This document shows, piece by piece, positions 1 through 64,000 of a stretch of DNA of 64,000 bases (position 1 is the stretch's first letter; every line of letters starts with the position of its first letter). Under the pieces are notes generated by a model. It made no database searches. It was not told the DNA's origin and saw only the letters and a list, made by a program, of their open reading frames with translations. The position numbers were made by a program, and so were the translations under genes. This DNA comes from Candidatus Jettenia sp. (GTDB taxonomy: Bacteria; Planctomycetota; Brocadiia; Brocadiales; Brocadiaceae), in the NCBI GenBank assembly GCA_021650895.1, contig CP091278.1:2199659-2263658 (forward strand), read 5' to 3'.

Positions 1-30
1 GAGAATTGCTAAAATAATAGATTTCTTCAT
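1..30 (-). CDS. 5' end of a probable exported protein (partial)
   Basis: An ATG on the minus strand at 30-28 opens a frame reading MKKSIILAIL up to the window edge. A short Lys-rich start followed by hydrophobic residues is what the beginning of a signal peptide looks like. An AGGTG sequence sits about nine bases upstream. Only ten codons are visible, so no family can be named. It would be transcribed in the same direction as kbl and tdh, 87 bases downstream of kbl. Confidence 0.35.
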   Translation of the reverse strand, partial: MKKSIILAIL

Positions 31-116
31 GTAAGGCACCTAAAAATTAAAGATTTATGAAAATTAATAAAATTTTATGTTAAACGTTCTTCTTCAAAAA
101 ATCAACTTTTTATTCC

Positions 117-1292
117 TCACAATACGCTTAAAGACTTTCCAATCTTCTCAAAACACCCCACTGCCCAGGTAAGATCATCCTGATTGTGTGCAGAGGAGAG
201 CATTACACGAATGCGCGCCTTATCCATAGGTACTGTAGGATAACCAATAGCCTGAGCAAAGATCCCTTCTTGAAATAATTTTTGGCTAAAATCTTTAGCT
301 ATCTTAGCATCTCCTATAATAACAGGAGTAATAGGTGTTCTTGTGTAGCCAAGGTCAAATCCGACATGTTTCATTTTCTGCTGAAAAAATGCAGTATTAT
401 CCCAAAGTTGTTTAACGAATACATCTGAAGTACTGAGAATATTCACAGCTTCAATACAAGCTGCTACATCGGCGGATGCAACAGCGCTGGAAAAAAGGAA
501 TGGGCGTCCCTTTTGTGACAGGTAATCTGTTATCTTTTTCTTTCCTGCAACATAACCACCTACCACTCCGAATGCCTTTGACATGGTACCTGTCTCAATA
601 TCGACTTTGCCATGGAGACCAAAATGGTCAACAACACCCCTGCCACCTCGTCCCAAAACACCTTCTCCATGGGCATCGTCTACCATAGTAATTGCCCCAA
701 AAGCCTCGGCGATCTCCACAATTTCCGGCAGGGGTGCAATATCACCTTCCATACTAAAAACCCCGTCGGTAATAATAAGCTTACGCATGGCACTCTTCTC
801 ATTGGATATCTTTGCTCGAAGGTCTTGTGGATCACTATGCTTATATCGTATAATCTTAGCCCTTGATAACCTACACCCATCAATAATACTCGCATGATTA
901 AGTTCATCTGAAAGAACAACATCACCCTCGCCAACAATTGCAGGAATAACGGCCAGGTTTGCACAGAATCCAGATTGAAAGGATAAAGCACTCTCCACCC
1001 CCTTAAAAAGTGCAAGCTTTTGTTCCAATTGTTTGTGCAGTAGTGTCGTTCCAGCAATAGTTCTTACCGCTGCTGGTCCTACACCATAAGTTTCAATAGC
1101 TTTTTGTGTGGCTAACTTTAATCTGGGATTATTGGCAAACCCGAGATAGTTATTTGAGCAAAGATTTAATACCCGTTTTCCCTCTACCATAATCCACGCC
1201 CCTTGCGGCCCCTCAATGGTACGGATATGGATTAATAACCCTGTCTCCTTAAGCCTGTCAAGTTCTTCAGTAATAAAATCAAGTTTATCCAT
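117..1292 (-). CDS. kbl: 2-amino-3-ketobutyrate CoA ligase (glycine C-acetyltransferase)
   Basis: PLP enzyme of the alpha-oxoamine synthase family. It cleaves 2-amino-3-ketobutyrate with CoA to glycine and acetyl-CoA, the second step of threonine degradation. The 391-residue protein matches the usual length (about 398). The PLP lysine is K239 in TMSKAFG, with the cofactor aspartate and histidine in VDDAHGEG (about 204-211). I start it at the ATG at 1292 because AAGGAG lies about 11 bases upstream. A longer frame from 1337 would overlap tdh. The tdh stop is 17 bases before this start, so the two genes are a tdh-kbl operon and catalyse consecutive steps. Confidence 0.95.
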
Positions 1293-1309
1293 GATACGTA
1301 TCGCTCCTT

Positions 1310-2338
1310 TTACATTTTTAAAATAACCTTTCCACATCTTCCGTCTTTCATAAGTTTCATACCCTTCTCATAGTCTTTTAATGAAAATTGATGGGTAATG
1401 ACAGGGCTTGGATCAACGAGGCCGGAAGATAAAAAACGTGATGTCTTATACCACGTAGAGAATATCTTGCGGCCAGTAATCCCATAAATACGTATCTTTT
1501 TAAAGATAACATCCTTATTCAAATCGATATTTACCCGCCTTTCATAAATGCCCAAAATAGATATCCTTCCTCCCGGCGTGATAGCTTTTAAACCCTGGTT
1601 TAGAGCCTGATTGTTACCGGAAAATTCCAGAACTACATCTATTCCACTATCTCCTGTAGCCTCCAGAGCAGTTTGGACCACATCTTGTTTTCTGGGATTA
1701 ATGATACTATGTGCTCCCATTTTCTTACCGATAGCTAACCGATAATCATTAGGATCAGAAATAATAATGAGTGAGGCACTACAAGCTTTGGCAATACCCG
1801 TAGCAAAAAGTCCAATTGGTCCAGCCCCAAGAATTAAAACAGTCTTAGCCGAAACATCCTCAGCCAAAACGGTATCAACAGCGTTTCCGAACGGCTCCTG
1901 AATAGTTGCCCATTCATCCGGAATATGGGAATCATTTTTCCATAAGACATGTTCAGGCAAGATAAGAAATTCGGCAAAGGTGCCATCATGGTCAACTCCT
2001 AACAGCTTGAAATTTTTACAAACCTCCGAATATCCGTTATTACACTGATAACAATGTCCACAGGTAAGATGACTCTCAGCCGAAACACGATCTCCAATCT
2101 TTACCTGGGTAACCTCATCACCTATCTTTATTACGTCTCCAACGAATTCATGTCCTATAATACGAGGTGGTAGAAAACGGTGTTGCGCCCAACGTGTCCA
2201 GTCAAAAATATGCACATCTGTACCGCAAATAGAGGCAACCTTTACTTTAATCAGTACATCTTTTAACCCTACTTTTGGAGCAGGTACTTCCACAAATTCC
2301 ATACCTCTTGTACGTTTTGTTTTAACAATAGCCTTCAC
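1310..2338 (-). CDS. tdh: L-threonine 3-dehydrogenase
   Basis: Zinc- and NAD-dependent medium-chain dehydrogenase that oxidises threonine to 2-amino-3-ketobutyrate, which kbl downstream consumes. At 342 residues it has nearly the length of E. coli Tdh. The catalytic zinc ligands C38, H63 and E64 are present, as are the four structural zinc cysteines C93, C96, C99 and C107. The NAD-binding glycine motif GAGPIG starts at residue 171. First gene of the tdh-kbl pair. No operator is obvious in the AT-rich region upstream. Confidence 0.95.
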
Positions 2339-2862
2339 GGAAGAACACCTCTTTCTTTATTATTCCTTACTGTTGACTCAGGATTCCTCTGCTTTCACCG
2401 TGTGCCATGTCACGCTTTTTCGCAACGCATATATGTGCCATGTCACACCTTTCAAACTTTACAACTTACTGCCCTCTATCTATATCAAAATCTAACTAAT
2501 TGTAAAATAAATTTTTAGAACTACTTCTTCATTTCAATAAATTTGTATTTATCGTTCAAAATTTATTAAAGTTTACTGGCATGAGCGTTGCTCTTTAATG
2601 CTGCAAAGAATTTATTTTCTATAATAAAAGAATTCTCATGGCGTTGCAACACGCAAGAAATAATCATCTTTTATAAGATAAAAATTAGATATTTATTGCT
2701 AAAATTGAGGATGATAGGTATAAATATTGTACAGCAAAGCTACTCTTACGGCAAAGTGTCACAATAAATTTACTATGGATATGGAAAACCCCACAAGTTT
2801 GTAAAAGTGTTTTCGTACCTTACTGAATTTTTTCATTAACAATTTAAAAGGGAGGCAGAAAA
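2339..2862. other. AT-rich intergenic region
   Basis: Divergent promoter region between tdh (minus) and the small secreted protein (plus). The only structure I see is a direct repeat of TGTGCCATGTCAC, starting near 2400 and 2431. No RNA gene or ORF is supported. Confidence 0.4.
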
Positions 2863-3102
2863 ATGTTAAAAAAATTTGGTTTTAGTTTTTCTATTGTAGG
2901 CGCACTGATATTTAGTATCGTTGTTGTAAATAACTCTCTTAGTAGCTCTGCCGTAGCACAACATTATCAAGTTCTTCAGCCAGACGGAAAGGATGTAGCA
3001 AAAGACGAGGGAAAGAAGGAAGGGGGGAAAGAAGGAGTAAAGGCAGAAGGGCAGAAGGAAGAAAAGTGTGAGAAGTGTAAACATATGCCCTCTCAGCCAT
3101 AG
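2863..3102 (+). CDS. small secreted Lys/Glu-rich protein with CxxC
   Basis: A 79-residue protein with a clear signal peptide (about residues 1-33, ending near SSAVAQ). A low-complexity Lys/Glu/Gly segment (about 45-68) follows, then CEKCKH (CxxC plus His) close to the C-terminus. GGGAGG lies 10 bases before the ATG, so translation is well supported. A rho-independent terminator follows at 3249. No family is recognised. The CxxC-His tail and the metal-efflux genes just downstream suggest a periplasmic metal-binding peptide, but that is inference only. Confidence 0.7.
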   Translation: MLKKFGFSFSIVGALIFSIVVVNNSLSSSAVAQHYQVLQPDGKDVAKDEGKKEGGKEGVKAEGQKEEKCEKCKHMPSQP

Positions 3103-3248
3103 GGCGATTGCAGATGCGATTGCCATCACAGACACCAATAAACCCTGATAAAGTATACTCAAATACTTTTAACACGTATCTTGCCAAGTATAAAATTATA
3201 GTCGAAGCAGTGGAAAATGAAACACTAGCTCTTGAGAAAATCAGAAAT

Positions 3249-3281
3249 AAAAAAGGCAACTCATATGAGTTGCCTTTTTTA
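3249..3281 (+). terminator. rho-independent terminator
   Basis: Perfect inverted repeat GGCAACTCAT/ATGAGTTGCC flanked by A6 and followed by T6. It ends the transcript of the small secreted protein. The A-run on the other side means it could also work on the minus strand. Confidence 0.85.
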
Positions 3282-3314
3282 TTTACCTTCATAATTAAAA
3301 AAAACTTCACACCT

Positions 3315-3565
3315 ACCATGCAGAGCGGAAGCGTATCCTGGAATACAGCAATAAGGTACTGCCCAGGACAGAGGAATCACTTACCTTAATAACAAGGGGT
3401 TATAAAGAGGGTGAATTTGATTATATAGACCTCCTGGATGCCCAGAGAACATGGGATGAAACAAGAGTTTCATATACAGAATCCCTGAAAAATTTAAACC
3501 TTTTAATTGCAGATATTGAAAGACTTGCAGAAAGCATTGACGTGTTGAGGACATCCTTATCATAA
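3315..3565 (+). pseudogene. C-terminal remnant of a TolC/CusC-type outer-membrane efflux protein
   Basis: One frame reads through to the TAA at 3563-3565 and contains TRGYKEGEFDYIDLLDAQRT, then SYTESLKNLNLLIADIERL. This is the typical last coiled-coil segment of outer-membrane efflux factors. There is no start codon or N-terminal barrel: the preceding bases hold the terminator at 3249-3281. About 83 codons of a roughly 420-residue protein remain. It ends 16 bases before the P-type ATPase start, so it was probably the upstream gene of a metal-efflux operon. Confidence 0.75.
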
Positions 3566-3581
3566 ATTGGAGTATAGAATA

Positions 3582-5687
3582 ATGATAGAAGACCGCTTTG
3601 AGACTTCTAAATTTATAGTGGAAGGAATGGATTGTCAGGATGAAGTAGCAATTATTGAAAGAAGATTAAAATCACTTATTGGGATTAAAAATTTCGAGAT
3701 CTACCTTGCTACTCAAGGAGTAAAAGTTGTTTACAATCCTTCATTAATCTCAATTCAGCAGATTATTAAAAGCATTGCCGAAACGGGATTAAAGGCATCA
3801 CCTGTTAAGGAAGCTAAAGCCAGGATCACCTGGTGGAAAGAGAAGAGGATTATTGCACTCTCAATATGTGGTCTTTTCACCCTCGCTGCCTTTTTATTTG
3901 AAAAAGTGGGGTGGAAAAATGGAGTACCTACAATCCTTTACAGCTTAGCCATTATTCTTGGTGGTTATTATCCTGCAAAAATGGCATTTGGTGCCTTAAA
4001 GACATTAACCCTTAATATCCGTACCTTAATGGTTACGGGAGCTATAGGGGCTGTTACTCTTGGCCTGTGGGAAGAGGCAGCTATGCTCGTTTTTATTTAC
4101 TTATTGGGGGACATCCTGGAAATGTATACTGTGAGCAAATCAAGGGGTGCTCTAAGAATGCTCATGGAATTGGCTCCGAAAGAGGCACTGGTCAGGAGAG
4201 ACGGAAAGGAAATTACTTTACCCGTGGAAGAAGTAAATATTTCTGACAAAATTATTATCCGTCCTGGAGAAAAGATCCCGCTTGATGGAAGGGTAATTAA
4301 AGGTTACTCCAGTGTTGATCAATCACCCATCACCGGAGAATCTATTCCTTCAGAAAAAAAAGAAGGAGATGATGTCTTTGCTGGTACCCTTAATCAAAGG
4401 GGTATCCTGGAGGTAATGGTAACAAAATTATCAAAAGATACTACCCTTGCAAAGATTATTCACTCAGTAGAGGAAGCCCAGGCAAGGAAATCCAGTTATC
4501 AGCGCTTTGGTGAGAAATTTGGGAGGTATTACACCCCTTCAATGTTTGCCTTAGCCTTTGTTACAGCGGTAATTCCTCCGTTTCTCTGGGGCAGTTTTTC
4601 TTACTGGTTCTACAGGGGATTAGTAGTCCTGGTTGTATCGTGCTCTTGTGGCATTGCCCTTTCAATCCCTGTTGCTGTAATCGCGGCGATCGGAAATGCA
4701 GCCCGGCATGGTATTCTTGTAAAGGGCGGGGCTTATCTTGAAATTGCAGAGAAACTAAGAGCTATCGCATTTGATAAAACAGGAACAATTACCTTTGGTA
4801 AGCCGTTTATTACTGATGTTATATCTTTCGATAATCGAACAGAGGATGCCCTCTTAAAACTCGCAGCAAGTATCGAAAATCATTCAGAACATCCCCTGGG
4901 AGAGACTATTGTAAGCAAAGCAAGGGAAAGGGGATTAGATCTTCTGACCGTAGATGCCTTTGAATCCCTACCCGGCATGGGTGCAAAGGCAAAAGTAGGT
5001 ACGTGCGAATACTTTATTGGCAATAAGCGTCTTTTTTCCCAATACTCAATTCCTCTTAACAGGATTCAGACCAGGATTTCCGAATTAGAAAAACAGGCAA
5101 AAACTGTTGTTTTACTCGGATCAAAAGAGCATCTCCTGGGAATTTTTGCTATAGCTGACAGAGTTAGACCAGAAGCCGGAGAAGTCGTTCAGGCGTTAAA
5201 ATATTTAGGCGTTGAAAGGGTTATCATGCTCACGGGTGATAACGAGGGAACTGCCGCAGAAATCACCAAAGAAATTACTCTTGATGAATATTATGCCAGA
5301 TTACTTCCGGAAGACAAGGTAGAAACAATAAAGAGGCTCAAGGAGAAGTATCAATACATTGCTATGGTTGGAGATGGTATCAACGATGCCCCTGCCATGG
5401 CCCAATCCGATATTGGAATCGCTATGGGGGCTGCCGGTACAGATATAGCCATCGAGACCAGCGACCTTGTACTTATGTCGGATGATTTGACGAAGATTCC
5501 TTATATTATTGAACTCAGCCAGTGGACAGTAAAAAATATCTATCAGAATATTATCTTTTCCCTTCTTATTATTATCATTCTCGTACCCATGGCAGTTTTT
5601 GGATGGATTGACCTTGTGCCCGGACTTCTGATTAATGAATTAGGAGGGTTGCTGGTTATCGCAAATGGGTTAAGACTATTAAGGTAG
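3582..5687 (+). CDS. heavy-metal P1B-type ATPase with CSC membrane motif
   Basis: Cation-exporting P-type ATPase, 701 residues from the ATG at 3582 (GGAG 10 bases upstream). An N-terminal HMA-like domain has only one cysteine (GMDCQDE, C18), a variant seen in zinc/cadmium/lead-type pumps. Present in order: actuator TGES, phosphorylated Asp in DKTGTIT (D398), SEHPLG of the N-domain, TGDN and GDGINDAP. The metal-gate motif in TM6 reads C354-S355-C356 (SCSCGIALSIP) where the family normally has CPC, CPH or SPC. I checked the codons TGC TCT TGT. The ion is probably a divalent or thiophilic metal, but the odd gate makes this uncertain. It is flanked by remnants of an outer-membrane factor and an adaptor. 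Confidence 0.88.
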   Translation: MIEDRFETSKFIVEGMDCQDEVAIIERRLKSLIGIKNFEIYLATQGVKVVYNPSLISIQQIIKSIAETGLKASPVKEAKARITWWKEKRIIALSICGLFTLAAFLFEKVGWKNGVPTILYSLAIILGGYYPAKMAFGALKTLTLNIRTLMVTGAIGAVTLGLWEEAAMLVFIYLLGDILEMYTVSKSRGALRMLMELAPKEALVRRDGKEITLPVEEVNISDKIIIRPGEKIPLDGRVIKGYSSVDQSPITGESIPSEKKEGDDVFAGTLNQRGILEVMVTKLSKDTTLAKIIHSVEEAQARKSSYQRFGEKFGRYYTPSMFALAFVTAVIPPFLWGSFSYWFYRGLVVLVVSCSCGIALSIPVAVIAAIGNAARHGILVKGGAYLEIAEKLRAIAFDKTGTITFGKPFITDVISFDNRTEDALLKLAASIENHSEHPLGETIVSKARERGLDLLTVDAFESLPGMGAKAKVGTCEYFIGNKRLFSQYSIPLNRIQTRISELEKQAKTVVLLGSKEHLLGIFAIADRVRPEAGEVVQALKYLGVERVIMLTGDNEGTAAEITKEITLDEYYARLLPEDKVETIKRLKEKYQYIAMVGDGINDAPAMAQSDIGIAMGAAGTDIAIETSDLVLMSDDLTKIPYIIELSQWTVKNIYQNIIFSLLIIIILVPMAVFGWIDLVPGLLINELGGLLVIANGLRLLR

Positions 5688-5700
5688 CAAAATAAAACTA

Positions 5701-5855
5701 TGAGAAATCCAATACTTCATTTAAAAAAATATTAGCAGTCGGTGTGCTTATTCTCGTGGGAATTATTCTCGCATTCGTGATTCTCCGTATGGAGAAAACA
5801 GGAATAAAGCAGAATCACGAACATGCTCATGAGGATATATGGTACTTCTTCTTTT
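5701..5855 (+). pseudogene. N-terminal remnant of an RND/HlyD-type efflux adaptor
   Basis: ATG at 5701 starts a frame (MRNPILHLKK) that stops right after an A7 run. Shifting one base at that run gives KKILAVGVLILVGIILAF, then a His-rich stretch NHEHAHED. This is a membrane-anchor N-terminus followed by a metal-binding segment, as in CusB/CzcB-type adaptors. The similarity ends after about 50 codons, with no beta-barrel or lipoyl domain. It is a frameshifted and truncated remnant that belonged with the ATPase upstream. The 120 bases after it, up to the glgX stop, show nothing recognisable. Confidence 0.5.
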
Positions 5856-5973
5856 ACTTTTTCAATAAAAAAATGTCCGAACCGTTGATAGTTGATAAAG
5901 GAAAACACTATTTTCTTGCTGAGGAAAAATGTAATAAGCTTTACTTTGTCTGGACGGGAAATTTTTCTTGTTT

Positions 5974-8124
5974 TTATGCAGTCTCGTTGCTATGCAAGCA
6001 GAGTAATGCCAGAGAGCGCCCTACTAATTCATATGGCTCATTCTCACCCTTCGATTGATACTGCCGTATTCCCGTTTCTGATCTGGTATCCAGGAGTAAA
6101 TCCCATAGCATTTTCGATGGTTTAGATGGTAGGATAAAGGAAATCTGATCATAATGGGCATTAAGCAGGAACAAAAGGGTATTATCTTTAATTGGATTAC
6201 CACGATCATCAGCCTCTTCAATAGCATCACCGCTCAGCCGAAGTCCCAGGCAACGGGTGTTTTGATTATTCCAGTCTTCTTCAGTCATCTCCTTTCCATC
6301 CGGTCTGAACCAGGTCAGATCTTTGATCTTAGAACCACGAATCTTTCTTCCCTGGAAAAAGTGTCTCCGCCGTAAAACCGGATGTTCATAAGAGAGTTTA
6401 ATTACGTATTGGGTAAATTCTAAAAGCTCACGTTGTGATTGGTTCAGATGCCAGTTTATCCAGGAAATTTCATTATCCTGACAATAGGTATTGTTGTTTC
6501 CCTTCTGAGTCCTTCCAATCTCATCACCAGCCAGGAGCAATGGGACTCCCTGCGATAGGAATAGAGTTGCCAGGAAATTACGCTGCTGGCGCGCTCTTAA
6601 TACAAGGACTAACGGATCTTCACTCGGACCTTCTGTTTCACAGTTCCAACTTAGATTTTCATTCGTTCCGTCCCGGTTATCCTCTTTATTAGCTTCATTG
6701 TGCTTTCCGTTATAACTAACTAAGTCGCGCAAGGTAAAGCCATCATGGGCTGTTACAAAATTAATACTCGCATATGGCCTTCGTCCGCTTTTCCCGTAAA
6801 GGTCACTGCTTCCTGTTAATCGGTAGGCTAAATCGCCAATCTGGCCGGCATCTCCTCTCCAGTACCGCCGCACAGTGTCCCGATATTTTCCGTTCCATTC
6901 AGCCCAAAGAACAGGAAAGTTTCCCACCTGGTACCCTCCTTCACCCAGGTCCCATGGCTCGGCAATTAACTTTACCTGTGAGAGCACTGGATCCTGGTGA
7001 ATAATATCGAAAAACGATCCTAAACGATCTACCTCATGGAGCTCTCGCGCCAGTGTTGATGCCAGATCAAACCTGAACCCATCGACGTGCATCTTAAGCA
7101 CCCAGTAGCGCAAGCTATCCATAACAAGTTGAAGAACGTGAGGATGCACCATATTTAACGTATTCCCGGTTCCTGTATAGTCCATATAGTAGCGGTGATC
7201 TTCCGTTACCAAACGATAATAGTTGGCATTATCAATTCCCCGAAAGGAAAAGGTAGGCCCCAGATGGTTCCCTTCGGCAGTATGATTGTAAACCACATCC
7301 AGGATTACCTCGATCCCCTCACGATGGAGTGTCTTAACCATAGTTTTAAACTCCGTTACCTGCTGCCCTAAAAACCCGCTGCTTGAGTATCGGGATTCCG
7401 GCGCAAAGAAACCAATTGAATTGTAACCCCAATAGTTAGAAAGCCCGCGATCCACAAGGTGTTTATCGTTTATAAAATAATGTACCGGCATTAACTCTAC
7501 TGCCGTAATCTTCAAAGAATGGAGATGATCGATAACCGCCGGTGTAGCAAGGCCAGCATAGGTACCCCGTAACTCTTCAGATACATCCGGATGGCAAGCA
7601 GTAAAACCTTTAACATGCAATTCATAGATAAGTGTCTTATACCATGGGATTCGTGGGTGCGTATCATCTGCCCAGCTAAATGCTTCATCTACAACGACAC
7701 ACTTGGGGAGATGGGCAGCGCTATCGCGATCATCCTGAGAGAGATCGGCAGCAGGATCCCCCATCTTATAACCAAAAAGCGCATCGCTCCATTTAATACT
7801 CCCGGCAATAGCCCTGGCATATGGGTCCAACAATAGCTTGGCAGGGTTAAATCGGTGACCTTCTGCCGGCGCGTAAGGGCCATGCACCCGATAGCCATAC
7901 AGTTGCCCTGGACGTACCTCGGGAAGATAAATATGCCATATCTGATCTGTTTGCTCAATTAACTGAATCTTGGAAATCTCCTGATTTCTATCAGGTCCAT
8001 TAAATAAACATAATTCTACTCTTGTAGCATTTTCTGAAAAAAGTGCGAAGTTAACTCCGGAACCATCCCAGCTCGCTCCCAGTGGATATGGCTTCCCTGT
8101 CCACATATTCTTAATCTCCTTCAT
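5974..8124 (-). CDS. glgX: glycogen debranching enzyme
   Basis: GH13 isoamylase-type enzyme that hydrolyses alpha-1,6 branches of glycogen or limit dextrins. It has an N-terminal CBM48/isoamylase domain (starting near WTGKPYPLGASWDG) and a TIM-barrel with catalytic D353 (GFRFDLA), E389 (IAEPWD) and D461 (TAHDGF). From the ATG at 8124 it has 716 residues, a normal GlgX length. AAAGGAG lies 10 bases upstream of this start. The frame stays open to 8256, but those extra 44 codons are a translated intergenic repeat and should not be annotated. It is a lone gene, with no other glg gene nearby. Confidence 0.93.
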   Translation of the reverse strand: MKEIKNMWTGKPYPLGASWDGSGVNFALFSENATRVELCLFNGPDRNQEISKIQLIEQTDQIWHIYLPEVRPGQLYGYRVHGPYAPAEGHRFNPAKLLLDPYARAIAGSIKWSDALFGYKMGDPAADLSQDDRDSAAHLPKCVVVDEAFSWADDTHPRIPWYKTLIYELHVKGFTACHPDVSEELRGTYAGLATPAVIDHLHSLKITAVELMPVHYFINDKHLVDRGLSNYWGYNSIGFFAPESRYSSSGFLGQQVTEFKTMVKTLHREGIEVILDVVYNHTAEGNHLGPTFSFRGIDNANYYRLVTEDHRYYMDYTGTGNTLNMVHPHVLQLVMDSLRYWVLKMHVDGFRFDLASTLARELHEVDRLGSFFDIIHQDPVLSQVKLIAEPWDLGEGGYQVGNFPVLWAEWNGKYRDTVRRYWRGDAGQIGDLAYRLTGSSDLYGKSGRRPYASINFVTAHDGFTLRDLVSYNGKHNEANKEDNRDGTNENLSWNCETEGPSEDPLVLVLRARQQRNFLATLFLSQGVPLLLAGDEIGRTQKGNNNTYCQDNEISWINWHLNQSQRELLEFTQYVIKLSYEHPVLRRRHFFQGRKIRGSKIKDLTWFRPDGKEMTEEDWNNQNTRCLGLRLSGDAIEEADDRGNPIKDNTLLFLLNAHYDQISFILPSKPSKMLWDLLLDTRSETGIRQYQSKGENEPYELVGRSLALLCLHSNETA

Positions 8125-8145
8125 CCTGTTTTCGCTCCTTTCATA

Positions 8146-8300
8146 AAATAGGCCTTCGGCAACTTTTTTATAACACCGGCGTAGGGGCGAACCTTGTGTT
8201 CGCCCTTGTCCTGTACGATTCAAAACGTTTATATGTGTTTCCATTTGGGCGAACACAAGGTTCGCCCCTACAACAAAACATTGAAATTCCTATGCATTAA
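8146..8300. repeat. GTAGGGG-type palindromic repeat, copy 1
   Basis: Unit with the fixed flank AGGCCTTCGGCAACTTTT, a palindromic core (GTAGGGGCGAACCTTGTG... inverted at the other side) and the tail TTGAAATTCCTATGCATT. The same architecture recurs near 19.5, 25.4, 29.3, 36.7, 51.1, 54.5 and 62.6 kb. It directly abuts the glgX ribosome-binding region. Confidence 0.85.
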
Positions 8301-8520
8301 AATAGGCCTTCGGCAACTTTTGTTTTTTATGAAACCGTAGGGCGAGGCTTTACAGGCTGTCCGAGAATTGTTTTTACGGATCAAATCCATACTATATATT
8401 GATAAACTATTGCAATAGACGCAACATATAGCATATGTTGCAGGTGGTAATTGCATTCTCGGACAGCCTGTTTAGCCTTGCCACTACATAGCTTGATGCA
8501 TATGGGCTAAAGCCTTGCCC
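8301..8520. repeat. GTAGGGC-type repeat, copy 2, split by a MITE
   Basis: A second unit starts with TAGGCCTTCGGCAACTTT and runs to GTAGGGCGAGGCTTTA at 8352. It resumes with TTTAGCCTTGCC at 8471. The interruption is the 118-base element at 8353-8470. The copy is followed by TAGCTTGATGCATATGGG, another recurrent motif of this window. Confidence 0.8.
8353..8470. mobile_element. 118-bp MITE with 16-bp terminal inverted repeats
   Basis: Both ends carry CAGGCTGTCCGAGAAT in inverted orientation. The element is flanked by a direct TTTA (8349-8352 and 8471-8474). Removing it restores the repeat GGCTTTAGCC. There is no coding capacity. The parent insertion sequence is not in the window. Confidence 0.88.
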
Positions 8521-8684
8521 TGCATCGGCTCTGCCTTTTTATTGGGGAGAAACCGTAAAATTTTACGCTTCTCCTGCCAAAGGTAGTCTCTTGTATGATT
8601 CATGGAAATACTGAATGAGAGAACAATGGGTAGGAGCGTTTCTCTTTAAATTACCGGCAAGTTGCTTTCTCTCCCTGTTTGTTA

Positions 8685-8742
8685 AAAACAAAAAAGCCTT
8701 ACTGCAAAGATATTCATGGAAAATATCTTCGGCAGTAAGGCT
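8685..8742 (-). terminator. rho-independent terminator of the pst-phoU operon
   Basis: On the minus strand, AGCCTTACTGC pairs with GCAGTAAGGCT, and the stem is extended by GAAGATATT/AATATCTTT. A run of T follows. It lies about 220 bases after the phoU stop, in the right orientation. Between 8743 and 8964 I see no gene. Confidence 0.85.
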
Positions 8743-8964
8743 GTCTTATTTCTATCGTGTCACTTATAAGTGTAAGCGCCTGTTATGTATACAGACACTG
8801 TTCACTAATACTTTTCACTGTTACAAGATCCTTTACTTTGCGCCCCCTGATCGCTCAGGGTTTGCCTTTATCGTAAAGGCATTCTATTCCTGAACGGCAT
8901 TTTATGTCAACGAATAATTTAAAATATTAACGGTTCAAATAATTTGAGATGATAGGTTATGAAA

Positions 8965-9630
8965 CTAATACTTTGATACATTGAGCTCTTCCATCTTTCC
9001 TGTAACCATAAATACAATCCTCTCCGCAATATTGGTTACCCTGTCTGCAATACGTTCCAAATTGTGCGAAACCCAGGTTAAGTACGTAGCTCCGTGGATT
9101 ATCCTCGGGTTTTGTATCATCAGAAGCAGGAGTTCCCGGTAAATCTGATCATGAAGGGCATCTACCTTATCATCTTCATTACAGATAAACCTCGCAGCTT
9201 CAATATCCCTGCTGACAAATGCCTTGAGACATTTATCGAGCATGGATAATCCTAATTCAGCCATTCTTGGGATATCAATCAGGGGCTTTACTAAAGGTTC
9301 ATCGCCTATTAATAAATTTATTTTCGCAATTCCCTCTGCATGATCTCCCATGCGCTCAAGGTCTGTTACTATGCTTAATATAGAAGTCAGCGTTCTTAAA
9401 TCGACAGCCATAGGCTGCTGTGTAGCAATAAGGAAAATACACTTTTCTTCAATCTCAAATCGTTTTTTATTTATATAAATGTCGCTTGCTATAATTTCTT
9501 TAGCGGCTTGTTTGTCTCTCTTTTGAAGCGACTCAACAGATTTTTCTATAGCAATCGATACCATCTTTCCCATTACCAGCACTTCATCCTGTAGACTCTG
9601 TAACGCCTTGTGATAAACATCTCTTGTCAT
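8965..9630 (-). CDS. phoU: phosphate signalling protein PhoU
   Basis: All-helical, 221-residue protein made of two PhoU three-helix repeats. The metal-cluster motifs are recognisable: ERMGDHAEGIAK (about 92-103) in the first half and HNLERIADRVTNIAE (about 188-202) in the second. It links PstSCAB transport state to the PhoR sensor and represses the Pho response when phosphate is ample. GGGGAAGG just before the ATG is the ribosome-binding site. Last gene of the operon, 56 bases after pstB. No phoR or phoB is in the window. Confidence 0.95.
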   Translation of the reverse strand: MTRDVYHKALQSLQDEVLVMGKMVSIAIEKSVESLQKRDKQAAKEIIASDIYINKKRFEIEEKCIFLIATQQPMAVDLRTLTSILSIVTDLERMGDHAEGIAKINLLIGDEPLVKPLIDIPRMAELGLSMLDKCLKAFVSRDIEAARFICNEDDKVDALHDQIYRELLLLMIQNPRIIHGATYLTWVSHNLERIADRVTNIAERIVFMVTGKMEELNVSKY

Positions 9631-9686
9631 ACCTTCCCCTTATTTCAAATTATATCTGCGTGCTTCCCTAATAACTGTTTTGACAC

Positions 9687-10484
9687 TTACCCAAATCTTC
9701 CCGTAATATAATCCTCCGTTTGTTTTTCATGTGGGTTTGTGAATATTTCCGTTGTAACATCAAACTCCACAAGCTCTCCATGCATAAAGAAACCAGTAAA
9801 TTCAGATATCCTGGCTGCTTGCTGCATGTTGTGGGTAACAATAATAACAGTATAATCTGTTTTTAGTTCGACCAGCATATCCTCTATTTTTGCGGTAGCA
9901 ATAGGGTCAAGGGCTGAACAGGGTTCATCAAGAAGTATGATCTCAGGCTCTACAGCTATTGCCCTGGCAATACAAATCCGCTGCTGCTGACCTCCGGAAA
10001 GATCAAGGGCACTTACACGAAGTCTGTCTTTTACCTCATCCCAAAGCGCAGCCTTTTTCAATGCCTTCTCACAAATTTCATCCAGAGCGCTTTTTTTGTG
10101 AATGCCCTGCACCCGTGGTCCGTATACGACATTCTCGTAGATACTTTTTGGGAATGGATTTGGTTTTTGGAACACCATCCCAACCCTCCTTCTCAATTCT
10201 GTGACATCCACAGCAGGAGCGTAAATATCCTCTCCATCTATTTTAACGGTTCCTTCTATTTTTACACCTTCTACGAGATCGTTCATACGGTTCAAACATC
10301 TGATCAAGGTAGATTTTCCACAGCCGGATGGCCCAATAAAGGAAGTTATCTTTTTTTTTGCAATATCAAGATGTATCCCTTTCAGCGCCTTAATTTTGCC
10401 ATAATAAAGAATCAGGTCTATGATATTAACTATCGGGTCAGGGACTATCATGTTTTTTTCTTTTTTTCCGTAATAGTTCTCCAT
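9687..10484 (-). CDS. pstB: phosphate ABC transporter ATP-binding protein
   Basis: Cytoplasmic ATPase of the high-affinity phosphate importer, 265 residues. Walker [10 protein letters not shown] is at 51-59, the Q-loop in FQKPNPFP near 106, signature LSGGQQQR at 162-169 and Walker B IILLDEP near 182. It ends in the family's ITGRFG. The start is not certain: neither the ATG at 10484 nor a later one at codon 12 has a strong ribosome-binding site. It lies between pstA and phoU, with a 44-base gap to pstA. Confidence 0.96.
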
Positions 10485-10528
10485 ACTATACGTCTCAGGT
10501 CAATGTATCGCTTTTATCTATCATACTT

Positions 10529-12127
10529 TTATAAAGCCGTTGTTCTGTACCGCTTTCTCAGCTTGTTCCTCATTACTATAGCAGTAAGATTCAAGACAAG
10601 CACGATGAAAAGCAAAACAAGTGTTGTGGTATAGACCATGGGGATGGCTGCCTCTACATTGGGAGACTGAAATCCAACATCATATATATGAAAGCCTAAA
10701 TGCATAAACTTTCTTTCAAAATGGATATAGGGAAAATACTGGTCCACCGGAAGAGAGGGCGCTAACTTCACAACTCCCGTGAGCATTAAGGGCGCAACCT
10801 CACCCGCAGCCCTTGCCATAGCGAGAATAGTACCGGTAAGTATCCCGGGTGTTGCCTGGGGAATTACGACCTTCCATAAGGTTTCAAATTTTGTAGCGCC
10901 CAGCGCATAAGAACCTTCCCGCACGGATTTTGGCACAGCAGATAACCCTTCTTCCGTTGCCACAACAACTACCGGCACCGTCAGAAGCGCCAGAGTAAGG
11001 GATGCCCATAAAATACCACCGGTTCCAAAGGTAGGGGCTGGCAAGGATTCCGAGAAAAATACTTTATCGATATTTCCACCCACAAAGTAGATGAAAAAAC
11101 CGAGACCAAAAACCCCGAATACAATGGATGGAACACCTGCAAGGTTACTCACTGATATCCTGATGAGCCGTGCAACAATATTATCATCGGCGTATTCCCT
11201 GAGATATACCGCTGTCAATACACCAAACGGGACAACTGCAATGCTCATGATAAACACCATCATAACCGTCCCAAAAATAGCAGGGAATATACCCCCCTCG
11301 GTATTTGCTTCCCGTGGTTCAGTTGACACAAATTCCCAGAGCTTCATCAGGTAAAAACCGATTTTAGCAAAAACTCCCATTTCATTCGGGGCATAGACCC
11401 TGATAATATTAAAAACAGGTATGTTCTTCTCTTTGCCATCAGCAAGAAGCACGATAATTTCTTTTTCCTTTGCCTGAGCATACAACCCGGCAAGCATATC
11501 TTCTTTTTCCCTGTAGGTCTTTTCGAGATTTTCAACCTTGGCCTTTACCTCTTCGATATCCTCTTGCGCCTTTACCGAATACTGCTGCGTCATCAGGTGC
11601 TTCAATGCAAGGCGATATTTTTCCATCTGATAATTTATCTTGCCAATCACTTTTCTTTCAATATACCGTATCCTTTTCAAAAGCGCCTTACTTTCTTCCC
11701 GAAGCGGCGCCAACTCTTTGAGATTCAGAGGCTGAATATCGCCATCCTGTTTCAGTCCTTTTAAAAAACCGTACATATTACCCCATTCACGCCTCTCAAA
11801 AGTTAAGGCATATAAGGGATATTCCCGTGATATAATATCCGTATTATCGATCCATCTGAAGTCCATACCGTAAACATCTCTGTTACCAACCTTTAGTTTC
11901 GTCCGATACATGCCTTTTTTTTGCGGGATGGGCTCTTCCTTTTCAATCTCACCCAAAACCACCGTACCATCCTGAAGCGTGAATTTAACAATTGTATGGG
12001 GCCAGAATATACCAAGCCCCTTCATCGTAATGAGCGCAACCAAACCGCCAACCATCAACATACTGATAGTCAGAGCGCATGCAGTCAGCCAGATATAAGG
12101 ATTACCCGTTCTTAAAAATTTCTTCAT
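10529..12127 (-). CDS. pstA: phosphate ABC transporter permease PstA, long form
   Basis: Inner-membrane permease of the phosphate importer, 532 residues instead of the usual 280-300. A first TM segment is at about 12-36. An extra periplasmic region with a coiled coil (about 133-215) follows, and then the standard permease domain with its five or six TM segments from about residue 270. The EAA-type loop is around GATKFETLWKVVIPQA. Overlaps pstC by four bases (ATGA), so translation is coupled. The enlarged PstA goes with the enlarged PstC, a pairing also known from some marine gammaproteobacteria. Confidence 0.92.
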   Translation of the reverse strand: MKKFLRTGNPYIWLTACALTISMLMVGGLVALITMKGLGIFWPHTIVKFTLQDGTVVLGEIEKEEPIPQKKGMYRTKLKVGNRDVYGMDFRWIDNTDIISREYPLYALTFERREWGNMYGFLKGLKQDGDIQPLNLKELAPLREESKALLKRIRYIERKVIGKINYQMEKYRLALKHLMTQQYSVKAQEDIEEVKAKVENLEKTYREKEDMLAGLYAQAKEKEIIVLLADGKEKNIPVFNIIRVYAPNEMGVFAKIGFYLMKLWEFVSTEPREANTEGGIFPAIFGTVMMVFIMSIAVVPFGVLTAVYLREYADDNIVARLIRISVSNLAGVPSIVFGVFGLGFFIYFVGGNIDKVFFSESLPAPTFGTGGILWASLTLALLTVPVVVVATEEGLSAVPKSVREGSYALGATKFETLWKVVIPQATPGILTGTILAMARAAGEVAPLMLTGVVKLAPSLPVDQYFPYIHFERKFMHLGFHIYDVGFQSPNVEAAIPMVYTTTLVLLFIVLVLNLTAIVMRNKLRKRYRTTAL

Positions 12128-14367
12128 AACTTACTATACCTTCGCTTCATCTTCTGCCTCACCGTTTCTGCAAATGTATTTACAATAAAGGTTGTTACAA
12201 AAAGAAGCAGGGCTGCTAAAAAGAGCACACGGTAAAGTGTTCCGCCGACAGGCGCTTCCGGCATCTCAACTGCAATATTTGCTGCAAGCGCCCTAAACCC
12301 ATTAAATAAATTCCAACCCATAATAGGGGTATTACCTGTTGCCATAAGCACAATCATCGTCTCGCCTACTGCCCTTCCAAAACCAATCATAACTGCTGAA
12401 AAAATTCCCGGACTCGCAGTTGGAAGCACAACCCTAACGGCTGTATGCCAGGTAGTTGCTCCGAGCGCCAGCGAGGCCGATGTAAGATTATTAGGAACAT
12501 TGCTCATGGCATCTTCAGATATGGTGAAAATAAGAGGAATCACAGCAAATCCCATTGCAAAGCCTACAATAAGGGCATTTCTCTGGTCATAGTTCAGACC
12601 TAAAATATGTAAAAGCCATTGCCGGTAATCTCCTCCGAAAAGGACTGATTCAGAAACGCCATTGAGCTGGATTGATACATAGATAGCCCCGATAATAAAC
12701 GGTATCAGGAACAGGGCTTCTGCCCCATATCGGTATTTACCCTTTATCCATGAGGGTAAACACCTCCAGAGATACAAAGCCAGGGCAATGGAGAGTATGA
12801 TGAATAACGGCATAATAACTATTGCAGGAAATACCCTCTCTATTAATGGCGCTAACCACAATCCGGCAAGAAATCCAAGAATAACGCTGGGAAGCGCTGC
12901 CATCAGTTCAATAACGGGCTTTATTATCTTGAGGGATTTGTGAAGAAATTGGGAGGTATAGAGCGCAGCAAAGATTCCAATAGGCACAGCGATGATCATG
13001 GAGTATACAGTACCTTTAATAGTGCCAAAAATCAAGGGGACAAGACTGAGTTTCGGTTCAAAATCATCAGTCCCCCCGGTAGATTGCCAAACAAACTCCG
13101 GTTTCTCATGCCCCTCATACCACACCTTGCCAAATAGGGTTTTCAGGGTAATCTCCGGATGTGGATTTGAAATAATCCATTGGAACAGATTATTGTTTGA
13201 ACTTGCTGCCAGAATACCGTCTGCCTTGGGTGAAAAAGTAAGGGCTGCAGGGGTAGCTGGCACCTTAAAGATCAATACATTTTGTTCGGAAGTTGCATGG
13301 TTGAGATAGATGGTTCCATTCGCTGCCGAAGTCACAAAACCCTTATCTCGCAGAGAGGGTGCAAATGCGATAACAGGAGCGTTATGAGATTTAAGGGTGT
13401 GTATTTTTTTAAGCATCCATCCTGATGGTGATGTTTCATCCCTTACCTGCATCCAGATATTTACACCACCTCTGTAATCACCAACTACCAGTGAAATATC
13501 TCCAAACAAAAACCCCAGGGTAGTTACTGCTTTATCAGACACCCTCACCTTTTCCTGCAAAGAAGGATTTTCTTTATCACTGATATTTATATGGAATATC
13601 TCACCGGAGGATGTTCCAACATAGAGGTTTTCCATAAAATGATCAAGGGCAAGAGACGTTATATCGGTTCCGTTTCCAAGGCCTGAAGAATAAAGTATTG
13701 AGTTATGTGGCTCGTGTAGTCCATTCGGTTGATAACGCTTTACGAGGTCCGTGATATCTCGCTTAATTTCCTTTTTTTCCCCATCAAATAGTGTGCTTAC
13801 GTCCTCTGTGGATTTCAGCAATAATCTGCCATCTTCCGTAGAAACTACGGTAACCGTTGCGCTGTCATCGCTCCTGGATGTAATATTCCTGAGCGTTCTC
13901 TTCTGATCGTCAATTTGCACCGGTTCTTTTTCAGATACTTCAGGAATAATGACCTTTTTCTCGTTATCAAAGGATTCAGAAAAGGTAATAAGGACTTTTA
14001 AGATTCTTCCATCATTCGTTCCCAGTACAAGGCGATTCTCATCCTTATCAACTGACGTTATCGTAGAGTTTTTAAGCCCTGCAATAAGGTAGGTATTTAC
14101 AATACTACCATCTGATAAAGAGATAAATTCTATAGTACCATCGTGAGAAACTGTATAAGCAATTTCCTGATATTCATCTACTCCGAGTGAAATGATCTTG
14201 CCGTTCAGAGAAAAGGTCTTTTCTTTTAATACTTTAGCGCCTCTCAGAAGCGGATAAACCTCGATAAAGAGAAATACAAATAAAGCAAGTACAGCGAAAA
14301 TGGTAGCCGCGCCACCGAGCGTAATCAGCCATCGGGCAGCCTTATCAATGAGTCTTCTTTTCTTCAA
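12124..14367 (-). CDS. pstC: phosphate ABC transporter permease PstC with periplasmic beta-propeller
   Basis: 747 residues, more than twice a normal PstC. TM1 is at about 15-38. A large periplasmic WD40-like beta-propeller domain (about 45-400) has repeated strands such as GTNDGRILK, EDGRLLLK, GTSSGEIFHI and VVGDYRGGVNIW. The C-terminal permease domain (about 435-740) has five to six TM segments and the loop GATTWHTAVRVVLPTA. The start is a TTG at 14367 with AGGGG five bases before it, 15 bases after the pstS stop. A truncated copy of its N-terminal half lies upstream at 15508-16671. Confidence 0.92.
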   Translation of the reverse strand: MKKRRLIDKAARWLITLGGAATIFAVLALFVFLFIEVYPLLRGAKVLKEKTFSLNGKIISLGVDEYQEIAYTVSHDGTIEFISLSDGSIVNTYLIAGLKNSTITSVDKDENRLVLGTNDGRILKVLITFSESFDNEKKVIIPEVSEKEPVQIDDQKRTLRNITSRSDDSATVTVVSTEDGRLLLKSTEDVSTLFDGEKKEIKRDITDLVKRYQPNGLHEPHNSILYSSGLGNGTDITSLALDHFMENLYVGTSSGEIFHINISDKENPSLQEKVRVSDKAVTTLGFLFGDISLVVGDYRGGVNIWMQVRDETSPSGWMLKKIHTLKSHNAPVIAFAPSLRDKGFVTSAANGTIYLNHATSEQNVLIFKVPATPAALTFSPKADGILAASSNNNLFQWIISNPHPEITLKTLFGKVWYEGHEKPEFVWQSTGGTDDFEPKLSLVPLIFGTIKGTVYSMIIAVPIGIFAALYTSQFLHKSLKIIKPVIELMAALPSVILGFLAGLWLAPLIERVFPAIVIMPLFIILSIALALYLWRCLPSWIKGKYRYGAEALFLIPFIIGAIYVSIQLNGVSESVLFGGDYRQWLLHILGLNYDQRNALIVGFAMGFAVIPLIFTISEDAMSNVPNNLTSASLALGATTWHTAVRVVLPTASPGIFSAVMIGFGRAVGETMIVLMATGNTPIMGWNLFNGFRALAANIAVEMPEAPVGGTLYRVLFLAALLLFVTTFIVNTFAETVRQKMKRRYSKL

Positions 14368-14382
14368 ATGCCCCTGCCTTCA

Positions 14383-15357
14383 TTATTTTAACTTTTTCAG
14401 TTCTTCTTCAACAATTGAAGCTGATATAGGGATATATCCATCTTTTACAACCACCTCCTGCCCCTCCCTGCTCAGAATAAATGTTACAAATTCTTTAACG
14501 AGCGGGTCAAGAGGCTGACCTGGCTTCTTATTAATATACACGTAGAGGAATCTCGCCAGTGGATAAGAACCGTTCATTATATTTTCTATTCCGGCTTCTT
14601 TATAGGGTTCTCCTTCTTTAAACGAAAGGGGTACCGTGCGGATACCGGAAGTCTTGTAGCCAATACCACTGTAACCAATGGCATATCGGTCCTCAGTCAC
14701 ACCCTGTACAACAGAAGCAGAACCCGGTTGCTCTTTTACAGAGTCTTTAAAATCACCTTTATAAAGGGCACGTTCCTTAAAATAACCATAGGTACCCGAG
14801 GCAGAATTACGGCCATAGAGACTTATCGGCCGGGTTGACCATTCACCAGTTAAACCAAGCTGTCCCCACGTTCTAACATCTCCCTTATGCTTGCCTTTCC
14901 GTGTTTTTGAAAAAATAGCATCCACCTGGGACAGACTTAACCCCCTAAGAGGATTATCCTTATTTACGTATATTGACAAGGCATCCAATGCTGTCTTTAT
15001 TACGGTAGGCTTATAGCCATATTTCTTCTCAAAGGCATCAATTTCTGTAGGCTTCATTGCCCTGCTTATCGGCGCTATCTGAGCTGTTCCTGAGATAAGA
15101 GCAGGCGGCGCAGTGGTAGAACCCTTGCCTTCTATCTGGATCTTTACATTCGGATATGCCTGGTTAAATCCCTCAGCCCAGTAAGTCATAAGGTTATTCA
15201 TGGTATCAGAACCTATACTATTCAGACTTCCTGAAACCCCGCTAACTTTAGCATAAGTTTTTATATTTGTATCAACCACAACTACTTCACTGGCAATAGC
15301 CATGCTAGCCAAACCAAAGTTAAAAATTGCCATGAACAACCATACCTTTTTTACCAT
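14383..15357 (-). CDS. pstS: phosphate-binding protein PstS (copy 1)
   Basis: Periplasmic phosphate-binding protein, 324 residues, signal peptide about 1-22 (LASMAIAS). Phosphate-binding loops typical of the family are visible: SIGSDTMNNL (47-56), GKGSTTAPPALISG (77-90), AQIAPISRAM (92-101) and YGRNSASGTYGYF. Directly upstream of pstC in the complete operon. It differs from pstS copy 2 at eight residues, five of them at positions 127, 128, 138, 143 and 157. Confidence 0.94.
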   Translation of the reverse strand: MVKKVWLFMAIFNFGLASMAIASEVVVVDTNIKTYAKVSGVSGSLNSIGSDTMNNLMTYWAEGFNQAYPNVKIQIEGKGSTTAPPALISGTAQIAPISRAMKPTEIDAFEKKYGYKPTVIKTALDALSIYVNKDNPLRGLSLSQVDAIFSKTRKGKHKGDVRTWGQLGLTGEWSTRPISLYGRNSASGTYGYFKERALYKGDFKDSVKEQPGSASVVQGVTEDRYAIGYSGIGYKTSGIRTVPLSFKEGEPYKEAGIENIMNGSYPLARFLYVYINKKPGQPLDPLVKEFVTFILSREGQEVVVKDGYIPISASIVEEELKKLK

Positions 15358-15475
15358 AAACCTTTTCCACCTTTCATTGATTTATTAGCGGTTTCGGATA
15401 CTATATTACTCAAATTAATAAAAGAAGTCGACTTATTTTTTGGCGTAACGTTTGTTGTACTCATCTATGGCTGTA

Positions 15476-15497
15476 GAGACGCAAGATATTGCGTCTC
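15476..15497. repeat. GAGACGCAA palindrome in the pstS1 leader
   Basis: GAGACGCAA-GATA-TTGCGTCTC forms a stem with a 4-base loop. The same palindrome is at 17780-17801 (leader of pstS2), and looser relatives occur near 17996, 33938 and 58980. It belongs to a small dispersed repeat family, so its presence in both leaders comes from the duplication and need not be regulatory. Confidence 0.8.
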
Positions 15498-15507
15498 TCC
15501 GTATGGA

Positions 15508-16671
15508 TTATATTCTTCTGATACACACTGGTATGCTCGGTTTCATACAGGTTACAACTGGTACTTTAAAGGTTAATACATTTTGTTCGGAAGTTGCATG
15601 GTTGAGATAGATGGTTCCATTCGCCGCCGAAGTCACAAAACCCTTATCTCGCAGAGAGGGTGCAAATGCTGTAACAGGGGCGTTATGAGATTTAAGGGTG
15701 TGTATTTTCTTAAACACCCATCCTGATGGTGATGTTTCATCCCTTACCTGCATCCAGATATTTACACCACCTTTATAATCACCAACTACAAGTGAAACAT
15801 CTCCAAACAAAAACCCCAGGGTAGTTACTGCTTTATCAGACACCCTTACCTTTTCCTGCAAAGAAGGATTTTCTTTATCACTGATATTTATATGGAATAT
15901 CTCACCGGAGGATGTTCCAACATAGAGGTTTTCCATAAAATGATCAAGGGCAAGAGACGTTATATCGGTTCCGTTTTCAAGGCCTGAAGAATACAGTATT
16001 GAGTTATGTGGCTCGCGTAGTTCATTCGGTTGAGAACGTTTTACGAGATCAGTGATATCTCGCTTAATTTCCTTTTTTTCCCCTGTATCAAATAGTGTGC
16101 TCACTTCCTCTGTAGATTTCAGCAATAATCTGCCATCTTCTGTAGAAACTACAGTAACCGTTGCACTGTCATCGCTCCTGGATGTAATATTCCTGAGCGT
16201 TTTCTTCTGATCGTCAATTTGCACCGGTTCTTTTTCAGATACTTCAGGAATAATGACCTTTTTCTCGTTATCAAAGGATTCAGAAAAGGTAATAAGGACT
16301 TTTAAGATTCTTCCATCATTCGTTCCCAGTACAAGGCTATTAACATCCTTATCAGATGACGTTATCGTAGAGTTTTTAAGCCCTGCAATAAGGTAGGTAT
16401 TTACAATACTACCATCTGATAAAGAGATAAATTCTATAGTACCATCGTGAGAAACTGTATAAGCAATTTCCTGATATTCATTTACTCCGAGTGAAACGGT
16501 ATTGCTGTTCAGAGAAAAGGTTTTTTCTTTTAATACTTTAGCGCCTCTAAGAAGCGGATAAACCTCAATAAAGAGAAATACAAATAAAGCAAGCACAGCA
16601 AAAATGGTAGCCGCACCACCGAGTGTAATCAGCCATCGGGCGGCCTTATCAATAAGTCTTCTTTTCCTCAA
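15508..16671 (-). pseudogene. truncated pstC copy (N-terminal part only)
   Basis: 387 codons nearly identical to the first 370 residues of PstC (TM1 plus most of the propeller). The duplication junction then replaces the rest by a short foreign tail, VTCMKPSIPVCIRRI, read from the duplicated pstS leader. The permease domain is missing, so it cannot conduct phosphate. It keeps a membrane anchor and a nearly complete propeller and is still in frame, so a membrane-tethered periplasmic protein could be made. One codon is inserted relative to pstC (DTGEKK against DGEKK). Confidence 0.85.
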
Positions 16672-16686
16672 ATGCCCCTGCCTTCA

Positions 16687-17661
16687 TTATTTTAATTTTT
16701 TCAGTTCTTCTTCAACAATTGAAGCTGATATAGGGATATATCCATCTTTTACAACCACTTCCTGCCCCTCCCTGCTTAGAATAAATGTTACAAATTCTTT
16801 AACGAGCGGGTCAAGAGGCTGGCCTGGCTTCTTATTAATATACACGTAGAGAAATCTCGCAAGTGGATAAGAACCGTTCATTATATTTTCTATTCCGGCT
16901 TCTTTATAGGGTTCTCCTTCTTTAAACGAAAGGGGTACCGTGCGGATACCGGAAGTCTTATAGCCAATACCACTGTAACCAATGGCATATCGGTCCTCAG
17001 TCACACCCTGTACAACAGAAGCAGAACCCGGTTGCTCTTTTACAGAATCTTTAAAATCACCCTTATAAAGGGCACGTTCCTTAAAATAGCCATAGGTACC
17101 CGAGGCAGAATTACGGCCATAGAGACTTATCGGCCGGGTTGACCATTCACCAGTTAAACCAAGCTGTCCCCACGTTCTAACATCTCCCTTATACTTGCCT
17201 TTCCGTGTTTTTGAAAAAATAGCATCTACCTGGGGCAGACTTAAACCCCCAAGAGGATTATCCTTGTTTACGTATATTGCAAAGGCATCCAATGCTGTCT
17301 TTATTACGGTGGGCTTATAGCCGTATTTCTTCTCAAAGGCATCAATTTCTGTAGGTTTCATTGCCCTGCTCATCGGCGCTATCTGAGCTGTTCCTGAGAT
17401 AAGAGCAGGCGGTGCAGTGGTAGAACCCTTGCCTTCTATCTGTATCTTTACATTCGGATATACATGGTTAAACCCCTCGGCCCAGTAGGTCATAAGGTTA
17501 TTCATGGTATCAGAACCTATACTATTCAGACTTCCTGAAACCCCGCTAACTTTAGCATAAGTTTTTATATTTGTATCAACCACAACTACTTCACTGGCAA
17601 TAGCCATGCTAGCCAAACCAAAGTTAAAAATTGCCATGAACAACCATACCTTTTTTACCAT
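16687..17661 (-). CDS. pstS: phosphate-binding protein PstS (copy 2)
   Basis: Second complete 324-residue PstS with signal peptide and the same ligand-binding loops. Eight substitutions separate it from copy 1: Q66H, A67V, I97M, L127F, S128A, R138G, S143P and H157Y. Five of them fall in a 31-residue stretch, which suggests real divergence rather than noise. It is the promoter-proximal gene of the operon as drawn here. 409 bases separate it from the porin gene upstream. Confidence 0.93.
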   Translation of the reverse strand: MVKKVWLFMAIFNFGLASMAIASEVVVVDTNIKTYAKVSGVSGSLNSIGSDTMNNLMTYWAEGFNHVYPNVKIQIEGKGSTTAPPALISGTAQIAPMSRAMKPTEIDAFEKKYGYKPTVIKTALDAFAIYVNKDNPLGGLSLPQVDAIFSKTRKGKYKGDVRTWGQLGLTGEWSTRPISLYGRNSASGTYGYFKERALYKGDFKDSVKEQPGSASVVQGVTEDRYAIGYSGIGYKTSGIRTVPLSFKEGEPYKEAGIENIMNGSYPLARFLYVYINKKPGQPLDPLVKEFVTFILSREGQEVVVKDGYIPISASIVEEELKKLK

Positions 17662-18071
17662 AAACCTTTTCCACCTTTCATTGATTTATTAGCGGTTTCG
17701 GATACTATATTACTCAAATTAATAAAAGAAGTCGACTTATTTTTTGGCGTAACGTTTGTTGTACTCATCTATGGCTGTAGAGACGCAAGATATTGCGTCT
17801 CTCCGTATGGATTATATTCTTCTGATACACACTGGTATGTTCGGTTTCATACAGGGTACAAAAGGGAATTAATTAGGTTGGGTTTTAAAAGACAAAACCC
17901 AACGGCTTTTTTACCCACCCCTAAATCCCCTCCCGAGAGGGGATTTTTTTATTCATTCCCCTCTTGAGAGGGGTTAGAGGTGGGTTCATTCCCTTGTAGA
18001 GATGCAAAATCTTACGTCTCTACAATTGGGGGTAGGGGTAGCATCATGAAAAACTTTGAATTTCTTATACA
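17662..18071. other. pst operon leader and hairpin repeats
   Basis: 17662-17855 is the duplicated pstS leader, including the palindrome at 17780-17801. TTGGGTTTT/AAAACCCAA at about 17878-17902 forms a stem followed by CGGCTTTTTT, terminator-like on the plus strand. Two CCCCTC/GAGGGG hairpins (about 17933-17980) and a GTAGAGATGC palindrome (about 17996-18022) follow. They are dispersed repeats and the pst promoter must lie among or after them. I cannot identify a clear Pho box. Confidence 0.55.
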
Positions 18072-19460
18072 TTAAAATACAATTTGATACTGTACTCTGA
18101 ATCTATTCTGATTATTATTTGGTTCCTCACCCTGTTCAGTTACATAGTGACTGAAATCTGCTTGTATTTTTGACCGATGGGCACGGAAGTAATAGTTTAT
18201 ACCGGCCGTATATTCCCTTCCAAAGTCATCTGATGCATCGTTGTCTGGATCGAGCAAGGAATAACGAGCAGCAACCTCCAATCTTTTAGGTATTACGAAA
18301 TAACCAGCTTGAGTAAAAAATCCATCGGAATCTAATGAATCTCCACCACCTTCAGGATCCTCTGTCATTACAAAATACTCATTGTGCCATGAGAAGCCCC
18401 TATACTTCATGCTCAATTCAACAACTCCTGCTATAGCATCAGTATCCTCAAGTTTTTCATCTCCCTTCTTCGCATTAAAGACTACAGAAGCCCCAACCGT
18501 TGCCTTGAATTTTTCAGTATACTTTACATCGGTTTCGTCAGCGTAATCATACTTCCCAAATGGATTATACCTCAGATTAAGCACATACATGAGTTCATTA
18601 TCAAGATTTTCGTCTCTTCCATCTGGCCGTTCTAAAGGGTCCTCACCAGCCCCTTGAAATACGGCAGCATGGTATTCCATATACCCATCAAAAGGTTTCC
18701 CATATATGTCCACTCCATAATCCCGGTCCTGATCGAATGCCTCACTGGCAATGGCTCTATCAATGAGCAGAAGCTTTGCAGAGGATGTCATCCTTTGCTG
18801 GTTAAATGGTACCTTAAAGTATCCCACCTTGGCATTTAATTCATCGAGCGGTGTAAAATATATATAAAAATCTCTTATACCCACATCGAAACTGTCTCCA
18901 TCAAGCTCTACATAATAATGTATAAGTTTACTATAAACATTTCCACCCAGGCAAAGTCTTGCACGGCGGACATCTATATCCATCTTGTCTGTTCCTCCAA
19001 CATCCTCATCATTATCCTTATAGGTATATCGAAACTGCAATCTGCCGCCAATACCTAATGAATATCTGTCGTCGGGCGATCTAAATACCACTGAATATTT
19101 ATCTTCATCAGGGGTATAGAGAGCAGTGACTCCGGGTAAGCCAAGTGCCATTTTTTCCCGGGCATCTTCTGTAGATAGATAATCTTCAATCTCATGCTTA
19201 ATCTCCTCTTTGGTAATCGGTGCAGGTGCAGTACTGATCGTATCTATACGATTTTTTAAGGCCTGTATCTGCTCTTGCTGCTTTTGCATCGTCTCTTCCA
19301 TCTGTTTCAACTGCCGTTGTAAATAATCGCGCTCGCTCTCTGATATACCCTCAGCCTGTTCTGTTCCCTGGGCAAACACACCTTGTGACAAGTCAACTGC
19401 ATACGCACTGCATAATACCATTGCCGATGATAAAACACTTGTATACCATTTCCAACGCAT
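18072..19460 (-). CDS. phosphate-selective porin O/P-type outer-membrane protein
   Basis: 462 residues from the ATG at 19460, which has AAGGAGGT six bases upstream. The frame is open to 19607, but that extension is intergenic repeat. Signal peptide about 1-30 (ending FAQ). A coiled-coil/oligomerisation segment (about 38-75, LQRQLKQMEETMQKQQEQ) follows, then a beta-barrel rich in alternating aromatic/charged strands, ending in a C-terminal aromatic strand (VQYQIVF). It fits the OprO/OprP family of anion or phosphate porins. Its position upstream of pstS2 in the same direction gives a full route: porin, binding proteins, permease, ATPase. Confidence 0.85.
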   Translation of the reverse strand: MRWKWYTSVLSSAMVLCSAYAVDLSQGVFAQGTEQAEGISESERDYLQRQLKQMEETMQKQQEQIQALKNRIDTISTAPAPITKEEIKHEIEDYLSTEDAREKMALGLPGVTALYTPDEDKYSVVFRSPDDRYSLGIGGRLQFRYTYKDNDEDVGGTDKMDIDVRRARLCLGGNVYSKLIHYYVELDGDSFDVGIRDFYIYFTPLDELNAKVGYFKVPFNQQRMTSSAKLLLIDRAIASEAFDQDRDYGVDIYGKPFDGYMEYHAAVFQGAGEDPLERPDGRDENLDNELMYVLNLRYNPFGKYDYADETDVKYTEKFKATVGASVVFNAKKGDEKLEDTDAIAGVVELSMKYRGFSWHNEYFVMTEDPEGGGDSLDSDGFFTQAGYFVIPKRLEVAARYSLLDPDNDASDDFGREYTAGINYYFRAHRSKIQADFSHYVTEQGEEPNNNQNRFRVQYQIVF

Positions 19461-19489
19461 TTCTACCTCCTTTTCTAAATAACCTTGTC

Positions 19490-19785
19490 TACTTAAAATA
19501 TGCCTTCGGCAACTTTTTAAAACATCGATGTAGGGGTGAACCTTGTATTCGCCCTTGCCCTGTAAGATGCAAACGTTTATGCTTATTTCCCATTTGGGCG
19601 AACACAAGATTCGCCTCTACAATAAATATTGAATTTCCTATACATTTAATTAGGCCTTCGGCAACTTTTATCTCTTCGTCAGATGTAGGGCAAGGCTTCA
19701 GCCTTGCCTCCCCACCTGAATAACCTACACGAGGATAGCAACCCAAAAGGATTGCCCTCCAGAATTGAAATTCCTATACATAAAT
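19490..19785. repeat. two GTAGGGC-type repeat units in tandem
   Basis: Unit one runs from TATGCCTTCGGCAACTTT through a GGGTGAACCTTG/CAAGATTCGCC palindrome to ATTTCCTATACATT. Unit two runs from TAGGCCTTCGGCAACTTT through GTAGGGCAAGGCTTCAGCC to TTGAAATTCCTATACATA. They lie immediately upstream of the porin ribosome-binding site. Confidence 0.85.
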
Positions 19786-20855
19786 ATAGCGCAACATAGT
19801 TACAACTAAACTATTCCTCTTACAAAAAATCTATGATAAGGGATAAAAATTCTTGAGAATGAAAGATAATAAAATGCCATTTTGAGCAAAGCAAAGAATC
19901 GTATGTATAGTTAAATACAGTATGATTTTAGAAATTTAGGTGCCAGAATTGGACTTAAAATCAAGGGGTTCTACAAAAACTTTTCAAAAAATAGATTTTT
20001 TTGACTATTTTTTGACTATATTAAAAGAAATAATTTTTTACTACCGAGCGTAATAAACCGGGGAAGAGGAGAATAACTTTCTATTCCTCCAAGAGTCGCC
20101 CAGCCGTCCTTTATCGGAGATTAACACAAGGTTAATCATGCAAATCACGGAAGTATTCTACATGGTAAATATTAAGGAAATGTTAAGAAATTATTAATTT
20201 TGTATTAATTTACCCTAGCAGGATACATCATAAAAAATACTTGATAAAATAGTATTTGCGATATTAATCTATATGTTTGGTAGGATTAGTTCAACGGTAT
20301 GAAATTATGGTAATTGGGGAAATTATTGCAGTAAAGAATTATAACTTACCAACCTTATTTTGCATACTTTTGTTACATATCAGATAACTACTCAAACTGT
20401 GGTGCAAAGCCGAGGTAGGGGCGAATCTTGTGTTCGCTCTGGTTATGAAAAAACACACCCGTTTTGGATTTGCATAATCTACGGTGATTCCTCCTGTCAT
20501 TCCCGATAAAGGCATTCGGGAATGACAAACGGAGAATAGAAGTGACAGAAAATACGTGGGGATGATACTCCATATGCATCAAGTTAAGAGTACTATTCTC
20601 TAAGAAAAGAGGCTGTGTATCCATTTTTCCTCTCTAATCCCCCTGTTTCCCCCTTTAGAAAAGGGGGATTTCCCTATTTTCCTCCTTTTCTAAAGGGGGA
20701 CCAAGGGGGATTAAGGGATGTGTATGGTATTTCCTCCATCTCCACACCCCTCGATCCATTCTTGTTAGAGAGGAAGTTTTGGTGTTTTACCTATATCAAT
20801 GCTTAGCTTGATGCATATGGGATGATACTCTGCATAGATAAATAATCCCTATAGA
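19786..20855. other. long non-coding region with repeats
   Basis: About 1.1 kb without a credible gene. It holds a very AT-rich part with TTTTTTGACTA in direct repeat (about 19996-20022) and a GAGGAGAATA/TATTCCTC hairpin (about 20064-20090). On the minus strand TTAACATTTCC TTAATATTTACC is an 11-base direct repeat (about 20162-20195). A second-type repeat (about 20496-20830) has CATTCGGGAATGAC, AAAGGGGGA palindromes and AGCTTGATGCATATGGG. That last block recurs at 58.6-59.3 kb. Confidence 0.5.
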
Positions 20856-21710
20856 CTAATTCGCAACCGGAACGGTAAACATAAAGCCGTTACCTTCTTC
20901 AGGTGTGACCGCAACCACGATACCCGGTACGAATTTGATTTTTCCTTCAGTCTGTAACGGTGTATAGGCAAGTTTCATGTTGACCGAAAGCACTGGTCGT
21001 CCTTGCATTGCATCCTGGATCTGGGTAACGATATCGTTGATTACCTGGTCTTGCGGCCGCAATCTTTGCACATCTGCCAGAAAGAAATCGGGCCACTTCA
21101 CAAGCAGGCGGGAAATCTCACCTGAATTCGAGATCGCCCCCTTAATCTCGGAGGCAAATACCGGAAGGTTATTAACATTGCGTTCTATATATACAAGCTG
21201 TTCCCTGGCGAACGCTTCATCCTTGGTTTTCTCCTGAACCGATCCACCCCGACCCAATACCGTCGATACACTCGGCCCTTTTAGTTCATCCTCAGGCACG
21301 CCGATGGTTTTGATTGCCTCAACGATCATCTTTTCAGCCTGATTCTTGTCCACTGCCTTTGCAGGAGAAACACCGTGTTTGTAGCCACGGTTCGCATTGA
21401 TATACCGGACATAGCCCCTGTCCCTTTCAATTTGTAACTTTCGCTCTTTGTCTTGAAAACTTTCTCTTTCTATCTTTTCCGGAACTTTGTCCCGAACTGC
21501 CTCAGTCAGCAATTGTATTGAGGCACGCTCAGTCCACAGCTTCTGTTTCGGTGCGTTTAAAACACTTTCGTTCCATACAGGCAAGGATTCTCTGATCAGG
21601 GCAGAATAATCTGAATCTGTCTTCCGTTGTTCTTCCTGTGCCACCACAGTCGCGGTCATTGCAATCACTAATAAACAGGCAGAAATGATAACAATGTGGC
21701 ATATTTTCAT
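20856..21710 (-). CDS. secreted protein of unknown function
   Basis: 284 residues from the ATG at 21710, with AAGGAGG 9 bases upstream; the longer frame to 21863 overlaps the next gene. Signal peptide about 1-23 (ending VVAQ), and no TM after it. The middle part has NVNNLPVFASEIKGAISNSGEI followed by LLVKWPDF. This resembles the pattern of FTP/PepSY-type peptidase-inhibitory or propeptide domains (NGLPVFGG... NGEI), but I am not certain. It starts 13 bases after the stop of the caspase-like lipoprotein, so the two are co-transcribed and may work together. Confidence 0.7.
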   Translation of the reverse strand: MKICHIVIISACLLVIAMTATVVAQEEQRKTDSDYSALIRESLPVWNESVLNAPKQKLWTERASIQLLTEAVRDKVPEKIERESFQDKERKLQIERDRGYVRYINANRGYKHGVSPAKAVDKNQAEKMIVEAIKTIGVPEDELKGPSVSTVLGRGGSVQEKTKDEAFAREQLVYIERNVNNLPVFASEIKGAISNSGEISRLLVKWPDFFLADVQRLRPQDQVINDIVTQIQDAMQGRPVLSVNMKLAYTPLQTEGKIKFVPGIVVAVTPEEGNGFMFTVPVAN

Positions 21711-21723
21711 TTTTGATTCCTCC

Positions 21724-22566
21724 TTAATCGATGCCCGTGCCGATTGTATCTTCGTTTGCGGGATCGCAGTTTTCGAGATATACAGTTCCCCAATACCCCA
21801 CGCTCGTAGGATTGGAAAGCACGTTGTTGTATCGTTCGGTGCCGATTCTGTTCCAGGTATCATCGCTATTGGCTCCCACTGCGTATGCTACCGGGCACTG
21901 ATCATCCGTACCGCTGATATCTGGACGGTACATATTGTCAAGCCAGGCATCCGCAATCGTAGAGGTAAAAGCATCGGATGCGAAGTCTTCGTAATCGCTG
22001 ATCAGATCAGATCCAATCCACATGAAACCATGAAAGCCGTTCACTTGATGCAGACCACTGAAGGATTCCCACCACCGATCAGCCCATTGGTTATCGTCCA
22101 TACTGTTGCAAGAAGATAAATGGAGAAACTTCAGATTGGTATTGCCGAAACGCATATCTCCCTGCCAGGTCTGGCAATCCCCGGCACCCGCCTCATCCAC
22201 CCTGACACTACCTTGCCATCGGTCATTGCTTTCACTGCCATGCATAAAAATGAGGGCAGCATCTGCAATATCGATATTGTTGTGGTCGTTTCCCCAATTC
22301 ACGGCATTGGTATCGGTGAATAGGCTATCTACGATATTGCCGTCGATGGTCTGGCCATCCTGCGTGTAAGCTCCTGAGTGCGCTGTATTGGTAACTTCGT
22401 TATACCAGGCAAGCCCCATGTCGTCCCACAGGGAAAGATTCGCGCCTGCACAGCCTGCGTCCCACGTCGTTACTCCGTATAGTCTTGCTTTTCTCTTACA
22501 TCCAAATGCAACGGTACACAAGGAGATTACAATAATTATGAGTAAGATAATTTTTCGCTCCCTCAT
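21724..22566 (-). CDS. caspase-like (clan CD fold) lipoprotein, candidate DUF6345 family
   Basis: 280 residues from the ATG at 22566 (GGAGG six bases before). A hydrophobic leader ends in a near-lipobox AFG-C23, so it is probably a lipoprotein; C23 is followed by KRK. Two motifs fit a clan CD cysteine peptidase: a hydrophobic strand ending in His-Gly (ALIFMHG, H109-G110), then another ending in Ser-Cys (LKFLHLSSC, C153). Next come NSMDD and a GLHQVNGFHGFMW segment. I recall this arrangement from the DUF6345 family but cannot search. The substrate is unknown. First gene of a two-gene unit with a secreted partner. Confidence 0.65.
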   Translation of the reverse strand: MRERKIILLIIIVISLCTVAFGCKRKARLYGVTTWDAGCAGANLSLWDDMGLAWYNEVTNTAHSGAYTQDGQTIDGNIVDSLFTDTNAVNWGNDHNNIDIADAALIFMHGSESNDRWQGSVRVDEAGAGDCQTWQGDMRFGNTNLKFLHLSSCNSMDDNQWADRWWESFSGLHQVNGFHGFMWIGSDLISDYEDFASDAFTSTIADAWLDNMYRPDISGTDDQCPVAYAVGANSDDTWNRIGTERYNNVLSNPTSVGYWGTVYLENCDPANEDTIGTGID

Positions 22567-22762
22567 ATATCCTCCAATCAAATCGACTCTGTAAGTCAGA
22601 ATCAGTTAAAGGTAAAAGAGATGATAGGAAATTGCCTTTCCCTGTAAAAATGACAATATAATAAAATTATGGGAATTACAAGGTTTTTTAATTTTTTCAA
22701 TAAAATCAAAAAATAAGTTCTTCTTTGATTTTGAAAATAAACTTTTTGTATAATGCTGCAAA

Positions 22763-22788
22763 GTAGGGCAAGGCTTTAGCCTTGCACA
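22763..22788. repeat. fragment of GTAGGGC-type repeat
   Basis: GTAGGGCAAGGCTTTAGCC followed by TTGCAC: only the left palindrome of the repeat, without the usual flanks. It lies about 50 bases before the glycosyltransferase start. Confidence 0.7.
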
Positions 22789-22835
22789 GGTGCAAATCTA
22801 AAAAGGATATTCGCAACATAGATTACTTTCATAAG

Positions 22836-24553
22836 ATGAATTCAATAGCCCCTTTTCACAATACCCGTTTCATCGTAGTCTCTATCATAGTATTCACAGC
22901 ATTTCTCTTCCTGTTCAACATAGGGAAAAGGGACCTCTGGGCACCTGATGAACCCCGATATGCACAGGTATCAAAAGAAATGAGAGATAGTGGTAATTTT
23001 ATTGTTCCCCACCTGAATAGTAAACCATATCCGGATAAACCTCCACTCTTGTTTTGGCTCATTAATGTATTTTCACTGCCGTTCGGAAAGATTACCGCCT
23101 TGTCCTCTCGCTTACCTTCAGCCTTTGCTGGTATTGGCTGCTGTGTTGCGCTGTTTTATCTTGCTAAAAGCTTATATCGAAACACGAGAATAGCCTTAAT
23201 GGCTTCGCTTATCCTTGCCACCAGCTCAAAATTCCTTTGGATGGCACACCGTGTTGCCTTCGACGTTCTCCTTACACTGCTCGTAACCATGTCGATACTC
23301 TTTTTTTATAAAGGATATACTGAACAAAAAAACAAAGGATTGTATTATACCGCCTTTTATGTGCTCATGGCCTTCGGAGTACTTGCAAAGGGGCCTATAG
23401 GTTTTATCCTCCCCTTTTTCATAGTATTAACTTACCTCATACTGAAAAGGGATGTCGGGGCTTTAAAAGATACCAGGCCATGGATAGGTGGGATATTGTT
23501 TACCATCATAGTATTTACCTGGGTTTATCTGGCGGGTGTCTATGGTGGTAAGGAGTATACCAATCAGATCCTTTTCAAACAAAATGTTGGAAGGTTTGCC
23601 AGTTCATTTGCACATAAGAGGCCGTTTTATTACTACTTCATAAATTTTCCTATTAATTTTTTGCCCTGGAGTATTTTTATTCCCAGTATTGTGATATATC
23701 TATTTTCTCAGAAAGGAAGAGAAAAAATACCCAATATCCTGGCGATAAGGAATTTCAAAACAAAGATACCTCACCGCTCTTCACTCCCAAATAACAATAT
23801 TTACCATTCTGGGCGAAACGAAGAATCTCTCTTATTACCACTTATCTGGTTTGCAGTTGTCTTTATTTTCTTTTCCATTGTGTCAGGGAAAAGGGATATT
23901 TACGTCCTTCCCTTATACCTGCAGCTGCACTCTTTATAGCCTGGTTTCTGAATGAGTTTATTGAGCAGTCTCAGGAGAATTATTTTAGAAAAACAGGCTA
24001 TTATCCCTGCTATATACTGTGTGGGATATCACTCGTACTGGGTATTCTTTTCCCTATCCTGGTATATAAGGCATTCCCTCAATATATAACTACGACTATT
24101 CCATTTACAATAATTCTTTTTATTGCTGGTATTGTAATGCTATACTTGATAAAGCATGCCAGGATAATTCCATTTTTCTTTACCCTTGTTTTTGTTATCG
24201 GTATCACTTTTAATGTCAGCACCGTAAGGGTTATTCCGATACTCGACCACTATAAATCTGCCAAAGAGATTTGTGGCAAGGCAAAGGCTGTGATGAAACC
24301 GGATGAGAGACTGGCGATGTATAATTTTTTCCGAGATCCGTATCTGTTCTATACCGATAGAAATTATATTGAAGTAATTGCCGAATCAGACGATTTGAGG
24401 AAATTTTTGAATTCACAGGAGAGAGTATTTCTCTTTATCCAGGAGAAGGACTTCAAAAAGATTTCGAAACTTCCTGAAATGCCTTTATTTGTACTTGAAA
24501 GAGATTCTGTAGGTCATCGGGATATACTTTTTGTTTCAAATAAAGATATTTGA
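22836..24553 (+). CDS. GT39/ArnT-type membrane glycosyltransferase, frameshifted
   Basis: Multi-TM lipid-linked-sugar glycosyltransferase of the PMT/ArnT fold. The catalytic acidic pair is in DLWAPDEPRYAQ (D38, E39 from MNSIAPF) in the first periplasmic loop. The second loop motif PDKPPLLFW and about ten TM helices follow. The first frame ends at 23939 after YVLPLY. The expected continuation PAAALFIAWFLNEF is in another frame from about 23918. One missing base near 23914-23920 explains this, and restoring it gives about 572 residues, the normal size. The C-terminal soluble part ends RDILFVSNKDI. Either a real inactivation or a sequence error. Confidence 0.82.
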
Positions 24554-24605
24554 TATATGATAAAGATTAGATCACCGCAAAGAACATGTAAAAGTGGTAA
24601 AACCT

Positions 24606-25367
24606 ATGAGATTAAAAAATAAGGTAGCACTTATCACTGGTGGTGGAACTGGCATTGGCAAGGCCACGGCACTGCTTTTTGCCAGAGAGGGCGCTTCTCT
24701 TGTTATTACTGGTAGAAGGGAAACACCTCTGAAAGAGACGGTTTCACACATAAGAGATTTACACGATAGTGCCATATATGTTATAGGGGATGTCTCAAAA
24801 ATAAACGATGCTCAGCATATGGTTAAAAAGACAAGAGAAACCTTTGGGAGGTTAGATATCCTTGTGAACAACGCCGGTATTAATTACAAACCAAACACAA
24901 CCAGTGCAACGGAGGAGGAGAGTTGGGATATAACGATTAATACGAATCTAAAAGGTATCTATTTAGTCTCGAAATATGCTATCCCTGAACTTACAAAAAA
25001 TGGCGGCTCCATTATCAATATCTCTTCTGTTGTAGGATTAAAAGGGTTTCGGGGAGCCATTGCTTATACTACATCAAAAGGTGGTATCCTTAACATGACA
25101 AAAAGCATGGCCATAGAATTAGCCCCTGATAAAATCCGTGTCAACTGTATTTGTCCGGGCATGATAGATACCGATATGTACTGGAATTTTATAAAGTCTT
25201 CAGAGAATCCAGACACATTGCATGAGTATGTAGTACATTCGCATCCGCTCGGTCGAATTGGAAAACCCGAGGATATTGCTTATGGTGCGCTTTTTCTTGC
25301 ATCAGATGAAGCAAACTGGATTACCGGAGTTGTATTACCCATTGATGGCGGCTTTACAGCGCGATAG
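24606..25367 (+). CDS. short-chain dehydrogenase/reductase
   Basis: Classical SDR of 253 residues. The cofactor motif TGGGTGIG is at 11-18, NNAG near 87, and the catalytic Ser lies in NISSVVG. Y154xxxK158 is in YTTSK, and the C-terminal ITGVVLPIDGGF is the family's usual ending. R42-R43 after the second strand (TGRRETP) favours NADP(H). The start is uncertain: a GTG at 24594 is in frame, but I prefer the ATG at 24606. It lies about 50 bases after the glycosyltransferase in the same direction. The substrate cannot be told from sequence. Confidence 0.9.
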   Translation: MRLKNKVALITGGGTGIGKATALLFAREGASLVITGRRETPLKETVSHIRDLHDSAIYVIGDVSKINDAQHMVKKTRETFGRLDILVNNAGINYKPNTTSATEEESWDITINTNLKGIYLVSKYAIPELTKNGGSIINISSVVGLKGFRGAIAYTTSKGGILNMTKSMAIELAPDKIRVNCICPGMIDTDMYWNFIKSSENPDTLHEYVVHSHPLGRIGKPEDIAYGALFLASDEANWITGVVLPIDGGFTAR

Positions 25368-25374
25368 CTTTTTA

Positions 25375-25490
25375 AGGCCTTCGGCTACTTTTATCTTTAA
25401 GATGTAGGGCAAGGCTTCAGCCTTGCCTCCCCGCCAGAATATATGCGCCGGGATAGCCACCCGAAAGGGTTGCCCTACAGAACTTTTTCC
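25375..25490. repeat. GTAGGGC-type repeat unit
   Basis: AGGCCTTCGGCTACTTTT, then GTAGGGCAAGGCTTCAGCC, a short spacer, and the inverted GGGTTGCCCTAC. It starts eight bases after the SDR stop codon. Confidence 0.85.
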
Positions 25491-25595
25491 TGAGCATAGT
25501 ATTTCTGGTAAAGGGTCAAATAGGAACAGTATTGTTTATGCTGTTCTTAAGCTATATCAGGGCTATACCAAACCTTGTCTTCTCTCGTGGTAAAA

Positions 25596-27665
25596 ATGAA
25601 TAAATCGATTTTTATCGCAGGTATTCTTTGTTTCTTAAGCCAATCGCTATTTTATCCCTTACAAAAGGTCATTTCTCAACCCATAGACAAACCGCCAACC
25701 ATCGACTCAAACACCAATAATCTTGTAAATCCTGTCTCTTTTAACTTTAAAGACGTTTTCAATCAATTTGGCGATAATGCAGAACGGCTTTATCAACACT
25801 ATGGCATCTTCGCCCTCGAATTTTTAAAAGAATATAAAATAGAGGGACTTGCCCTTTTGGAAAAACACGGCGCGGAAATGACAAATCTGTACCCACTTAT
25901 CAATTACCGGGATATCTTCCGCTTATACAGCAATCCGGATAACAACAAAAGTAATCTCCATATATTCTCACCCGAAACCATCGCCACATTTTACACAACC
26001 TTTGGAGATGAAGGGATAAAATATGTTGCCAATAACCCTGAAAATTTCTTTCTTATCTATGAAGATAAAGAAAAAGGTATTGAGTTCATCAATCTTGCCA
26101 ATGAAAAGGGCGATATTGTATTTCCCCTGATACGAAAGCACGGCATCGCCTTTGCAAAACTCTATGATAAAGATGTGTTGGATATCGTCATTAAATTTCA
26201 AGAGGACGGCCTTTTGGCCATAAAAGAATATGGAGACAAGGCAAAGGTTTTATTCAACCTTTTTGTCAATGATGATATCTTTTATCAGGTAATAAAAACG
26301 TACGGGCATAAACAAACGATTCCCATCATCTACCTCTTCTATGATAATAAAGATTTTAACAGCCAAATTTACAACTATTTGAAGACGACAAGCGCCTATG
26401 GATGGGTTTCATACTGGTGGTATGGCATTGAAACATCTGCGGTAGATGCTCAAAGTGATGCAGCAATAAGGCGTGAAAATGCACAACGGGCCATTCACCT
26501 CATCTTTGAATTGGGAAATGATTTTATTGACCGTTTTGAGATCCTCGATATCAATAATGTCAAGGAAGAAGCCGTTACCACGATTACCAATAAATTAAGA
26601 AACTTCTTTATCTCCGATATTGAGCGGGTAAGTCGGAAAAGGATCCGGCAGGAAGATATTACTTTTCAGGATAAATTGTTTGCAGGGCTAGACATCCTGG
26701 GATTTGTTCCTATTGGTAGCGGTATATCTAAAGTGGCAAAGCTTGCGGCAAAAGGAGCACGGTTTGCCAGGACCACAAAAGGTTTTCGGGGTCTCATTCA
26801 TCTTACAGAAGATTTTGTTAAAACGTATGGAGATGATGCCGTTTCGTTTGTTGCAAAATACGGAGATGATGGCATAAGGGTACTGAAGGCAACCGATGGT
26901 AAAATTCTCAAACTATCGCAGCAATATGGGGATGACCCTGTTCGATATCTTGCGAAATATGGCCCAAATGCAGGAAATGTGATTGAAAAATATGGTGATG
27001 AAGTACTGCTTCTTGCACGTCAATATGGTGAAGATGCCGTAAAATACACCATGCTTTACGGTGATGACGGCCTCAGGGTAATTCGGAAATATGGTAAAGA
27101 TGTTGTACTTTTGAGTACTATTTACGGAGATGATGTCATTAAGCTAGCAGCTTTCTATGGTGATGATATTATTCCCTATGTATCAAAATATGGATCAAGC
27201 GGTGTCAAAGTTATGGGAAGATATGGAAACGATGTAATGCTGTTGGCAAAAAAGCACGGAGATGATGTTATTAAATATGTCGGTATGTATGGTGATGACG
27301 GGATCAAACTGGCAAGAAAAGGCAAGGCAGGTCTATTGGTAATGCGATTCATGCCGCCAAAGGTATTTTCGAAATGTATAAAGTTTGTCAAATATGGTCT
27401 TATTGCAACGATCCTCTTTACGTTTGCCACGCATCCTATTGCATTTCTGTCAGGCCTGATAAAGGCCCTTTCCTGGTTATTTGGTACCAATCCGGTAGTT
27501 ATAGCAACTGTTTTAGGTCTTGTAGTCATTTTCTTACTTATAAGATTTCTGAAAAAATTTAAAATCATTCTCAAACCTTTTTTCATATTCCTTTCTCTCT
27601 TCAGAAGCCTTAGAATGGTAACAAGGCCTTTGTGGAACCATAGAGATACGGAGGCACAAAATTAG
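25596..27665 (+). CDS. membrane-anchored protein with 11-residue YGDD repeats
   Basis: 689 residues from the ATG at 25596 (a TTG seven codons earlier is possible). Signal peptide about 1-28. An N-terminal half carries degenerate copies of the same repeat (FGDNAERLYQHYG, FGDEGIKYVAN, KHGIAFAKLYD). A middle region (about 265-400) is unlike the repeats. Fifteen contiguous 11-residue repeats lie at 411-575 with consensus YGDD-x-h-x-x-h-x-K (h hydrophobic). Two C-terminal TM segments (about 597-650) and a basic tail follow. No known family is recognised. The regular period suggests a solenoid or hendecad helical array on the periplasmic side. Confidence 0.75.
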   Translation: MNKSIFIAGILCFLSQSLFYPLQKVISQPIDKPPTIDSNTNNLVNPVSFNFKDVFNQFGDNAERLYQHYGIFALEFLKEYKIEGLALLEKHGAEMTNLYPLINYRDIFRLYSNPDNNKSNLHIFSPETIATFYTTFGDEGIKYVANNPENFFLIYEDKEKGIEFINLANEKGDIVFPLIRKHGIAFAKLYDKDVLDIVIKFQEDGLLAIKEYGDKAKVLFNLFVNDDIFYQVIKTYGHKQTIPIIYLFYDNKDFNSQIYNYLKTTSAYGWVSYWWYGIETSAVDAQSDAAIRRENAQRAIHLIFELGNDFIDRFEILDINNVKEEAVTTITNKLRNFFISDIERVSRKRIRQEDITFQDKLFAGLDILGFVPIGSGISKVAKLAAKGARFARTTKGFRGLIHLTEDFVKTYGDDAVSFVAKYGDDGIRVLKATDGKILKLSQQYGDDPVRYLAKYGPNAGNVIEKYGDEVLLLARQYGEDAVKYTMLYGDDGLRVIRKYGKDVVLLSTIYGDDVIKLAAFYGDDIIPYVSKYGSSGVKVMGRYGNDVMLLAKKHGDDVIKYVGMYGDDGIKLARKGKAGLLVMRFMPPKVFSKCIKFVKYGLIATILFTFATHPIAFLSGLIKALSWLFGTNPVVIATVLGLVVIFLLIRFLKKFKIILKPFFIFLSLFRSLRMVTRPLWNHRDTEAQN
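26826..27320 (+). repeat. fifteen tandem 33-bp coding repeats
   Basis: Each unit encodes 11 residues starting Tyr-Gly-Asp-Asp or a close variant (YGPN, YGKD, YGSS, YGND, HGDD, TDGK). The period is exact from first to last unit with no insertion. The DNA units have diverged, so the amplification is old and held at the protein level. Confidence 0.92.
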
Positions 27666-27775
27666 ATATTTGGGAGAGGTCATCCCAAAACCTTAATTTA
27701 ATATCGAGAATCATGTGAGACATAGATAGTATGTATAAGGAGAGAATTTTTCATACTCTGTAAACCGGTTCCTGG

Positions 27776-27905
27776 GGTGGCACTGACAAACTTTGTTTGT
27801 CAGTGTTTTCTAATCCATATCCATGTACGTAAATAAATAAGCACGGACAAACCATGTCTCCCCGTTCAAGACGTACGGGGAGACATGGTTTGTCCGTACC
27901 ACCTG
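27776..27905. repeat. two hairpin repeats (GACAAAC type)
   Basis: CACTGACAAACTTTGTTTGTC is a perfect short palindrome. After it, CGGACAAACCATGTCTCCCC and its complement flank TTCAAGAC (about 27843-27897), giving a stem of more than 20 bp. A shorter relative (ACGGACAAACAAGTTTGTCC) lies inside the MITE at 33161-33301. Confidence 0.8.
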
Positions 27906-27916
27906 GTCTGGAGTTA

Positions 27917-28142
27917 TAGCATTCAAGAGATGAAACCGAACAAAATGTGGCGCATGAGTCTTTGGTTGTATGCTGGTATAGGGAACGTTACGGAATCTCT
28001 CAACATGTCATTGCGAGGGTTTTTTCCGAAGCAATCTCTTCTGAAACTTGTAAAGGATTGCTTCGGACAAGACCCTCGCAATGACTGGCGGGGTAGTCTT
28101 TCCTCTGTTGAGGATAGGTTCGGTTTCATCGTTGAAGTACTA
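27917..28142. mobile_element. TA-flanked MITE (copy 1, 226 bp)
   Basis: The ends read TAGCATTCAAGAGATGAAAC inward and, inverted, TAGTACTTCAACGATGAAAC; both continue CGAAC. A TA dinucleotide flanks each side (27915-27916, 28143-28144), as expected for IS630/mariner-type transposition. It carries a second palindromic element inside (28007-28085) and no ORF. The other copy is at 33161-33301. Confidence 0.82.
28007..28085. repeat. GTCATTGCGAGG-type inverted repeat nested in the MITE
   Basis: GTCATTGCGAGGGTTTT... CGAAGCAATC is mirrored by GATTGCTTCGG... CCTCGCAATGAC. This palindrome type is widespread in many bacterial genomes. Here it sits inside the TA-flanked MITE, so it either inserted into it or is carried by it. 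Confidence 0.85.
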
Positions 28143-28409
28143 TAGTATCTGGAATCATTTGAAGAAGAGAGAGGTTTCCGTACAGAAATAGGTTTTGGGA
28201 TAGCTTCTAGTATGTTGGGTTGAGGAACGAAACCTCAACATCTTTCTTGAACTTCTCTTTACCATAGAGATATAATGCAAACAGAATAAAATTCAAAGAT
28301 TTATAAAGATATGGTAACATGAGTTACAAATGGAAACTTAGAGGGCTTTGTTACATTATCTGCCTTAAACATTCTTCATTATTTGGTACATCTTCATGGG
28401 AGGCTTAAC

Positions 28410-29210
28410 ATGCTCAAATCAAAATGCTTAGTGTCCATGCTTGCGATTATTCTTTTCGTTGGTTGTTCAACAGTGCCCATAACAGGGAGAAGACAGCTTT
28501 CCTTTGTACCGCAGTCTCAGCTTTTTACCTTAAGCCAGGATAGTTACCATCAGTTGTTGTCCGAATCAAAGCTCTCTAACGATGCAGGAAAAAAAGAGAT
28601 GGTGGTAAAAGTGGGGAAGAGCATAGCACAATCAGCAGAACAATTCATGCGTGAAAACGACATGGAAGAAGAGATAAAGAATTATGAGTGGGAGTTTAAC
28701 CTCATTGAAGATGATAAAACAGTAAATGCCTTTTGTATGCCGGGGGGAAAGATTGCTGTATATACAGGCATCCTCCCTGCTACTCAGGATGAGACCGGAC
28801 TTGCTGTTGTATTGGGACACGAGGTTGCGCATGCTATAGCAAACCATGGTGGTGAAAGGATGAGCCAGCAATTGTTAGTACAATTAGGTGCAACTGGCTT
28901 ATCGGTAGCATTAAGCCAGCAGCCGGCGCAAACACAACAAATATTGTTACAGGCCTATGGGGCAGGTACGAATATTGGTTTTATTTTGCCGTATAGCCGC
29001 AGTCACGAACTTGAGGCTGACCATATTGGCCTCATTCTCATGGCAAGGGCTGGCTACAACCCCAGGGAAGCTATTTCATTCTGGCAGAGGATGGGTAAAA
29101 TGGGAGGAGAAAGGCCGCCAGAATTCTTATCTACCCATCCGGAACCGGAAAGAAGGATAGAAGATATCAAAAAAGAATTACCTGAGGCTATGAAATACTA
29201 TAAAAAGTAA
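28410..29210 (+). CDS. M48-family metallopeptidase lipoprotein
   Basis: 266 residues from the ATG at 28410, preceded by GGGAGG six bases away. The leader ends in the lipobox FVG-C19, so it is membrane-anchored, facing the periplasm. Zinc motif H137-E-V-A-H141 and the third ligand E202 in SHELEADHIG identify an M48 peptidase of the LoiP/YcaL/BepA type, without TPR repeats. Its probable role is quality control of outer-membrane proteins. It is a single gene between repeat blocks; the operon context gives no further clue. Confidence 0.93.
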   Translation: MLKSKCLVSMLAIILFVGCSTVPITGRRQLSFVPQSQLFTLSQDSYHQLLSESKLSNDAGKKEMVVKVGKSIAQSAEQFMRENDMEEEIKNYEWEFNLIEDDKTVNAFCMPGGKIAVYTGILPATQDETGLAVVLGHEVAHAIANHGGERMSQQLLVQLGATGLSVALSQQPAQTQQILLQAYGAGTNIGFILPYSRSHELEADHIGLILMARAGYNPREAISFWQRMGKMGGERPPEFLSTHPEPERRIEDIKKELPEAMKYYKK

Positions 29211-29261
29211 AATCCCGTAGAAGTGTATTGCAATACGCTCCTACTTCAACTCTTTAAATTA

Positions 29262-29475
29262 AACTTCCTTAAGATGTAGGGCGAGGCTTTAGCCTTGCTC
29301 CCGCCACTTGAACGTACATGGGAGAGAGCAACCCTAAAGGGTTGCCCTACGGAATTGAAATCCTTGTACATTTAATTAGGCCTTCGTCGACTTTTTATAA
29401 CACCGATGTAGGGGCAGGTTTTAAACCTGCCCCAACAACAAAACATTGAAATTCCTAAACATTTTAAACTAAACC
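29262..29475. repeat. two adjacent GTAGGGC-type repeat units
   Basis: Unit one has GTAGGGCGAGGCTTTAGCC and the inverted GGGTTGCCCTAC, ending GAAATCCTTGTACATT. Unit two starts TAGGCCTTCGTCGACTTTT, has a GGGGCAGGTTT/AAACCTGCCCC core, and ends TTGAAATTCCTAAACATT. Confidence 0.85.
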
Positions 29476-29885
29476 TTCAGCAACTTTTCAGTATCAGACT
29501 GACACTAATCACTGATACTGACACTTCATGTCTTTGTGGTTACTTCGAAATTCCCAAATATTTAAATTCACAAAAGAATTCTCAAAATTTCTATGGACTT
29601 ATAAAATCAAGTTATTTATGCTTCCTCCTCTAAAAGAGAAAACAACAATTTGGGAGGAAGTATTTGGACATCTTCACCAATTCACAAAAAGGATACCCAT
29701 CCTCTTTTATACATCACCTAATAAGGTGGCTCTTCGCCCTGCCAACAAAAACGTATCCTCAAATTTTTCCTATTCAATTTCTTTATCACTATGTAAGAAC
29801 TAAGCAACAGGTATGGTGTCATTTTGACCTACCGGCTGGTGTAATTGCTAACTCATTCGTGGTTTTTGATAAAGCACATCTTTAT
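29476..29885. other. intergenic region, nothing supported
   Basis: Two overlapping plus-strand frames (from 29528 and 29664) are open for about 90-100 codons. Neither has a ribosome-binding site or a recognisable motif, and the second runs into the 3' end of the gene on the opposite strand. I leave both out. A short CAGTATCAGACTGACAC/ CACTGATACTGACAC quasi-repeat is at about 29490-29524. Confidence 0.4.
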
Positions 29886-32800
29886 TCATGTTTTACAGGT
29901 AAAGATAGAAAACAAAAAAACAGACGTATGCAAAGTTTTGAGAAAAATCGAGATGAGCAAAAATCTGGGTAATTCCATTAAAACAAGGATTGAAACTACC
30001 AATCCCTTCATCTTTTCCCTTGCATATTCCACAGTCTCGCCACGAGGGTTAAAGATACCCAGCTTGCCACGCTCCTTGATAATTCTCTTTGTCTTTGCGT
30101 AGATTCCGACATCATCTATCGTTATATCATATTGCTTCATAAGCTTGGTAATCTTCGCATCAAACTCATGGATATAATTCTCTATCTCAGAATCAATATA
30201 CTGCATCTCCTCCAGGTCAAACCGTGCCTGCCTGGCAATAGCCTCGTGTTCCCCATGCTCCAGCTTCCTGATCTGTTTCAGGTTGGCATGATTCTGGTCT
30301 ATAAGATGTGTCAGGATTGTATCGGCTACGCTCTCAGGCTCAATCTTATTCCGTTCATCCATAGCCTTTCGTTCCTCACGGCCTCTCTGGAATGCCTGAT
30401 AGTCAAGGTCAATGCGATGTTGGATAATCTTACCTTTATCCTTCATACGGCCAAGAATCTCATCATACACCCCCTTTACCTCTGGCTTTCTCTTCATATA
30501 AGCAAGGAATGATTTATAATATTTCGGCGCAACTTCTTTCAATAGTTTCGGATTATTAAGGAGCACACTGCCTGCATCTGCATATAATTCTTCATTTAAG
30601 TATCGGTACTTCGTGTATCTCTCGTCTGCCTGCTCATCAAACGGCTTCCATTTCTGGGTCAAGGCCTTCAATTCCGCAAGAATCTCTTCACGGGTAATAA
30701 GGCCTCGCCTCTCAATCTCTCGCTGGATAAACTTCTTATAGGTCTCCTGGTATAGCTCTTTCCTCTTTTCTGCATTGGCAGGATATTTCGACTTGGCAAA
30801 CTGAGCTGCAGCTTGAGCTATCTTTCCCCTTTCTTTACCTGTGATAATTCTTGAAGGTTCGGTAGGAATCTCATCAATCATAGACTTGAGATACTTCTTT
30901 AACGATGCAATATGCCCTAAGATATTCCCCCGCTTTGCAGACTCCGGTAAATGGTCTATCAGATGAAACAACTCATGAGCCAACACCTTATTTGCAAGGG
31001 TAGGATCCTTGCGGTATGCAATCAGATCAACCTTCCCGGTCTTGCGATTGTATTCCTTCCTGAACACCAGCATGTTTTCAGGCAGTTGGGATTCCTCTTT
31101 TACCGTTTCCTGAAACTCCTCAAATGCCTCATCAGCCTTTTTCCTGCTTACCGATCTTTCGGAAATCCGCTCACCTATAGCTATATCAGCTCTGAGTGAT
31201 ATCTTTCCCTTGCCTGGGCTGAATCTCCCCATTGCGTTCTCAAGATACCTTTTCACTTCTGGAAACTCGCCGTTATTAATCCTCTCTGCAATCTCCACAA
31301 TTTCAGGAAGCTCCCAGATGGGTGGATTGTCTTGTGCATATCCGCCTGTGTCAGCATTTTTTGGAGGAGAAGACTTTTTTTCAGGTGTAACAAATTTACT
31401 TCCATCGTTTTTAGTTGCATCTTTGAGTAAATCTGTTATACTTATTTTAGAAACCCCTATTGGGCGCCCACGACTTGATGGTGAATTGCCTTCGAGTGCG
31501 TGAGCATTGACAGTAGGGGTTTCTAATTGAATAGTCTCCAAAGAATAAAATTTCTTCCCAATTTTCTCATCTGTATACTCCTTAACTGTTAATTTCACAC
31601 GGAAAAGTGTATCCCTAATTGCTAGCGGTGCGTAAAATCTATGAATAAATTTTATACGATAATCTCCATATCTGTCGGGATATGACTCTGCAAGAACAGC
31701 ATTCTTTATTAAATCTGGTAATACAACTACCGATTGCATATCCGTTAGCTTTACACCTCCACCCGATAATTTATCAACACTATCACCACTAACTTTTAAA
31801 TTCCACTTTGTATCATTATTGAGATATTCCTTACCTAAAAAGCGTTTTGCATAGTTCTTTATAACATTCCTAAATTCCCATATTTTTTGTGTTGTGCTTA
31901 TTTCGTTGCCTGTGATATGTATAATTGGAACGTCTGGTTTTGAGAGCAAATCTTGCTCTTGACTATAGCCTCCCATATCAGCATTGTGTGGAGGCTTTTT
32001 GCTTTTAGGTTGTAAGTCAGGATAGTCTTTTAATACTTCCGGTGGTACTGGTTTGTTTTGGGAGATAGCTTTTCCAACCGATTCCCTATGTTCAAACCAA
32101 TCTGATTCCCCAATAGCTACACGGATTTCATCCAATTTTTCCAACACATCAGATATCGTTCCATATCCTTCATATCGGGCAAAAACCTTCTCGCCCTCCA
32201 CCCATGCAAAGAAATTCCTATCAGCCATAATTTCGTTTTTAAAGTTGTCTGTTTCATCAGTAAAATCAAACACAACGTCTCTAATAGTGGATTTGCTCGT
32301 AATTGGCGAAACTGTTTTTGTTGCATATTTCCTCCTATATTCTTGTAAAGTCATCTGCCAGGGTTCTTTTTGTGTGGATTGTTCATTGACAGATTTATCT
32401 TGTTGTGATAAACTTTTATCAGATAAGCCTTGAATGGGAATTCCCTCCTTGGGCAATTGTAGCCCTCTGGACTGGAACCATTTGAGGCTTTTTTGTTTGT
32501 TCATATAGCGCAGCAACCCTTTTTTAATCCAATTCACAAAATGTGAATCATGCTCTCTTGGATGAATACTTGCAATGTCATTTACAACATGGCGGCCTTC
32601 CTTTTTTGACAAATGTATTGCCACAACTATTGTTTTTCCGTTGTGGATAAGTTCAGTCATAAGAACTAAGCTATTTTTCTGAGTGGCAGAATCAAACACC
32701 ATAATAGGATTATGTATTTGTTGTGGTATTTGTTTTAATAATTTAATTGGAATACCATGTTTCCCGCCTTTTGCTTCTGGATAAACAACCTTTTTTAATA

Positions 32801-33170
32801 CATCTTGTTTTATAGTAATTGGTAATTGCTGAGCACCTAAGTTTATTAAAACATCCGGTGTCGATCCTACCGTTATTTCCTTATGTGTTTGTAACTTTCT
32901 ATTTTGCCAATCGTCTATTTGTTTTTCAAATGCATCAGTTTCGGATTTAATCTTTTTTTGTTTCGTATCCTGGCTATATCCCCCCGTATCCGCATATTTA
33001 CCCTGAGACTGCGGAGCTTTAACACCTTTTAACTGTTCCTCTATCGTTAGTTTTTTACTGTCTCGTAAGAGTTTGTGCTGTCTTTCATCCTGGAGTAGCT
33101 TCCTGATCTTCTCCCACCTTTTTAGTTTCGTAGGTGATTTGGAATCAAAGGAATAGCCTATAGTATCCAA
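29886..33170 (-). CDS. fragment of a phage/ICE-type large polyvalent protein (MuF- and LPD-like domains, HExxH domain)
   Basis: 1094-codon frame that looks truncated at both ends. A phage MuF C-terminal-like domain (about 95-250: HGIPIKLLKQIP, VAIHLSKKEGRHVVNDIASI) comes first. A region of unknown type (about 275-390) and an LPD3-like domain (about 400-600: GDYRIKFIHRFYAPL, KFYSLETIQLE) follow. Then comes a long helical domain with H732-E-L-F-H736 and E861 in EELYADAG, probably a metallopeptidase-like fold. The modules are separated by the repeated linker AD(T/M)GGY(S/A)Q, at residues 60, 397 and 606. The start is a TTG inside a MITE end, and the last about 40 residues are hydrophobic translation of a CRISPR-like repeat and what follows. 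Probably a mobile-element relic; domain names are from memory of family patterns. Confidence 0.6.
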   Translation of the reverse strand: MDTIGYSFDSKSPTKLKRWEKIRKLLQDERQHKLLRDSKKLTIEEQLKGVKAPQSQGKYADTGGYSQDTKQKKIKSETDAFEKQIDDWQNRKLQTHKEITVGSTPDVLINLGAQQLPITIKQDVLKKVVYPEAKGGKHGIPIKLLKQIPQQIHNPIMVFDSATQKNSLVLMTELIHNGKTIVVAIHLSKKEGRHVVNDIASIHPREHDSHFVNWIKKGLLRYMNKQKSLKWFQSRGLQLPKEGIPIQGLSDKSLSQQDKSVNEQSTQKEPWQMTLQEYRRKYATKTVSPITSKSTIRDVVFDFTDETDNFKNEIMADRNFFAWVEGEKVFARYEGYGTISDVLEKLDEIRVAIGESDWFEHRESVGKAISQNKPVPPEVLKDYPDLQPKSKKPPHNADMGGYSQEQDLLSKPDVPIIHITGNEISTTQKIWEFRNVIKNYAKRFLGKEYLNNDTKWNLKVSGDSVDKLSGGGVKLTDMQSVVVLPDLIKNAVLAESYPDRYGDYRIKFIHRFYAPLAIRDTLFRVKLTVKEYTDEKIGKKFYSLETIQLETPTVNAHALEGNSPSSRGRPIGVSKISITDLLKDATKNDGSKFVTPEKKSSPPKNADTGGYAQDNPPIWELPEIVEIAERINNGEFPEVKRYLENAMGRFSPGKGKISLRADIAIGERISERSVSRKKADEAFEEFQETVKEESQLPENMLVFRKEYNRKTGKVDLIAYRKDPTLANKVLAHELFHLIDHLPESAKRGNILGHIASLKKYLKSMIDEIPTEPSRIITGKERGKIAQAAAQFAKSKYPANAEKRKELYQETYKKFIQREIERRGLITREEILAELKALTQKWKPFDEQADERYTKYRYLNEELYADAGSVLLNNPKLLKEVAPKYYKSFLAYMKRKPEVKGVYDEILGRMKDKGKIIQHRIDLDYQAFQRGREERKAMDERNKIEPESVADTILTHLIDQNHANLKQIRKLEHGEHEAIARQARFDLEEMQYIDSEIENYIHEFDAKITKLMKQYDITIDDVGIYAKTKRIIKERGKLGIFNPRGETVEYAREKMKGLVVSILVLMELPRFLLISIFLKTLHTSVFLFSIFTCKT
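29969..29996 (-). repeat. solitary CRISPR-repeat-like sequence
   Basis: A 28-base sequence that on the minus strand starts GTTTCAATCC, continues TTGTTTTAATGG and ends AATTAC. The GTTTCAATCC...  start (ATTGAAAC on the other strand) and length are typical of type I/III CRISPR repeats. Only one copy is present in the window and no cas gene is nearby, so this is a resemblance and not an array. It lies exactly where the polyvalent protein loses its domain character. Confidence 0.35.
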
Positions 33171-33301
33171 CAGATTAAACCGAACAGCACATAATGAAAC
33201 TAGACAAAATAAGCCAGGATTTCATTACACCATCACGGACAAACAAGTTTGTCCGTGCCACCCTGTCTAAAATACTGTTCGGTTTCATCTATTGAGTACT
33301 A
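33161..33301. mobile_element. TA-flanked MITE (copy 2, 141 bp)
   Basis: The ends TAGTATCCAACAGATTAAAC and, inverted, TAGTACTCAATAGATGAAAC both continue CGAACAG. TA flanks both sides (33159-33160, 33302-33303). Inside is the palindrome ACGGACAAACAAGTTTGTCC. Same family as 27917-28142, with a different filling. The open frame of the polyvalent protein begins within its left end, so the insertion probably removed that gene's original 5' part. Confidence 0.85.
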
Positions 33302-33329
33302 TAATTCTTAAAAATATACAGAAAACGCT

Positions 33330-33562
33330 ATGAATCGGATACTTACTGATTATCTGAAACTGCAACTAGAAGAAAGGGAAATCCCAAAAGAGTTTCTATT
33401 TGATGCCATTGATAATTGTCCCAAGCGATAAGGAACAGGAGATATGTCACAAAGATTATCTAAGGAAAACTCCTGCAGATTATAGTAAATTGTAGTAAAA
33501 GGAACCATCGTAATTACTGTTATCACACAAATAAGATCAAGAAATACTGGAAAGGGAAATAA
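33330..33562 (+). pseudogene. decayed DUF4258-like gene
   Basis: ATG at 33330 starts a 33-codon frame with DYLKLQLEEREIPKEFLFDA, matching the family pattern (repeat of basic residues, ER-G/E-I, then D/E-A-I). Further fragments in other frames continue it: KDYLRKTPADYSK, then VVKGTIVITVI, then HTNKIKKYWKGK ending at a TAA just before the next ATG. At least two frameshifts and a stop break it. Genes of this type commonly stand directly before DUF2283, as here, so it looks like the dead partner of the next gene. Confidence 0.55.
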
Positions 33563-33563
33563 C

Positions 33564-33779
33564 ATGAAAATTCGCTATTCACACGAGGCGGATGCCCTCT
33601 ACATCAGATTCAAGAACACCAAAATTGAGAACACTGATGAACTCACCGAAGACATCATCGTTGATTACGACAAAGACGGCAACATCGTAGGCATTGAAGT
33701 TCTTGATGCATCCCAATATGTTGACATAAAAAACATCAACGTCTCTACTGAGTATGATAAAAAATCAGTAAAACAATGA
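33564..33779 (+). CDS. DUF2283 family protein
   Basis: 71 residues: MKIRYSHEADALYIRF, then TDELTEDIIVDYDKDGNIVG and IEVLDAS, the complete signature of DUF2283. Such proteins are small beta-rich partners often encoded next to DUF4258 proteins in a toxin-antitoxin-like arrangement. AAAGGGAA precedes the ATG. The adjacent partner is decayed, so this copy may be an orphan. Confidence 0.88.
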   Translation: MKIRYSHEADALYIRFKNTKIENTDELTEDIIVDYDKDGNIVGIEVLDASQYVDIKNINVSTEYDKKSVKQ

Positions 33780-34371
33780 CCAGGGCGTCCTCGTTATAAT
33801 GATTAACGATTGAAACCAGACAGCATATGACAGATATGAAGTTTTGTAAACCATATATTCTCCAGTATAGCGATCCATCTTTACCATAGAAATACTCGGA
33901 GAGATACAAGATTTTGCAATGGTACAGACGCCAGATTCTGGAGACGCAAGATTTTGCGTCTCTACTCTCATTTTCCTACCCCGTAGAGATGCCATGATTA
34001 TAGCCAAAAAGAAAGAAAAGGATTGTGAACCACGAAGGGGTGACATGGGATACCTGCGTTGAGATATCATCCCTTCGGGATTTGATTGTGGGCGTATTTT
34101 ATCTAGAATCATTTCACCCCTTCGGGGTTAAATGCGGTGTGTTCGGTCTCATACAGAGGGTACCATAATCTACAAAACCGGTTTCCTGGTCAGTACACAC
34201 TTACCGCACTTGCATGGGTATTACTATTTAACCATTATGTGCGTAAGAACCGGAAGAGTAAATCTATACCTATACAACAATAGTAAATTACCCTGTAAAT
34301 TCTAAGAATTGTATGTATAATATTGAGTCTATAGTATTTCTTTTTACATAAACTTTTTATTGTGTAACCCT
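33780..34371. other. intergenic region with short palindromes
   Basis: No gene supported. GAGACGCAAGATTTTGCGTC (about 33939-33958) is a member of the GAGACGCAA palindrome family. The stretch ATCATCCCTTCGGGATTTG and the related TTTCACCCCTTCGGGGTT (about 34066-34125) are hairpin repeats. TTCGGTCTCATACAGAGGGTAC near 34140 resembles the end of the pst duplication (TTCGGTTTCATACAGGGTAC). Confidence 0.5.
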
Positions 34372-35325
34372 ATGCCATTACAAATCATATTATTTTTTAT
34401 AGGTCTTGCCGGACTTTATTTTGGAGCTGAATGGCTCGTAAAAGGGGCGTCCAGATTTGCCCGTTCTTTCAATATCCGACCGATAGTTATAGGGCTTACC
34501 ATAGTGGCCTTCGGTACTTCAACCCCGGAACTTGTTACCAGTATAATGGCTGGTATTAACCATCTAAACGATATTGCTATAGGGAATATCGTCGGAAGTA
34601 ATATTGCAAATATTGGCTTAATATTAGGATTGACAGCCATCGTTCAGCCTCTTAAAGTTGATATGAAACTCATCAGCCGGGAAATGCCAATTGTGATCGG
34701 TCTCTCTTTGCTTTTATATTTTATGGGATGGGATAGTGTCCTGAGCCGTCGGGAAGGGATCATACTTATGGTAGGCATTCTTGCATATACCGTTTATGTT
34801 TATCGCGCAGCCCTGAGAGAATCAAAATCTGTAGAAAAGGAATTTCTGGAATATGAAGAATCTATCGGGGTAACACGCGATAATTTAAAAAAAGATATCG
34901 TATGGATTATAGTTGGTCTTGGGGCGCTTATTGGGGGTGCATACCTGCTGGTTCATTCAGCAGTATACATCGCCAGGGTTGTAGGAATTAGTGAGCTGGT
35001 TATAGGACTCACCGTCATTGCTGTAGGTACTTCCCTGCCAGAGCTGGCTACCTCGATGGTCGCTACAATCCGTAAAGAATCCGATATCAGTGTAGGTAAT
35101 GTATTGGGCAGCAATATCTTTAATATCCTTGCAATTCTTGGTATTGCTTCAATAATTCAACCATTACAAATCAATACTGCTTCTCTCCGCATCGATATGC
35201 CGGTCATGTTACTGTTTGGTATAGTCCTTGTGCCTATAATTACCTGGAAATTCATGATCACCCGTATACAGGGATTTCTTTTATTGACTGGATATAGTAT
35301 TTACATACTATGGTTGTTCAAATAA
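34372..35325 (+). CDS. calcium/sodium antiporter, CaCA family
   Basis: 317 residues from the ATG at 34372; a TTG four codons earlier is in frame. Ten to eleven TM segments are arranged as two inverted halves. Both alpha-repeats are clear: GTSTPELVTSIMAG with GNIVGSNIANIGLILG in the first half, GTSLPELATSMVAT with GNVLGSNIFNILAILG in the second. The paired acidic residues bind the cations. It matches the YrbG type of inner-membrane Na+/Ca2+ exchangers. No regulatory partner is nearby; it converges on waaF. Confidence 0.93.
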   Translation: MPLQIILFFIGLAGLYFGAEWLVKGASRFARSFNIRPIVIGLTIVAFGTSTPELVTSIMAGINHLNDIAIGNIVGSNIANIGLILGLTAIVQPLKVDMKLISREMPIVIGLSLLLYFMGWDSVLSRREGIILMVGILAYTVYVYRAALRESKSVEKEFLEYEESIGVTRDNLKKDIVWIIVGLGALIGGAYLLVHSAVYIARVVGISELVIGLTVIAVGTSLPELATSMVATIRKESDISVGNVLGSNIFNILAILGIASIIQPLQINTASLRIDMPVMLLFGIVLVPIITWKFMITRIQGFLLLTGYSIYILWLFK

Positions 35326-35403
35326 TCTTGTAAAGGTGGAAGTGAAGAGTATCAGTAAAAGAATCGTAACTACAGACACAAACACTTCTCACTGGCACTT
35401 TTA

Positions 35404-36459
35404 TTATGTATACTTACCCATGAAATCCAATCCTACCTTTGCAACCCTTTCTGGCTTTATTGCTGTCATGCATCGATGATCTTTCGGACATACCTTACGA
35501 TGGCAGGCAAGACAATCCACATCGGCTCTGATAACTTGTCCTATCTCTGCCGGAGAATCTGTATACCGAGGATCGTTTGGCCCCATCAGTGTTACCACAG
35601 GCCTTTTGAAAGCAACAGCAATATGACGGGGGCCAGAATCAACGGTTATCAACAAGGCACATCTTTTTATGAGTGCTTTAAGGACATCCAGAGACTTAAC
35701 CTCGTTTCCCAGATTTATCAATTTTGATTTTGCTGCATACTCAATATCCATGGCTAATTTTATTTCTTGCGGCGCACAGACAATGGCTATATTGCAGTCC
35801 GATTGTTTCTTTATGAGATCCGCCGTTTCGGCAAATCCTTCTGCTGTCCAGCATTTTGAAGAACCATATGCCGCACCCGGATTTAACAAGATAAGGGGAC
35901 GATCATTCGTAAGTTTGAACTTCTCACATATTTCATCCACACGGCGCTGGCATTCCTGGCTCAGAAACAATTCCAATTCTTTTGAACGTACCTTACAACC
36001 AATCCCTGTACACAGGCGCAGATAATAGTCCACCATATAGGTTGGGCAAAAATGTCCATTCTCATAAAGCCTGTCCAACGTGTCAGTTAATAGCCATGAG
36101 CGCGCATCTCGCTTATAACCGATACGCCGTTTCACACCAGCAAGCCAAAACATGAATGCGGAGCTGAAAGAATTCGGAAATAGAAAGCCAAGATCGTACT
36201 TTTTAGCTCTTAGTTCTTTTATAAAAGAAATATACTGCATACCCTTAAGGTGTTGTTCTTTTGAGTCTAAGGGAATTACGGCATCAAACCAGGGAGCGCC
36301 TTCAATAAGCCTTTGTACATAGGATTTCAGGATAATCGTTATTTTTGCCTGAGGAAAATTTTCCCGAATACATCGGAAGGCAGGGGTTGCCATAGCAACA
36401 TCACCTACCCAGTTGGGAGAACGGATAATAATATTATTTACTTTGGTAGGTTTTATCAA
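35404..36459 (-). CDS. waaF: ADP-heptose:LPS heptosyltransferase (WaaF-like, GT9)
   Basis: 351-residue GT9 enzyme of GT-B fold that adds heptose to the inner core of lipopolysaccharide on the cytoplasmic side. The N-terminal RSPNWVGDVAMATPAF (about 13-28) is the GT9 signature with the catalytic aspartate. LLNPGAAYGSSKCW (about 204-217), TVDSGPRHIAVA and LMGPNDPRYTDS are the ADP-heptose-binding region. It ends with a Cys/His-rich CLACHRKVCPKDHRC, also seen in heptosyltransferase II. Its presence implies a Gram-negative LPS. It is a single gene, convergent with the antiporter. Confidence 0.9.
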   Translation of the reverse strand: MIKPTKVNNIIIRSPNWVGDVAMATPAFRCIRENFPQAKITIILKSYVQRLIEGAPWFDAVIPLDSKEQHLKGMQYISFIKELRAKKYDLGFLFPNSFSSAFMFWLAGVKRRIGYKRDARSWLLTDTLDRLYENGHFCPTYMVDYYLRLCTGIGCKVRSKELELFLSQECQRRVDEICEKFKLTNDRPLILLNPGAAYGSSKCWTAEGFAETADLIKKQSDCNIAIVCAPQEIKLAMDIEYAAKSKLINLGNEVKSLDVLKALIKRCALLITVDSGPRHIAVAFKRPVVTLMGPNDPRYTDSPAEIGQVIRADVDCLACHRKVCPKDHRCMTAIKPERVAKVGLDFMGKYT

Positions 36460-36889
36460 CAGAACTCGTAGTAATAATTCAATTCCTGGATATTTTATAT
36501 TGGTTTTATAACGCCCAGATTTTACAATAATACCCTATACATTGTCAAGGCAAGCAATTGATAATTACACATTCTTATGCTTTTTCTATTGACAGGGATT
36601 TCTTTTACTCCTCATAATAATATAAGATATTTGCTTTTTGTGAGCAATCTGCAGTGAAAGATACGTTATTATTCATAATGAGGCCTCCGGCAACTTTTAT
36701 CTCTTCGTAAGATGTAGGGCAAGGCTTTAGCCTTGCCGCCCCCGCCTGAATATATGAACAGGGGGATAGCAACCCTAAAGGATTGCCTTACAGGATTAAA
36801 TTCCTATACATTAAAGCCATGCTGGTTCAATCAAAGGCGATGAACCAGCATGGAACAGAAAAGAGTCTATCAGAAAACCACACATATAT
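36460..36889. repeat. intergenic region with GTAGGGC-type repeat (about 36682-36818)
   Basis: AT-rich divergent promoter region between waaF and the sensor kinase. It contains one full repeat unit: AGGCCTCCGGCAACTTTT, GTAGGGCAAGGCTTTAGCC, the inverted half, and ATTCCTATACATT. A short ATGCTGGTTCA/TGAACCAGCAT hairpin follows (about 36819-36852). Confidence 0.75.
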
Positions 36890-39034
36890 ATGCCACTTTA
36901 CGAAATTATATCACTCATAGGTTTTATCCTTGGAACCATTCTGCACATAGTGCTCTCCATCCTGATTGTACAACGAAAGCAGAAGACGCGAAGCGAGCTT
37001 ATATTTCTCTTCCTGGTTATCAGTGTCGCTATGTGGCACTTTGGAAATACTGTCTATCTTTTTAGCTTTCTCTTGTTTGGTAAGGACCTTGCTTCTGTTA
37101 ATCTTGTCTCTGATGCAATTTCTTATATAGGGATTGGTTTTATGCCCAGCCTTCTCTTGCATACGGCAGTCTTGTTTCTTTTCGAGAGCAAGCCTCACAT
37201 CAGGAAATCTTTGCAGTGGATTATTTTTTTTGGTATTTACCTTCCCGTTATTCCCTTTTCGGTAGTAATAAAAAATTTTATCCTATCAGAAGATATGCAT
37301 TTAATGACAACTGCAACTCCTTATATAAAGCCCTTTGTTGTATGGCTAATTATCTCGTTGTTTATTGCAGCAAATATCTCAAAATGGCTGGCAAAAACGG
37401 TGGATGAAAAGGAAGAGCAGAAGTTCTACATGGCCATCTTTTGGGTGATAATTGCTATTGCAATATTTATTGGATTTACGGTACTCTTTGAAGGGAATAA
37501 AATCCCCTACGCTGGCGATTATCTGGTACTCGTTTCCATGTTGTCCTCAATATTCCCCAGTATTATTTTCTCTTATTATGTGTATCGATACAATTATATG
37601 GAATTTGTACTCCGCCGAAGTGTTTTTTATTCATTCCTTACTCTTATCCTGATTTGCCTCTATTATTTTGGGATAAAAAAATTGAGTAATTCGTTGGAGC
37701 GATATTATTCGGTAAATGCAAAGATCCTGGAGCCCGTCTTTGTTATCAGCCTTGTATTCTGGTTTCCAACCCTGAAGGAAAGCGTACAAAAATTGTTTAG
37801 AAAACTGATATTCCACCGTATTGCAGATAGTGAGTATTTGCTGAATGAGTTAAGTCACGTCATTAGTACCGATCCTCTCGTTAATCTCGTAAAACTCCTT
37901 GAGCATGTAGTTGAATCTATCAAAAAGGCTACAGCTATTAAATCTACAAATCTCCTTCTTTTTAAGAGTGAGCGGATTCAGGTTATTGGCGATAAAAGAT
38001 ACGAGCACATTAACCAATCGGATATACAACATATTGTACAATTCTTTGCTAATGGTGAATTTGTTGTGCTCAATCGCTATGAGATAAAAGACGCCCTGAT
38101 TATTAATGAAATGCGGCCGATGGATGCAATTTTCATTTTCCCCATATTTGTAAACCGGAAACTTACGGGTCTTTTAAGTTTGGGACGTGCCAGACGTGGT
38201 TTGCCCGTTGCATCTGATCATCTGGATCAATTAATGATTATTGCTAATGAAATCGGTTCTGCAGTGGAAAAATCGAAAATTATCGAAGAGAAACTTCATC
38301 TGGAAAGGAAGATATATGAGAATGAGAAACTATCCAGCCTTGGACGCCTTTCTACAAGCGTAGCACATGAAGTCAAAAACCCCCTCAGTTCTATAAAGGC
38401 CATTGTTCAGGTCATGCAGGAAGATTTAAAGAAAAACGATCCGTTACAAGAAGACCTGGCAATTATTGTTGATGAAATAGACCGGTTAACCAAGGTCGTC
38501 AATCAATTGCTGCAATTCGCAAAACCGGGCAGTGTGATAAAAACCCATGTCAGGATTGGAGAAGTAATAAACTCGACACTGGTTGTGCTCAGTAACGAAG
38601 CAAAGCAAAATAAGATTGTAACACAATGCCAAATCCCCGGAGACCTCCCATCAATCCTTACTGATAGAGGGGCATTGAAGGAGATATTTTTTAACCTCCT
38701 TCTTAATGCCATCCAGGCTATGCCTTCCGGAGGGAAGATACATATACGCGCTGATTACATGCCTTACAACCAAATGATCAAGGTAACGATCTCCGACACA
38801 GGCCCTGGCATACTACAAGAGTGCATGCCAAAGATATTTGAACCTTTCTACACGACAAAGCAAACGGGGACGGGACTTGGTCTTTCTATCGTAAAAAAGA
38901 AGTTAGAGGACATGGAGGCTACTATTCATGTTGAAAGTAATGAGAATGGAGCATCATTTATTGTAAGTTTTCCCTTAGAAAAATCTCTGCAAACACAACC
39001 TGCCATAAACGATGCAAATGAATCGCCCTTTTAA
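36890..39034 (+). CDS. membrane sensor histidine kinase (PrsK-like)
   Basis: 714 residues. The N-terminal half has about eight TM helices (about 1-280). A GAF-like domain (about 310-455) follows, then HisKA with LSTSVAHEVKNPLSS (phospho-acceptor H493) and a HATPase domain with N-box NLLLNAIQAMPSGG, DTGPGI and GTGLGLSIV. This layout matches PrsK, the kinase of PEP-CTERM/exosortase systems, and the NtrC-type regulator 32 bases downstream fits PrsR. The PEP-CTERM link is by architecture and neighbour only; no exosortase or PEP-CTERM protein is in the window. The start lacks a good ribosome-binding site. Confidence 0.85.
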   Translation: MPLYEIISLIGFILGTILHIVLSILIVQRKQKTRSELIFLFLVISVAMWHFGNTVYLFSFLLFGKDLASVNLVSDAISYIGIGFMPSLLLHTAVLFLFESKPHIRKSLQWIIFFGIYLPVIPFSVVIKNFILSEDMHLMTTATPYIKPFVVWLIISLFIAANISKWLAKTVDEKEEQKFYMAIFWVIIAIAIFIGFTVLFEGNKIPYAGDYLVLVSMLSSIFPSIIFSYYVYRYNYMEFVLRRSVFYSFLTLILICLYYFGIKKLSNSLERYYSVNAKILEPVFVISLVFWFPTLKESVQKLFRKLIFHRIADSEYLLNELSHVISTDPLVNLVKLLEHVVESIKKATAIKSTNLLLFKSERIQVIGDKRYEHINQSDIQHIVQFFANGEFVVLNRYEIKDALIINEMRPMDAIFIFPIFVNRKLTGLLSLGRARRGLPVASDHLDQLMIIANEIGSAVEKSKIIEEKLHLERKIYENEKLSSLGRLSTSVAHEVKNPLSSIKAIVQVMQEDLKKNDPLQEDLAIIVDEIDRLTKVVNQLLQFAKPGSVIKTHVRIGEVINSTLVVLSNEAKQNKIVTQCQIPGDLPSILTDRGALKEIFFNLLLNAIQAMPSGGKIHIRADYMPYNQMIKVTISDTGPGILQECMPKIFEPFYTTKQTGTGLGLSIVKKKLEDMEATIHVESNENGASFIVSFPLEKSLQTQPAINDANESPF

Positions 39035-39066
39035 AAAAATGATAAAAAGTATTCAATAGGAAACCT

Positions 39067-40446
39067 ATGGTTACGCCGTCAATATTAATTGTAGATGATG
39101 AAAAAGCTGCTCGTTACGGAATGAGAAAGATTCTTCAAAAGGATAGCTACACAATATACGAGGCAAAGGATGGTGCCAATGCACTCCACATGATAAAGAC
39201 ATTACAACCCGCATTAGTATTTCTGGATATCAATATGCCGCAGGTCGATGGCATGAAGACTTTGGAAATGATCAATGCCATGAGGAATCCTCCCCTTGTA
39301 GTTATCGTTACTGCATATGGTTCTGAAAAACTTGCCGTTGAGGCCATGAAAAATGGCGCATACGATTACATTGCAAAGCCTTATGAGATCGATGAACTCA
39401 GAATCATCGTCAAAAATGTTTTCGAGAGACTTGCCTTACAGGAAGAAAATGCCCGGCTTAGATCCGAAATAGATCGATTAGAGGGCATGGGAGAACTTAT
39501 CGGCCAAAGCAAATCTATGAAAGATGTCTTTGATAAGATTGAAAAAGTCGGCACAACAGACGTTACCGTACTCATTCAAGGTGAGAGTGGCAGCGGAAAG
39601 GAGATTGTTGCCAGAGAAATTTATAAACGCAGTAAGCGCCGGAATGAACCTTTCATTATCATGAATTGCGCTGCGGTGCCAGAAACACTGATCGAAAGCG
39701 AACTCTTTGGACATGAAAAGGGTGCATTTACCGGTGCAACAGAAAGGCGCCTGGGGAAGTTCGAATTAGCCAATAAAGGAACGATATTCCTTGATGAGAT
39801 CGGAGATATGAGTCTTAGTACACAATCAAAACTCTTGCGCGTATTACAGGAACAGAAATTTGAGCGCCTTGGTGGTATAGAAACACTCGCTGTTGATGTA
39901 CGAGTCGTGAGTGCTACTCACCGTGATCTTGAGGAAGAAATTGAGGAAGGCAGGTTTCGGGAAGATCTTTATTATAGAATTAAGGTAGTGAACATAAAAC
40001 TGCCGCCTTTGAGACACAGAAAAGAGGATATCCCTCTTTTGGTCAACCGATTTATACAATACTTTTCTGAAAAGCACCAAAAGCGTATCCTGTCAATTTC
40101 TCATGAATCGATGAAATCTTTAGTATCTTACAGTTGGCCTGGAAATGTCCGACAACTCAAAAATGTGATTGAAAGTTCTGTAGTTCTTTCCGATAACGAA
40201 GTTCTTAACAACGTAGATCTTCCGGAAGAGACACATCATCAGGATACCGCATTGGTAGTGAAGAATATTGATTACAGCCTCTCATTCCGTGATGCGAAGA
40301 AGATACTTATAGAAAATTTTGAACGCGATTTTATAAAAAAGAAATTAGAAGAATGTAATGGAAATATTAGCCGTGCCGCTGAAGCGCTGGATATGCATCG
40401 TCAAAACCTTCAGCAAAAAATACGAGAACTCCATATAAACAAATAA
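39067..40446 (+). CDS. sigma-54-dependent response regulator (PrsR/NtrC-like)
   Basis: 459 residues. Receiver domain 1-120 with phosphorylated D54 (FLDINMP) and the acidic pair D10-D11. AAA+ domain with Walker A GESGSGKE at 172-179, the sigma-54-contacting GAFTGA loop at 219-224, and Walker B in TIFLDEIGDM. A C-terminal Fis-type HTH (NGNISRAAEALDMHRQNLQQ) ends the protein. All parts needed for RpoN activation are present. It is co-transcribed with the kinase and followed by a strong terminator. Targets cannot be read from the sequence. Confidence 0.93.
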   Translation: MVTPSILIVDDEKAARYGMRKILQKDSYTIYEAKDGANALHMIKTLQPALVFLDINMPQVDGMKTLEMINAMRNPPLVVIVTAYGSEKLAVEAMKNGAYDYIAKPYEIDELRIIVKNVFERLALQEENARLRSEIDRLEGMGELIGQSKSMKDVFDKIEKVGTTDVTVLIQGESGSGKEIVAREIYKRSKRRNEPFIIMNCAAVPETLIESELFGHEKGAFTGATERRLGKFELANKGTIFLDEIGDMSLSTQSKLLRVLQEQKFERLGGIETLAVDVRVVSATHRDLEEEIEEGRFREDLYYRIKVVNIKLPPLRHRKEDIPLLVNRFIQYFSEKHQKRILSISHESMKSLVSYSWPGNVRQLKNVIESSVVLSDNEVLNNVDLPEETHHQDTALVVKNIDYSLSFRDAKKILIENFERDFIKKKLEECNGNISRAAEALDMHRQNLQQKIRELHINK

Positions 40447-40482
40447 AAAAGGGGAAAGATGAAATCTTTCCCCTTTTTAATT
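40447..40482. terminator. bidirectional rho-independent terminator
   Basis: AAAAAAGGGGAAAGAT and its complement enclose a GAA loop, with T-runs on both strands. It separates the convergent regulator gene and coiled-coil gene. Confidence 0.9.
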
Positions 40483-40520
40483 CACGAAAATACTAAATAT
40501 CCTTAATTTCTGGGATATTT

Positions 40521-41375
40521 TTATTTTAAATTTTTTAATGCATTCTCCATTCTGGAAAGTAATATGCTTACTTCGGAAAGAGACATGGTAGGCGAAGTAA
40601 CTCTTTCACGCAGTAAAGCAAATGCTTTATCCAGGTCTTCAGCCGCAGATGAGTCCATGAGCGGAAAATGTGGCTGTCCTGATGGAGATGGAGTTTGTGA
40701 AGGCGAAGTTTGTGGGGTAATGGAAGGTCCTTGTTCTTTAATCTTCGCTAATTCCTGCTCTAAAGCCTCTTTTGCCTTTTGAAGTTCTTCAACATTCTTT
40801 TTCTTTTCTGCAAGCTCCTGCTCAGCAAGCTTCTTTGCTTCGTTGCTATAAATGAGCTGATTTTTCAAATCTTCCTGACTCCTCTTCATATCAGCAACCT
40901 GCAACTCAGATTTTTCGACACCCTTTTTACTTTCTTCTTCCAGAGAAGCAATCTGTTGTGTTAACTTGGCCCTCTCTTCCTCTATTGTATTCAACCTATT
41001 TTGTTGTTCCTGGATCGTATTCTGTAATCCGCTCAACTGCACTCCAACAGCGGCTTTAATGGCACCAAAAGTGTCCACTTCCTTCTGCAATTCAGCTACT
41101 TTTGTTGTCAGACCTTCTTTTTCTGAGGCACAGGTGGCAAATTTCTCCTCAGTTTCTTTCTTTGCAAGTTCAACCTTATCTAAGTTCTCCATCAATTCTG
41201 GAACTTTTAATACCTCTTTACGCCCGGCGCCAAGTTGCCTTTCAAGGGCATGTACCCGCTCTTTTTGTACCCTGTATTTTTCCGTAACTGATACTGCAAA
41301 ACCAACACACAGCAATCCGAAAAGACCTACCAATACAACCATAATAGCCTTTGCTTTTGTGCCACAACTAGACAT
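40521..41375 (-). CDS. membrane-anchored coiled-coil protein of unknown function
   Basis: 284 residues. A TM segment lies at about 10-32 (IMVVLVGLFGLLCVGFAVSV), followed by a long coiled coil (about 35-210) rich in Glu, Lys and Gln heptads. A Ser/Pro/Thr-rich linker (about 213-232, PSITPQTSPSQTPSPSGQPH) and a short helical C-terminal domain (about 235-284) complete it. No enzymatic motif. The layout resembles cell-envelope scaffold proteins. The start at 41375 (ATG, with GGGGGTAT upstream) is reasonable. The 260 bases between it and dnaE hold only the divergent promoters. Confidence 0.75.
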   Translation of the reverse strand: MSSCGTKAKAIMVVLVGLFGLLCVGFAVSVTEKYRVQKERVHALERQLGAGRKEVLKVPELMENLDKVELAKKETEEKFATCASEKEGLTTKVAELQKEVDTFGAIKAAVGVQLSGLQNTIQEQQNRLNTIEEERAKLTQQIASLEEESKKGVEKSELQVADMKRSQEDLKNQLIYSNEAKKLAEQELAEKKKNVEELQKAKEALEQELAKIKEQGPSITPQTSPSQTPSPSGQPHFPLMDSSAAEDLDKAFALLRERVTSPTMSLSEVSILLSRMENALKNLK

Positions 41376-41635
41376 TGGATACCCCCTTTTGGTGTATTTT
41401 AATAATGTTCTTTTACCTTGAATCTATGAATATTCAAAAATAATTTTAGCTAAAAATTAGGTAGGCACCATAATAGCAAAAGGTTAATGAAGTTTCAAGT
41501 AAAATTGTTGTCCAAATAGAGCTTGATTTTCTGAACGATATCGTAGCATAATACCGGACAGAAAATATCAATGAGTGCTTTTGTTACCGCAGTATAATTT
41601 CTTTTCCTTAACAACATTATTTATCGGGTATATAC

Positions 41636-44600
41636 TTGAGTAAAGATACTTTTATACACCTTCATGTCCATAGTGAATACAGCCTCCTTGACGGCGCTTG
41701 CAAGATAAGTGATCTTGTAGATAAAGCCGCCCAGCTTAAAATGTCTGCCCTTGCCCTTACAGACCACGGGAATATGTTTGGCGCTATAGAATTTTATGAA
41801 ACAGCAAAGTCACGGGGAATAAAACCCATCCTGGGTTATGAAGCATATGTAGCAAAAGGAAGTCGTCTGGATAAGGAGTCGAGAAATGGGAAAGAATCTC
41901 TTAGCCATATCACTCTCCTTGCTGAGAATTACGAGGGTTACCGCAATCTTTTAAAACTCACAACCTCGGCATACCTGGAAGGTTTTTACTATAAACCACG
42001 GATTGACAAGACACTCCTGAGAACCCTTTCCAAAGGAATTATTTGCCTGAGTGGATGTATGACTTCAGAAATCAATCATTGCTTATTAAACAACCGTTAT
42101 GAAGAAGCAATAATGGTAGCAAGAGAATACCAGGACATCTTTGGTCCTGATCATTTTTATCTGGAGGTTCAAAACAACAAGATTGAGCAACAAGCGGGAT
42201 TGGTGTCAAAAGCGATCGAAATAGGGAAGGAATTGGGTATACCCCTGGTGGCAACAAATGATATTCATTACATGAATGCAGACGATGCGATGGCCCATGA
42301 TGTTCTCTTATGCATTAATACCGGAAAACATCTGTCAGATGTACAAAGACTGCGCTTTGGAACAAGTGAATTTTACTTTAAAAATCCCGGTGAAATGTAC
42401 GACATCTTTCAGCATCTGCCGGAAGCCGTTGAAAACACTCTAAAAATTGCCGACCGGTGCAATGTGGAAATGCCCTTTGGAAAGATGCATCTGCCAAAGT
42501 TCATTTCACCACAGGGTATGGCCAACAATGCCTATCTCAGGAAGCTTTGTGAGGAGGGCGCAATCCAAAAATACGGTTCTCTTACGCAACAGGTTCGTGA
42601 GCGGCTGGATTACGAGCTGCAGGTTATCGAAACTACCGGTTTTGTGGATTATTTTTTAATCGTTTGGGACTTTATTTATTTTGCCGTACAACATCGCATA
42701 CCTGCTACGGGACGAGGTTCCGGTGCAGGCAGTCTGGTCGCTTATTTATTGAATATTACCAATATCGATCCTCTCGAAAACGACTTGCTCTTTGAGCGGT
42801 TTCTTAATGCAGAAAGAATTTCCATGCCTGATCTCGATATTGACTTCTGTGCGGAAGGTCGCGAAAAGGTTATCCAGTATGTAAGGAAAAAATACGGCGG
42901 GGATAGCAATGTAGCTCAAATCATTACCTTTGGAACAATGAAGGCAAAGGCCGTTATTCGCGATGTAGGCCGGGTAATGAATATCCCTTTGTCGGAAGTA
43001 GATAAAGTGGCTAAACTTATTCCCAATACAATCAATATAACTTTAAAACAAGCCCTGGAGCAGGAACCTGCATTAAAGACACTCTATGAAGGCGAAAAAC
43101 ATATCCGTGAACTGTTCGACATTTCTAAAAAGCTGGAAGGATTATGCCGCCATGCATCAGTACATGCAGCAGGTATTGTAATCTCAGATGAACCACTCAC
43201 CGAATATGTACCTCTGGCAAAAAGCGGAGACGTTGTTACAACGCAATTCTATGATGAAATATTGGTAGATAAAATTGGTTTGTTAAAGGCCGATTTTCTT
43301 GGCGTTCGGAAATTAACCGTCATCGATAAGGCTATAAAATTAATTCATGAAACTACCGGGAAAGATATCGATCTTATGAAAATTCCTATGGACGATAAGC
43401 AAACGTATGAATTATTAGCCCGTGGGGATGTAAAAGGGATTTTCCAGGTAGAAACCAGCCGCGGATTCAGGGAATTGTTAAAAAAGCTAAAACCTGATAA
43501 ATTTGCTGACATTTTACCTCTCGTAGCCTTGTACAGACCAGGTCCATTGCAGAGTGGGATGGTAGAATCTTTTATTAACCGGAAACATGGAAGAGAAGAG
43601 GTAACGTATCTTCACTCTTCACTGGAACCTCTCCTGAAAGAGACCCACGGAGTAATTTTATACCAGGAACAGGTTATGCGTATTGCCAACCGCCTGGCCG
43701 GTTTTTCTCTCAACCAGGCTGACAATCTCCGTAAAGCGATGGGAAAAAAGAAACCTGAAATTATGGCAAAATTCAAAGACCAGTTCGTAAACGGAGCTAC
43801 CGCACATGGGATTCCTGAAAAAACTGCAAGAAGTATCTTTGAACTGATGGAATATTTCGCAGGATATGGCTTCAATAAATCCCATTCCGCAGCATATGCG
43901 GTAATCACTTATCAAACTGCCTATTTAAAGGCAAACTACCCTGTTCAGTATATGATTGCACAATTGAGTTGTGAAAAAGAAAATACGGATAAGATTGTAG
44001 AGTATATTGAGGATTGCCGCCGGATGGGTATCGAGGTATTGCCTCCTGATGTCAACGAGAGTCAAAATGATTTTACTATCTCAGATGGAAATAAGATACG
44101 GTTCGGACTGGGAGCTATCAAAAATGTAGGGGATAAAGCCATCGAATCAATCGTCCTGTCCAGAAATAAAGGAGGACGATTTACCTCAATCCTGGATGTA
44201 TGCAAACGGGTTGATATGCGAGTCGTTAATAAGCAGGTAATTGAATCGATGATCAAATCAGGGTGTTTCGACTCGTTGCATGATAATCGCGCGCGGCTGC
44301 TTGCAGGGCTTGATACAACTATGCAGATGGGAAGCGTAGCAAACAAAGATAGGCGTACCGGTCAAAAATCCTTGTTTGCTATCGACACCGATATGGATAT
44401 GTTTGGGAAAGGCGACCCGGGAAAAGACAGCGATACGAGTCAGTGGTCAGAAAAGGAACTGCGGCAAGCAGAAAAGGAGAGTCTTGGCTTCTACCTGAGT
44501 TCCCATCCCCTGCATGCCTATCATGAAAAAATCAAGCAATTATCCACCACGTCATCTGCAGAGGTATCGGAACTTTCTGAGGGAGATGAAGTAATTATAG

Positions 44601-45091
44601 GGGGTATTATTACAAATCTTAGGCAAAGCACTACAAAACGAGGCGACCCCATGCTCTATATTACCCTCGAAGATACGAAAGGCATAGTTGAGTGTATTGC
44701 CTTTCACAAAGAAACAAAGACGTATAAGCCACTATTCAACATGGATGAGGTTGTTTTTGTGAAAGGCCAGGTCGGCTTCCAAAGTACTGTCCCCACCGTA
44801 CGGATAAAGGAAGTTATTGCCGAAAAAGATGCATTCACACGCCTCGTTACATGCGTAGCCATTCGCTTTGATGTCTCTCATTTTGAAGAGACAAAATTCC
44901 TGCAATTAAAAGAAATTATTAAGCTCCATAGCGGTACATGTCCCCTGTTTTTTGATATCATTACCACTCAAGGTACTTATCAAATCAAGACATCCCGTCA
45001 ATATTTCATCTCAGCAACAGATGCCTTCGTATCGCATATACAAGAACTCTTCGGTTCGGATGCACTTCTGATAAATCAGACGGAATACTAA
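41636..45091 (+). CDS. dnaE: DNA polymerase III alpha subunit
   Basis: Replicative polymerase of 1151 residues, a normal DnaE1 length. PHP domain at the start (FIHLHVHSEYSLLDG), polymerase palm with catalytic D399 and D401 in PDLDIDF, then finger and HhH regions. A beta-clamp-binding motif Q910-K-S-L-F914 lies before the OB domain (VIIGGIITNLRQSTTKRG). I accept the TTG at 41636 because the PHP domain begins a few residues in and no ATG is available in frame just upstream. First gene of a plus-strand run with the NDK-like gene, an MBL hydrolase and gyrA. Confidence 0.96.
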   Translation: MSKDTFIHLHVHSEYSLLDGACKISDLVDKAAQLKMSALALTDHGNMFGAIEFYETAKSRGIKPILGYEAYVAKGSRLDKESRNGKESLSHITLLAENYEGYRNLLKLTTSAYLEGFYYKPRIDKTLLRTLSKGIICLSGCMTSEINHCLLNNRYEEAIMVAREYQDIFGPDHFYLEVQNNKIEQQAGLVSKAIEIGKELGIPLVATNDIHYMNADDAMAHDVLLCINTGKHLSDVQRLRFGTSEFYFKNPGEMYDIFQHLPEAVENTLKIADRCNVEMPFGKMHLPKFISPQGMANNAYLRKLCEEGAIQKYGSLTQQVRERLDYELQVIETTGFVDYFLIVWDFIYFAVQHRIPATGRGSGAGSLVAYLLNITNIDPLENDLLFERFLNAERISMPDLDIDFCAEGREKVIQYVRKKYGGDSNVAQIITFGTMKAKAVIRDVGRVMNIPLSEVDKVAKLIPNTINITLKQALEQEPALKTLYEGEKHIRELFDISKKLEGLCRHASVHAAGIVISDEPLTEYVPLAKSGDVVTTQFYDEILVDKIGLLKADFLGVRKLTVIDKAIKLIHETTGKDIDLMKIPMDDKQTYELLARGDVKGIFQVETSRGFRELLKKLKPDKFADILPLVALYRPGPLQSGMVESFINRKHGREEVTYLHSSLEPLLKETHGVILYQEQVMRIANRLAGFSLNQADNLRKAMGKKKPEIMAKFKDQFVNGATAHGIPEKTARSIFELMEYFAGYGFNKSHSAAYAVITYQTAYLKANYPVQYMIAQLSCEKENTDKIVEYIEDCRRMGIEVLPPDVNESQNDFTISDGNKIRFGLGAIKNVGDKAIESIVLSRNKGGRFTSILDVCKRVDMRVVNKQVIESMIKSGCFDSLHDNRARLLAGLDTTMQMGSVANKDRRTGQKSLFAIDTDMDMFGKGDPGKDSDTSQWSEKELRQAEKESLGFYLSSHPLHAYHEKIKQLSTTSSAEVSELSEGDEVIIGGIITNLRQSTTKRGDPMLYITLEDTKGIVECIAFHKETKTYKPLFNMDEVVFVKGQVGFQSTVPTVRIKEVIAEKDAFTRLVTCVAIRFDVSHFEETKFLQLKEIIKLHSGTCPLFFDIITTQGTYQIKTSRQYFISATDAFVSHIQELFGSDALLINQTEY

Positions 45092-45216
45092 CAACGGCTT
45101 AAAAATGTTTGACCTGCCTCAATTATTGTGTTATAGTTAAACATTTATTATTTATAATTATACACTTAATTCTTATATCATTAATGTCATTCTGAATCTC
45201 GGAGAGAAACAAATTT

Positions 45217-46407
45217 ATGGCGGATGAACTTACGTATGCACTGATTACTCCCTACAGCCTTCTCAAAAGCCGGACTGGCGGTATTCTGGGGCGTCTACTT
45301 TCGTTAGCAAACCTTGAGCTTATCGGGGCAACAATGTTTGCGCCAAGTGATGATTTCGTCGATAAATATTGTGCAACTATTGAAGAACAGGATATCAAAC
45401 AAGCGTGGAAGAAAGTTATGATTAACTATATCAATAGTAACTTTCGTAAGGAAAATAAATTTGGGATTACCAACCGGACGGTATTGCTTTTCTTTAAGGG
45501 TTCTCATGCTATTGAAAAGTTAAAGGATGATGTAATCGGGCCTATTACCAGTTTCCAGGGACATACCATTCGGGGCAGCTTTGGGGATTTTGTAGAAAAT
45601 TCTGATGGCACCATGGAGTATTTCGAGCCGGCCGTTGTTACTTCAGCAGACCCTATTACTAACGATAAACAACTTGCCTTATTTGCTGAATATCTGCCAA
45701 AAGATGGAGGCGTTTTGGAAGATATCATCAAGTTTCCTGAAGGGGTGAAGGCAGAAACAACTTTGGTTATCCTGAAACCGTTTGAGGAACAAAGTCCACT
45801 ACCCGGCAATATCATCGATATGTTTTCCCGAACGGGTTTATTCATTGTTGGACTAAAGCTCTTGAGAATGAGTATTGCACAGGCTGAAGAATTTTATGGC
45901 CCTTTAATAAACATATTTCGTGAAAAACTAAAGCCAAAACCAGAAAAGATAGCAGAAAAATTAAAAGAAAGTTTTAAATCCTGCTTCACCTTCGAAGTGC
46001 CAGATGCTGTTATTAAAAACCACGCAGCAGAATTATCAGAACAATTAAAAGATATGAATGCTATGCATGAATTTAATAAGATTATCCAGTATATGACAGG
46101 CCTGGACCCTGAAAAAACAAGCCCGGCCGATAAGGAAAAACCAGGGACTGCGCGTTGCCTTGCCCTTTTATACCGGGGGCCGGATGCCATCCGTAAAATC
46201 AGAAATATTCTGGGCCCTACCGATTCAAAGAAAGGGGAGCCTGGTAAAGTCCGCAGAATTTACGGGGAAGATATCATGAAGAATGCTGCCCATGCCTCAG
46301 ATGCTGTAGAAAATGCGGAGAGAGAACGAAAAATTATCGGATTATGGGAGAACAAGGAGCCATATGAGCTTAAGGAAATAATCGAAGATTATTTACGGAA
46401 AAAGTAG
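45217..46407 (+). CDS. tandem nucleoside-diphosphate-kinase-like protein
   Basis: 396 residues made of two NDK-fold halves. Half one (about 1-165) starts TYALITPYSLLKSRTGGILG. It lacks the active-site His: where NDK has HGSDS, it reads VTSADP. Half two (about 180-396) starts ETTLVILKPF and ends with NAAHASDAVENAERE, keeping the phospho-histidine as H359 in the N-x-x-H-(A/G)-S-D motif. A helical insert (about 230-285) separates its parts. GGAGAG precedes the ATG. Half two may be a working kinase and half one a structural or regulatory pseudo-domain. It is five bases from the next gene. Confidence 0.8.
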   Translation: MADELTYALITPYSLLKSRTGGILGRLLSLANLELIGATMFAPSDDFVDKYCATIEEQDIKQAWKKVMINYINSNFRKENKFGITNRTVLLFFKGSHAIEKLKDDVIGPITSFQGHTIRGSFGDFVENSDGTMEYFEPAVVTSADPITNDKQLALFAEYLPKDGGVLEDIIKFPEGVKAETTLVILKPFEEQSPLPGNIIDMFSRTGLFIVGLKLLRMSIAQAEEFYGPLINIFREKLKPKPEKIAEKLKESFKSCFTFEVPDAVIKNHAAELSEQLKDMNAMHEFNKIIQYMTGLDPEKTSPADKEKPGTARCLALLYRGPDAIRKIRNILGPTDSKKGEPGKVRRIYGEDIMKNAAHASDAVENAERERKIIGLWENKEPYELKEIIEDYLRKK

Positions 46408-46411
46408 AACT

Positions 46412-47086
46412 ATGTTTATTCAAAAGATACCTGTAGGACCATTAAAGGTATGCTGTTATATTGTTGCAGGTAAAATTTCAAACGATGCAATGATCATCGA
46501 CCCAGGCGCAGATGCAGAAGCTATTATTGATTTTCTGAAAAAAGGGCGTCTAACACCTAAAATTATCGTACTTACCCATGGTCATGGCGATCATATCGGT
46601 GCCAACGCTGCTCTTAAAAAAGCGTTCCCCGATATTCAAATTTGTATACATGAGGAAGATCAGGATATGCTCCCTTACCCGGCCAAAAACCTTTCTATCC
46701 TTTCTGCTTTTTATGGCGGCCCAACGGTACGATCACCTCTGGCAAACCGATTACTCAAGGATGGAGATATGATCACCGTGGATGAACACGTCTTTGATGT
46801 AATCCATACACCGGGACATACCCCTGGCGGAATATGCCTCTCCAGCAAAAAGCGGGAGAACGGAAAACCTCCCATATTATTTTCCGGAGATACCCTATTT
46901 AAAGAAAGTATCGGCCGGACAGATTTCCCGGGGAGCGATCAGGAAAAACTCCTTCGCGCTATCAAGGAACGATTGTTTGTTCTGGATGAAGATACAATTG
47001 TATACCCTGGACATGGTCCATCAACAACTATTTTAGAAGAAAAGAAACATAATCCATTTGTTACCGAGGTAACTATGCATGGTTGA
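46412..47086 (+). CDS. MBL-fold metallohydrolase (glyoxalase II-like)
   Basis: 224 residues. The dinuclear-metal motif THGHGDHIG is at about 56-64; further ligands lie in HTPGHTPGG, FSGDTLF and YPGHG. It resembles the YcbL/glyoxalase II-type thioester hydrolases, but the substrate cannot be stated. It starts five bases after the NDK-like gene and overlaps gyrA by eight bases, so all three should be translated from one message. Confidence 0.9.
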   Translation: MFIQKIPVGPLKVCCYIVAGKISNDAMIIDPGADAEAIIDFLKKGRLTPKIIVLTHGHGDHIGANAALKKAFPDIQICIHEEDQDMLPYPAKNLSILSAFYGGPTVRSPLANRLLKDGDMITVDEHVFDVIHTPGHTPGGICLSSKKRENGKPPILFSGDTLFKESIGRTDFPGSDQEKLLRAIKERLFVLDEDTIVYPGHGPSTTILEEKKHNPFVTEVTMHG

Positions 47087-49585
47087 AAATATAAAAGACT
47101 TATTCATCGAAGAAGAGATGAAGGATTCGTATCTGAATTATGCCATGAGCGTCATCATGAGCCGTGCGCTCCCCGATGTAAGAGACGGCTTAAAGCCATC
47201 GCAAAGACGCATCCTCGTTGCCATGAATGACCTTGGTTTGGGCCCTCGTTCCAAATTCAGAAAATGTGCTAAAATTGCGGGTGATACTACGGGTAATTAC
47301 CATCCTCACGGCGAGCAGGTGGTTTATCCGACTCTCGTCCGTATGGCACAGGATTTTAATTATCGGTATCCTCTTATCCAGGGACAAGGAAATTTTGGTT
47401 CTATCGATGGTGATCCTCCTGCAGCTATGCGTTATACAGAGGCCCGCATGACAGAAGTCACCATGATTATTATGGAAGATCTTGAAAGAGAAACCGTTGA
47501 TTACGTGCCCAATTACGACGATACGCGGCAGGAACCGATTGTCCTTCCATCGAAATTCCCCAATTTATTGTGTAACGGCTGTTCTGGCATTGCGGTGGGT
47601 ATGGCTACCAGCATACCGCCCCATAATGTACATGAAATTTGTGATGGAATTATAAAAATTATTGATAATCCTGATGTCACTATTGATGAATTAATGCATA
47701 TTATCAAAGGGCCGGATTTTCCTACAGGTGCATTGATTTGCGGTACCGAAGGCATTAAAGAAGGGTACCGAACGGGACGCGGAACGATTACGGTACGGGC
47801 ACGCGTACATACAGAAACCACGAAGAGTGGGAAAAAAAGTCTTGTGGTAACCGAAATACCCTATCAATTGAACAGGGATAACATCCTGGAACGAATTGCT
47901 GACCTGGTAAAGGAAGACCAGCTTAAAGGTATCTCAGATATCCGTAACGAGAGTGATCGGGAAGGAAGCCGCCTGGTTATCGATTTGAAAAAGGGCGAGG
48001 ATGAAGAAGTAGTTCTCAATCAACTTTACAAGCACACAAAACTTCAGGATAGTTTCAGCATTATTATGATTGCCCTGGTTAACAATCGGCCGGAGACGCT
48101 TAACCTAAAACAGATGTTAGTGTACTATATTGAACACCGGAAGGTTGTTATTATACGCAGGACTCAATATTTACTGGCAAAAGCACAAGCGAGAGCTCAT
48201 ATCCTGGAAGGACTGAGGATCGCACTCCAAAATATTGATAAAGTTATCCAGTTAATCAAGACCTCCAGCTCTGTAGATCATGCACGACAAGAACTTATCA
48301 GTCAATTTTCCTTTCCGAGATTCAAGCGAATGCTATTCTGGATATGAGGCTTCAAAGATTAACCGGTCTGGAGCAAGAGAAGATTGAGGAAGAGTATAAA
48401 AAACTATGCGCTGATATTAAAGAATATGAAGCTATTCTTGCCAACGAAAAATTAGTATTGGCTATTATCAAAAAAGATATTGAAGAAGTTAAAGAGCGTT
48501 TCGGTGATAAACGACGCACAGAAATTGTTAATGCAATTACCGAACTGAATCTGGAAGATCTTATCGCAGAGGAGAATGTCGCCGTTATCATTACCCATGA
48601 AGGGTATATTAAACGGCTGCCACTTACCTCATACCGGAAACAGCATCGCGGTGGTAAAGGCGTTACCGGCGCTGAGATGAAAGAAGGAGATTTTATAGAA
48701 CATCTGTTTGTAGCATCAACGCATGATTATATCCTGTTTTTTACTGACCAGGGCAGGGTTTACTGGCAAAAGGTTTACGATATTCCGCAAATGGGCAGGA
48801 CATCAAAAGGGCGGGCGCTCATTAATTTGTTAGAATTGAAAGAAGATGAGAATGTAACCTCTCTCATTCCGGTACGGGATTTTGATGAACGGCAGTTGGT
48901 TATGGCAACCAGCAATGGCATTATTAAAAAGACGCCGTTGTGCGCTTATGGCAATCCGAAAAAGGGTGGTATTATTGCCATTACCCTCGATGAAGGGGAT
49001 AAATTAATCTGTGTTAAATTAACCAACGGTAAACAAGATATTATTCTGGGCACAGAACAAGGAAAAGCCGTGCGTTTCTCCGAGACAGATGTAAGAACTA
49101 TGGGGCGTGTAACTCATGGCGTAAAGGGAATAACGCTCAAGGATGGTGATAAGGTCCGGGGTATGGTAATTGTAGATGAAAACGCTTCCCTGCTGACCGT
49201 TTGCGAGCACGGCTTCGGAAAACGTACCGATTTTGGAGAGTATTCAGCTCAACATCGGGGTGGTCAAGGCGTTATTAATATTAAAACCACCGATAGAAAC
49301 GGGAAGGTTGTGGCGCTGCTTGATGTCAGGGATGAGGATGAATTGATAATGATAACTGCAAAAGGTATGGTTATCCGTACGTCAGTAAATACTGTTCGTG
49401 CCATTGGAAGAAATACCCAAGGGGTAAAACTTTTTTCTGTAGTAGAAGATGATAAACTCGTTTCCGTTGCACGCGTTATCCCGGAAGAGGCAACTTCTGA
49501 AGGCGGTATAGAAGAACCATTGGCAGGGGAAATTACCAATAAAGATATGGCGGAAGAAAGCTCCCAGGAAGAAACGGAAGAGTAA
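47079..49585 (+). CDS. gyrA: DNA gyrase subunit A, with an apparent 1-base deletion
   Basis: Breakage-reunion subunit of gyrase. Catalytic Y119 lies in AMRYTEARM. The quinolone-determining stretch is HPHGEQVVYPTLVRMAQ, with Gln80 and Pro84 where E. coli has Ser83 and Asp87. The first frame ends at 48347 after SQFSFPRFKRM. The true continuation SEIQANAILDMRLQRLTGL is in another frame. Restoring one base near 48310-48315 gives about 835 residues with the C-terminal pinwheel (GyrA box QHRGGKG) and an acidic tail. As gyrA is essential, a sequencing error is the likelier cause unless another copy exists. Confidence 0.9.
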
Positions 49586-49757
49586 CAGAATAAACAAAAC
49601 GAAAGAAATATGGTAATTGCTTAAAGATAAGGTGTAAATGATAGTAAGTAATACGGAGCAAGCATATTCGTATATGTTTTTGCAAACACTTCTTCCCTTT
49701 TCTTCTCATACGTAATAATCTCAAGAAAACACTTCATTCCAATTTACAACACTCAAC

Positions 49758-50261
49758 ATGATACATAAATATCGGATATACAACATACTCTCTTTAGCTT
49801 TTCTGCTATTCCTGCCGTCAGGGGTTGGAATTGGAGAAACATTAGAGAGTAAAGATAAGATACATGCACAAATGTTATGGCACTATATAACCAGAGAAAA
49901 TCCATACAAAAATTACCCTGCCTGGCCTGGCAAAGAAGGTTTTTATGAAAGTACCATGCCTCCGGGTAATATCCTTAAATTATATATAAATGACCTTGCC
50001 CTTGACACGGTTCTCCACAAGAAGGGAGTGTTTCCAGATGGCGCACTCTTAATTAAAGAGAACTATACGGATAATGGGGAGCTGTTTTTAATTACGGTGA
50101 TGTATAAAGTAAAAGGATTCAACCCTGCGGGACATGACTGGTATTGGGTAAAGTACAAACCGGATGGAGAAGCACGCCTGGAAGGCAAGGTTGATGTATG
50201 TATCAGTTGCCATGTAGGGGTAGCAGGGAACGATTACGCATTTACCGGTAGTATAAAGTAA
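49758..50261 (+). CDS. cytochrome P460-like c-type haem protein
   Basis: 167 residues, signal peptide about 1-27, one haem-binding motif C148-I-S-C-H152 near the C-terminus. The central beta-rich part (STMPPGNILKLYIND, FPDGALLIKENY, LITVMYKVKGFNP, DWYWVKY) has the layout of the cytochrome P460/cytochrome c'-beta family. Those proteins are periplasmic and oxidise hydroxylamine or bind NO. Whether the Lys-haem cross-link of true P460 exists cannot be seen; K100 in LLIKENY is a candidate only. It is a lone gene with no clear ribosome-binding site; nitrogen-cycle lifestyle of the host is an inference. Confidence 0.75.
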   Translation: MIHKYRIYNILSLAFLLFLPSGVGIGETLESKDKIHAQMLWHYITRENPYKNYPAWPGKEGFYESTMPPGNILKLYINDLALDTVLHKKGVFPDGALLIKENYTDNGELFLITVMYKVKGFNPAGHDWYWVKYKPDGEARLEGKVDVCISCHVGVAGNDYAFTGSIK

Positions 50262-50508
50262 ATAAAACCAGCACTATTCCATCAGAGTTTCAATAAGAGA
50301 GAGACCATAGGGTGCTACCTTCCAAATCCTGCTACGGCTGATTTATCATAAACCAATAAGTATAAGCTCGCGCTATCCAAAAAGTTCAAATAGTAGCTGT
50401 TATTGCGAGAGTGTTACCCGAAGTAATCTTTTTTATTGACATCTCTAAACCATTAAATTATATTTTATATTAATTAACAATCATTTTTCTTTAATAATTT
50501 ATAATGCT
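50262..50508. other. intergenic region upstream of the Fur-family gene
   Basis: AT-rich, with TTAATTAACAATC and TAATAATTTATAATG just before the start codon. An autoregulatory Fur/PerR box would be expected here, but none of these matches a consensus well enough to call. Confidence 0.3.
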
Positions 50509-50925
50509 ATGGAATCTGTAGAAAAATTAACTCATGTATTACGAAATAACGGTATGAAAATCACCCCACAACGGCTGATGATTTTTAAAATTTTAGAAAA
50601 TAATACTTCTCATCCATCTGCCGAAGAAGTTTTTAAAAGGGTAAAGAAGATCTATCCTACCGTATCATTTACCACAATCTATAAGACTTTAGAAACCTTA
50701 AGAGATCTCGGTGAAGTTAAAGAGCTTATCATCGACGAAGATCGTAAACACTACGACCCCAACACGAACTCTCACCATCACTTCATCTGCTCTACCTGCA
50801 AAAAGATACTCGATATCTTTGAAGATTTCTCTTCACATATTAAATTACCTGATTCTCTCAAAAGTGATTACACGGTTTTTGGATTTCAGATATCCTTCTA
50901 CGGTATTTGCAAAGAGTGCGGTTAA
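50509..50925 (+). CDS. Fur-family metalloregulator, PerR-like
   Basis: 138 residues. A winged-helix DNA-binding domain (about 1-80, MKITPQRLMIFKILEN, TVSFTTIYKTLETL) is followed by RKHYDPNTNSHHHFICSTC, which carries the regulatory His/Asp ligands and the first CxxC of the structural zinc site. The second CxxC is in GICKECG at the end. The short form and the YDPN-x-x-x-HHHF pattern favour PerR (peroxide sensing) over Fur, but this is not decisive. No peroxide-defence gene adjoins it. Confidence 0.88.
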   Translation: MESVEKLTHVLRNNGMKITPQRLMIFKILENNTSHPSAEEVFKRVKKIYPTVSFTTIYKTLETLRDLGEVKELIIDEDRKHYDPNTNSHHHFICSTCKKILDIFEDFSSHIKLPDSLKSDYTVFGFQISFYGICKECG

Positions 50926-51034
50926 AAAACTTGCACGGCAAGGCAGTCTAAAGAACAAAATTCCGAAGGCTGTTATCACTCCTATAGATAAATTCATCAG
51001 AATTATGGTATATCCTGGTTTGCTGCTGAGGAAT

Positions 51035-51126
51035 TTCAATTCCGTTCCGTAGGGCAACCCTTTAGGGTTGCTCTCTCCCGCATGCACGTTCATGCGGGGA
51101 AGCAAGGCTAAAGCCTTGCCCTACGA
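51035..51126. repeat. GTAGGGC-type repeat unit, inverted, forming the 3' end of the amidotransferase gene
   Basis: GAATTTCAATTCCGTTCCG, GTAGGGCAACCC, a CGCATGCACGTTCATGCG hairpin, then AAGGCTAAAGCCTTGCCCTAC. The terminal CTA at 51121-51123 is the stop codon (TAG) of the minus-strand gene, so the repeat provides its end. Confidence 0.85.
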
Positions 51127-51822
51127 GGCATGAATAAGGGCTTGAAATAAGGATGCATGATATGGATTGTCTATCATACGTTCAGGATGCCATTGAACCC
51201 CCAAAAGGAATGGATAATCATCTGTCCATTCAACAGCTTCTACAATACTATCAACAGCATGGGCTGCATCTTTTAAACCCTTACCCAATCTTTTAATAGC
51301 CTGATGGTGTATGCTGTTAGTCTCAATAGAGCCTGATCCGATAATGCTGTAAAGGAGAGAACCCTTCTCTACCATTACAGAGTGAGTATAACTTTTGTTG
51401 TGCGGGTCCTTATGAATGATTGAGGATTTATATTCTGAAGGTATATCCTGTATAAGAGAGCCACCTAAGATAACATTTACCAGTTGAACACCATAGCATA
51501 TAGCCAGAATGGGCTTTTTCATTTCAATAGCTGTTTGTAACAGAACAAAATCGGAAGCATCTTTATCGGAATGGACACATACAGTTTTTGTATGCCTTTT
51601 TTCTCCGTAGCGTTCGGGCGGAACGTCGTTTCCACCGGTGAGAAGCAGACCATCAATCCTTCCCAGAAAGGACTCTACATCGCGTTTATCCTTAATGACG
51701 GGTAGTAGGAAAGGGATACCGCCAGCCCCAATGATGGCTTCACTGTAATCTCTATACAAAAAAGAATAGGGTAACCTGCCTTCCTCTTCGTAATCGCAAT
51801 TTATACCAATAACTGGCTTCAT
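51121..51822 (-). CDS. class I glutamine-amidotransferase-like hydrolase (PuuD-type)
   Basis: 233 residues of the gamma-glutamyl-GABA hydrolase family (peptidase C26). GLLLTGGNDVPPERYGE (about 54-70), the nucleophile elbow AICYGVQLVN with its Cys, and QWHPERM with the catalytic His are all present. Known members hydrolyse gamma-glutamyl amides in putrescine breakdown; no other puu gene is near. The stop codon lies within a dispersed repeat, so the last residues may be newly acquired. It is 90 bases after hslU in the same direction. Confidence 0.88.
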   Translation of the reverse strand: MKPVIGINCDYEEEGRLPYSFLYRDYSEAIIGAGGIPFLLPVIKDKRDVESFLGRIDGLLLTGGNDVPPERYGEKRHTKTVCVHSDKDASDFVLLQTAIEMKKPILAICYGVQLVNVILGGSLIQDIPSEYKSSIIHKDPHNKSYTHSVMVEKGSLLYSIIGSGSIETNSIHHQAIKRLGKGLKDAAHAVDSIVEAVEWTDDYPFLLGVQWHPERMIDNPYHASLFQALIHAS

Positions 51823-51912
51823 ATTTTAACCCCATATTTCACAGATAAAGGATTTCTTTTAAACTTTTTATTTATCTGTGTAATCTGTGAAATCTGTGGT
51901 TTCAAATATCTT

Positions 51913-53246
51913 TTATAAAATATACCGGCTCAAATCTTCATCTTTCGCTATGGCTTGTAATTTATTCTCCACGTACTTCGCATCAATAATAATCTCTGCG
52001 CCGTTCATATCCGGTGCATCGAAAGAAGCATCTTCCACCAGTTTCTCCATAACGGTATGTAATCTTCGTGCACCAATATTCTGAGTACGCCTGTTAACCT
52101 GCACAGCAATATTAGCAATAGCTTCAACAGCATCATTTTCAAATCGTACCTTAATTCCTTCCGTCTCAAGAAGCGCCTTATATTGTTTAACTAAGGCATT
52201 TTTTGGTTCGGTTAAGATACGCAAAAATTCTTCTTTCCCGAGATCCTCTAATTCCACGCGAATGGGAAAACGTCCCTGAAGTTCGGGTATTAAATCTGAA
52301 GGTTTGGATACATGAAATGCGCCTGCTGCAATAAAGAGAATGCGGTCCGTTTAACGATCCCATATCTCGTGTTTACCGTTGTGCCGTCTACTATCGGCAA
52401 TAAATCTCTTTGCACACCCTGCCGGGACACATCGGGACCATGAGTAGATTCGCGCCCTGCAATCTTATCAATTTCATCAATAAAGATAATGCCAAACAAT
52501 TCGGTTCTCCGGATTGCCTCCTGCATAACCTTTTCCTTATCGATAAGTTTTTCAGCCTCCTCTTGTATCAAAATCCTTCTTGCTTCGGGCACGGAGACCT
52601 TTCGCATTTGCGCGCGCGGAGGAACCATTTTTTCCAGCATATTCTGGAAGTCCATTCCTATCTCTTCTACCCCTGCCACAAAACCCTGAAGTACATAGGG
52701 TTTTTCATGAATAGTTAATTCCACGGTACGATTTGAAAGCTCACCATCCTGTAATTTTTTCCGGAATTTTTCCCGCGTACTGAGACGCTGTTCTTCAGCT
52801 TCAGTAGCAGGCTGCTCAGTATTCTTCGGCAAAGGGGGCAAGAGTAAATCGAGAAGCCTTTCCTCAGCCATCCTTTCTGCTTTTTCTTGGACACCTTGTA
52901 TCATTTCCGCTTTGACCATGTTCACACCGATTTCGGTAATATCACGTATCATAGACTCCACGTCCCGTCCGTGGTAACCAACCTCAGTATATTTTGAGGC
53001 CTCCACTTTAAGAAAGGGGGCCTTGACAAGGGCAGCCATGCGCCTTGCAATCTCTGTCTTCCCTACACCGGTAGGACCGATCATAATAATATTCTTCGGC
53101 AATACCTCTTCGCGTAATTCATCAGCAAGTTGATGCCTCCGCCATCGGTTACGAATAGCAATTGCCACCGCGCGTTTGGCATTTTTCTGACCGATAATAT
53201 ATTTATCAAGAGCTTCTACGATCTTACGGGGTGTCAGTTTATCCAC
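51913..53246 (-). CDS. hslU: ATP-dependent protease ATPase subunit HslU, with an apparent 1-base deletion
   Basis: AAA+ unfoldase of the HslUV protease. Frame one (from a GTG at 53246) has [16 protein letters not shown], Walker [10 protein letters not shown] (57-65), the I-domain and Walker B IIFIDEID. It runs off frame at GIVK-RTAF. The true continuation [15 protein letters not shown] is in the next frame and leads to the C-terminal part ending DEDLSRYIL. One base missing in a T-run at 52350-52352 explains it and gives 444 residues, the usual size. The GTG overlaps the hslV stop by one base. Confidence 0.9.
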
Positions 53247-53785
53247 TACTTGATCTCCTCTACCTTGATATTTTTATTGGTATATATACAAATGTCTGCT
53301 GCAATGTTGAGGGATTCTTCCACAACCTCTTTTGCTGTTAACGATGAGTGTTTTATCAGTGCCCTGGCTGCTGCAATTGCGTATGAGCCACCAGAACCGA
53401 TACCAATGATACCATCATCTGGCTCGATTACATCACCACCGCCAGATATTAAAAAGGAGTAATTTTTATCTACGACAACAAGCAGAGACTCCAATCGTCT
53501 CAAAATTTTATCCGTTCTCCACTCTTTCGCCAGTTCATGAGCGCTGCGCAGGACATTCCCCTGGTACTGTTCAAGCTTGGCATCGAACCTTTCCATAAGG
53601 GCAAAAGCATCTGCTGATGAACCGGCAAACCCAACAATGACCTTATCATGATAGAGCTTGCGAATCTTTTTCGCGTCTTTTTTAACTACCGCAGCATTCA
53701 TGGTAACCTGACCATCGCCGCCAATAGCAACATGTCCATTCTTTCGAACTGCTAAAATTGTTGTAGATACAATGGTAGGTTTCAT
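53246..53785 (-). CDS. hslV: ATP-dependent protease proteolytic subunit HslV
   Basis: 179-residue threonine peptidase of the proteasome beta type. The catalytic N-terminal threonine should be T8 in STTILAVRK after removal of [26 protein letters not shown] and the [14 protein letters not shown] segment are standard for the family. The propeptide is longer than the single Met of E. coli HslV. Directly coupled to hslU. No heat-shock promoter is recognisable upstream. Confidence 0.95.
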
Positions 53786-53983
53786 AATACGAGCCCCTTT
53801 TTTAGTATAGAATATTTCAGATGATGAACATAAATGTTATCAAGTTGCATAGGAGTTAGCAAGGCTTTTCTCATTTCTTACTGTTTGACAAACAAGGGAT
53901 TAAGCGTATAATAAATTTAAATTTCTCCGCATGTTAAGGAATAATATGAAGGTAAGTAAAAACCTATGAAGGGAGGTTATATC

Positions 53984-54391
53984 ATGATAAAGAAGACAGC
54001 CAAAGATATTATGAATAAAATTGTTACTGCAGCAAAAAAGAAAACGATTGGCAGGGATCTGGCTATAAAATTATTATCGGGTATGTATAGTGGTTTACCT
54101 GTTGTAGACGATAATGGAAAGGTCATTGGGGTAGTCAGTGAATTTGATCTTTTAAAGGTTATAAAAAATGGGAAGGCATTGGAACAAGTAACGGCAGAAG
54201 AAATCATGTCAAAAAACCCTATATGCGTTTCTGAAAATACCCCCGTCGATGAGATTATAGACCTCATGACAAAACATAATATTATTCGTATCCCTATTAT
54301 AAGAAACGATGTCCTGGTGGGCGTCGTATCAAGATGTGATATTCTCAGTAGTATTGTGGAACCTGAATTTGTTACGGTTTTTGCCGATTAA
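53984..54391 (+). CDS. protein with two CBS domains
   Basis: 135 residues from the ATG at 53984, which has GGGAGG seven bases before it. Two CBS motifs make one Bateman module: residues about 5-65 (DLAIKLLSGMYSGLPVVDD, GVVSEFDLLK) and about 72-130 (IMSKNPICVSENTPVDEII, GVVSRCDIL). Such stand-alone modules bind adenine nucleotides and regulate partner proteins. The partner is not evident. Confidence 0.9.
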   Translation: MIKKTAKDIMNKIVTAAKKKTIGRDLAIKLLSGMYSGLPVVDDNGKVIGVVSEFDLLKVIKNGKALEQVTAEEIMSKNPICVSENTPVDEIIDLMTKHNIIRIPIIRNDVLVGVVSRCDILSSIVEPEFVTVFAD

Positions 54392-54439
54392 GGTATTAAG
54401 AGCCACTACCTTATGGTAAGAAAATTGAGTATTTAGGCT

Positions 54440-54625
54440 TATTTGCAAGGCTGAAGCCTTGCCCTACGGGCTAAATAAGATGTAGGGCAAGGCTTCAGCC
54501 TTGCCTCCCCCGCCAGAATATATGCACCGGGATAGCAACCCTAAAGGGTTGCCCTACAGAATTGAAATTCCTATACATATACATTAAATGAGACCTTCGG
54601 CGACTTTTTTAAAACACCGAATGAA
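54440..54625. repeat. GTAGGGC-type repeat, one and a half units
   Basis: GCAAGGCTGAAGCCTTGCCC (half unit), then GTAGGGCAAGGCTTCAGCC, the inverted GGGTTGCCCTAC, TTGAAATTCCTATACAT and the next unit's flank GACCTTCGGCGACTTTTTT. It ends nine bases before copA. Confidence 0.85.
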
Positions 54626-54633
54626 CTAAAAAA

Positions 54634-56835
54634 ATGGCTGAACAGACTATAAAATTTGATATTACCGGCATGCACTGCGCCAATTGTGCTATGACCATTG
54701 AGCGAAAGCTGAAAGATGTTAAAGGGATTAAGTCGATAAGGGTTAATTTTTCCAACAATACAGGGATGGTAACCTATGATACTGATATCATAAACAAGGC
54801 TCACATTTTTAAACAAACGAAAGATATCGGTTACCCTGCAAAAGAACGGTTCCAGCTGGATCAAACTTCAGCACGATATATTCAAATAGGATGGCTTATC
54901 TTGAGTGTTGTAGCTTCCATTACCATTATGATCCTGATGTATGTACCTTTCCCCGGTTTAACACATACGCACATATCCTATATCATGATGATCATTGCTA
55001 CCGTAACGATACTTGGACCAGGAATGGATTTTTTCATAAGCGCATATAAGTCTATCAAAAATCTTTCCGCCAATATGGATGTACTGGTCTCCATAGGCAT
55101 ATTATCCGCTTACCTCTATAGTGTTTTAGCCCTGTACGGCATCTTTGGTATGACAGGCCACTCGTTTTTTGAAACAGCAGTCATGCTGATCGCCTTTATT
55201 CGTATCGGAAAGTACATGGAGGAACGGGTAAGGGGAAGGGCAGGACAGGCGCTGCAAAAACTCCTGAGACTACAAGCGGGCAGGGCGCGATTGCTGTCAC
55301 CGGAAGGGAAAGAGCTAGAGGTGGATGCATCTGCCATTCAGAAGGACGATGTGGTAGCAGTCAGACCCGGAGAGATTATTCCGGTAGATGGCGAGGTTAC
55401 GCAGGGCATCTCATCTGTGGACGAATCGATGGTAACAGGCGAATCAATGCCTGTTGTAAAACAAAAAGGCGATACGGTAGTGGGAGCAACAATTAATAAG
55501 ACAGGGGTCCTCATCGTGAGGACTACGAGGGTAGGTGAAGAAACCGTCCTGTCACAGATTATCAACATGGTTGAAGATGCCCAGATGGATAAACCACCCA
55601 TCCAGCGATTTGTAGACAAGGTAACAAACATATTTGTACCGGTGGTAGTAGGACTTTCTCTCGTAACATTTATGTGCTGGTACTTTCTTTTCTATAATTT
55701 TATTGGAGAACACTATTTTCTCTGGGCATTAAAGACAGCAATTGCCGTATTGGTAATCGCATGCCCTTGTGCAATGGGACTGGCCACTCCAACGGCTATT
55801 ATGGTAAGCAGTGGCATAGGTCTCAACCGCTCTATCCTTATAAAACGTGCCAGCGCACTTGAAAAGATTGCACAGCTCAATATCATAATCTTAGACAAGA
55901 CAGGAACAATTACTGAGGGGCATTTTGAAGTAACAAACCTTATCGCATCAAAAGCCGCTCATGAAACCGAACTCCTTTCCATCGCAGCAGCCGGATGTGC
56001 CTTTTCCAACCATCCCCTTTCCCAATCGGTTATAGAAGAGGCAAAGAAAAGGGAGCTTGTATGGGATACCGTGCAGGATTTTCAGGAAGAGCCAGGAGCC
56101 GGCATTACCGGTAAATATAACGGGAAGGATGTATTCATTGGAAATAAAGGCCTTATGACCTCACATCAAATAAGAACTGATGAAGTAGATGATAAGGCGA
56201 AAGAATTAGAGGCTCATGGGAAGTCGCTCATCTATGTGGCTTATGATCAGGCGCTTTTGGGTATTGTGGGTCTTATGGATACGATAAAGCAGAATGTACA
56301 CGATGCGGTGAGATTATTAAAGCACATGAACATACAGACCGTCATGATAACCGGCGATAGCGAACAAGTGGCAAAAGCAGTGGCGTCAGAGGTTGGTATT
56401 GAGGAATACCGGGCCAGGATATTACCATCAGAAAAGATGGAGATTGTGAAGGGCTTTCAAAAGGATGGCATGCAGGTTGGAATGGTCGGAGACGGCATTA
56501 ATGACGCCCCTGCGCTGGCACAGGCCGATGTAGGAATTGCCATAGGAGCGGGGACGGATGTCGCAAAGGAAACCGGTGATATCGTCCTGGTAAGAAACGA
56601 CGTGATGGATATCGTAAGGGCTATCCAGTTAGGGCGGCAGACACTAACCAAAATAAAGCAAAATCTTTTCTGGGCATTCTTTTACAACATCATCGGAATC
56701 CCCATCGCCGCCGGAGTCCTGTATCCATTCTTCGGCATAAGCCTGAAGCCTGAGTATGCAGGGCTAGCAATGGCATTTTCATCGGTATCGGTAGTAACAA
56801 ATTCCTTATTATTAAAACGCATTTCCCTTACATAA
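54634..56835 (+). CDS. copA: copper-exporting P-type ATPase
   Basis: 733 residues, P1B-1 type. One N-terminal HMA domain with GMHCANC (C15, C18). Eight TM helices; the metal gate is C377-P378-C379 in [11 protein letters not shown]. Phosphorylation site D421 (DKTGTIT), [11 protein letters not shown] and GDGINDAPA are all in place. The last TM segments carry the YN and MxxSS residues of the Cu+ class ([23 protein letters not shown]). It exports Cu+ from the cytoplasm. There is no ribosome-binding site of note, and no copper regulator nearby. Confidence 0.95.
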
Positions 56836-56865
56836 GATTTCTTCTTGTAGGTTCACTTCTTTGCA

Positions 56866-57047
56866 ATTCCCGCAGGTCTCTTGCGGGTTCAGGTTTGCAA
56901 CCTGAACCCTACAGTTATAACACCCGTTCAACTATGATTCTGCTCTCAATATCGGCAAATGACCACACCCCAACCTTTTGGTATGAATATCGTTTATCTT
57001 CTGGAATACCCTCCCGCGGGTTCAGGTTTGTAACCTGAACCCAATAA
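56866..57047. repeat. REP palindromes and a degraded RAYT 3' end, downstream of the transposase
   Basis: Two palindromes GGGTTCAGGTTTGCAACC (about 56886-56912) and GGGTTCAGGTTTGTAACC (about 57018-57042). Between them, about 56930-57000 repeats the 3' end of the transposase gene (GGCAAATGACCACACCC, ATCGTTTATCTTCTGGA) in diverged form. Confidence 0.82.
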
Positions 57048-57548
57048 TTATAACACCGATTCAACCTTGATTTTACTCTCACCATTTGCAGATGACCATA
57101 CCCAATCTTCAGGACTTTTCACGTACTGTTTCCGTACCGGATTGGCGTGAATATAGTTTATCTTCTGGATTACATACGCCTCACTTTTAATCACCTTCGG
57201 CATATTCGTCTTCTCCCAAAATTCGTATGTACCATTCCCTCTGTCAAAAAGCCTTAAAACATTTGGTTCCGTAGCAATGATATTCTTCTGCATCTCTTTT
57301 GAAGTAAACTTCTTAAAATCTCTGACAAAGGCAATCATATCAGGCGCCAATGCAATGAGGTGGATATGATTAAGCATAAAAACATAGGCATATAATGTAA
57401 GCCCTTTGTGTTTTTGGCAATACATTAATGAATCAGCAAGTATCTCAAACCGGTGGTGCCTATCAAACAGGTAATACCAATTTCTCACCGTAAACGTAAG
57501 ATAATATATCCCTGAAATGTATTCTTTTGAAATCCTTACCGATGGCAT
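57048..57548 (-). CDS. REP-associated tyrosine transposase (RAYT, Y1 HUH type)
   Basis: 166 residues. The HUH motif is in MLNHIHLIAL (about 58-67). The catalytic tyrosine lies in KINYIHANPVRK, the usual RAYT C-terminal signature, followed by EDWVWSSA. Enzymes of this type cut and join single-stranded REP palindromes. On both sides of the gene lie GTTCAGG palindromes (56.89, 57.03, 57.57, 57.67 kb), the expected substrates. Complete by length. Confidence 0.9.
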   Translation of the reverse strand: MPSVRISKEYISGIYYLTFTVRNWYYLFDRHHRFEILADSLMYCQKHKGLTLYAYVFMLNHIHLIALAPDMIAFVRDFKKFTSKEMQKNIIATEPNVLRLFDRGNGTYEFWEKTNMPKVIKSEAYVIQKINYIHANPVRKQYVKSPEDWVWSSANGESKIKVESVL

Positions 57549-57690
57549 ACTGTTTCAAATTCTGAGTTCAGGTTGCAAACCTGAACTCGCGTAAGTTATG
57601 ATTTTACCCCTAAGGTTTGTGGATGACCACACCCACTAGCAGGTTCCCCCCTGCGGGTTCAGGTTTGTAACCTGAACCCTACATTTGTAG
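57549..57690. repeat. REP palindromes upstream of the RAYT gene
   Basis: GAGTTCAGGTTGCAAACCTG (about 57562-57590) and GGGTTCAGGTTTGTAACC (about 57656-57681). Between them AGTTATGATTTTACCCC and TGTGGATGACCACACCC are a third, short copy of the transposase 3' end. Confidence 0.82.
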
Positions 57691-57807
57691 TTCTAACTTG
57701 ATTTTAATCTTGTTCTCAATTTTTATAGACAACTTACAGGTAATCTTTAGAAGCCTTCACGTATTAATTTGTATACCAGATATATAGCGTATTTTCTGAC
57801 ATACATA

Positions 57808-57942
57808 TCAATTATTCTTTTGATTATCCGTAACTACCTTTTCAGCGCTTTGAGAAAATACTGAGGTACTAAGACCAAATAGAAATAAAGGCAATAGAAA
57901 GAGGATTAGATTTTTTGTCATGCGGGAGGGGTTATTGCTCAT
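57808..57942 (-). CDS. 44-residue exported peptide
   Basis: MSNNPSRMTKNLILFLLPLF starts it, then LFGLSTSVFSQSAEKVVTDN and QKNN. It is a signal peptide with a plausible cleavage after VFS or SQS, leaving about 13 residues. AAGGA lies 10 bases before the ATG. It may be a true small exported peptide or the start of a lost secreted gene. I cannot decide. Confidence 0.4.
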   Translation of the reverse strand: MSNNPSRMTKNLILFLLPLFLFGLSTSVFSQSAEKVVTDNQKNN

Positions 57943-58448
57943 AGTTGTGTTATCCTTTACAAATTGAGTGATACGATCAAATTTCAGGAAAAACCAACAG
58001 TGTATGGTTAAAAAAGCAACGTTAATATTAGTAGCAAAAAAAGTACCATGTATATTGTTACTCCTCTATATTTCTCATGTTGCCACCGTATGCCCTCGTT
58101 CATTCTGTTTCCCGAATAGAAATACTTGATACTATGCCTGACGAATGAAGGTAAAAAAGCACAAGATACTGCATAATTGACCTTTATCACGAATCGATTA
58201 TCTTTTATATTCCATAATTTTATACTGGTGTTTTCTATACTGATACTGTATCTAACCTATCGATAAAATCACTATAAACAAAGATTTTATAAATACTTAA
58301 ATACAAATTTACTGAAAGATCATAGCCATTTTGCAATACAGAAATTTTTTAAGATATAACTCCATGTATACATTACCTATCAGACCTTTTCACGAAATGA
58401 TGCAATTACTTTATTTAAATAACAAACTTTCCTTATAAAGTAATTTTC
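57943..58448. other. AT-rich non-coding stretch
   Basis: No supported gene. A 60-codon minus-strand frame at 58008-58190 lacks a ribosome-binding site and family features. Confidence 0.35.
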
Positions 58449-58541
58449 TTTTATAAGACGTTTTGGCTTAAATGATACAAAAGTGTCTCACGAGACACTT
58501 TTGTCTTGGGACACTTTTGTCTTATAAGACACTTTCGTATC
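58449..58541. promoter_or_regulatory. cluster of GACACTTTTGT operator-like sites
   Basis: A near-perfect palindrome at 58477-58504 (ACAAAAGTGTCTC, AC, GAGACACTTTTGT) is followed by two more half-sites at 58510-58520 (GACACTTTTGT) and 58528-58540 (GACACTTTCGTAT), and preceded by AAGACGTTTTGG near 58455. Spacing between half-sites is 17-18 bases. This is the pattern of cooperative regulator binding, but I know no regulator for it. Confidence 0.45.
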
Positions 58542-59388
58542 AGATGAATCTGATATTCGAGGGATTTTTCTCTTAAGCTGAAGAAATATTTTTTATCTGA
58601 CCCAGTCAAAATATGGAGAAGGGAAGAAAAAAGAAAGGATACTGGATTCCCGATAAAGACATTCGGGAATGACAAATGTAAAACAGGGGAATGAGAGAAA
58701 AAACATGTAGGGATAACAGAAAAAACACCTGGGGATGATACCCTGCATGGACAAATAATCCCTGTTCAAGACATACAGAGGCATGGCCCCATATACATCA
58801 AGCTAAGAATGGTATTTCATGAAAAAAGGTATCCCTTTGGAAAAAGAGCACTGCGTGTCCATATTTCCCTCTAATCCCCCCTAACCCCCCTTTAAAAAAG
58901 CTTATCCTTACCCACAAGTTAGGGAGGGAACGAAGGTAGAAGCAAGGTAAACCACGAAGTACACGAAGAAAGAAGAACGTAGAGAAGCAAGATTTTGCGC
59001 CTTTACAATTGAGGTAGGGGTGTGTTGCTTTTTGTTTAGTGTCAGTGTCAGTGTTTTCTCACTCACACTCACATCGCCTCAAGAAGGGATCGATCATAAA
59101 AAGAATTTATTGAGATTTGGAACTCTCTTATTCTTCGTGTACTTCGTGCTCTTTGTGGTATTTAAAGATGTGGGTAAGGATAAGTTTAAAAAAGGGGGGA
59201 AAGAAGGTAAGTTTAGAAAAGGGGGAAGGAAGGATTTTCTCTTTCGTAAAGGAGAGAATGAGGAATTTCCCCCTTTTCTAAAGGGGGATTAAGGGGGATT
59301 ATGTTATTCTTCACCGTTTCCACATTTTTAGCTCGATGCATATGGGCGTAGTCCACCCCAAAAACCGCTTCAATAAACAGAGGATTGT
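58542..59388. repeat. long intergenic repeat block
   Basis: Contains CATTCGGGAATGACAAA (about 58659), GGGGATGATAC, ATCAAGCTAAGA, CCCTCTAATCCCCCCTAA (about 58869), a GTAGAGAAGCAAGATTTTGC palindrome (58980), AAAGGGGGA hairpins (about 59189-59300) and AGCTCGATGCATATGGG (about 59330). Most of these parts are shared, in similar order, with 20496-20830. The apparent frame at 59020-59292 is repeat translation and I leave it out. Confidence 0.65.
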
Positions 59389-60126
59389 TTATACCTTTGT
59401 TTGCCCTCTATCCTCATTTTGAGGGAATCTAATCTGAGATGATAATTCGTAATTTGAAATGAGATCATAAAACATATCTGGTTGTTTCTCCTTTAATTCG
59501 ATTGCATAATCAAGAAACTTTTGGATACCACCCCCCAATACCTTTTTTACCTTTTCCATTATCAGTACCTTTTTTTCCGCCTCATAGATGAAAAGATCAT
59601 CCGTGTTATTGTCTTTAAATAATTTTACATCGTAGACAAAGTGCAAGATATAAATCATATCCTGAAAAATCTCTTCAAAATTATAAGTAATCGCCCGCTC
59701 TCTAAAATTATGCCATACATGTTCAGCTTTAACATATTCCATAATCACTGGCTCCATAGTTTCCGGCGACTTATATTCTATCGTATTCGCTTCTTTTCGC
59801 ATTTGCTTTAGCTCTTCTAAGGTTGCGTTTTTTATCTTTACCATAGTTATTGCTGGAAATTTTAATGCATTGAAATTGGCGATAAAGAGGTTCAGCATCT
59901 CTGAACGGAACAAGTAACTTTTTATGAACATAAGCATCCTTCGCTTTTCTTTTTTCTCCCGCTTTTCCAGAAATCTTTCTACGATAAAAATACCCACCAA
60001 TATCTCAAGCGGTATCGCAGCGAGATGCATCATAAACTCCAGATGGGTCATATACTGAATAAGCAAGAAGAGTAAGGAAGCGGCAATGAAGATGATATAG
60101 AATCCAGTATTTTTTGGAATTTTCAT
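59389..60126 (-). CDS. membrane protein of unknown function
   Basis: 245 residues from the ATG at 60126. Two TM helices (about 8-28 and 33-52: GFYIIFIAASLLFLLIQ, LAAIPLEILVGIFIV) are followed by a basic EKREKKEKRR stretch and a long helical cytoplasmic domain. No motif is recognised. The start is 10 bases after the stop of the HEAT-repeat gene and has no ribosome-binding site of its own, so translational coupling is likely. The frame is open upstream, but a longer start would overlap that gene. Confidence 0.7.
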   Translation of the reverse strand: MKIPKNTGFYIIFIAASLLFLLIQYMTHLEFMMHLAAIPLEILVGIFIVERFLEKREKKEKRRMLMFIKSYLFRSEMLNLFIANFNALKFPAITMVKIKNATLEELKQMRKEANTIEYKSPETMEPVIMEYVKAEHVWHNFRERAITYNFEEIFQDMIYILHFVYDVKLFKDNNTDDLFIYEAEKKVLIMEKVKKVLGGGIQKFLDYAIELKEKQPDMFYDLISNYELSSQIRFPQNEDRGQTKV

Positions 60127-60136
60127 GAGAGCAGTA

Positions 60137-60997
60137 TTACGGATTTTCCCCGATAATTTCTGCAAGTGTTTCCTTTGCCAGCTCCCGAACGGCATCATCC
60201 TGATCGTTCAGTGCATTTTTAATTGACTCAATAGCAGATGCATCGCCTACAGCTCCTAAGGCCTCTATTGCACTCTCGCGTACTGAAGGCTTCTGGTCTT
60301 TCAAGGCAAGTGAAAGAGGCTGGACAATACTGCTATCACCGACTGTCAACAAGGCGTCAATAGCACTTAAGCGAACGTCTTCATTTGCATCGTTCGTCAA
60401 CACCTTTGATATAACTTCTACAGCCTTTTTATCCTTGCTTTCCCCTAAAGCGATAATTGCCTCTTCTCTCTTTTCGGCATCTTCATTCTCCAAGGCATCC
60501 TTCGCAAGAGAATCGAAAGAAACCATCTCTCTATCATCTCTCTCCGTAAACTGTTGATGTCTTTCCTGAGGTTCTTCTATTTCATCCATGAAGAATTCGT
60601 TGGATTTGCTGGCACCAATGATACAAAGTTTTCCTTCTTGTATTTCACGAGGCGCGTAAATAAATGCATAATTTTTATCTTTTAGGATCTTATGAATTCC
60701 TTCACGAATAGGCATATCTTGAAATTCTATCGTAACGGCTTCGTCGCTCAGGTCGTTAATCCATATCTTGGATTTGCTTTGTGACATAATCTCTTTTAGT
60801 ACCTCTTTTAATGGAGAATTTTTTAGCTTTGCCGATAATCGTCCATCGCTGAACCTGATACCAAAAGCTTCTTCGCCTGCCGGTGTTTCTGCCCGGAGGA
60901 TCTGATGCGGATTACCAGGAGAAACAAGCAAAAACACGAGCGCCGTAAGAATACCAACAAAGGCAGCCTTTTTTATTCTGTGGTAAAAAGTAATCAT
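60137..60997 (-). CDS. exported HEAT-repeat protein with secretin-like N-domain
   Basis: 286 residues. Signal peptide about 1-37. A small STN/secretin-N-like domain follows (about 48-125: LSAKLKNSPLKEVLKEIM, VTIEFQDMPIREGIHKIL). An acidic linker and about four HEAT/PBS-type repeats (about 165-286: REEAIIALGESKDKKAV, VRLSAIDALLTVGDSSIV, VRESAIEALGAVGDASAI, VRELAKETLAEI) end it. Probably a periplasmic protein-binding scaffold. It starts two bases before the phosphomutase stop, in the same operon as that gene and the membrane protein. Confidence 0.8.
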   Translation of the reverse strand: MITFYHRIKKAAFVGILTALVFLLVSPGNPHQILRAETPAGEEAFGIRFSDGRLSAKLKNSPLKEVLKEIMSQSKSKIWINDLSDEAVTIEFQDMPIREGIHKILKDKNYAFIYAPREIQEGKLCIIGASKSNEFFMDEIEEPQERHQQFTERDDREMVSFDSLAKDALENEDAEKREEAIIALGESKDKKAVEVISKVLTNDANEDVRLSAIDALLTVGDSSIVQPLSLALKDQKPSVRESAIEALGAVGDASAIESIKNALNDQDDAVRELAKETLAEIIGENP

Positions 60998-60999
60998 GG

Positions 61000-62526
61000 T
61001 TATTTACCCCCAATAATGTTCATTAATAACCTTTTCCCCTTCTCCATAATCTCTTTTGTCTTTCCTTCCACGTTAAGGCGGAGGAATGGTTCGGTATTAG
61101 ATTTTCTGACATTGAACCACCAGGTATCGTATTGCACGGTGATACCATCCAGATAATCTATCTTTCCATTTGAAAATTCTTTCTCGATTTCTTTAATTTT
61201 TGCATCTTTATCGTCTACCTCGAAATTAATTTCTCCTGTAGAATAATACCGCTTCAGTGGCGCAATAATATTTGAGAAGGGAACACGCTTGGCGCTCAAG
61301 ATCTCCAGCACCATAAAGAAAGCAATCATCCCGGAATCTGAATAGTAATTATCTTTAAAATAGTAATGTCCCGAGAGTTCTCCTCCAAAAATAGCCTTTT
61401 TCTCTCTCAGTGTAGCTCTCATGTAGGCATGGCCAACACGCTCACGATACGGCACGCCACCCGCAGCCTTTATTTCTTCCGGTACAATCCAACTCGAACG
61501 GAGGTCATATAAAATTGCTGATCCTTTTTCTTTCTCTAACATTTGCTTTGCGATCAGGGCTGTAATAATATCACATCCGATTGCCCGTCCCATCTCATCT
61601 ACAAATACACACCTGTCTGCGTCTCCGTCAAATGAGACACCGAGACTCGCCCTTGTCTCACGCACCTTATTTTGTAAATCAAGAAGGTTTTCAGGCTTCA
61701 GGGGATTGGGATCGTGATTAGGAAAATTTCCATCAAGGTCAAAATAAAGGGGAATAATCTCGATAGGAAGTCCTTCGCAAACCAAGGGAATTATCTTGCC
61801 CGCCATACCATTTCCGGCATCAACCACGATACGAAGGTGTCTGAGGTTTTTAGCAAACCGCAGAACGTGCTTCTTATAATCCTGAAAAATATCACCCAGG
61901 ATAACCTTGCCTAGCTGTTCTCCGCGGGGCGGATGATACTGTTTTGTCAGTTTTGCAATGCGATCTATTCCCGTCTCAAAACTAACAGGAATAGCCTGTT
62001 CCCGGCATATTTTAAATCCATTATACTCCGCAGGATTATGAGAAGCAGTGACCATCACGCTTCCATCGTATTTGTAATACCCTACAGCAAAATAGGTCAT
62101 CTCTGTTGACACGACCCCTACGTTAATGACATTTAATCCAGCGGTACATATACCCTCAACCAGGGCATTGGCAAGTGATTTAGAAGAAGACCTCATATCC
62201 CTGCCCACAACAATATTTTTAACATTCGAATTTTCCTGCCGAAAGAATTGTGCTATCGAAAACCCAATTTTTCGTGCCGTCAGGTCATCGATTTCAGCAG
62301 GATATTTTCCCCGAATATCATAGCTTTTAAAAATACCCATGGACAGTTTAGGCTCAACATCAGATTGGCTTTGACTTGCAGGCTCAACTTTATTTAAGCA
62401 TACATTGCATTTGGGGTAACTTACCCTTTGCCTTCCTTTGCATACAGAGTCACTAATCGTATATGATTCACCCGGGCAGCGATGTTGATTCCCCCGGATA
62501 TTTTCTATCATGTGTTCTCTTCTCAT
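61000..62526 (-). CDS. phosphomannomutase/phosphoglucomutase
   Basis: Alpha-D-phosphohexomutase making mannose-1-P or glucose-1-P for nucleotide-sugar synthesis. Phosphoserine S162 in TASHNP, Mg2+ site D300-G-D302-A-D304, sugar-specificity loop GGELSGHYYF and the phosphate-binding end RKSNTEPFLRLNVE are present. From the ATG at 62526 (GGGAGA upstream) it has 508 residues. The first about 62 precede the usual start (MGIFKSYDIRG) and contain CPGE, CKG and CNVC cysteines, an unusual extension. An ATG at 62340 would give a standard-length enzyme but lacks a ribosome-binding site. Confidence 0.9.
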   Translation of the reverse strand: MRREHMIENIRGNQHRCPGESYTISDSVCKGRQRVSYPKCNVCLNKVEPASQSQSDVEPKLSMGIFKSYDIRGKYPAEIDDLTARKIGFSIAQFFRQENSNVKNIVVGRDMRSSSKSLANALVEGICTAGLNVINVGVVSTEMTYFAVGYYKYDGSVMVTASHNPAEYNGFKICREQAIPVSFETGIDRIAKLTKQYHPPRGEQLGKVILGDIFQDYKKHVLRFAKNLRHLRIVVDAGNGMAGKIIPLVCEGLPIEIIPLYFDLDGNFPNHDPNPLKPENLLDLQNKVRETRASLGVSFDGDADRCVFVDEMGRAIGCDIITALIAKQMLEKEKGSAILYDLRSSWIVPEEIKAAGGVPYRERVGHAYMRATLREKKAIFGGELSGHYYFKDNYYSDSGMIAFFMVLEILSAKRVPFSNIIAPLKRYYSTGEINFEVDDKDAKIKEIEKEFSNGKIDYLDGITVQYDTWWFNVRKSNTEPFLRLNVEGKTKEIMEKGKRLLMNIIGGK

Positions 62527-62888
62527 AAATATTTCTCCCGAATCTCCGCAGGATAGTTCTTGCTCTCTCTTGTGGGTATGCACCAAACCTGTTGGAGATA
62601 ATTTTTATTCCTGTCTCAAATTTATACTTAGGAATTTCAATTCCGTTCCGTGGGGCAAGGCTAAAGCCTCGCCCTACATCGGTCCTATTTTTCCCATGAG
62701 AAGGGGGTTGCACAAAAAGTATTTGCTTGTGCGCAATTCATAAGGGTGAATACAAGATTCGCCCCTACCTGATATGGTATACATGCGCTCATTTTCAGGA
62801 CTTTTTGGACAACCTCCTACTGTTAAAGGTAGCCTAATTTACTATGTACCGTTCGTTTTTACAATCTCTTACAAACAGGATATTCACG
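62527..62888. other. intergenic region with a partial GTAGGGC-type repeat
   Basis: GGAATTTCAATTCCGTTCCG, then GGGGCAAGGCTAAAGCCTCG and CCCTACATCGG (about 62630-62685) form one half-unit in inverted orientation. GGTGAATACAAGATTCGCCCC follows (about 62746-62767), a fragment of the GGGCGAAC variant. No gene seen. Confidence 0.6.
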
Positions 62889-63467
62889 CTATACATCAAG
62901 CAATCGTTTACCTTCATCAAATGCCTGTTGCAATAATTCCTTTCTTTTATTTACAGCGCCTTTTTCCTCTAAGCCGGAACACAACAGTTCACCCGTATAT
63001 CGTGTATCTAATACATGAAAGAAAGATCGTATTGTTTTTACCGCACCTGTAAATAAGTCCTCCCCTCCATTGCGTGCTGCCGTTGCGATGAGAAAGCCCC
63101 GGGCAATCCTTCCACTTTCCCTGATTGGTGAATGTAAAATATATTTCCTGGCCCAAAAAGCCTGACATCGGTCAATAAGAGTTTTTAATTGAGCGCTTAG
63201 ACCCATAAAATAGATGGGAGATGCTACTATAATACCATCTGCTGCTACCAATTGAGAATAAATCTTTTCCATATCATCGTTTATAACGCAGTTACCTTTT
63301 TCAAAACACCCGTTGCAGGAATTACAAGGGGCGATATGTAAATCACGGATAATGATCTTTTCTGTATCTGCACCACTTGATGCAGCTCCTTGTATGGCGT
63401 GATTGAGTAATATATCAGAATTCCCATGAGCACGCGGGCTACCAAAAATACCAATTACTTTTTTCAT
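62889..63467 (-). CDS. iron-sulfur flavoprotein / NADPH-dependent FMN reductase family
   Basis: 192 residues with flavodoxin-like fold. The phosphate loop is GSPRAHGNSDILL (about 9-21). Cysteines C48, C51, C54 and C60 (CNSCNGCFEKGNC) form the compact cluster motif of Isf-type iron-sulfur flavoproteins, which bind a 4Fe-4S cluster and FMN. ASPIYFMGLSAQLKTLIDR is the flavin-binding segment. It transfers electrons in the cytoplasm; the partner is unknown. Confidence 0.88.
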   Translation of the reverse strand: MKKVIGIFGSPRAHGNSDILLNHAIQGAASSGADTEKIIIRDLHIAPCNSCNGCFEKGNCVINDDMEKIYSQLVAADGIIVASPIYFMGLSAQLKTLIDRCQAFWARKYILHSPIRESGRIARGFLIATAARNGGEDLFTGAVKTIRSFFHVLDTRYTGELLCSGLEEKGAVNKRKELLQQAFDEGKRLLDV

Positions 63468-63477
63468 ATTATATTAC

Positions 63478-64000
63478 TCAGTGAATAGACACGCAATTCT
63501 CTTTGTTTTCTTTGTCGCCGGGATTATCATTCAATCTTTGTAATGCATCTTTAAAATAAGTAAGTGTTTTATGAAGTCCATCATTACGTGAAACTTTAGG
63601 TTCCCAGCATAAAACCCTCTTTGCCTTGGAAATATCGGGCTGCCGAATTCTGGGATCATCAACAGGAAGCGGTTGAAATACAACCTTGCTTTTGCTTTCC
63701 GTAATGGCAAGTATCTCTTTTGCCAGTTGAAGAACCGTTATTTCTTCAGGGTTCCCGATATTCACGGGATCATGCTCATGAGAGACAAGTAATCGATAGA
63801 TGCCGTCTACAAGGTCAGAAACATAGCAAAAGCTTCTCGTCTGAGAGCCATTCCCAAATACCGTGATATGTTCACCTTTGAGCGCCTGATGCATAAAATT
63901 AGGCAATGCGCGGCCATCTTTCATGCGCATCCTGGGCCCATACGTGTTAAATATTCTTACTATCCTGGTATCCACCTGATGATAACGATGATACGCCATA
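63478..64000 (-). CDS. NAD-dependent epimerase/dehydratase, UDP-glucuronate decarboxylase type (3' part)
   Basis: The C-terminal 174 codons of an extended SDR; the 5' part is beyond the window. [40 protein letters not shown] and [14 protein letters not shown] are characteristic of UDP-xylose synthase/UDP-glucuronate decarboxylase and close relatives. It would supply nucleotide sugars for surface polysaccharide. Ten bases separate it from the flavoprotein gene, so the two may be co-transcribed. Confidence 0.85.

What the first reader, a model, noticed from the sequence alone, without database searches (positions are those of the whole stretch)
29886..33170. Orphan phage-type polyvalent protein whose domains are joined by a repeated AD(T/M)GGY(S/A)Q linker
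Three near-identical 8-residue boxes at residues 60, 397 and 606 stand exactly between different domains (MuF-like, unknown, LPD3-like, HExxH). This suggests a modular protein assembled by recombination at, or processed at, a fixed boundary box. Nothing else phage-like surrounds it. I know of no named motif with this sequence.
Basis: partly seen in the sequence, partly recalled or inferred. Interest (0 to 1): 0.72.

Follow-up and report, generated by a model that had tools for sequence, protein, structure and literature searches.

The report
Phage multi-domain protein with boundary boxes
A leftover piece of a giant phage protein, stranded where a sister species keeps a CRISPR defence locus, carries the same 8-residue tag before each of its modules; the tag also sits before the built-in protease in other phages, which makes it a candidate cut or docking site.

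Summary
ORF 29886-33170(-) has ADTGGYSQ, ADMGGYSQ and ADTGGYAQ at residues 60, 397 and 606, the only three copies in the 3.8-Mb genome. They precede MuF_C (Pfam 2e-28), LPD3 (2e-17) and an HExxH metallopeptidase (MPTase) module. The box is not private to this protein: A[DSNAE]xGx[YF] precedes the homologous MPTase in 17 of 70 giant virion proteins from viral contigs (about 2 expected), mostly 73-93 aa before HExxH. Boxes 1 and 2 are extra copies, in predicted disordered linkers, where other phage polyvalent proteins carry [YF]S[RL] boxes. Copies differ mostly at synonymous sites, so conservation is at the peptide level. Codon GC3 jumps from 0.28 to 0.48 at box 3 (changepoint residue 617, range 603-639), marking a module seam. 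The ORF is a relic: its TTG start lies in a 145-bp MITE, and its C-terminus stops against one CRISPR repeat where a sister species has a cas operon and 15-repeat array. Best reading: a fragment of a known kind (polyvalent protein) with a border motif I found nowhere described, most likely an MPTase recognition or processing site. That function is inferred, not shown.

The parts
29886..33170 (-). ORF of 1094 codons (TTG start), fragment of a giant phage polyvalent protein
   Evidence: homology to giants L053-L145
32970..32993 (-). box 1, ADTGGYSQ (residues 60-67), before MuF_C
   Evidence: in or at the edge of a pLDDT<50 linker, model residues 40-66
32487..32765 (-). MuF_C domain (residues 136-228), PBECR-type nuclease fold family
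   Evidence: Pfam PF18819, E 2e-28
32115..32273 (-). small alpha/beta element (residues 300-352), unnamed
   Evidence: AlphaFold model, pLDDT about 64-72; no Pfam match
31959..31982 (-). box 2, ADMGGYSQ (residues 397-404), before LPD3
   Evidence: in pLDDT<50 linker 356-414
31545..31874 (-). LPD3 domain (residues 433-542)
   Evidence: Pfam PF18798, E 2.1e-17
31332..31355 (-). box 3, ADTGGYAQ (residues 606-613), before the MPTase; codon-composition seam
   Evidence: homologous box in 17 of 70 giants; GC3 changepoint 617, range 603-639
30006..31307 (-). MPTase module and helical region (residues 622-1055); HELFH at 732-736 = 30963-30977
   Evidence: alignment A10 with 29 viral relatives, invariant H, E, H, D; model pLDDT 80
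29968..29995 (+). lone CRISPR repeat remnant, 28 of 36 nt, read through by the ORF's last codons
   Evidence: 15 identical repeats in sister species G002 at the same site; one in G001
33159..33303 (.). 145-bp MITE with 29-bp terminal inverted repeats; holds the TTG start codon
   Evidence: inverted repeat I1; many genomic copies at 80-98%

Best explanation
The ORF is a decayed fragment of a giant phage virion polyvalent protein (box, MuF_C, small alpha/beta element, box, LPD3, box, MPTase plus helical region). The box is a short linear motif, roughly A[D/S]xGx[Y/F][S/A], that marks the N-terminal border of the MPTase module in this phage protein family. In this lineage modules were added upstream of the MPTase, each with its own copy of the box. 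The most likely function in the living phage is recognition by the embedded MPTase, so that modules are released as separate effectors. Shown: domains, homology and conservation of box 3, peptide-level conservation of the copies, composition seam at box 3, predicted disorder around boxes 1 and 2, truncation at both ends. Inferred: the accretion history and MPTase recognition or processing. In this genome the fragment is probably non-functional.
For: Box 3 homologues in front of the MPTase in 17 of 70 giants against about 2 expected. Boxes 1 and 2 directly before MuF_C and LPD3, at positions where other MuF_C/LPD3 proteins have [YF]S[RL] boxes. Synonymous divergence of the three copies. GC3 seam at box 3. 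Boxes 1 and 2 in or at low-confidence linkers. A possible second multi-copy case, L092, with a box before a radical SAM domain. MPTase processing of polyvalent proteins was proposed independently in PMC5512222.
Against: No proteolysis evidence of any kind. The box is missing before the MPTase in most of the 70 giants, and usually single where present, so a universal cleavage code is excluded. Box 3 is moderately ordered in the model (pLDDT 60-68, two-residue strand) and might be a structural cap. The regular expression was widened after seeing the alignment. Recurrence of the pre-MPTase peptide is clearly significant only in the window protein.
Confidence: 0.42

Rival explanations
1. Docking or packaging tag: each box copy binds a capsid, portal or ejection partner, or organises the giant inside the virion, and is not cut.
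For: Several giants carry other repeated boxes near their N-terminus as well as internally (FDPSTAVL, LFDDLPK, KHGGRPA), which suits a tag better than a cut site.
Against: The A[D/S]xGx[Y/F] box keeps a near-constant distance to the MPTase, pointing to the MPTase itself. No other protein in the same loci carries the boxes tested.
Confidence: 0.27
2. Structural cap: the box is the first packed element of the MPTase fold, and boxes 1 and 2 are analogous N-caps of MuF_C and LPD3 or copies without function.
For: Model confidence rises from about 36-40 to 60-68 at box 3, with a short strand there. Near-constant spacing to HExxH in most relatives.
Against: Boxes 1 and 2 fall in or at pLDDT<50 linkers. 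The same peptide before three unrelated folds is hard to explain as a cap. Most relatives with the MPTase lack it.
Confidence: 0.16
3. Pure assembly scar: the box is a by-product of cassette insertion by homologous or site-specific recombination at a repeated sequence, with no role in the protein.
For: Composition seam at box 3; turnover of sequence upstream of the box in related giants.
Against: Copies are 67-74% identical as DNA yet nearly identical as peptide. In the close pair L055/L057 the seam lies some 50-80 aa upstream of the box.
Confidence: 0.12

Closest known systems
Phage-type polyvalent proteins with MuF_C/PBECR, LPD and zincin MPTase domains (Iyer et al. 2017, PMC5512222)
   Same: MuF_C, LPD3 and an HExxH MPTase in one chain; processing by the MPTase proposed in that paper
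   Different: Truncated, outside any prophage; repeated border box, which a search of that paper's text did not show
MPTase giants of viral contigs L055, L057, L059, L072, L075, L088, L092
   Same: Homologous MPTase plus helical region and ADxGGY box before it
   Different: Box single (L092 possibly two); different upstream modules, such as Eco57I-type methylase and SNF2 helicase in L055/L059; continue several hundred residues past the point where the window ORF ends
MuF_C/LPD3 polyvalent proteins of gammaproteobacterial phages (L158, L161, L033, Stx phage protein L028)
   Same: MuF_C, and LPD3 in L158, preceded by a short [YF]S box at the place of boxes 1 and 2
   Different: Box reads mostly [IV]R[YF]S[RL] or QYSRS, not ADxGGYSQ; L158, L161, L028 and L033 end in LPD38, not in this MPTase module

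Membership tests
Phage-type polyvalent protein | Several domains of disparate activity in one chain, drawn from the polyvalent set | tested here: met
   MuF_C and LPD3 over Pfam cut-offs, HExxH MPTase homologous to viral giants
Phage-type polyvalent protein | Encoded with virion or packaging genes of a phage, or in a conjugative element | tested here: not met
   Flanking genes are chromosomal, rest of the giant absent from the genome. Relatives are in viral contigs, e.g. L072 beside apparent tail and lysis genes. The ORF is filed as a fragment of such a protein, not as a working member
Phage-type polyvalent protein | Intact gene with start and full C-terminus | tested here: not met
   TTG inside a MITE; C-terminus ends at a CRISPR repeat where relatives continue
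Zincin MPTase of polyvalent proteins | HExxH plus conserved downstream glutamate | tested here: met
   HExxHxxD invariant, conserved E[LM][YF]A[DE] downstream in A10; assignment of the third ligand is inferred
Zincin MPTase of polyvalent proteins | Proteolytic activity on its own chain | not testable with these tools
   Needs biochemistry

The most novel reading that the evidence does not exclude
A[D/S]xGx[Y/F][S/A] is the recognition or cleavage signal of the MPTase in a family of phage polyvalent proteins, and accreting modules acquire a copy so that one built-in protease can release them all: a bacteriophage counterpart of viral polyprotein cleavage sites, with other lineages using other private border boxes.
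Probability: 0.33. Interest if true: 0.78.

Novelty: new variant of a known kind. Interest (0 to 1): 0.52.

Why it matters
Processing of polyvalent proteins by their own metallopeptidase was proposed in 2017 without a general cleavage signal that I could find. A conserved box just before the protease, repeated before other domains in one lineage, gives a concrete peptide to test by mass spectrometry or mutation. It also suggests that border boxes could be used to parse these giants into modules.

Tried and rejected
Exact-box scans: 22 viral hits to ADTGGYxQ, none evidently polyvalent, a number of the order of chance; 0 viral and 18 genome hits to the extended pattern, of which only the identical Brocadia contig lies in a polyvalent protein. 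The identical copy in G032 was rejected as independent evidence. MuF_C alignment A1 was too diverged for a collection scan. The mixed full-length alignment A8 was discarded because MuF_C and LPD3 rows landed on the C-terminus. PDB fold search of the MPTase module gave nothing; BFVD gave one unnamed match at 8.6e-4. NCBIfam no match; PDB sequence search nothing usable. The claim that giants in general repeat their pre-MPTase peptide upstream was tested and not supported: 6 of 61 at p<=0.05, 3 expected. The box as a tag shared by several proteins of one phage was not seen. Spacers of the sister CRISPR array match neither the fragment nor, convincingly, the giants. Literature searches found no description of a border box.

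Full report
OBSERVATION. ORF 29886-33170(-) encodes 1094 aa from a TTG. The pattern ADxGGYxQ occurs three times in the 3.82-Mb genome, all in this ORF, at residues 60, 397 and 606. The similarity of the copies is beyond chance: best 12-mer self-match 53, maximum 40 in 200 shuffles. Boxes 2 and 3 share a longer context, PPxNADxGGYxQ[D/E]. Pfam gives MuF_C at 136-228 and LPD3 at 433-542; PHROG 616 and 18222 cover the same parts. HExxH is at 732.

RELATIVES. tblastn finds MuF_C in Stx-converting and other gammaproteobacterial phages, LPD3 in WC36-2 and CF418P1, and the HExxH plus helical part in Pelagibacter phage Baldr. Scans of IMG/VR with the HExxH part gave 16 and then 77 loci, most encoding giants of about 1,500-4,300 aa. 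Upstream of the MPTase first helix (VEFPEILRIAK in L055, [11 protein letters not shown] here), L055/L057/L059 read ADVGGYS[N/D], L072 (the best-scoring relative) ADTGGYD, L088 ADVGGYAD, L092 ADMGGYAE, L056 ASVGDFSN, L063 ASIGDYAE, L097 ASAGGFAE. Over 70 non-redundant giants, 17 have A[DSNAE]xGx[YF] in the 180 aa before HExxH; about 2 are expected. Most are at 73-93 aa; L075 is at 168, and the window protein, which has an insert, at 126. The regular expression was loosened after looking at the alignment, so the enrichment is somewhat optimistic; still, every strict DxGGY in 159,156 aa falls at such a place, apart from boxes 1 and 2 here and one copy in L092.

EXTRA COPIES. Box 1 precedes MuF_C and box 2 precedes LPD3. 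L092 has a possible second copy, NIDIGGYVE near residue 632, before a radical SAM domain at 685-844. In other MuF_C proteins the homologous spot holds [YF]S boxes: L158 has FSRSE before PBECR1, RYSLSEDP before MuF_C, RFSRKAP at the start of PBECR5 and LFSRRP before LPD3. In six proteins 8 of 23 [YF]S[RLKV] sites lie within 80 aa upstream of a Pfam domain, 2.2 expected, p = 8e-4 (L033 and L161 are close relatives, so the true p is larger). Self-comparison found other repeated private boxes: GLTPEV x4 in L094, QYLP x4 in L144, KHGGRPA x4 in L112, FDPSTAVL x3 or more in seven giants, LFDDLPK x3 in L122. In L122 and L144 a copy precedes a weak ART-PolyVal match. None recurs in other ORFs of the same loci. 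A stricter test, whether the pre-MPTase peptide recurs upstream, is clearly positive only for the window protein.

PEPTIDE LEVEL AND SEAM. Pairs of boxes share 18-20 of 27 nt and differ by 3-6 synonymous and 1-3 non-synonymous codons. GC3 is 0.42 for residues 5-59, 0.28 for 60-605 and 0.48 for 606-1049; the best changepoint is 617 with 603-639 within 2 log-likelihood units, LLR 21 against a permutation maximum of 8. The MPTase part and the MuF_C-LPD3 part thus seem to have had different histories and meet at box 3. An insert-like model (60-605 different from both ends) is slightly better, but the 5' contrast is weak (p = 0.04). Between relatives similarity fades at or above the box; in the close pair L055/L057 the seam is some 50-80 aa upstream of it.

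STRUCTURE. Residues 1-430, shallow alignment, pLDDT 60: boxes 1 and 2 fall in or overlap segments with pLDDT < 50 (40-66 and 356-414); MuF_C is well predicted; a small alpha/beta element sits at 300-352. Residues 578-1050: pLDDT 80, pTM 0.72; box 3 is in blocks of mean pLDDT 60 and 68 with a two-residue strand. The box is not part of one folded repeat domain, though box 3 may touch the MPTase.

LOCUS. The fragment is a relic. Its TTG lies inside a 145-bp MITE with 29-bp terminal inverted repeats, present in many copies. Reading past the TA-flanked MITE, an in-frame TAA lies two codons upstream of the insertion site (sequence), so the 5' end was probably lost before the MITE came. Homology to giants runs to residue 1055-1057, about 30000-30008 in the window. 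Directly next to it, at 29968-29995, is a lone CRISPR repeat (28 of 36 nt). In a sister species (G002, flanks 95% identical) the same site holds a cas operon (type I inferred from its ORFs; no family search was run) and 15 such repeats. G001 also keeps one repeat, with its leader end. The rest of the giant was not found in the genome with one relative as query.

MECHANISM. Iyer et al. (PMC5512222) proposed that MPTases process polyvalent proteins into units and cite the cleavage of P1 DdrB. A conserved peptide in the linker before the protease, copied before other modules and kept at the peptide level, is what a recognition or cleavage site would look like. A docking or packaging tag explains the same facts nearly as well. 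No step of proteolysis is shown here.

VERDICT. A known kind of protein in an unusual place, with a border box for which I found no description in the papers searched. Interest is moderate, mainly because it makes the processing hypothesis testable.

Noticed in passing
29968-30008; sister locus L177 13297-14328: The phage-derived coding sequence directly abuts the 3' end of a lone CRISPR repeat, where a spacer would begin, at a site that holds a cas operon and 15-repeat array in sister species G002. Recombination through a spacer, aberrant acquisition or a chance breakpoint are all open; chance alone is not negligible.
   Followed up: partly
33159-33303: 145-bp MITE with 29-bp inverted repeats and apparent TA target duplication; many copies in this genome and its relatives at about 80-98% identity.
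   Followed up: partly
33795-34167 and 29270-29463: Two further dispersed repeat families flank the locus, with dozens of copies in this genome and its congeners.
   Followed up: no
L103, L106, L107, L109, L111, L113, L120, L112, L122, L094, L097, L144: Other giant virion proteins carry their own short repeated boxes (FDPSTAVL, KHGGRPA, LFDDLPK, GLTPEV, YDQFK, QYLP), some at the very N-terminus, confined to the giant within the loci examined.
   Followed up: partly
L004 / L045: A 5,717-bp contig binned as Candidatus Brocadia sp. MAG_8 is identical to the window along its whole length, chromosomal flanks included; probably a misbinned contig.
   Followed up: yes
25575-27665: 696-aa ORF with many repeats of the type YGDDxxxYxxKYGDDGxxV and no Pfam match.
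   Followed up: no
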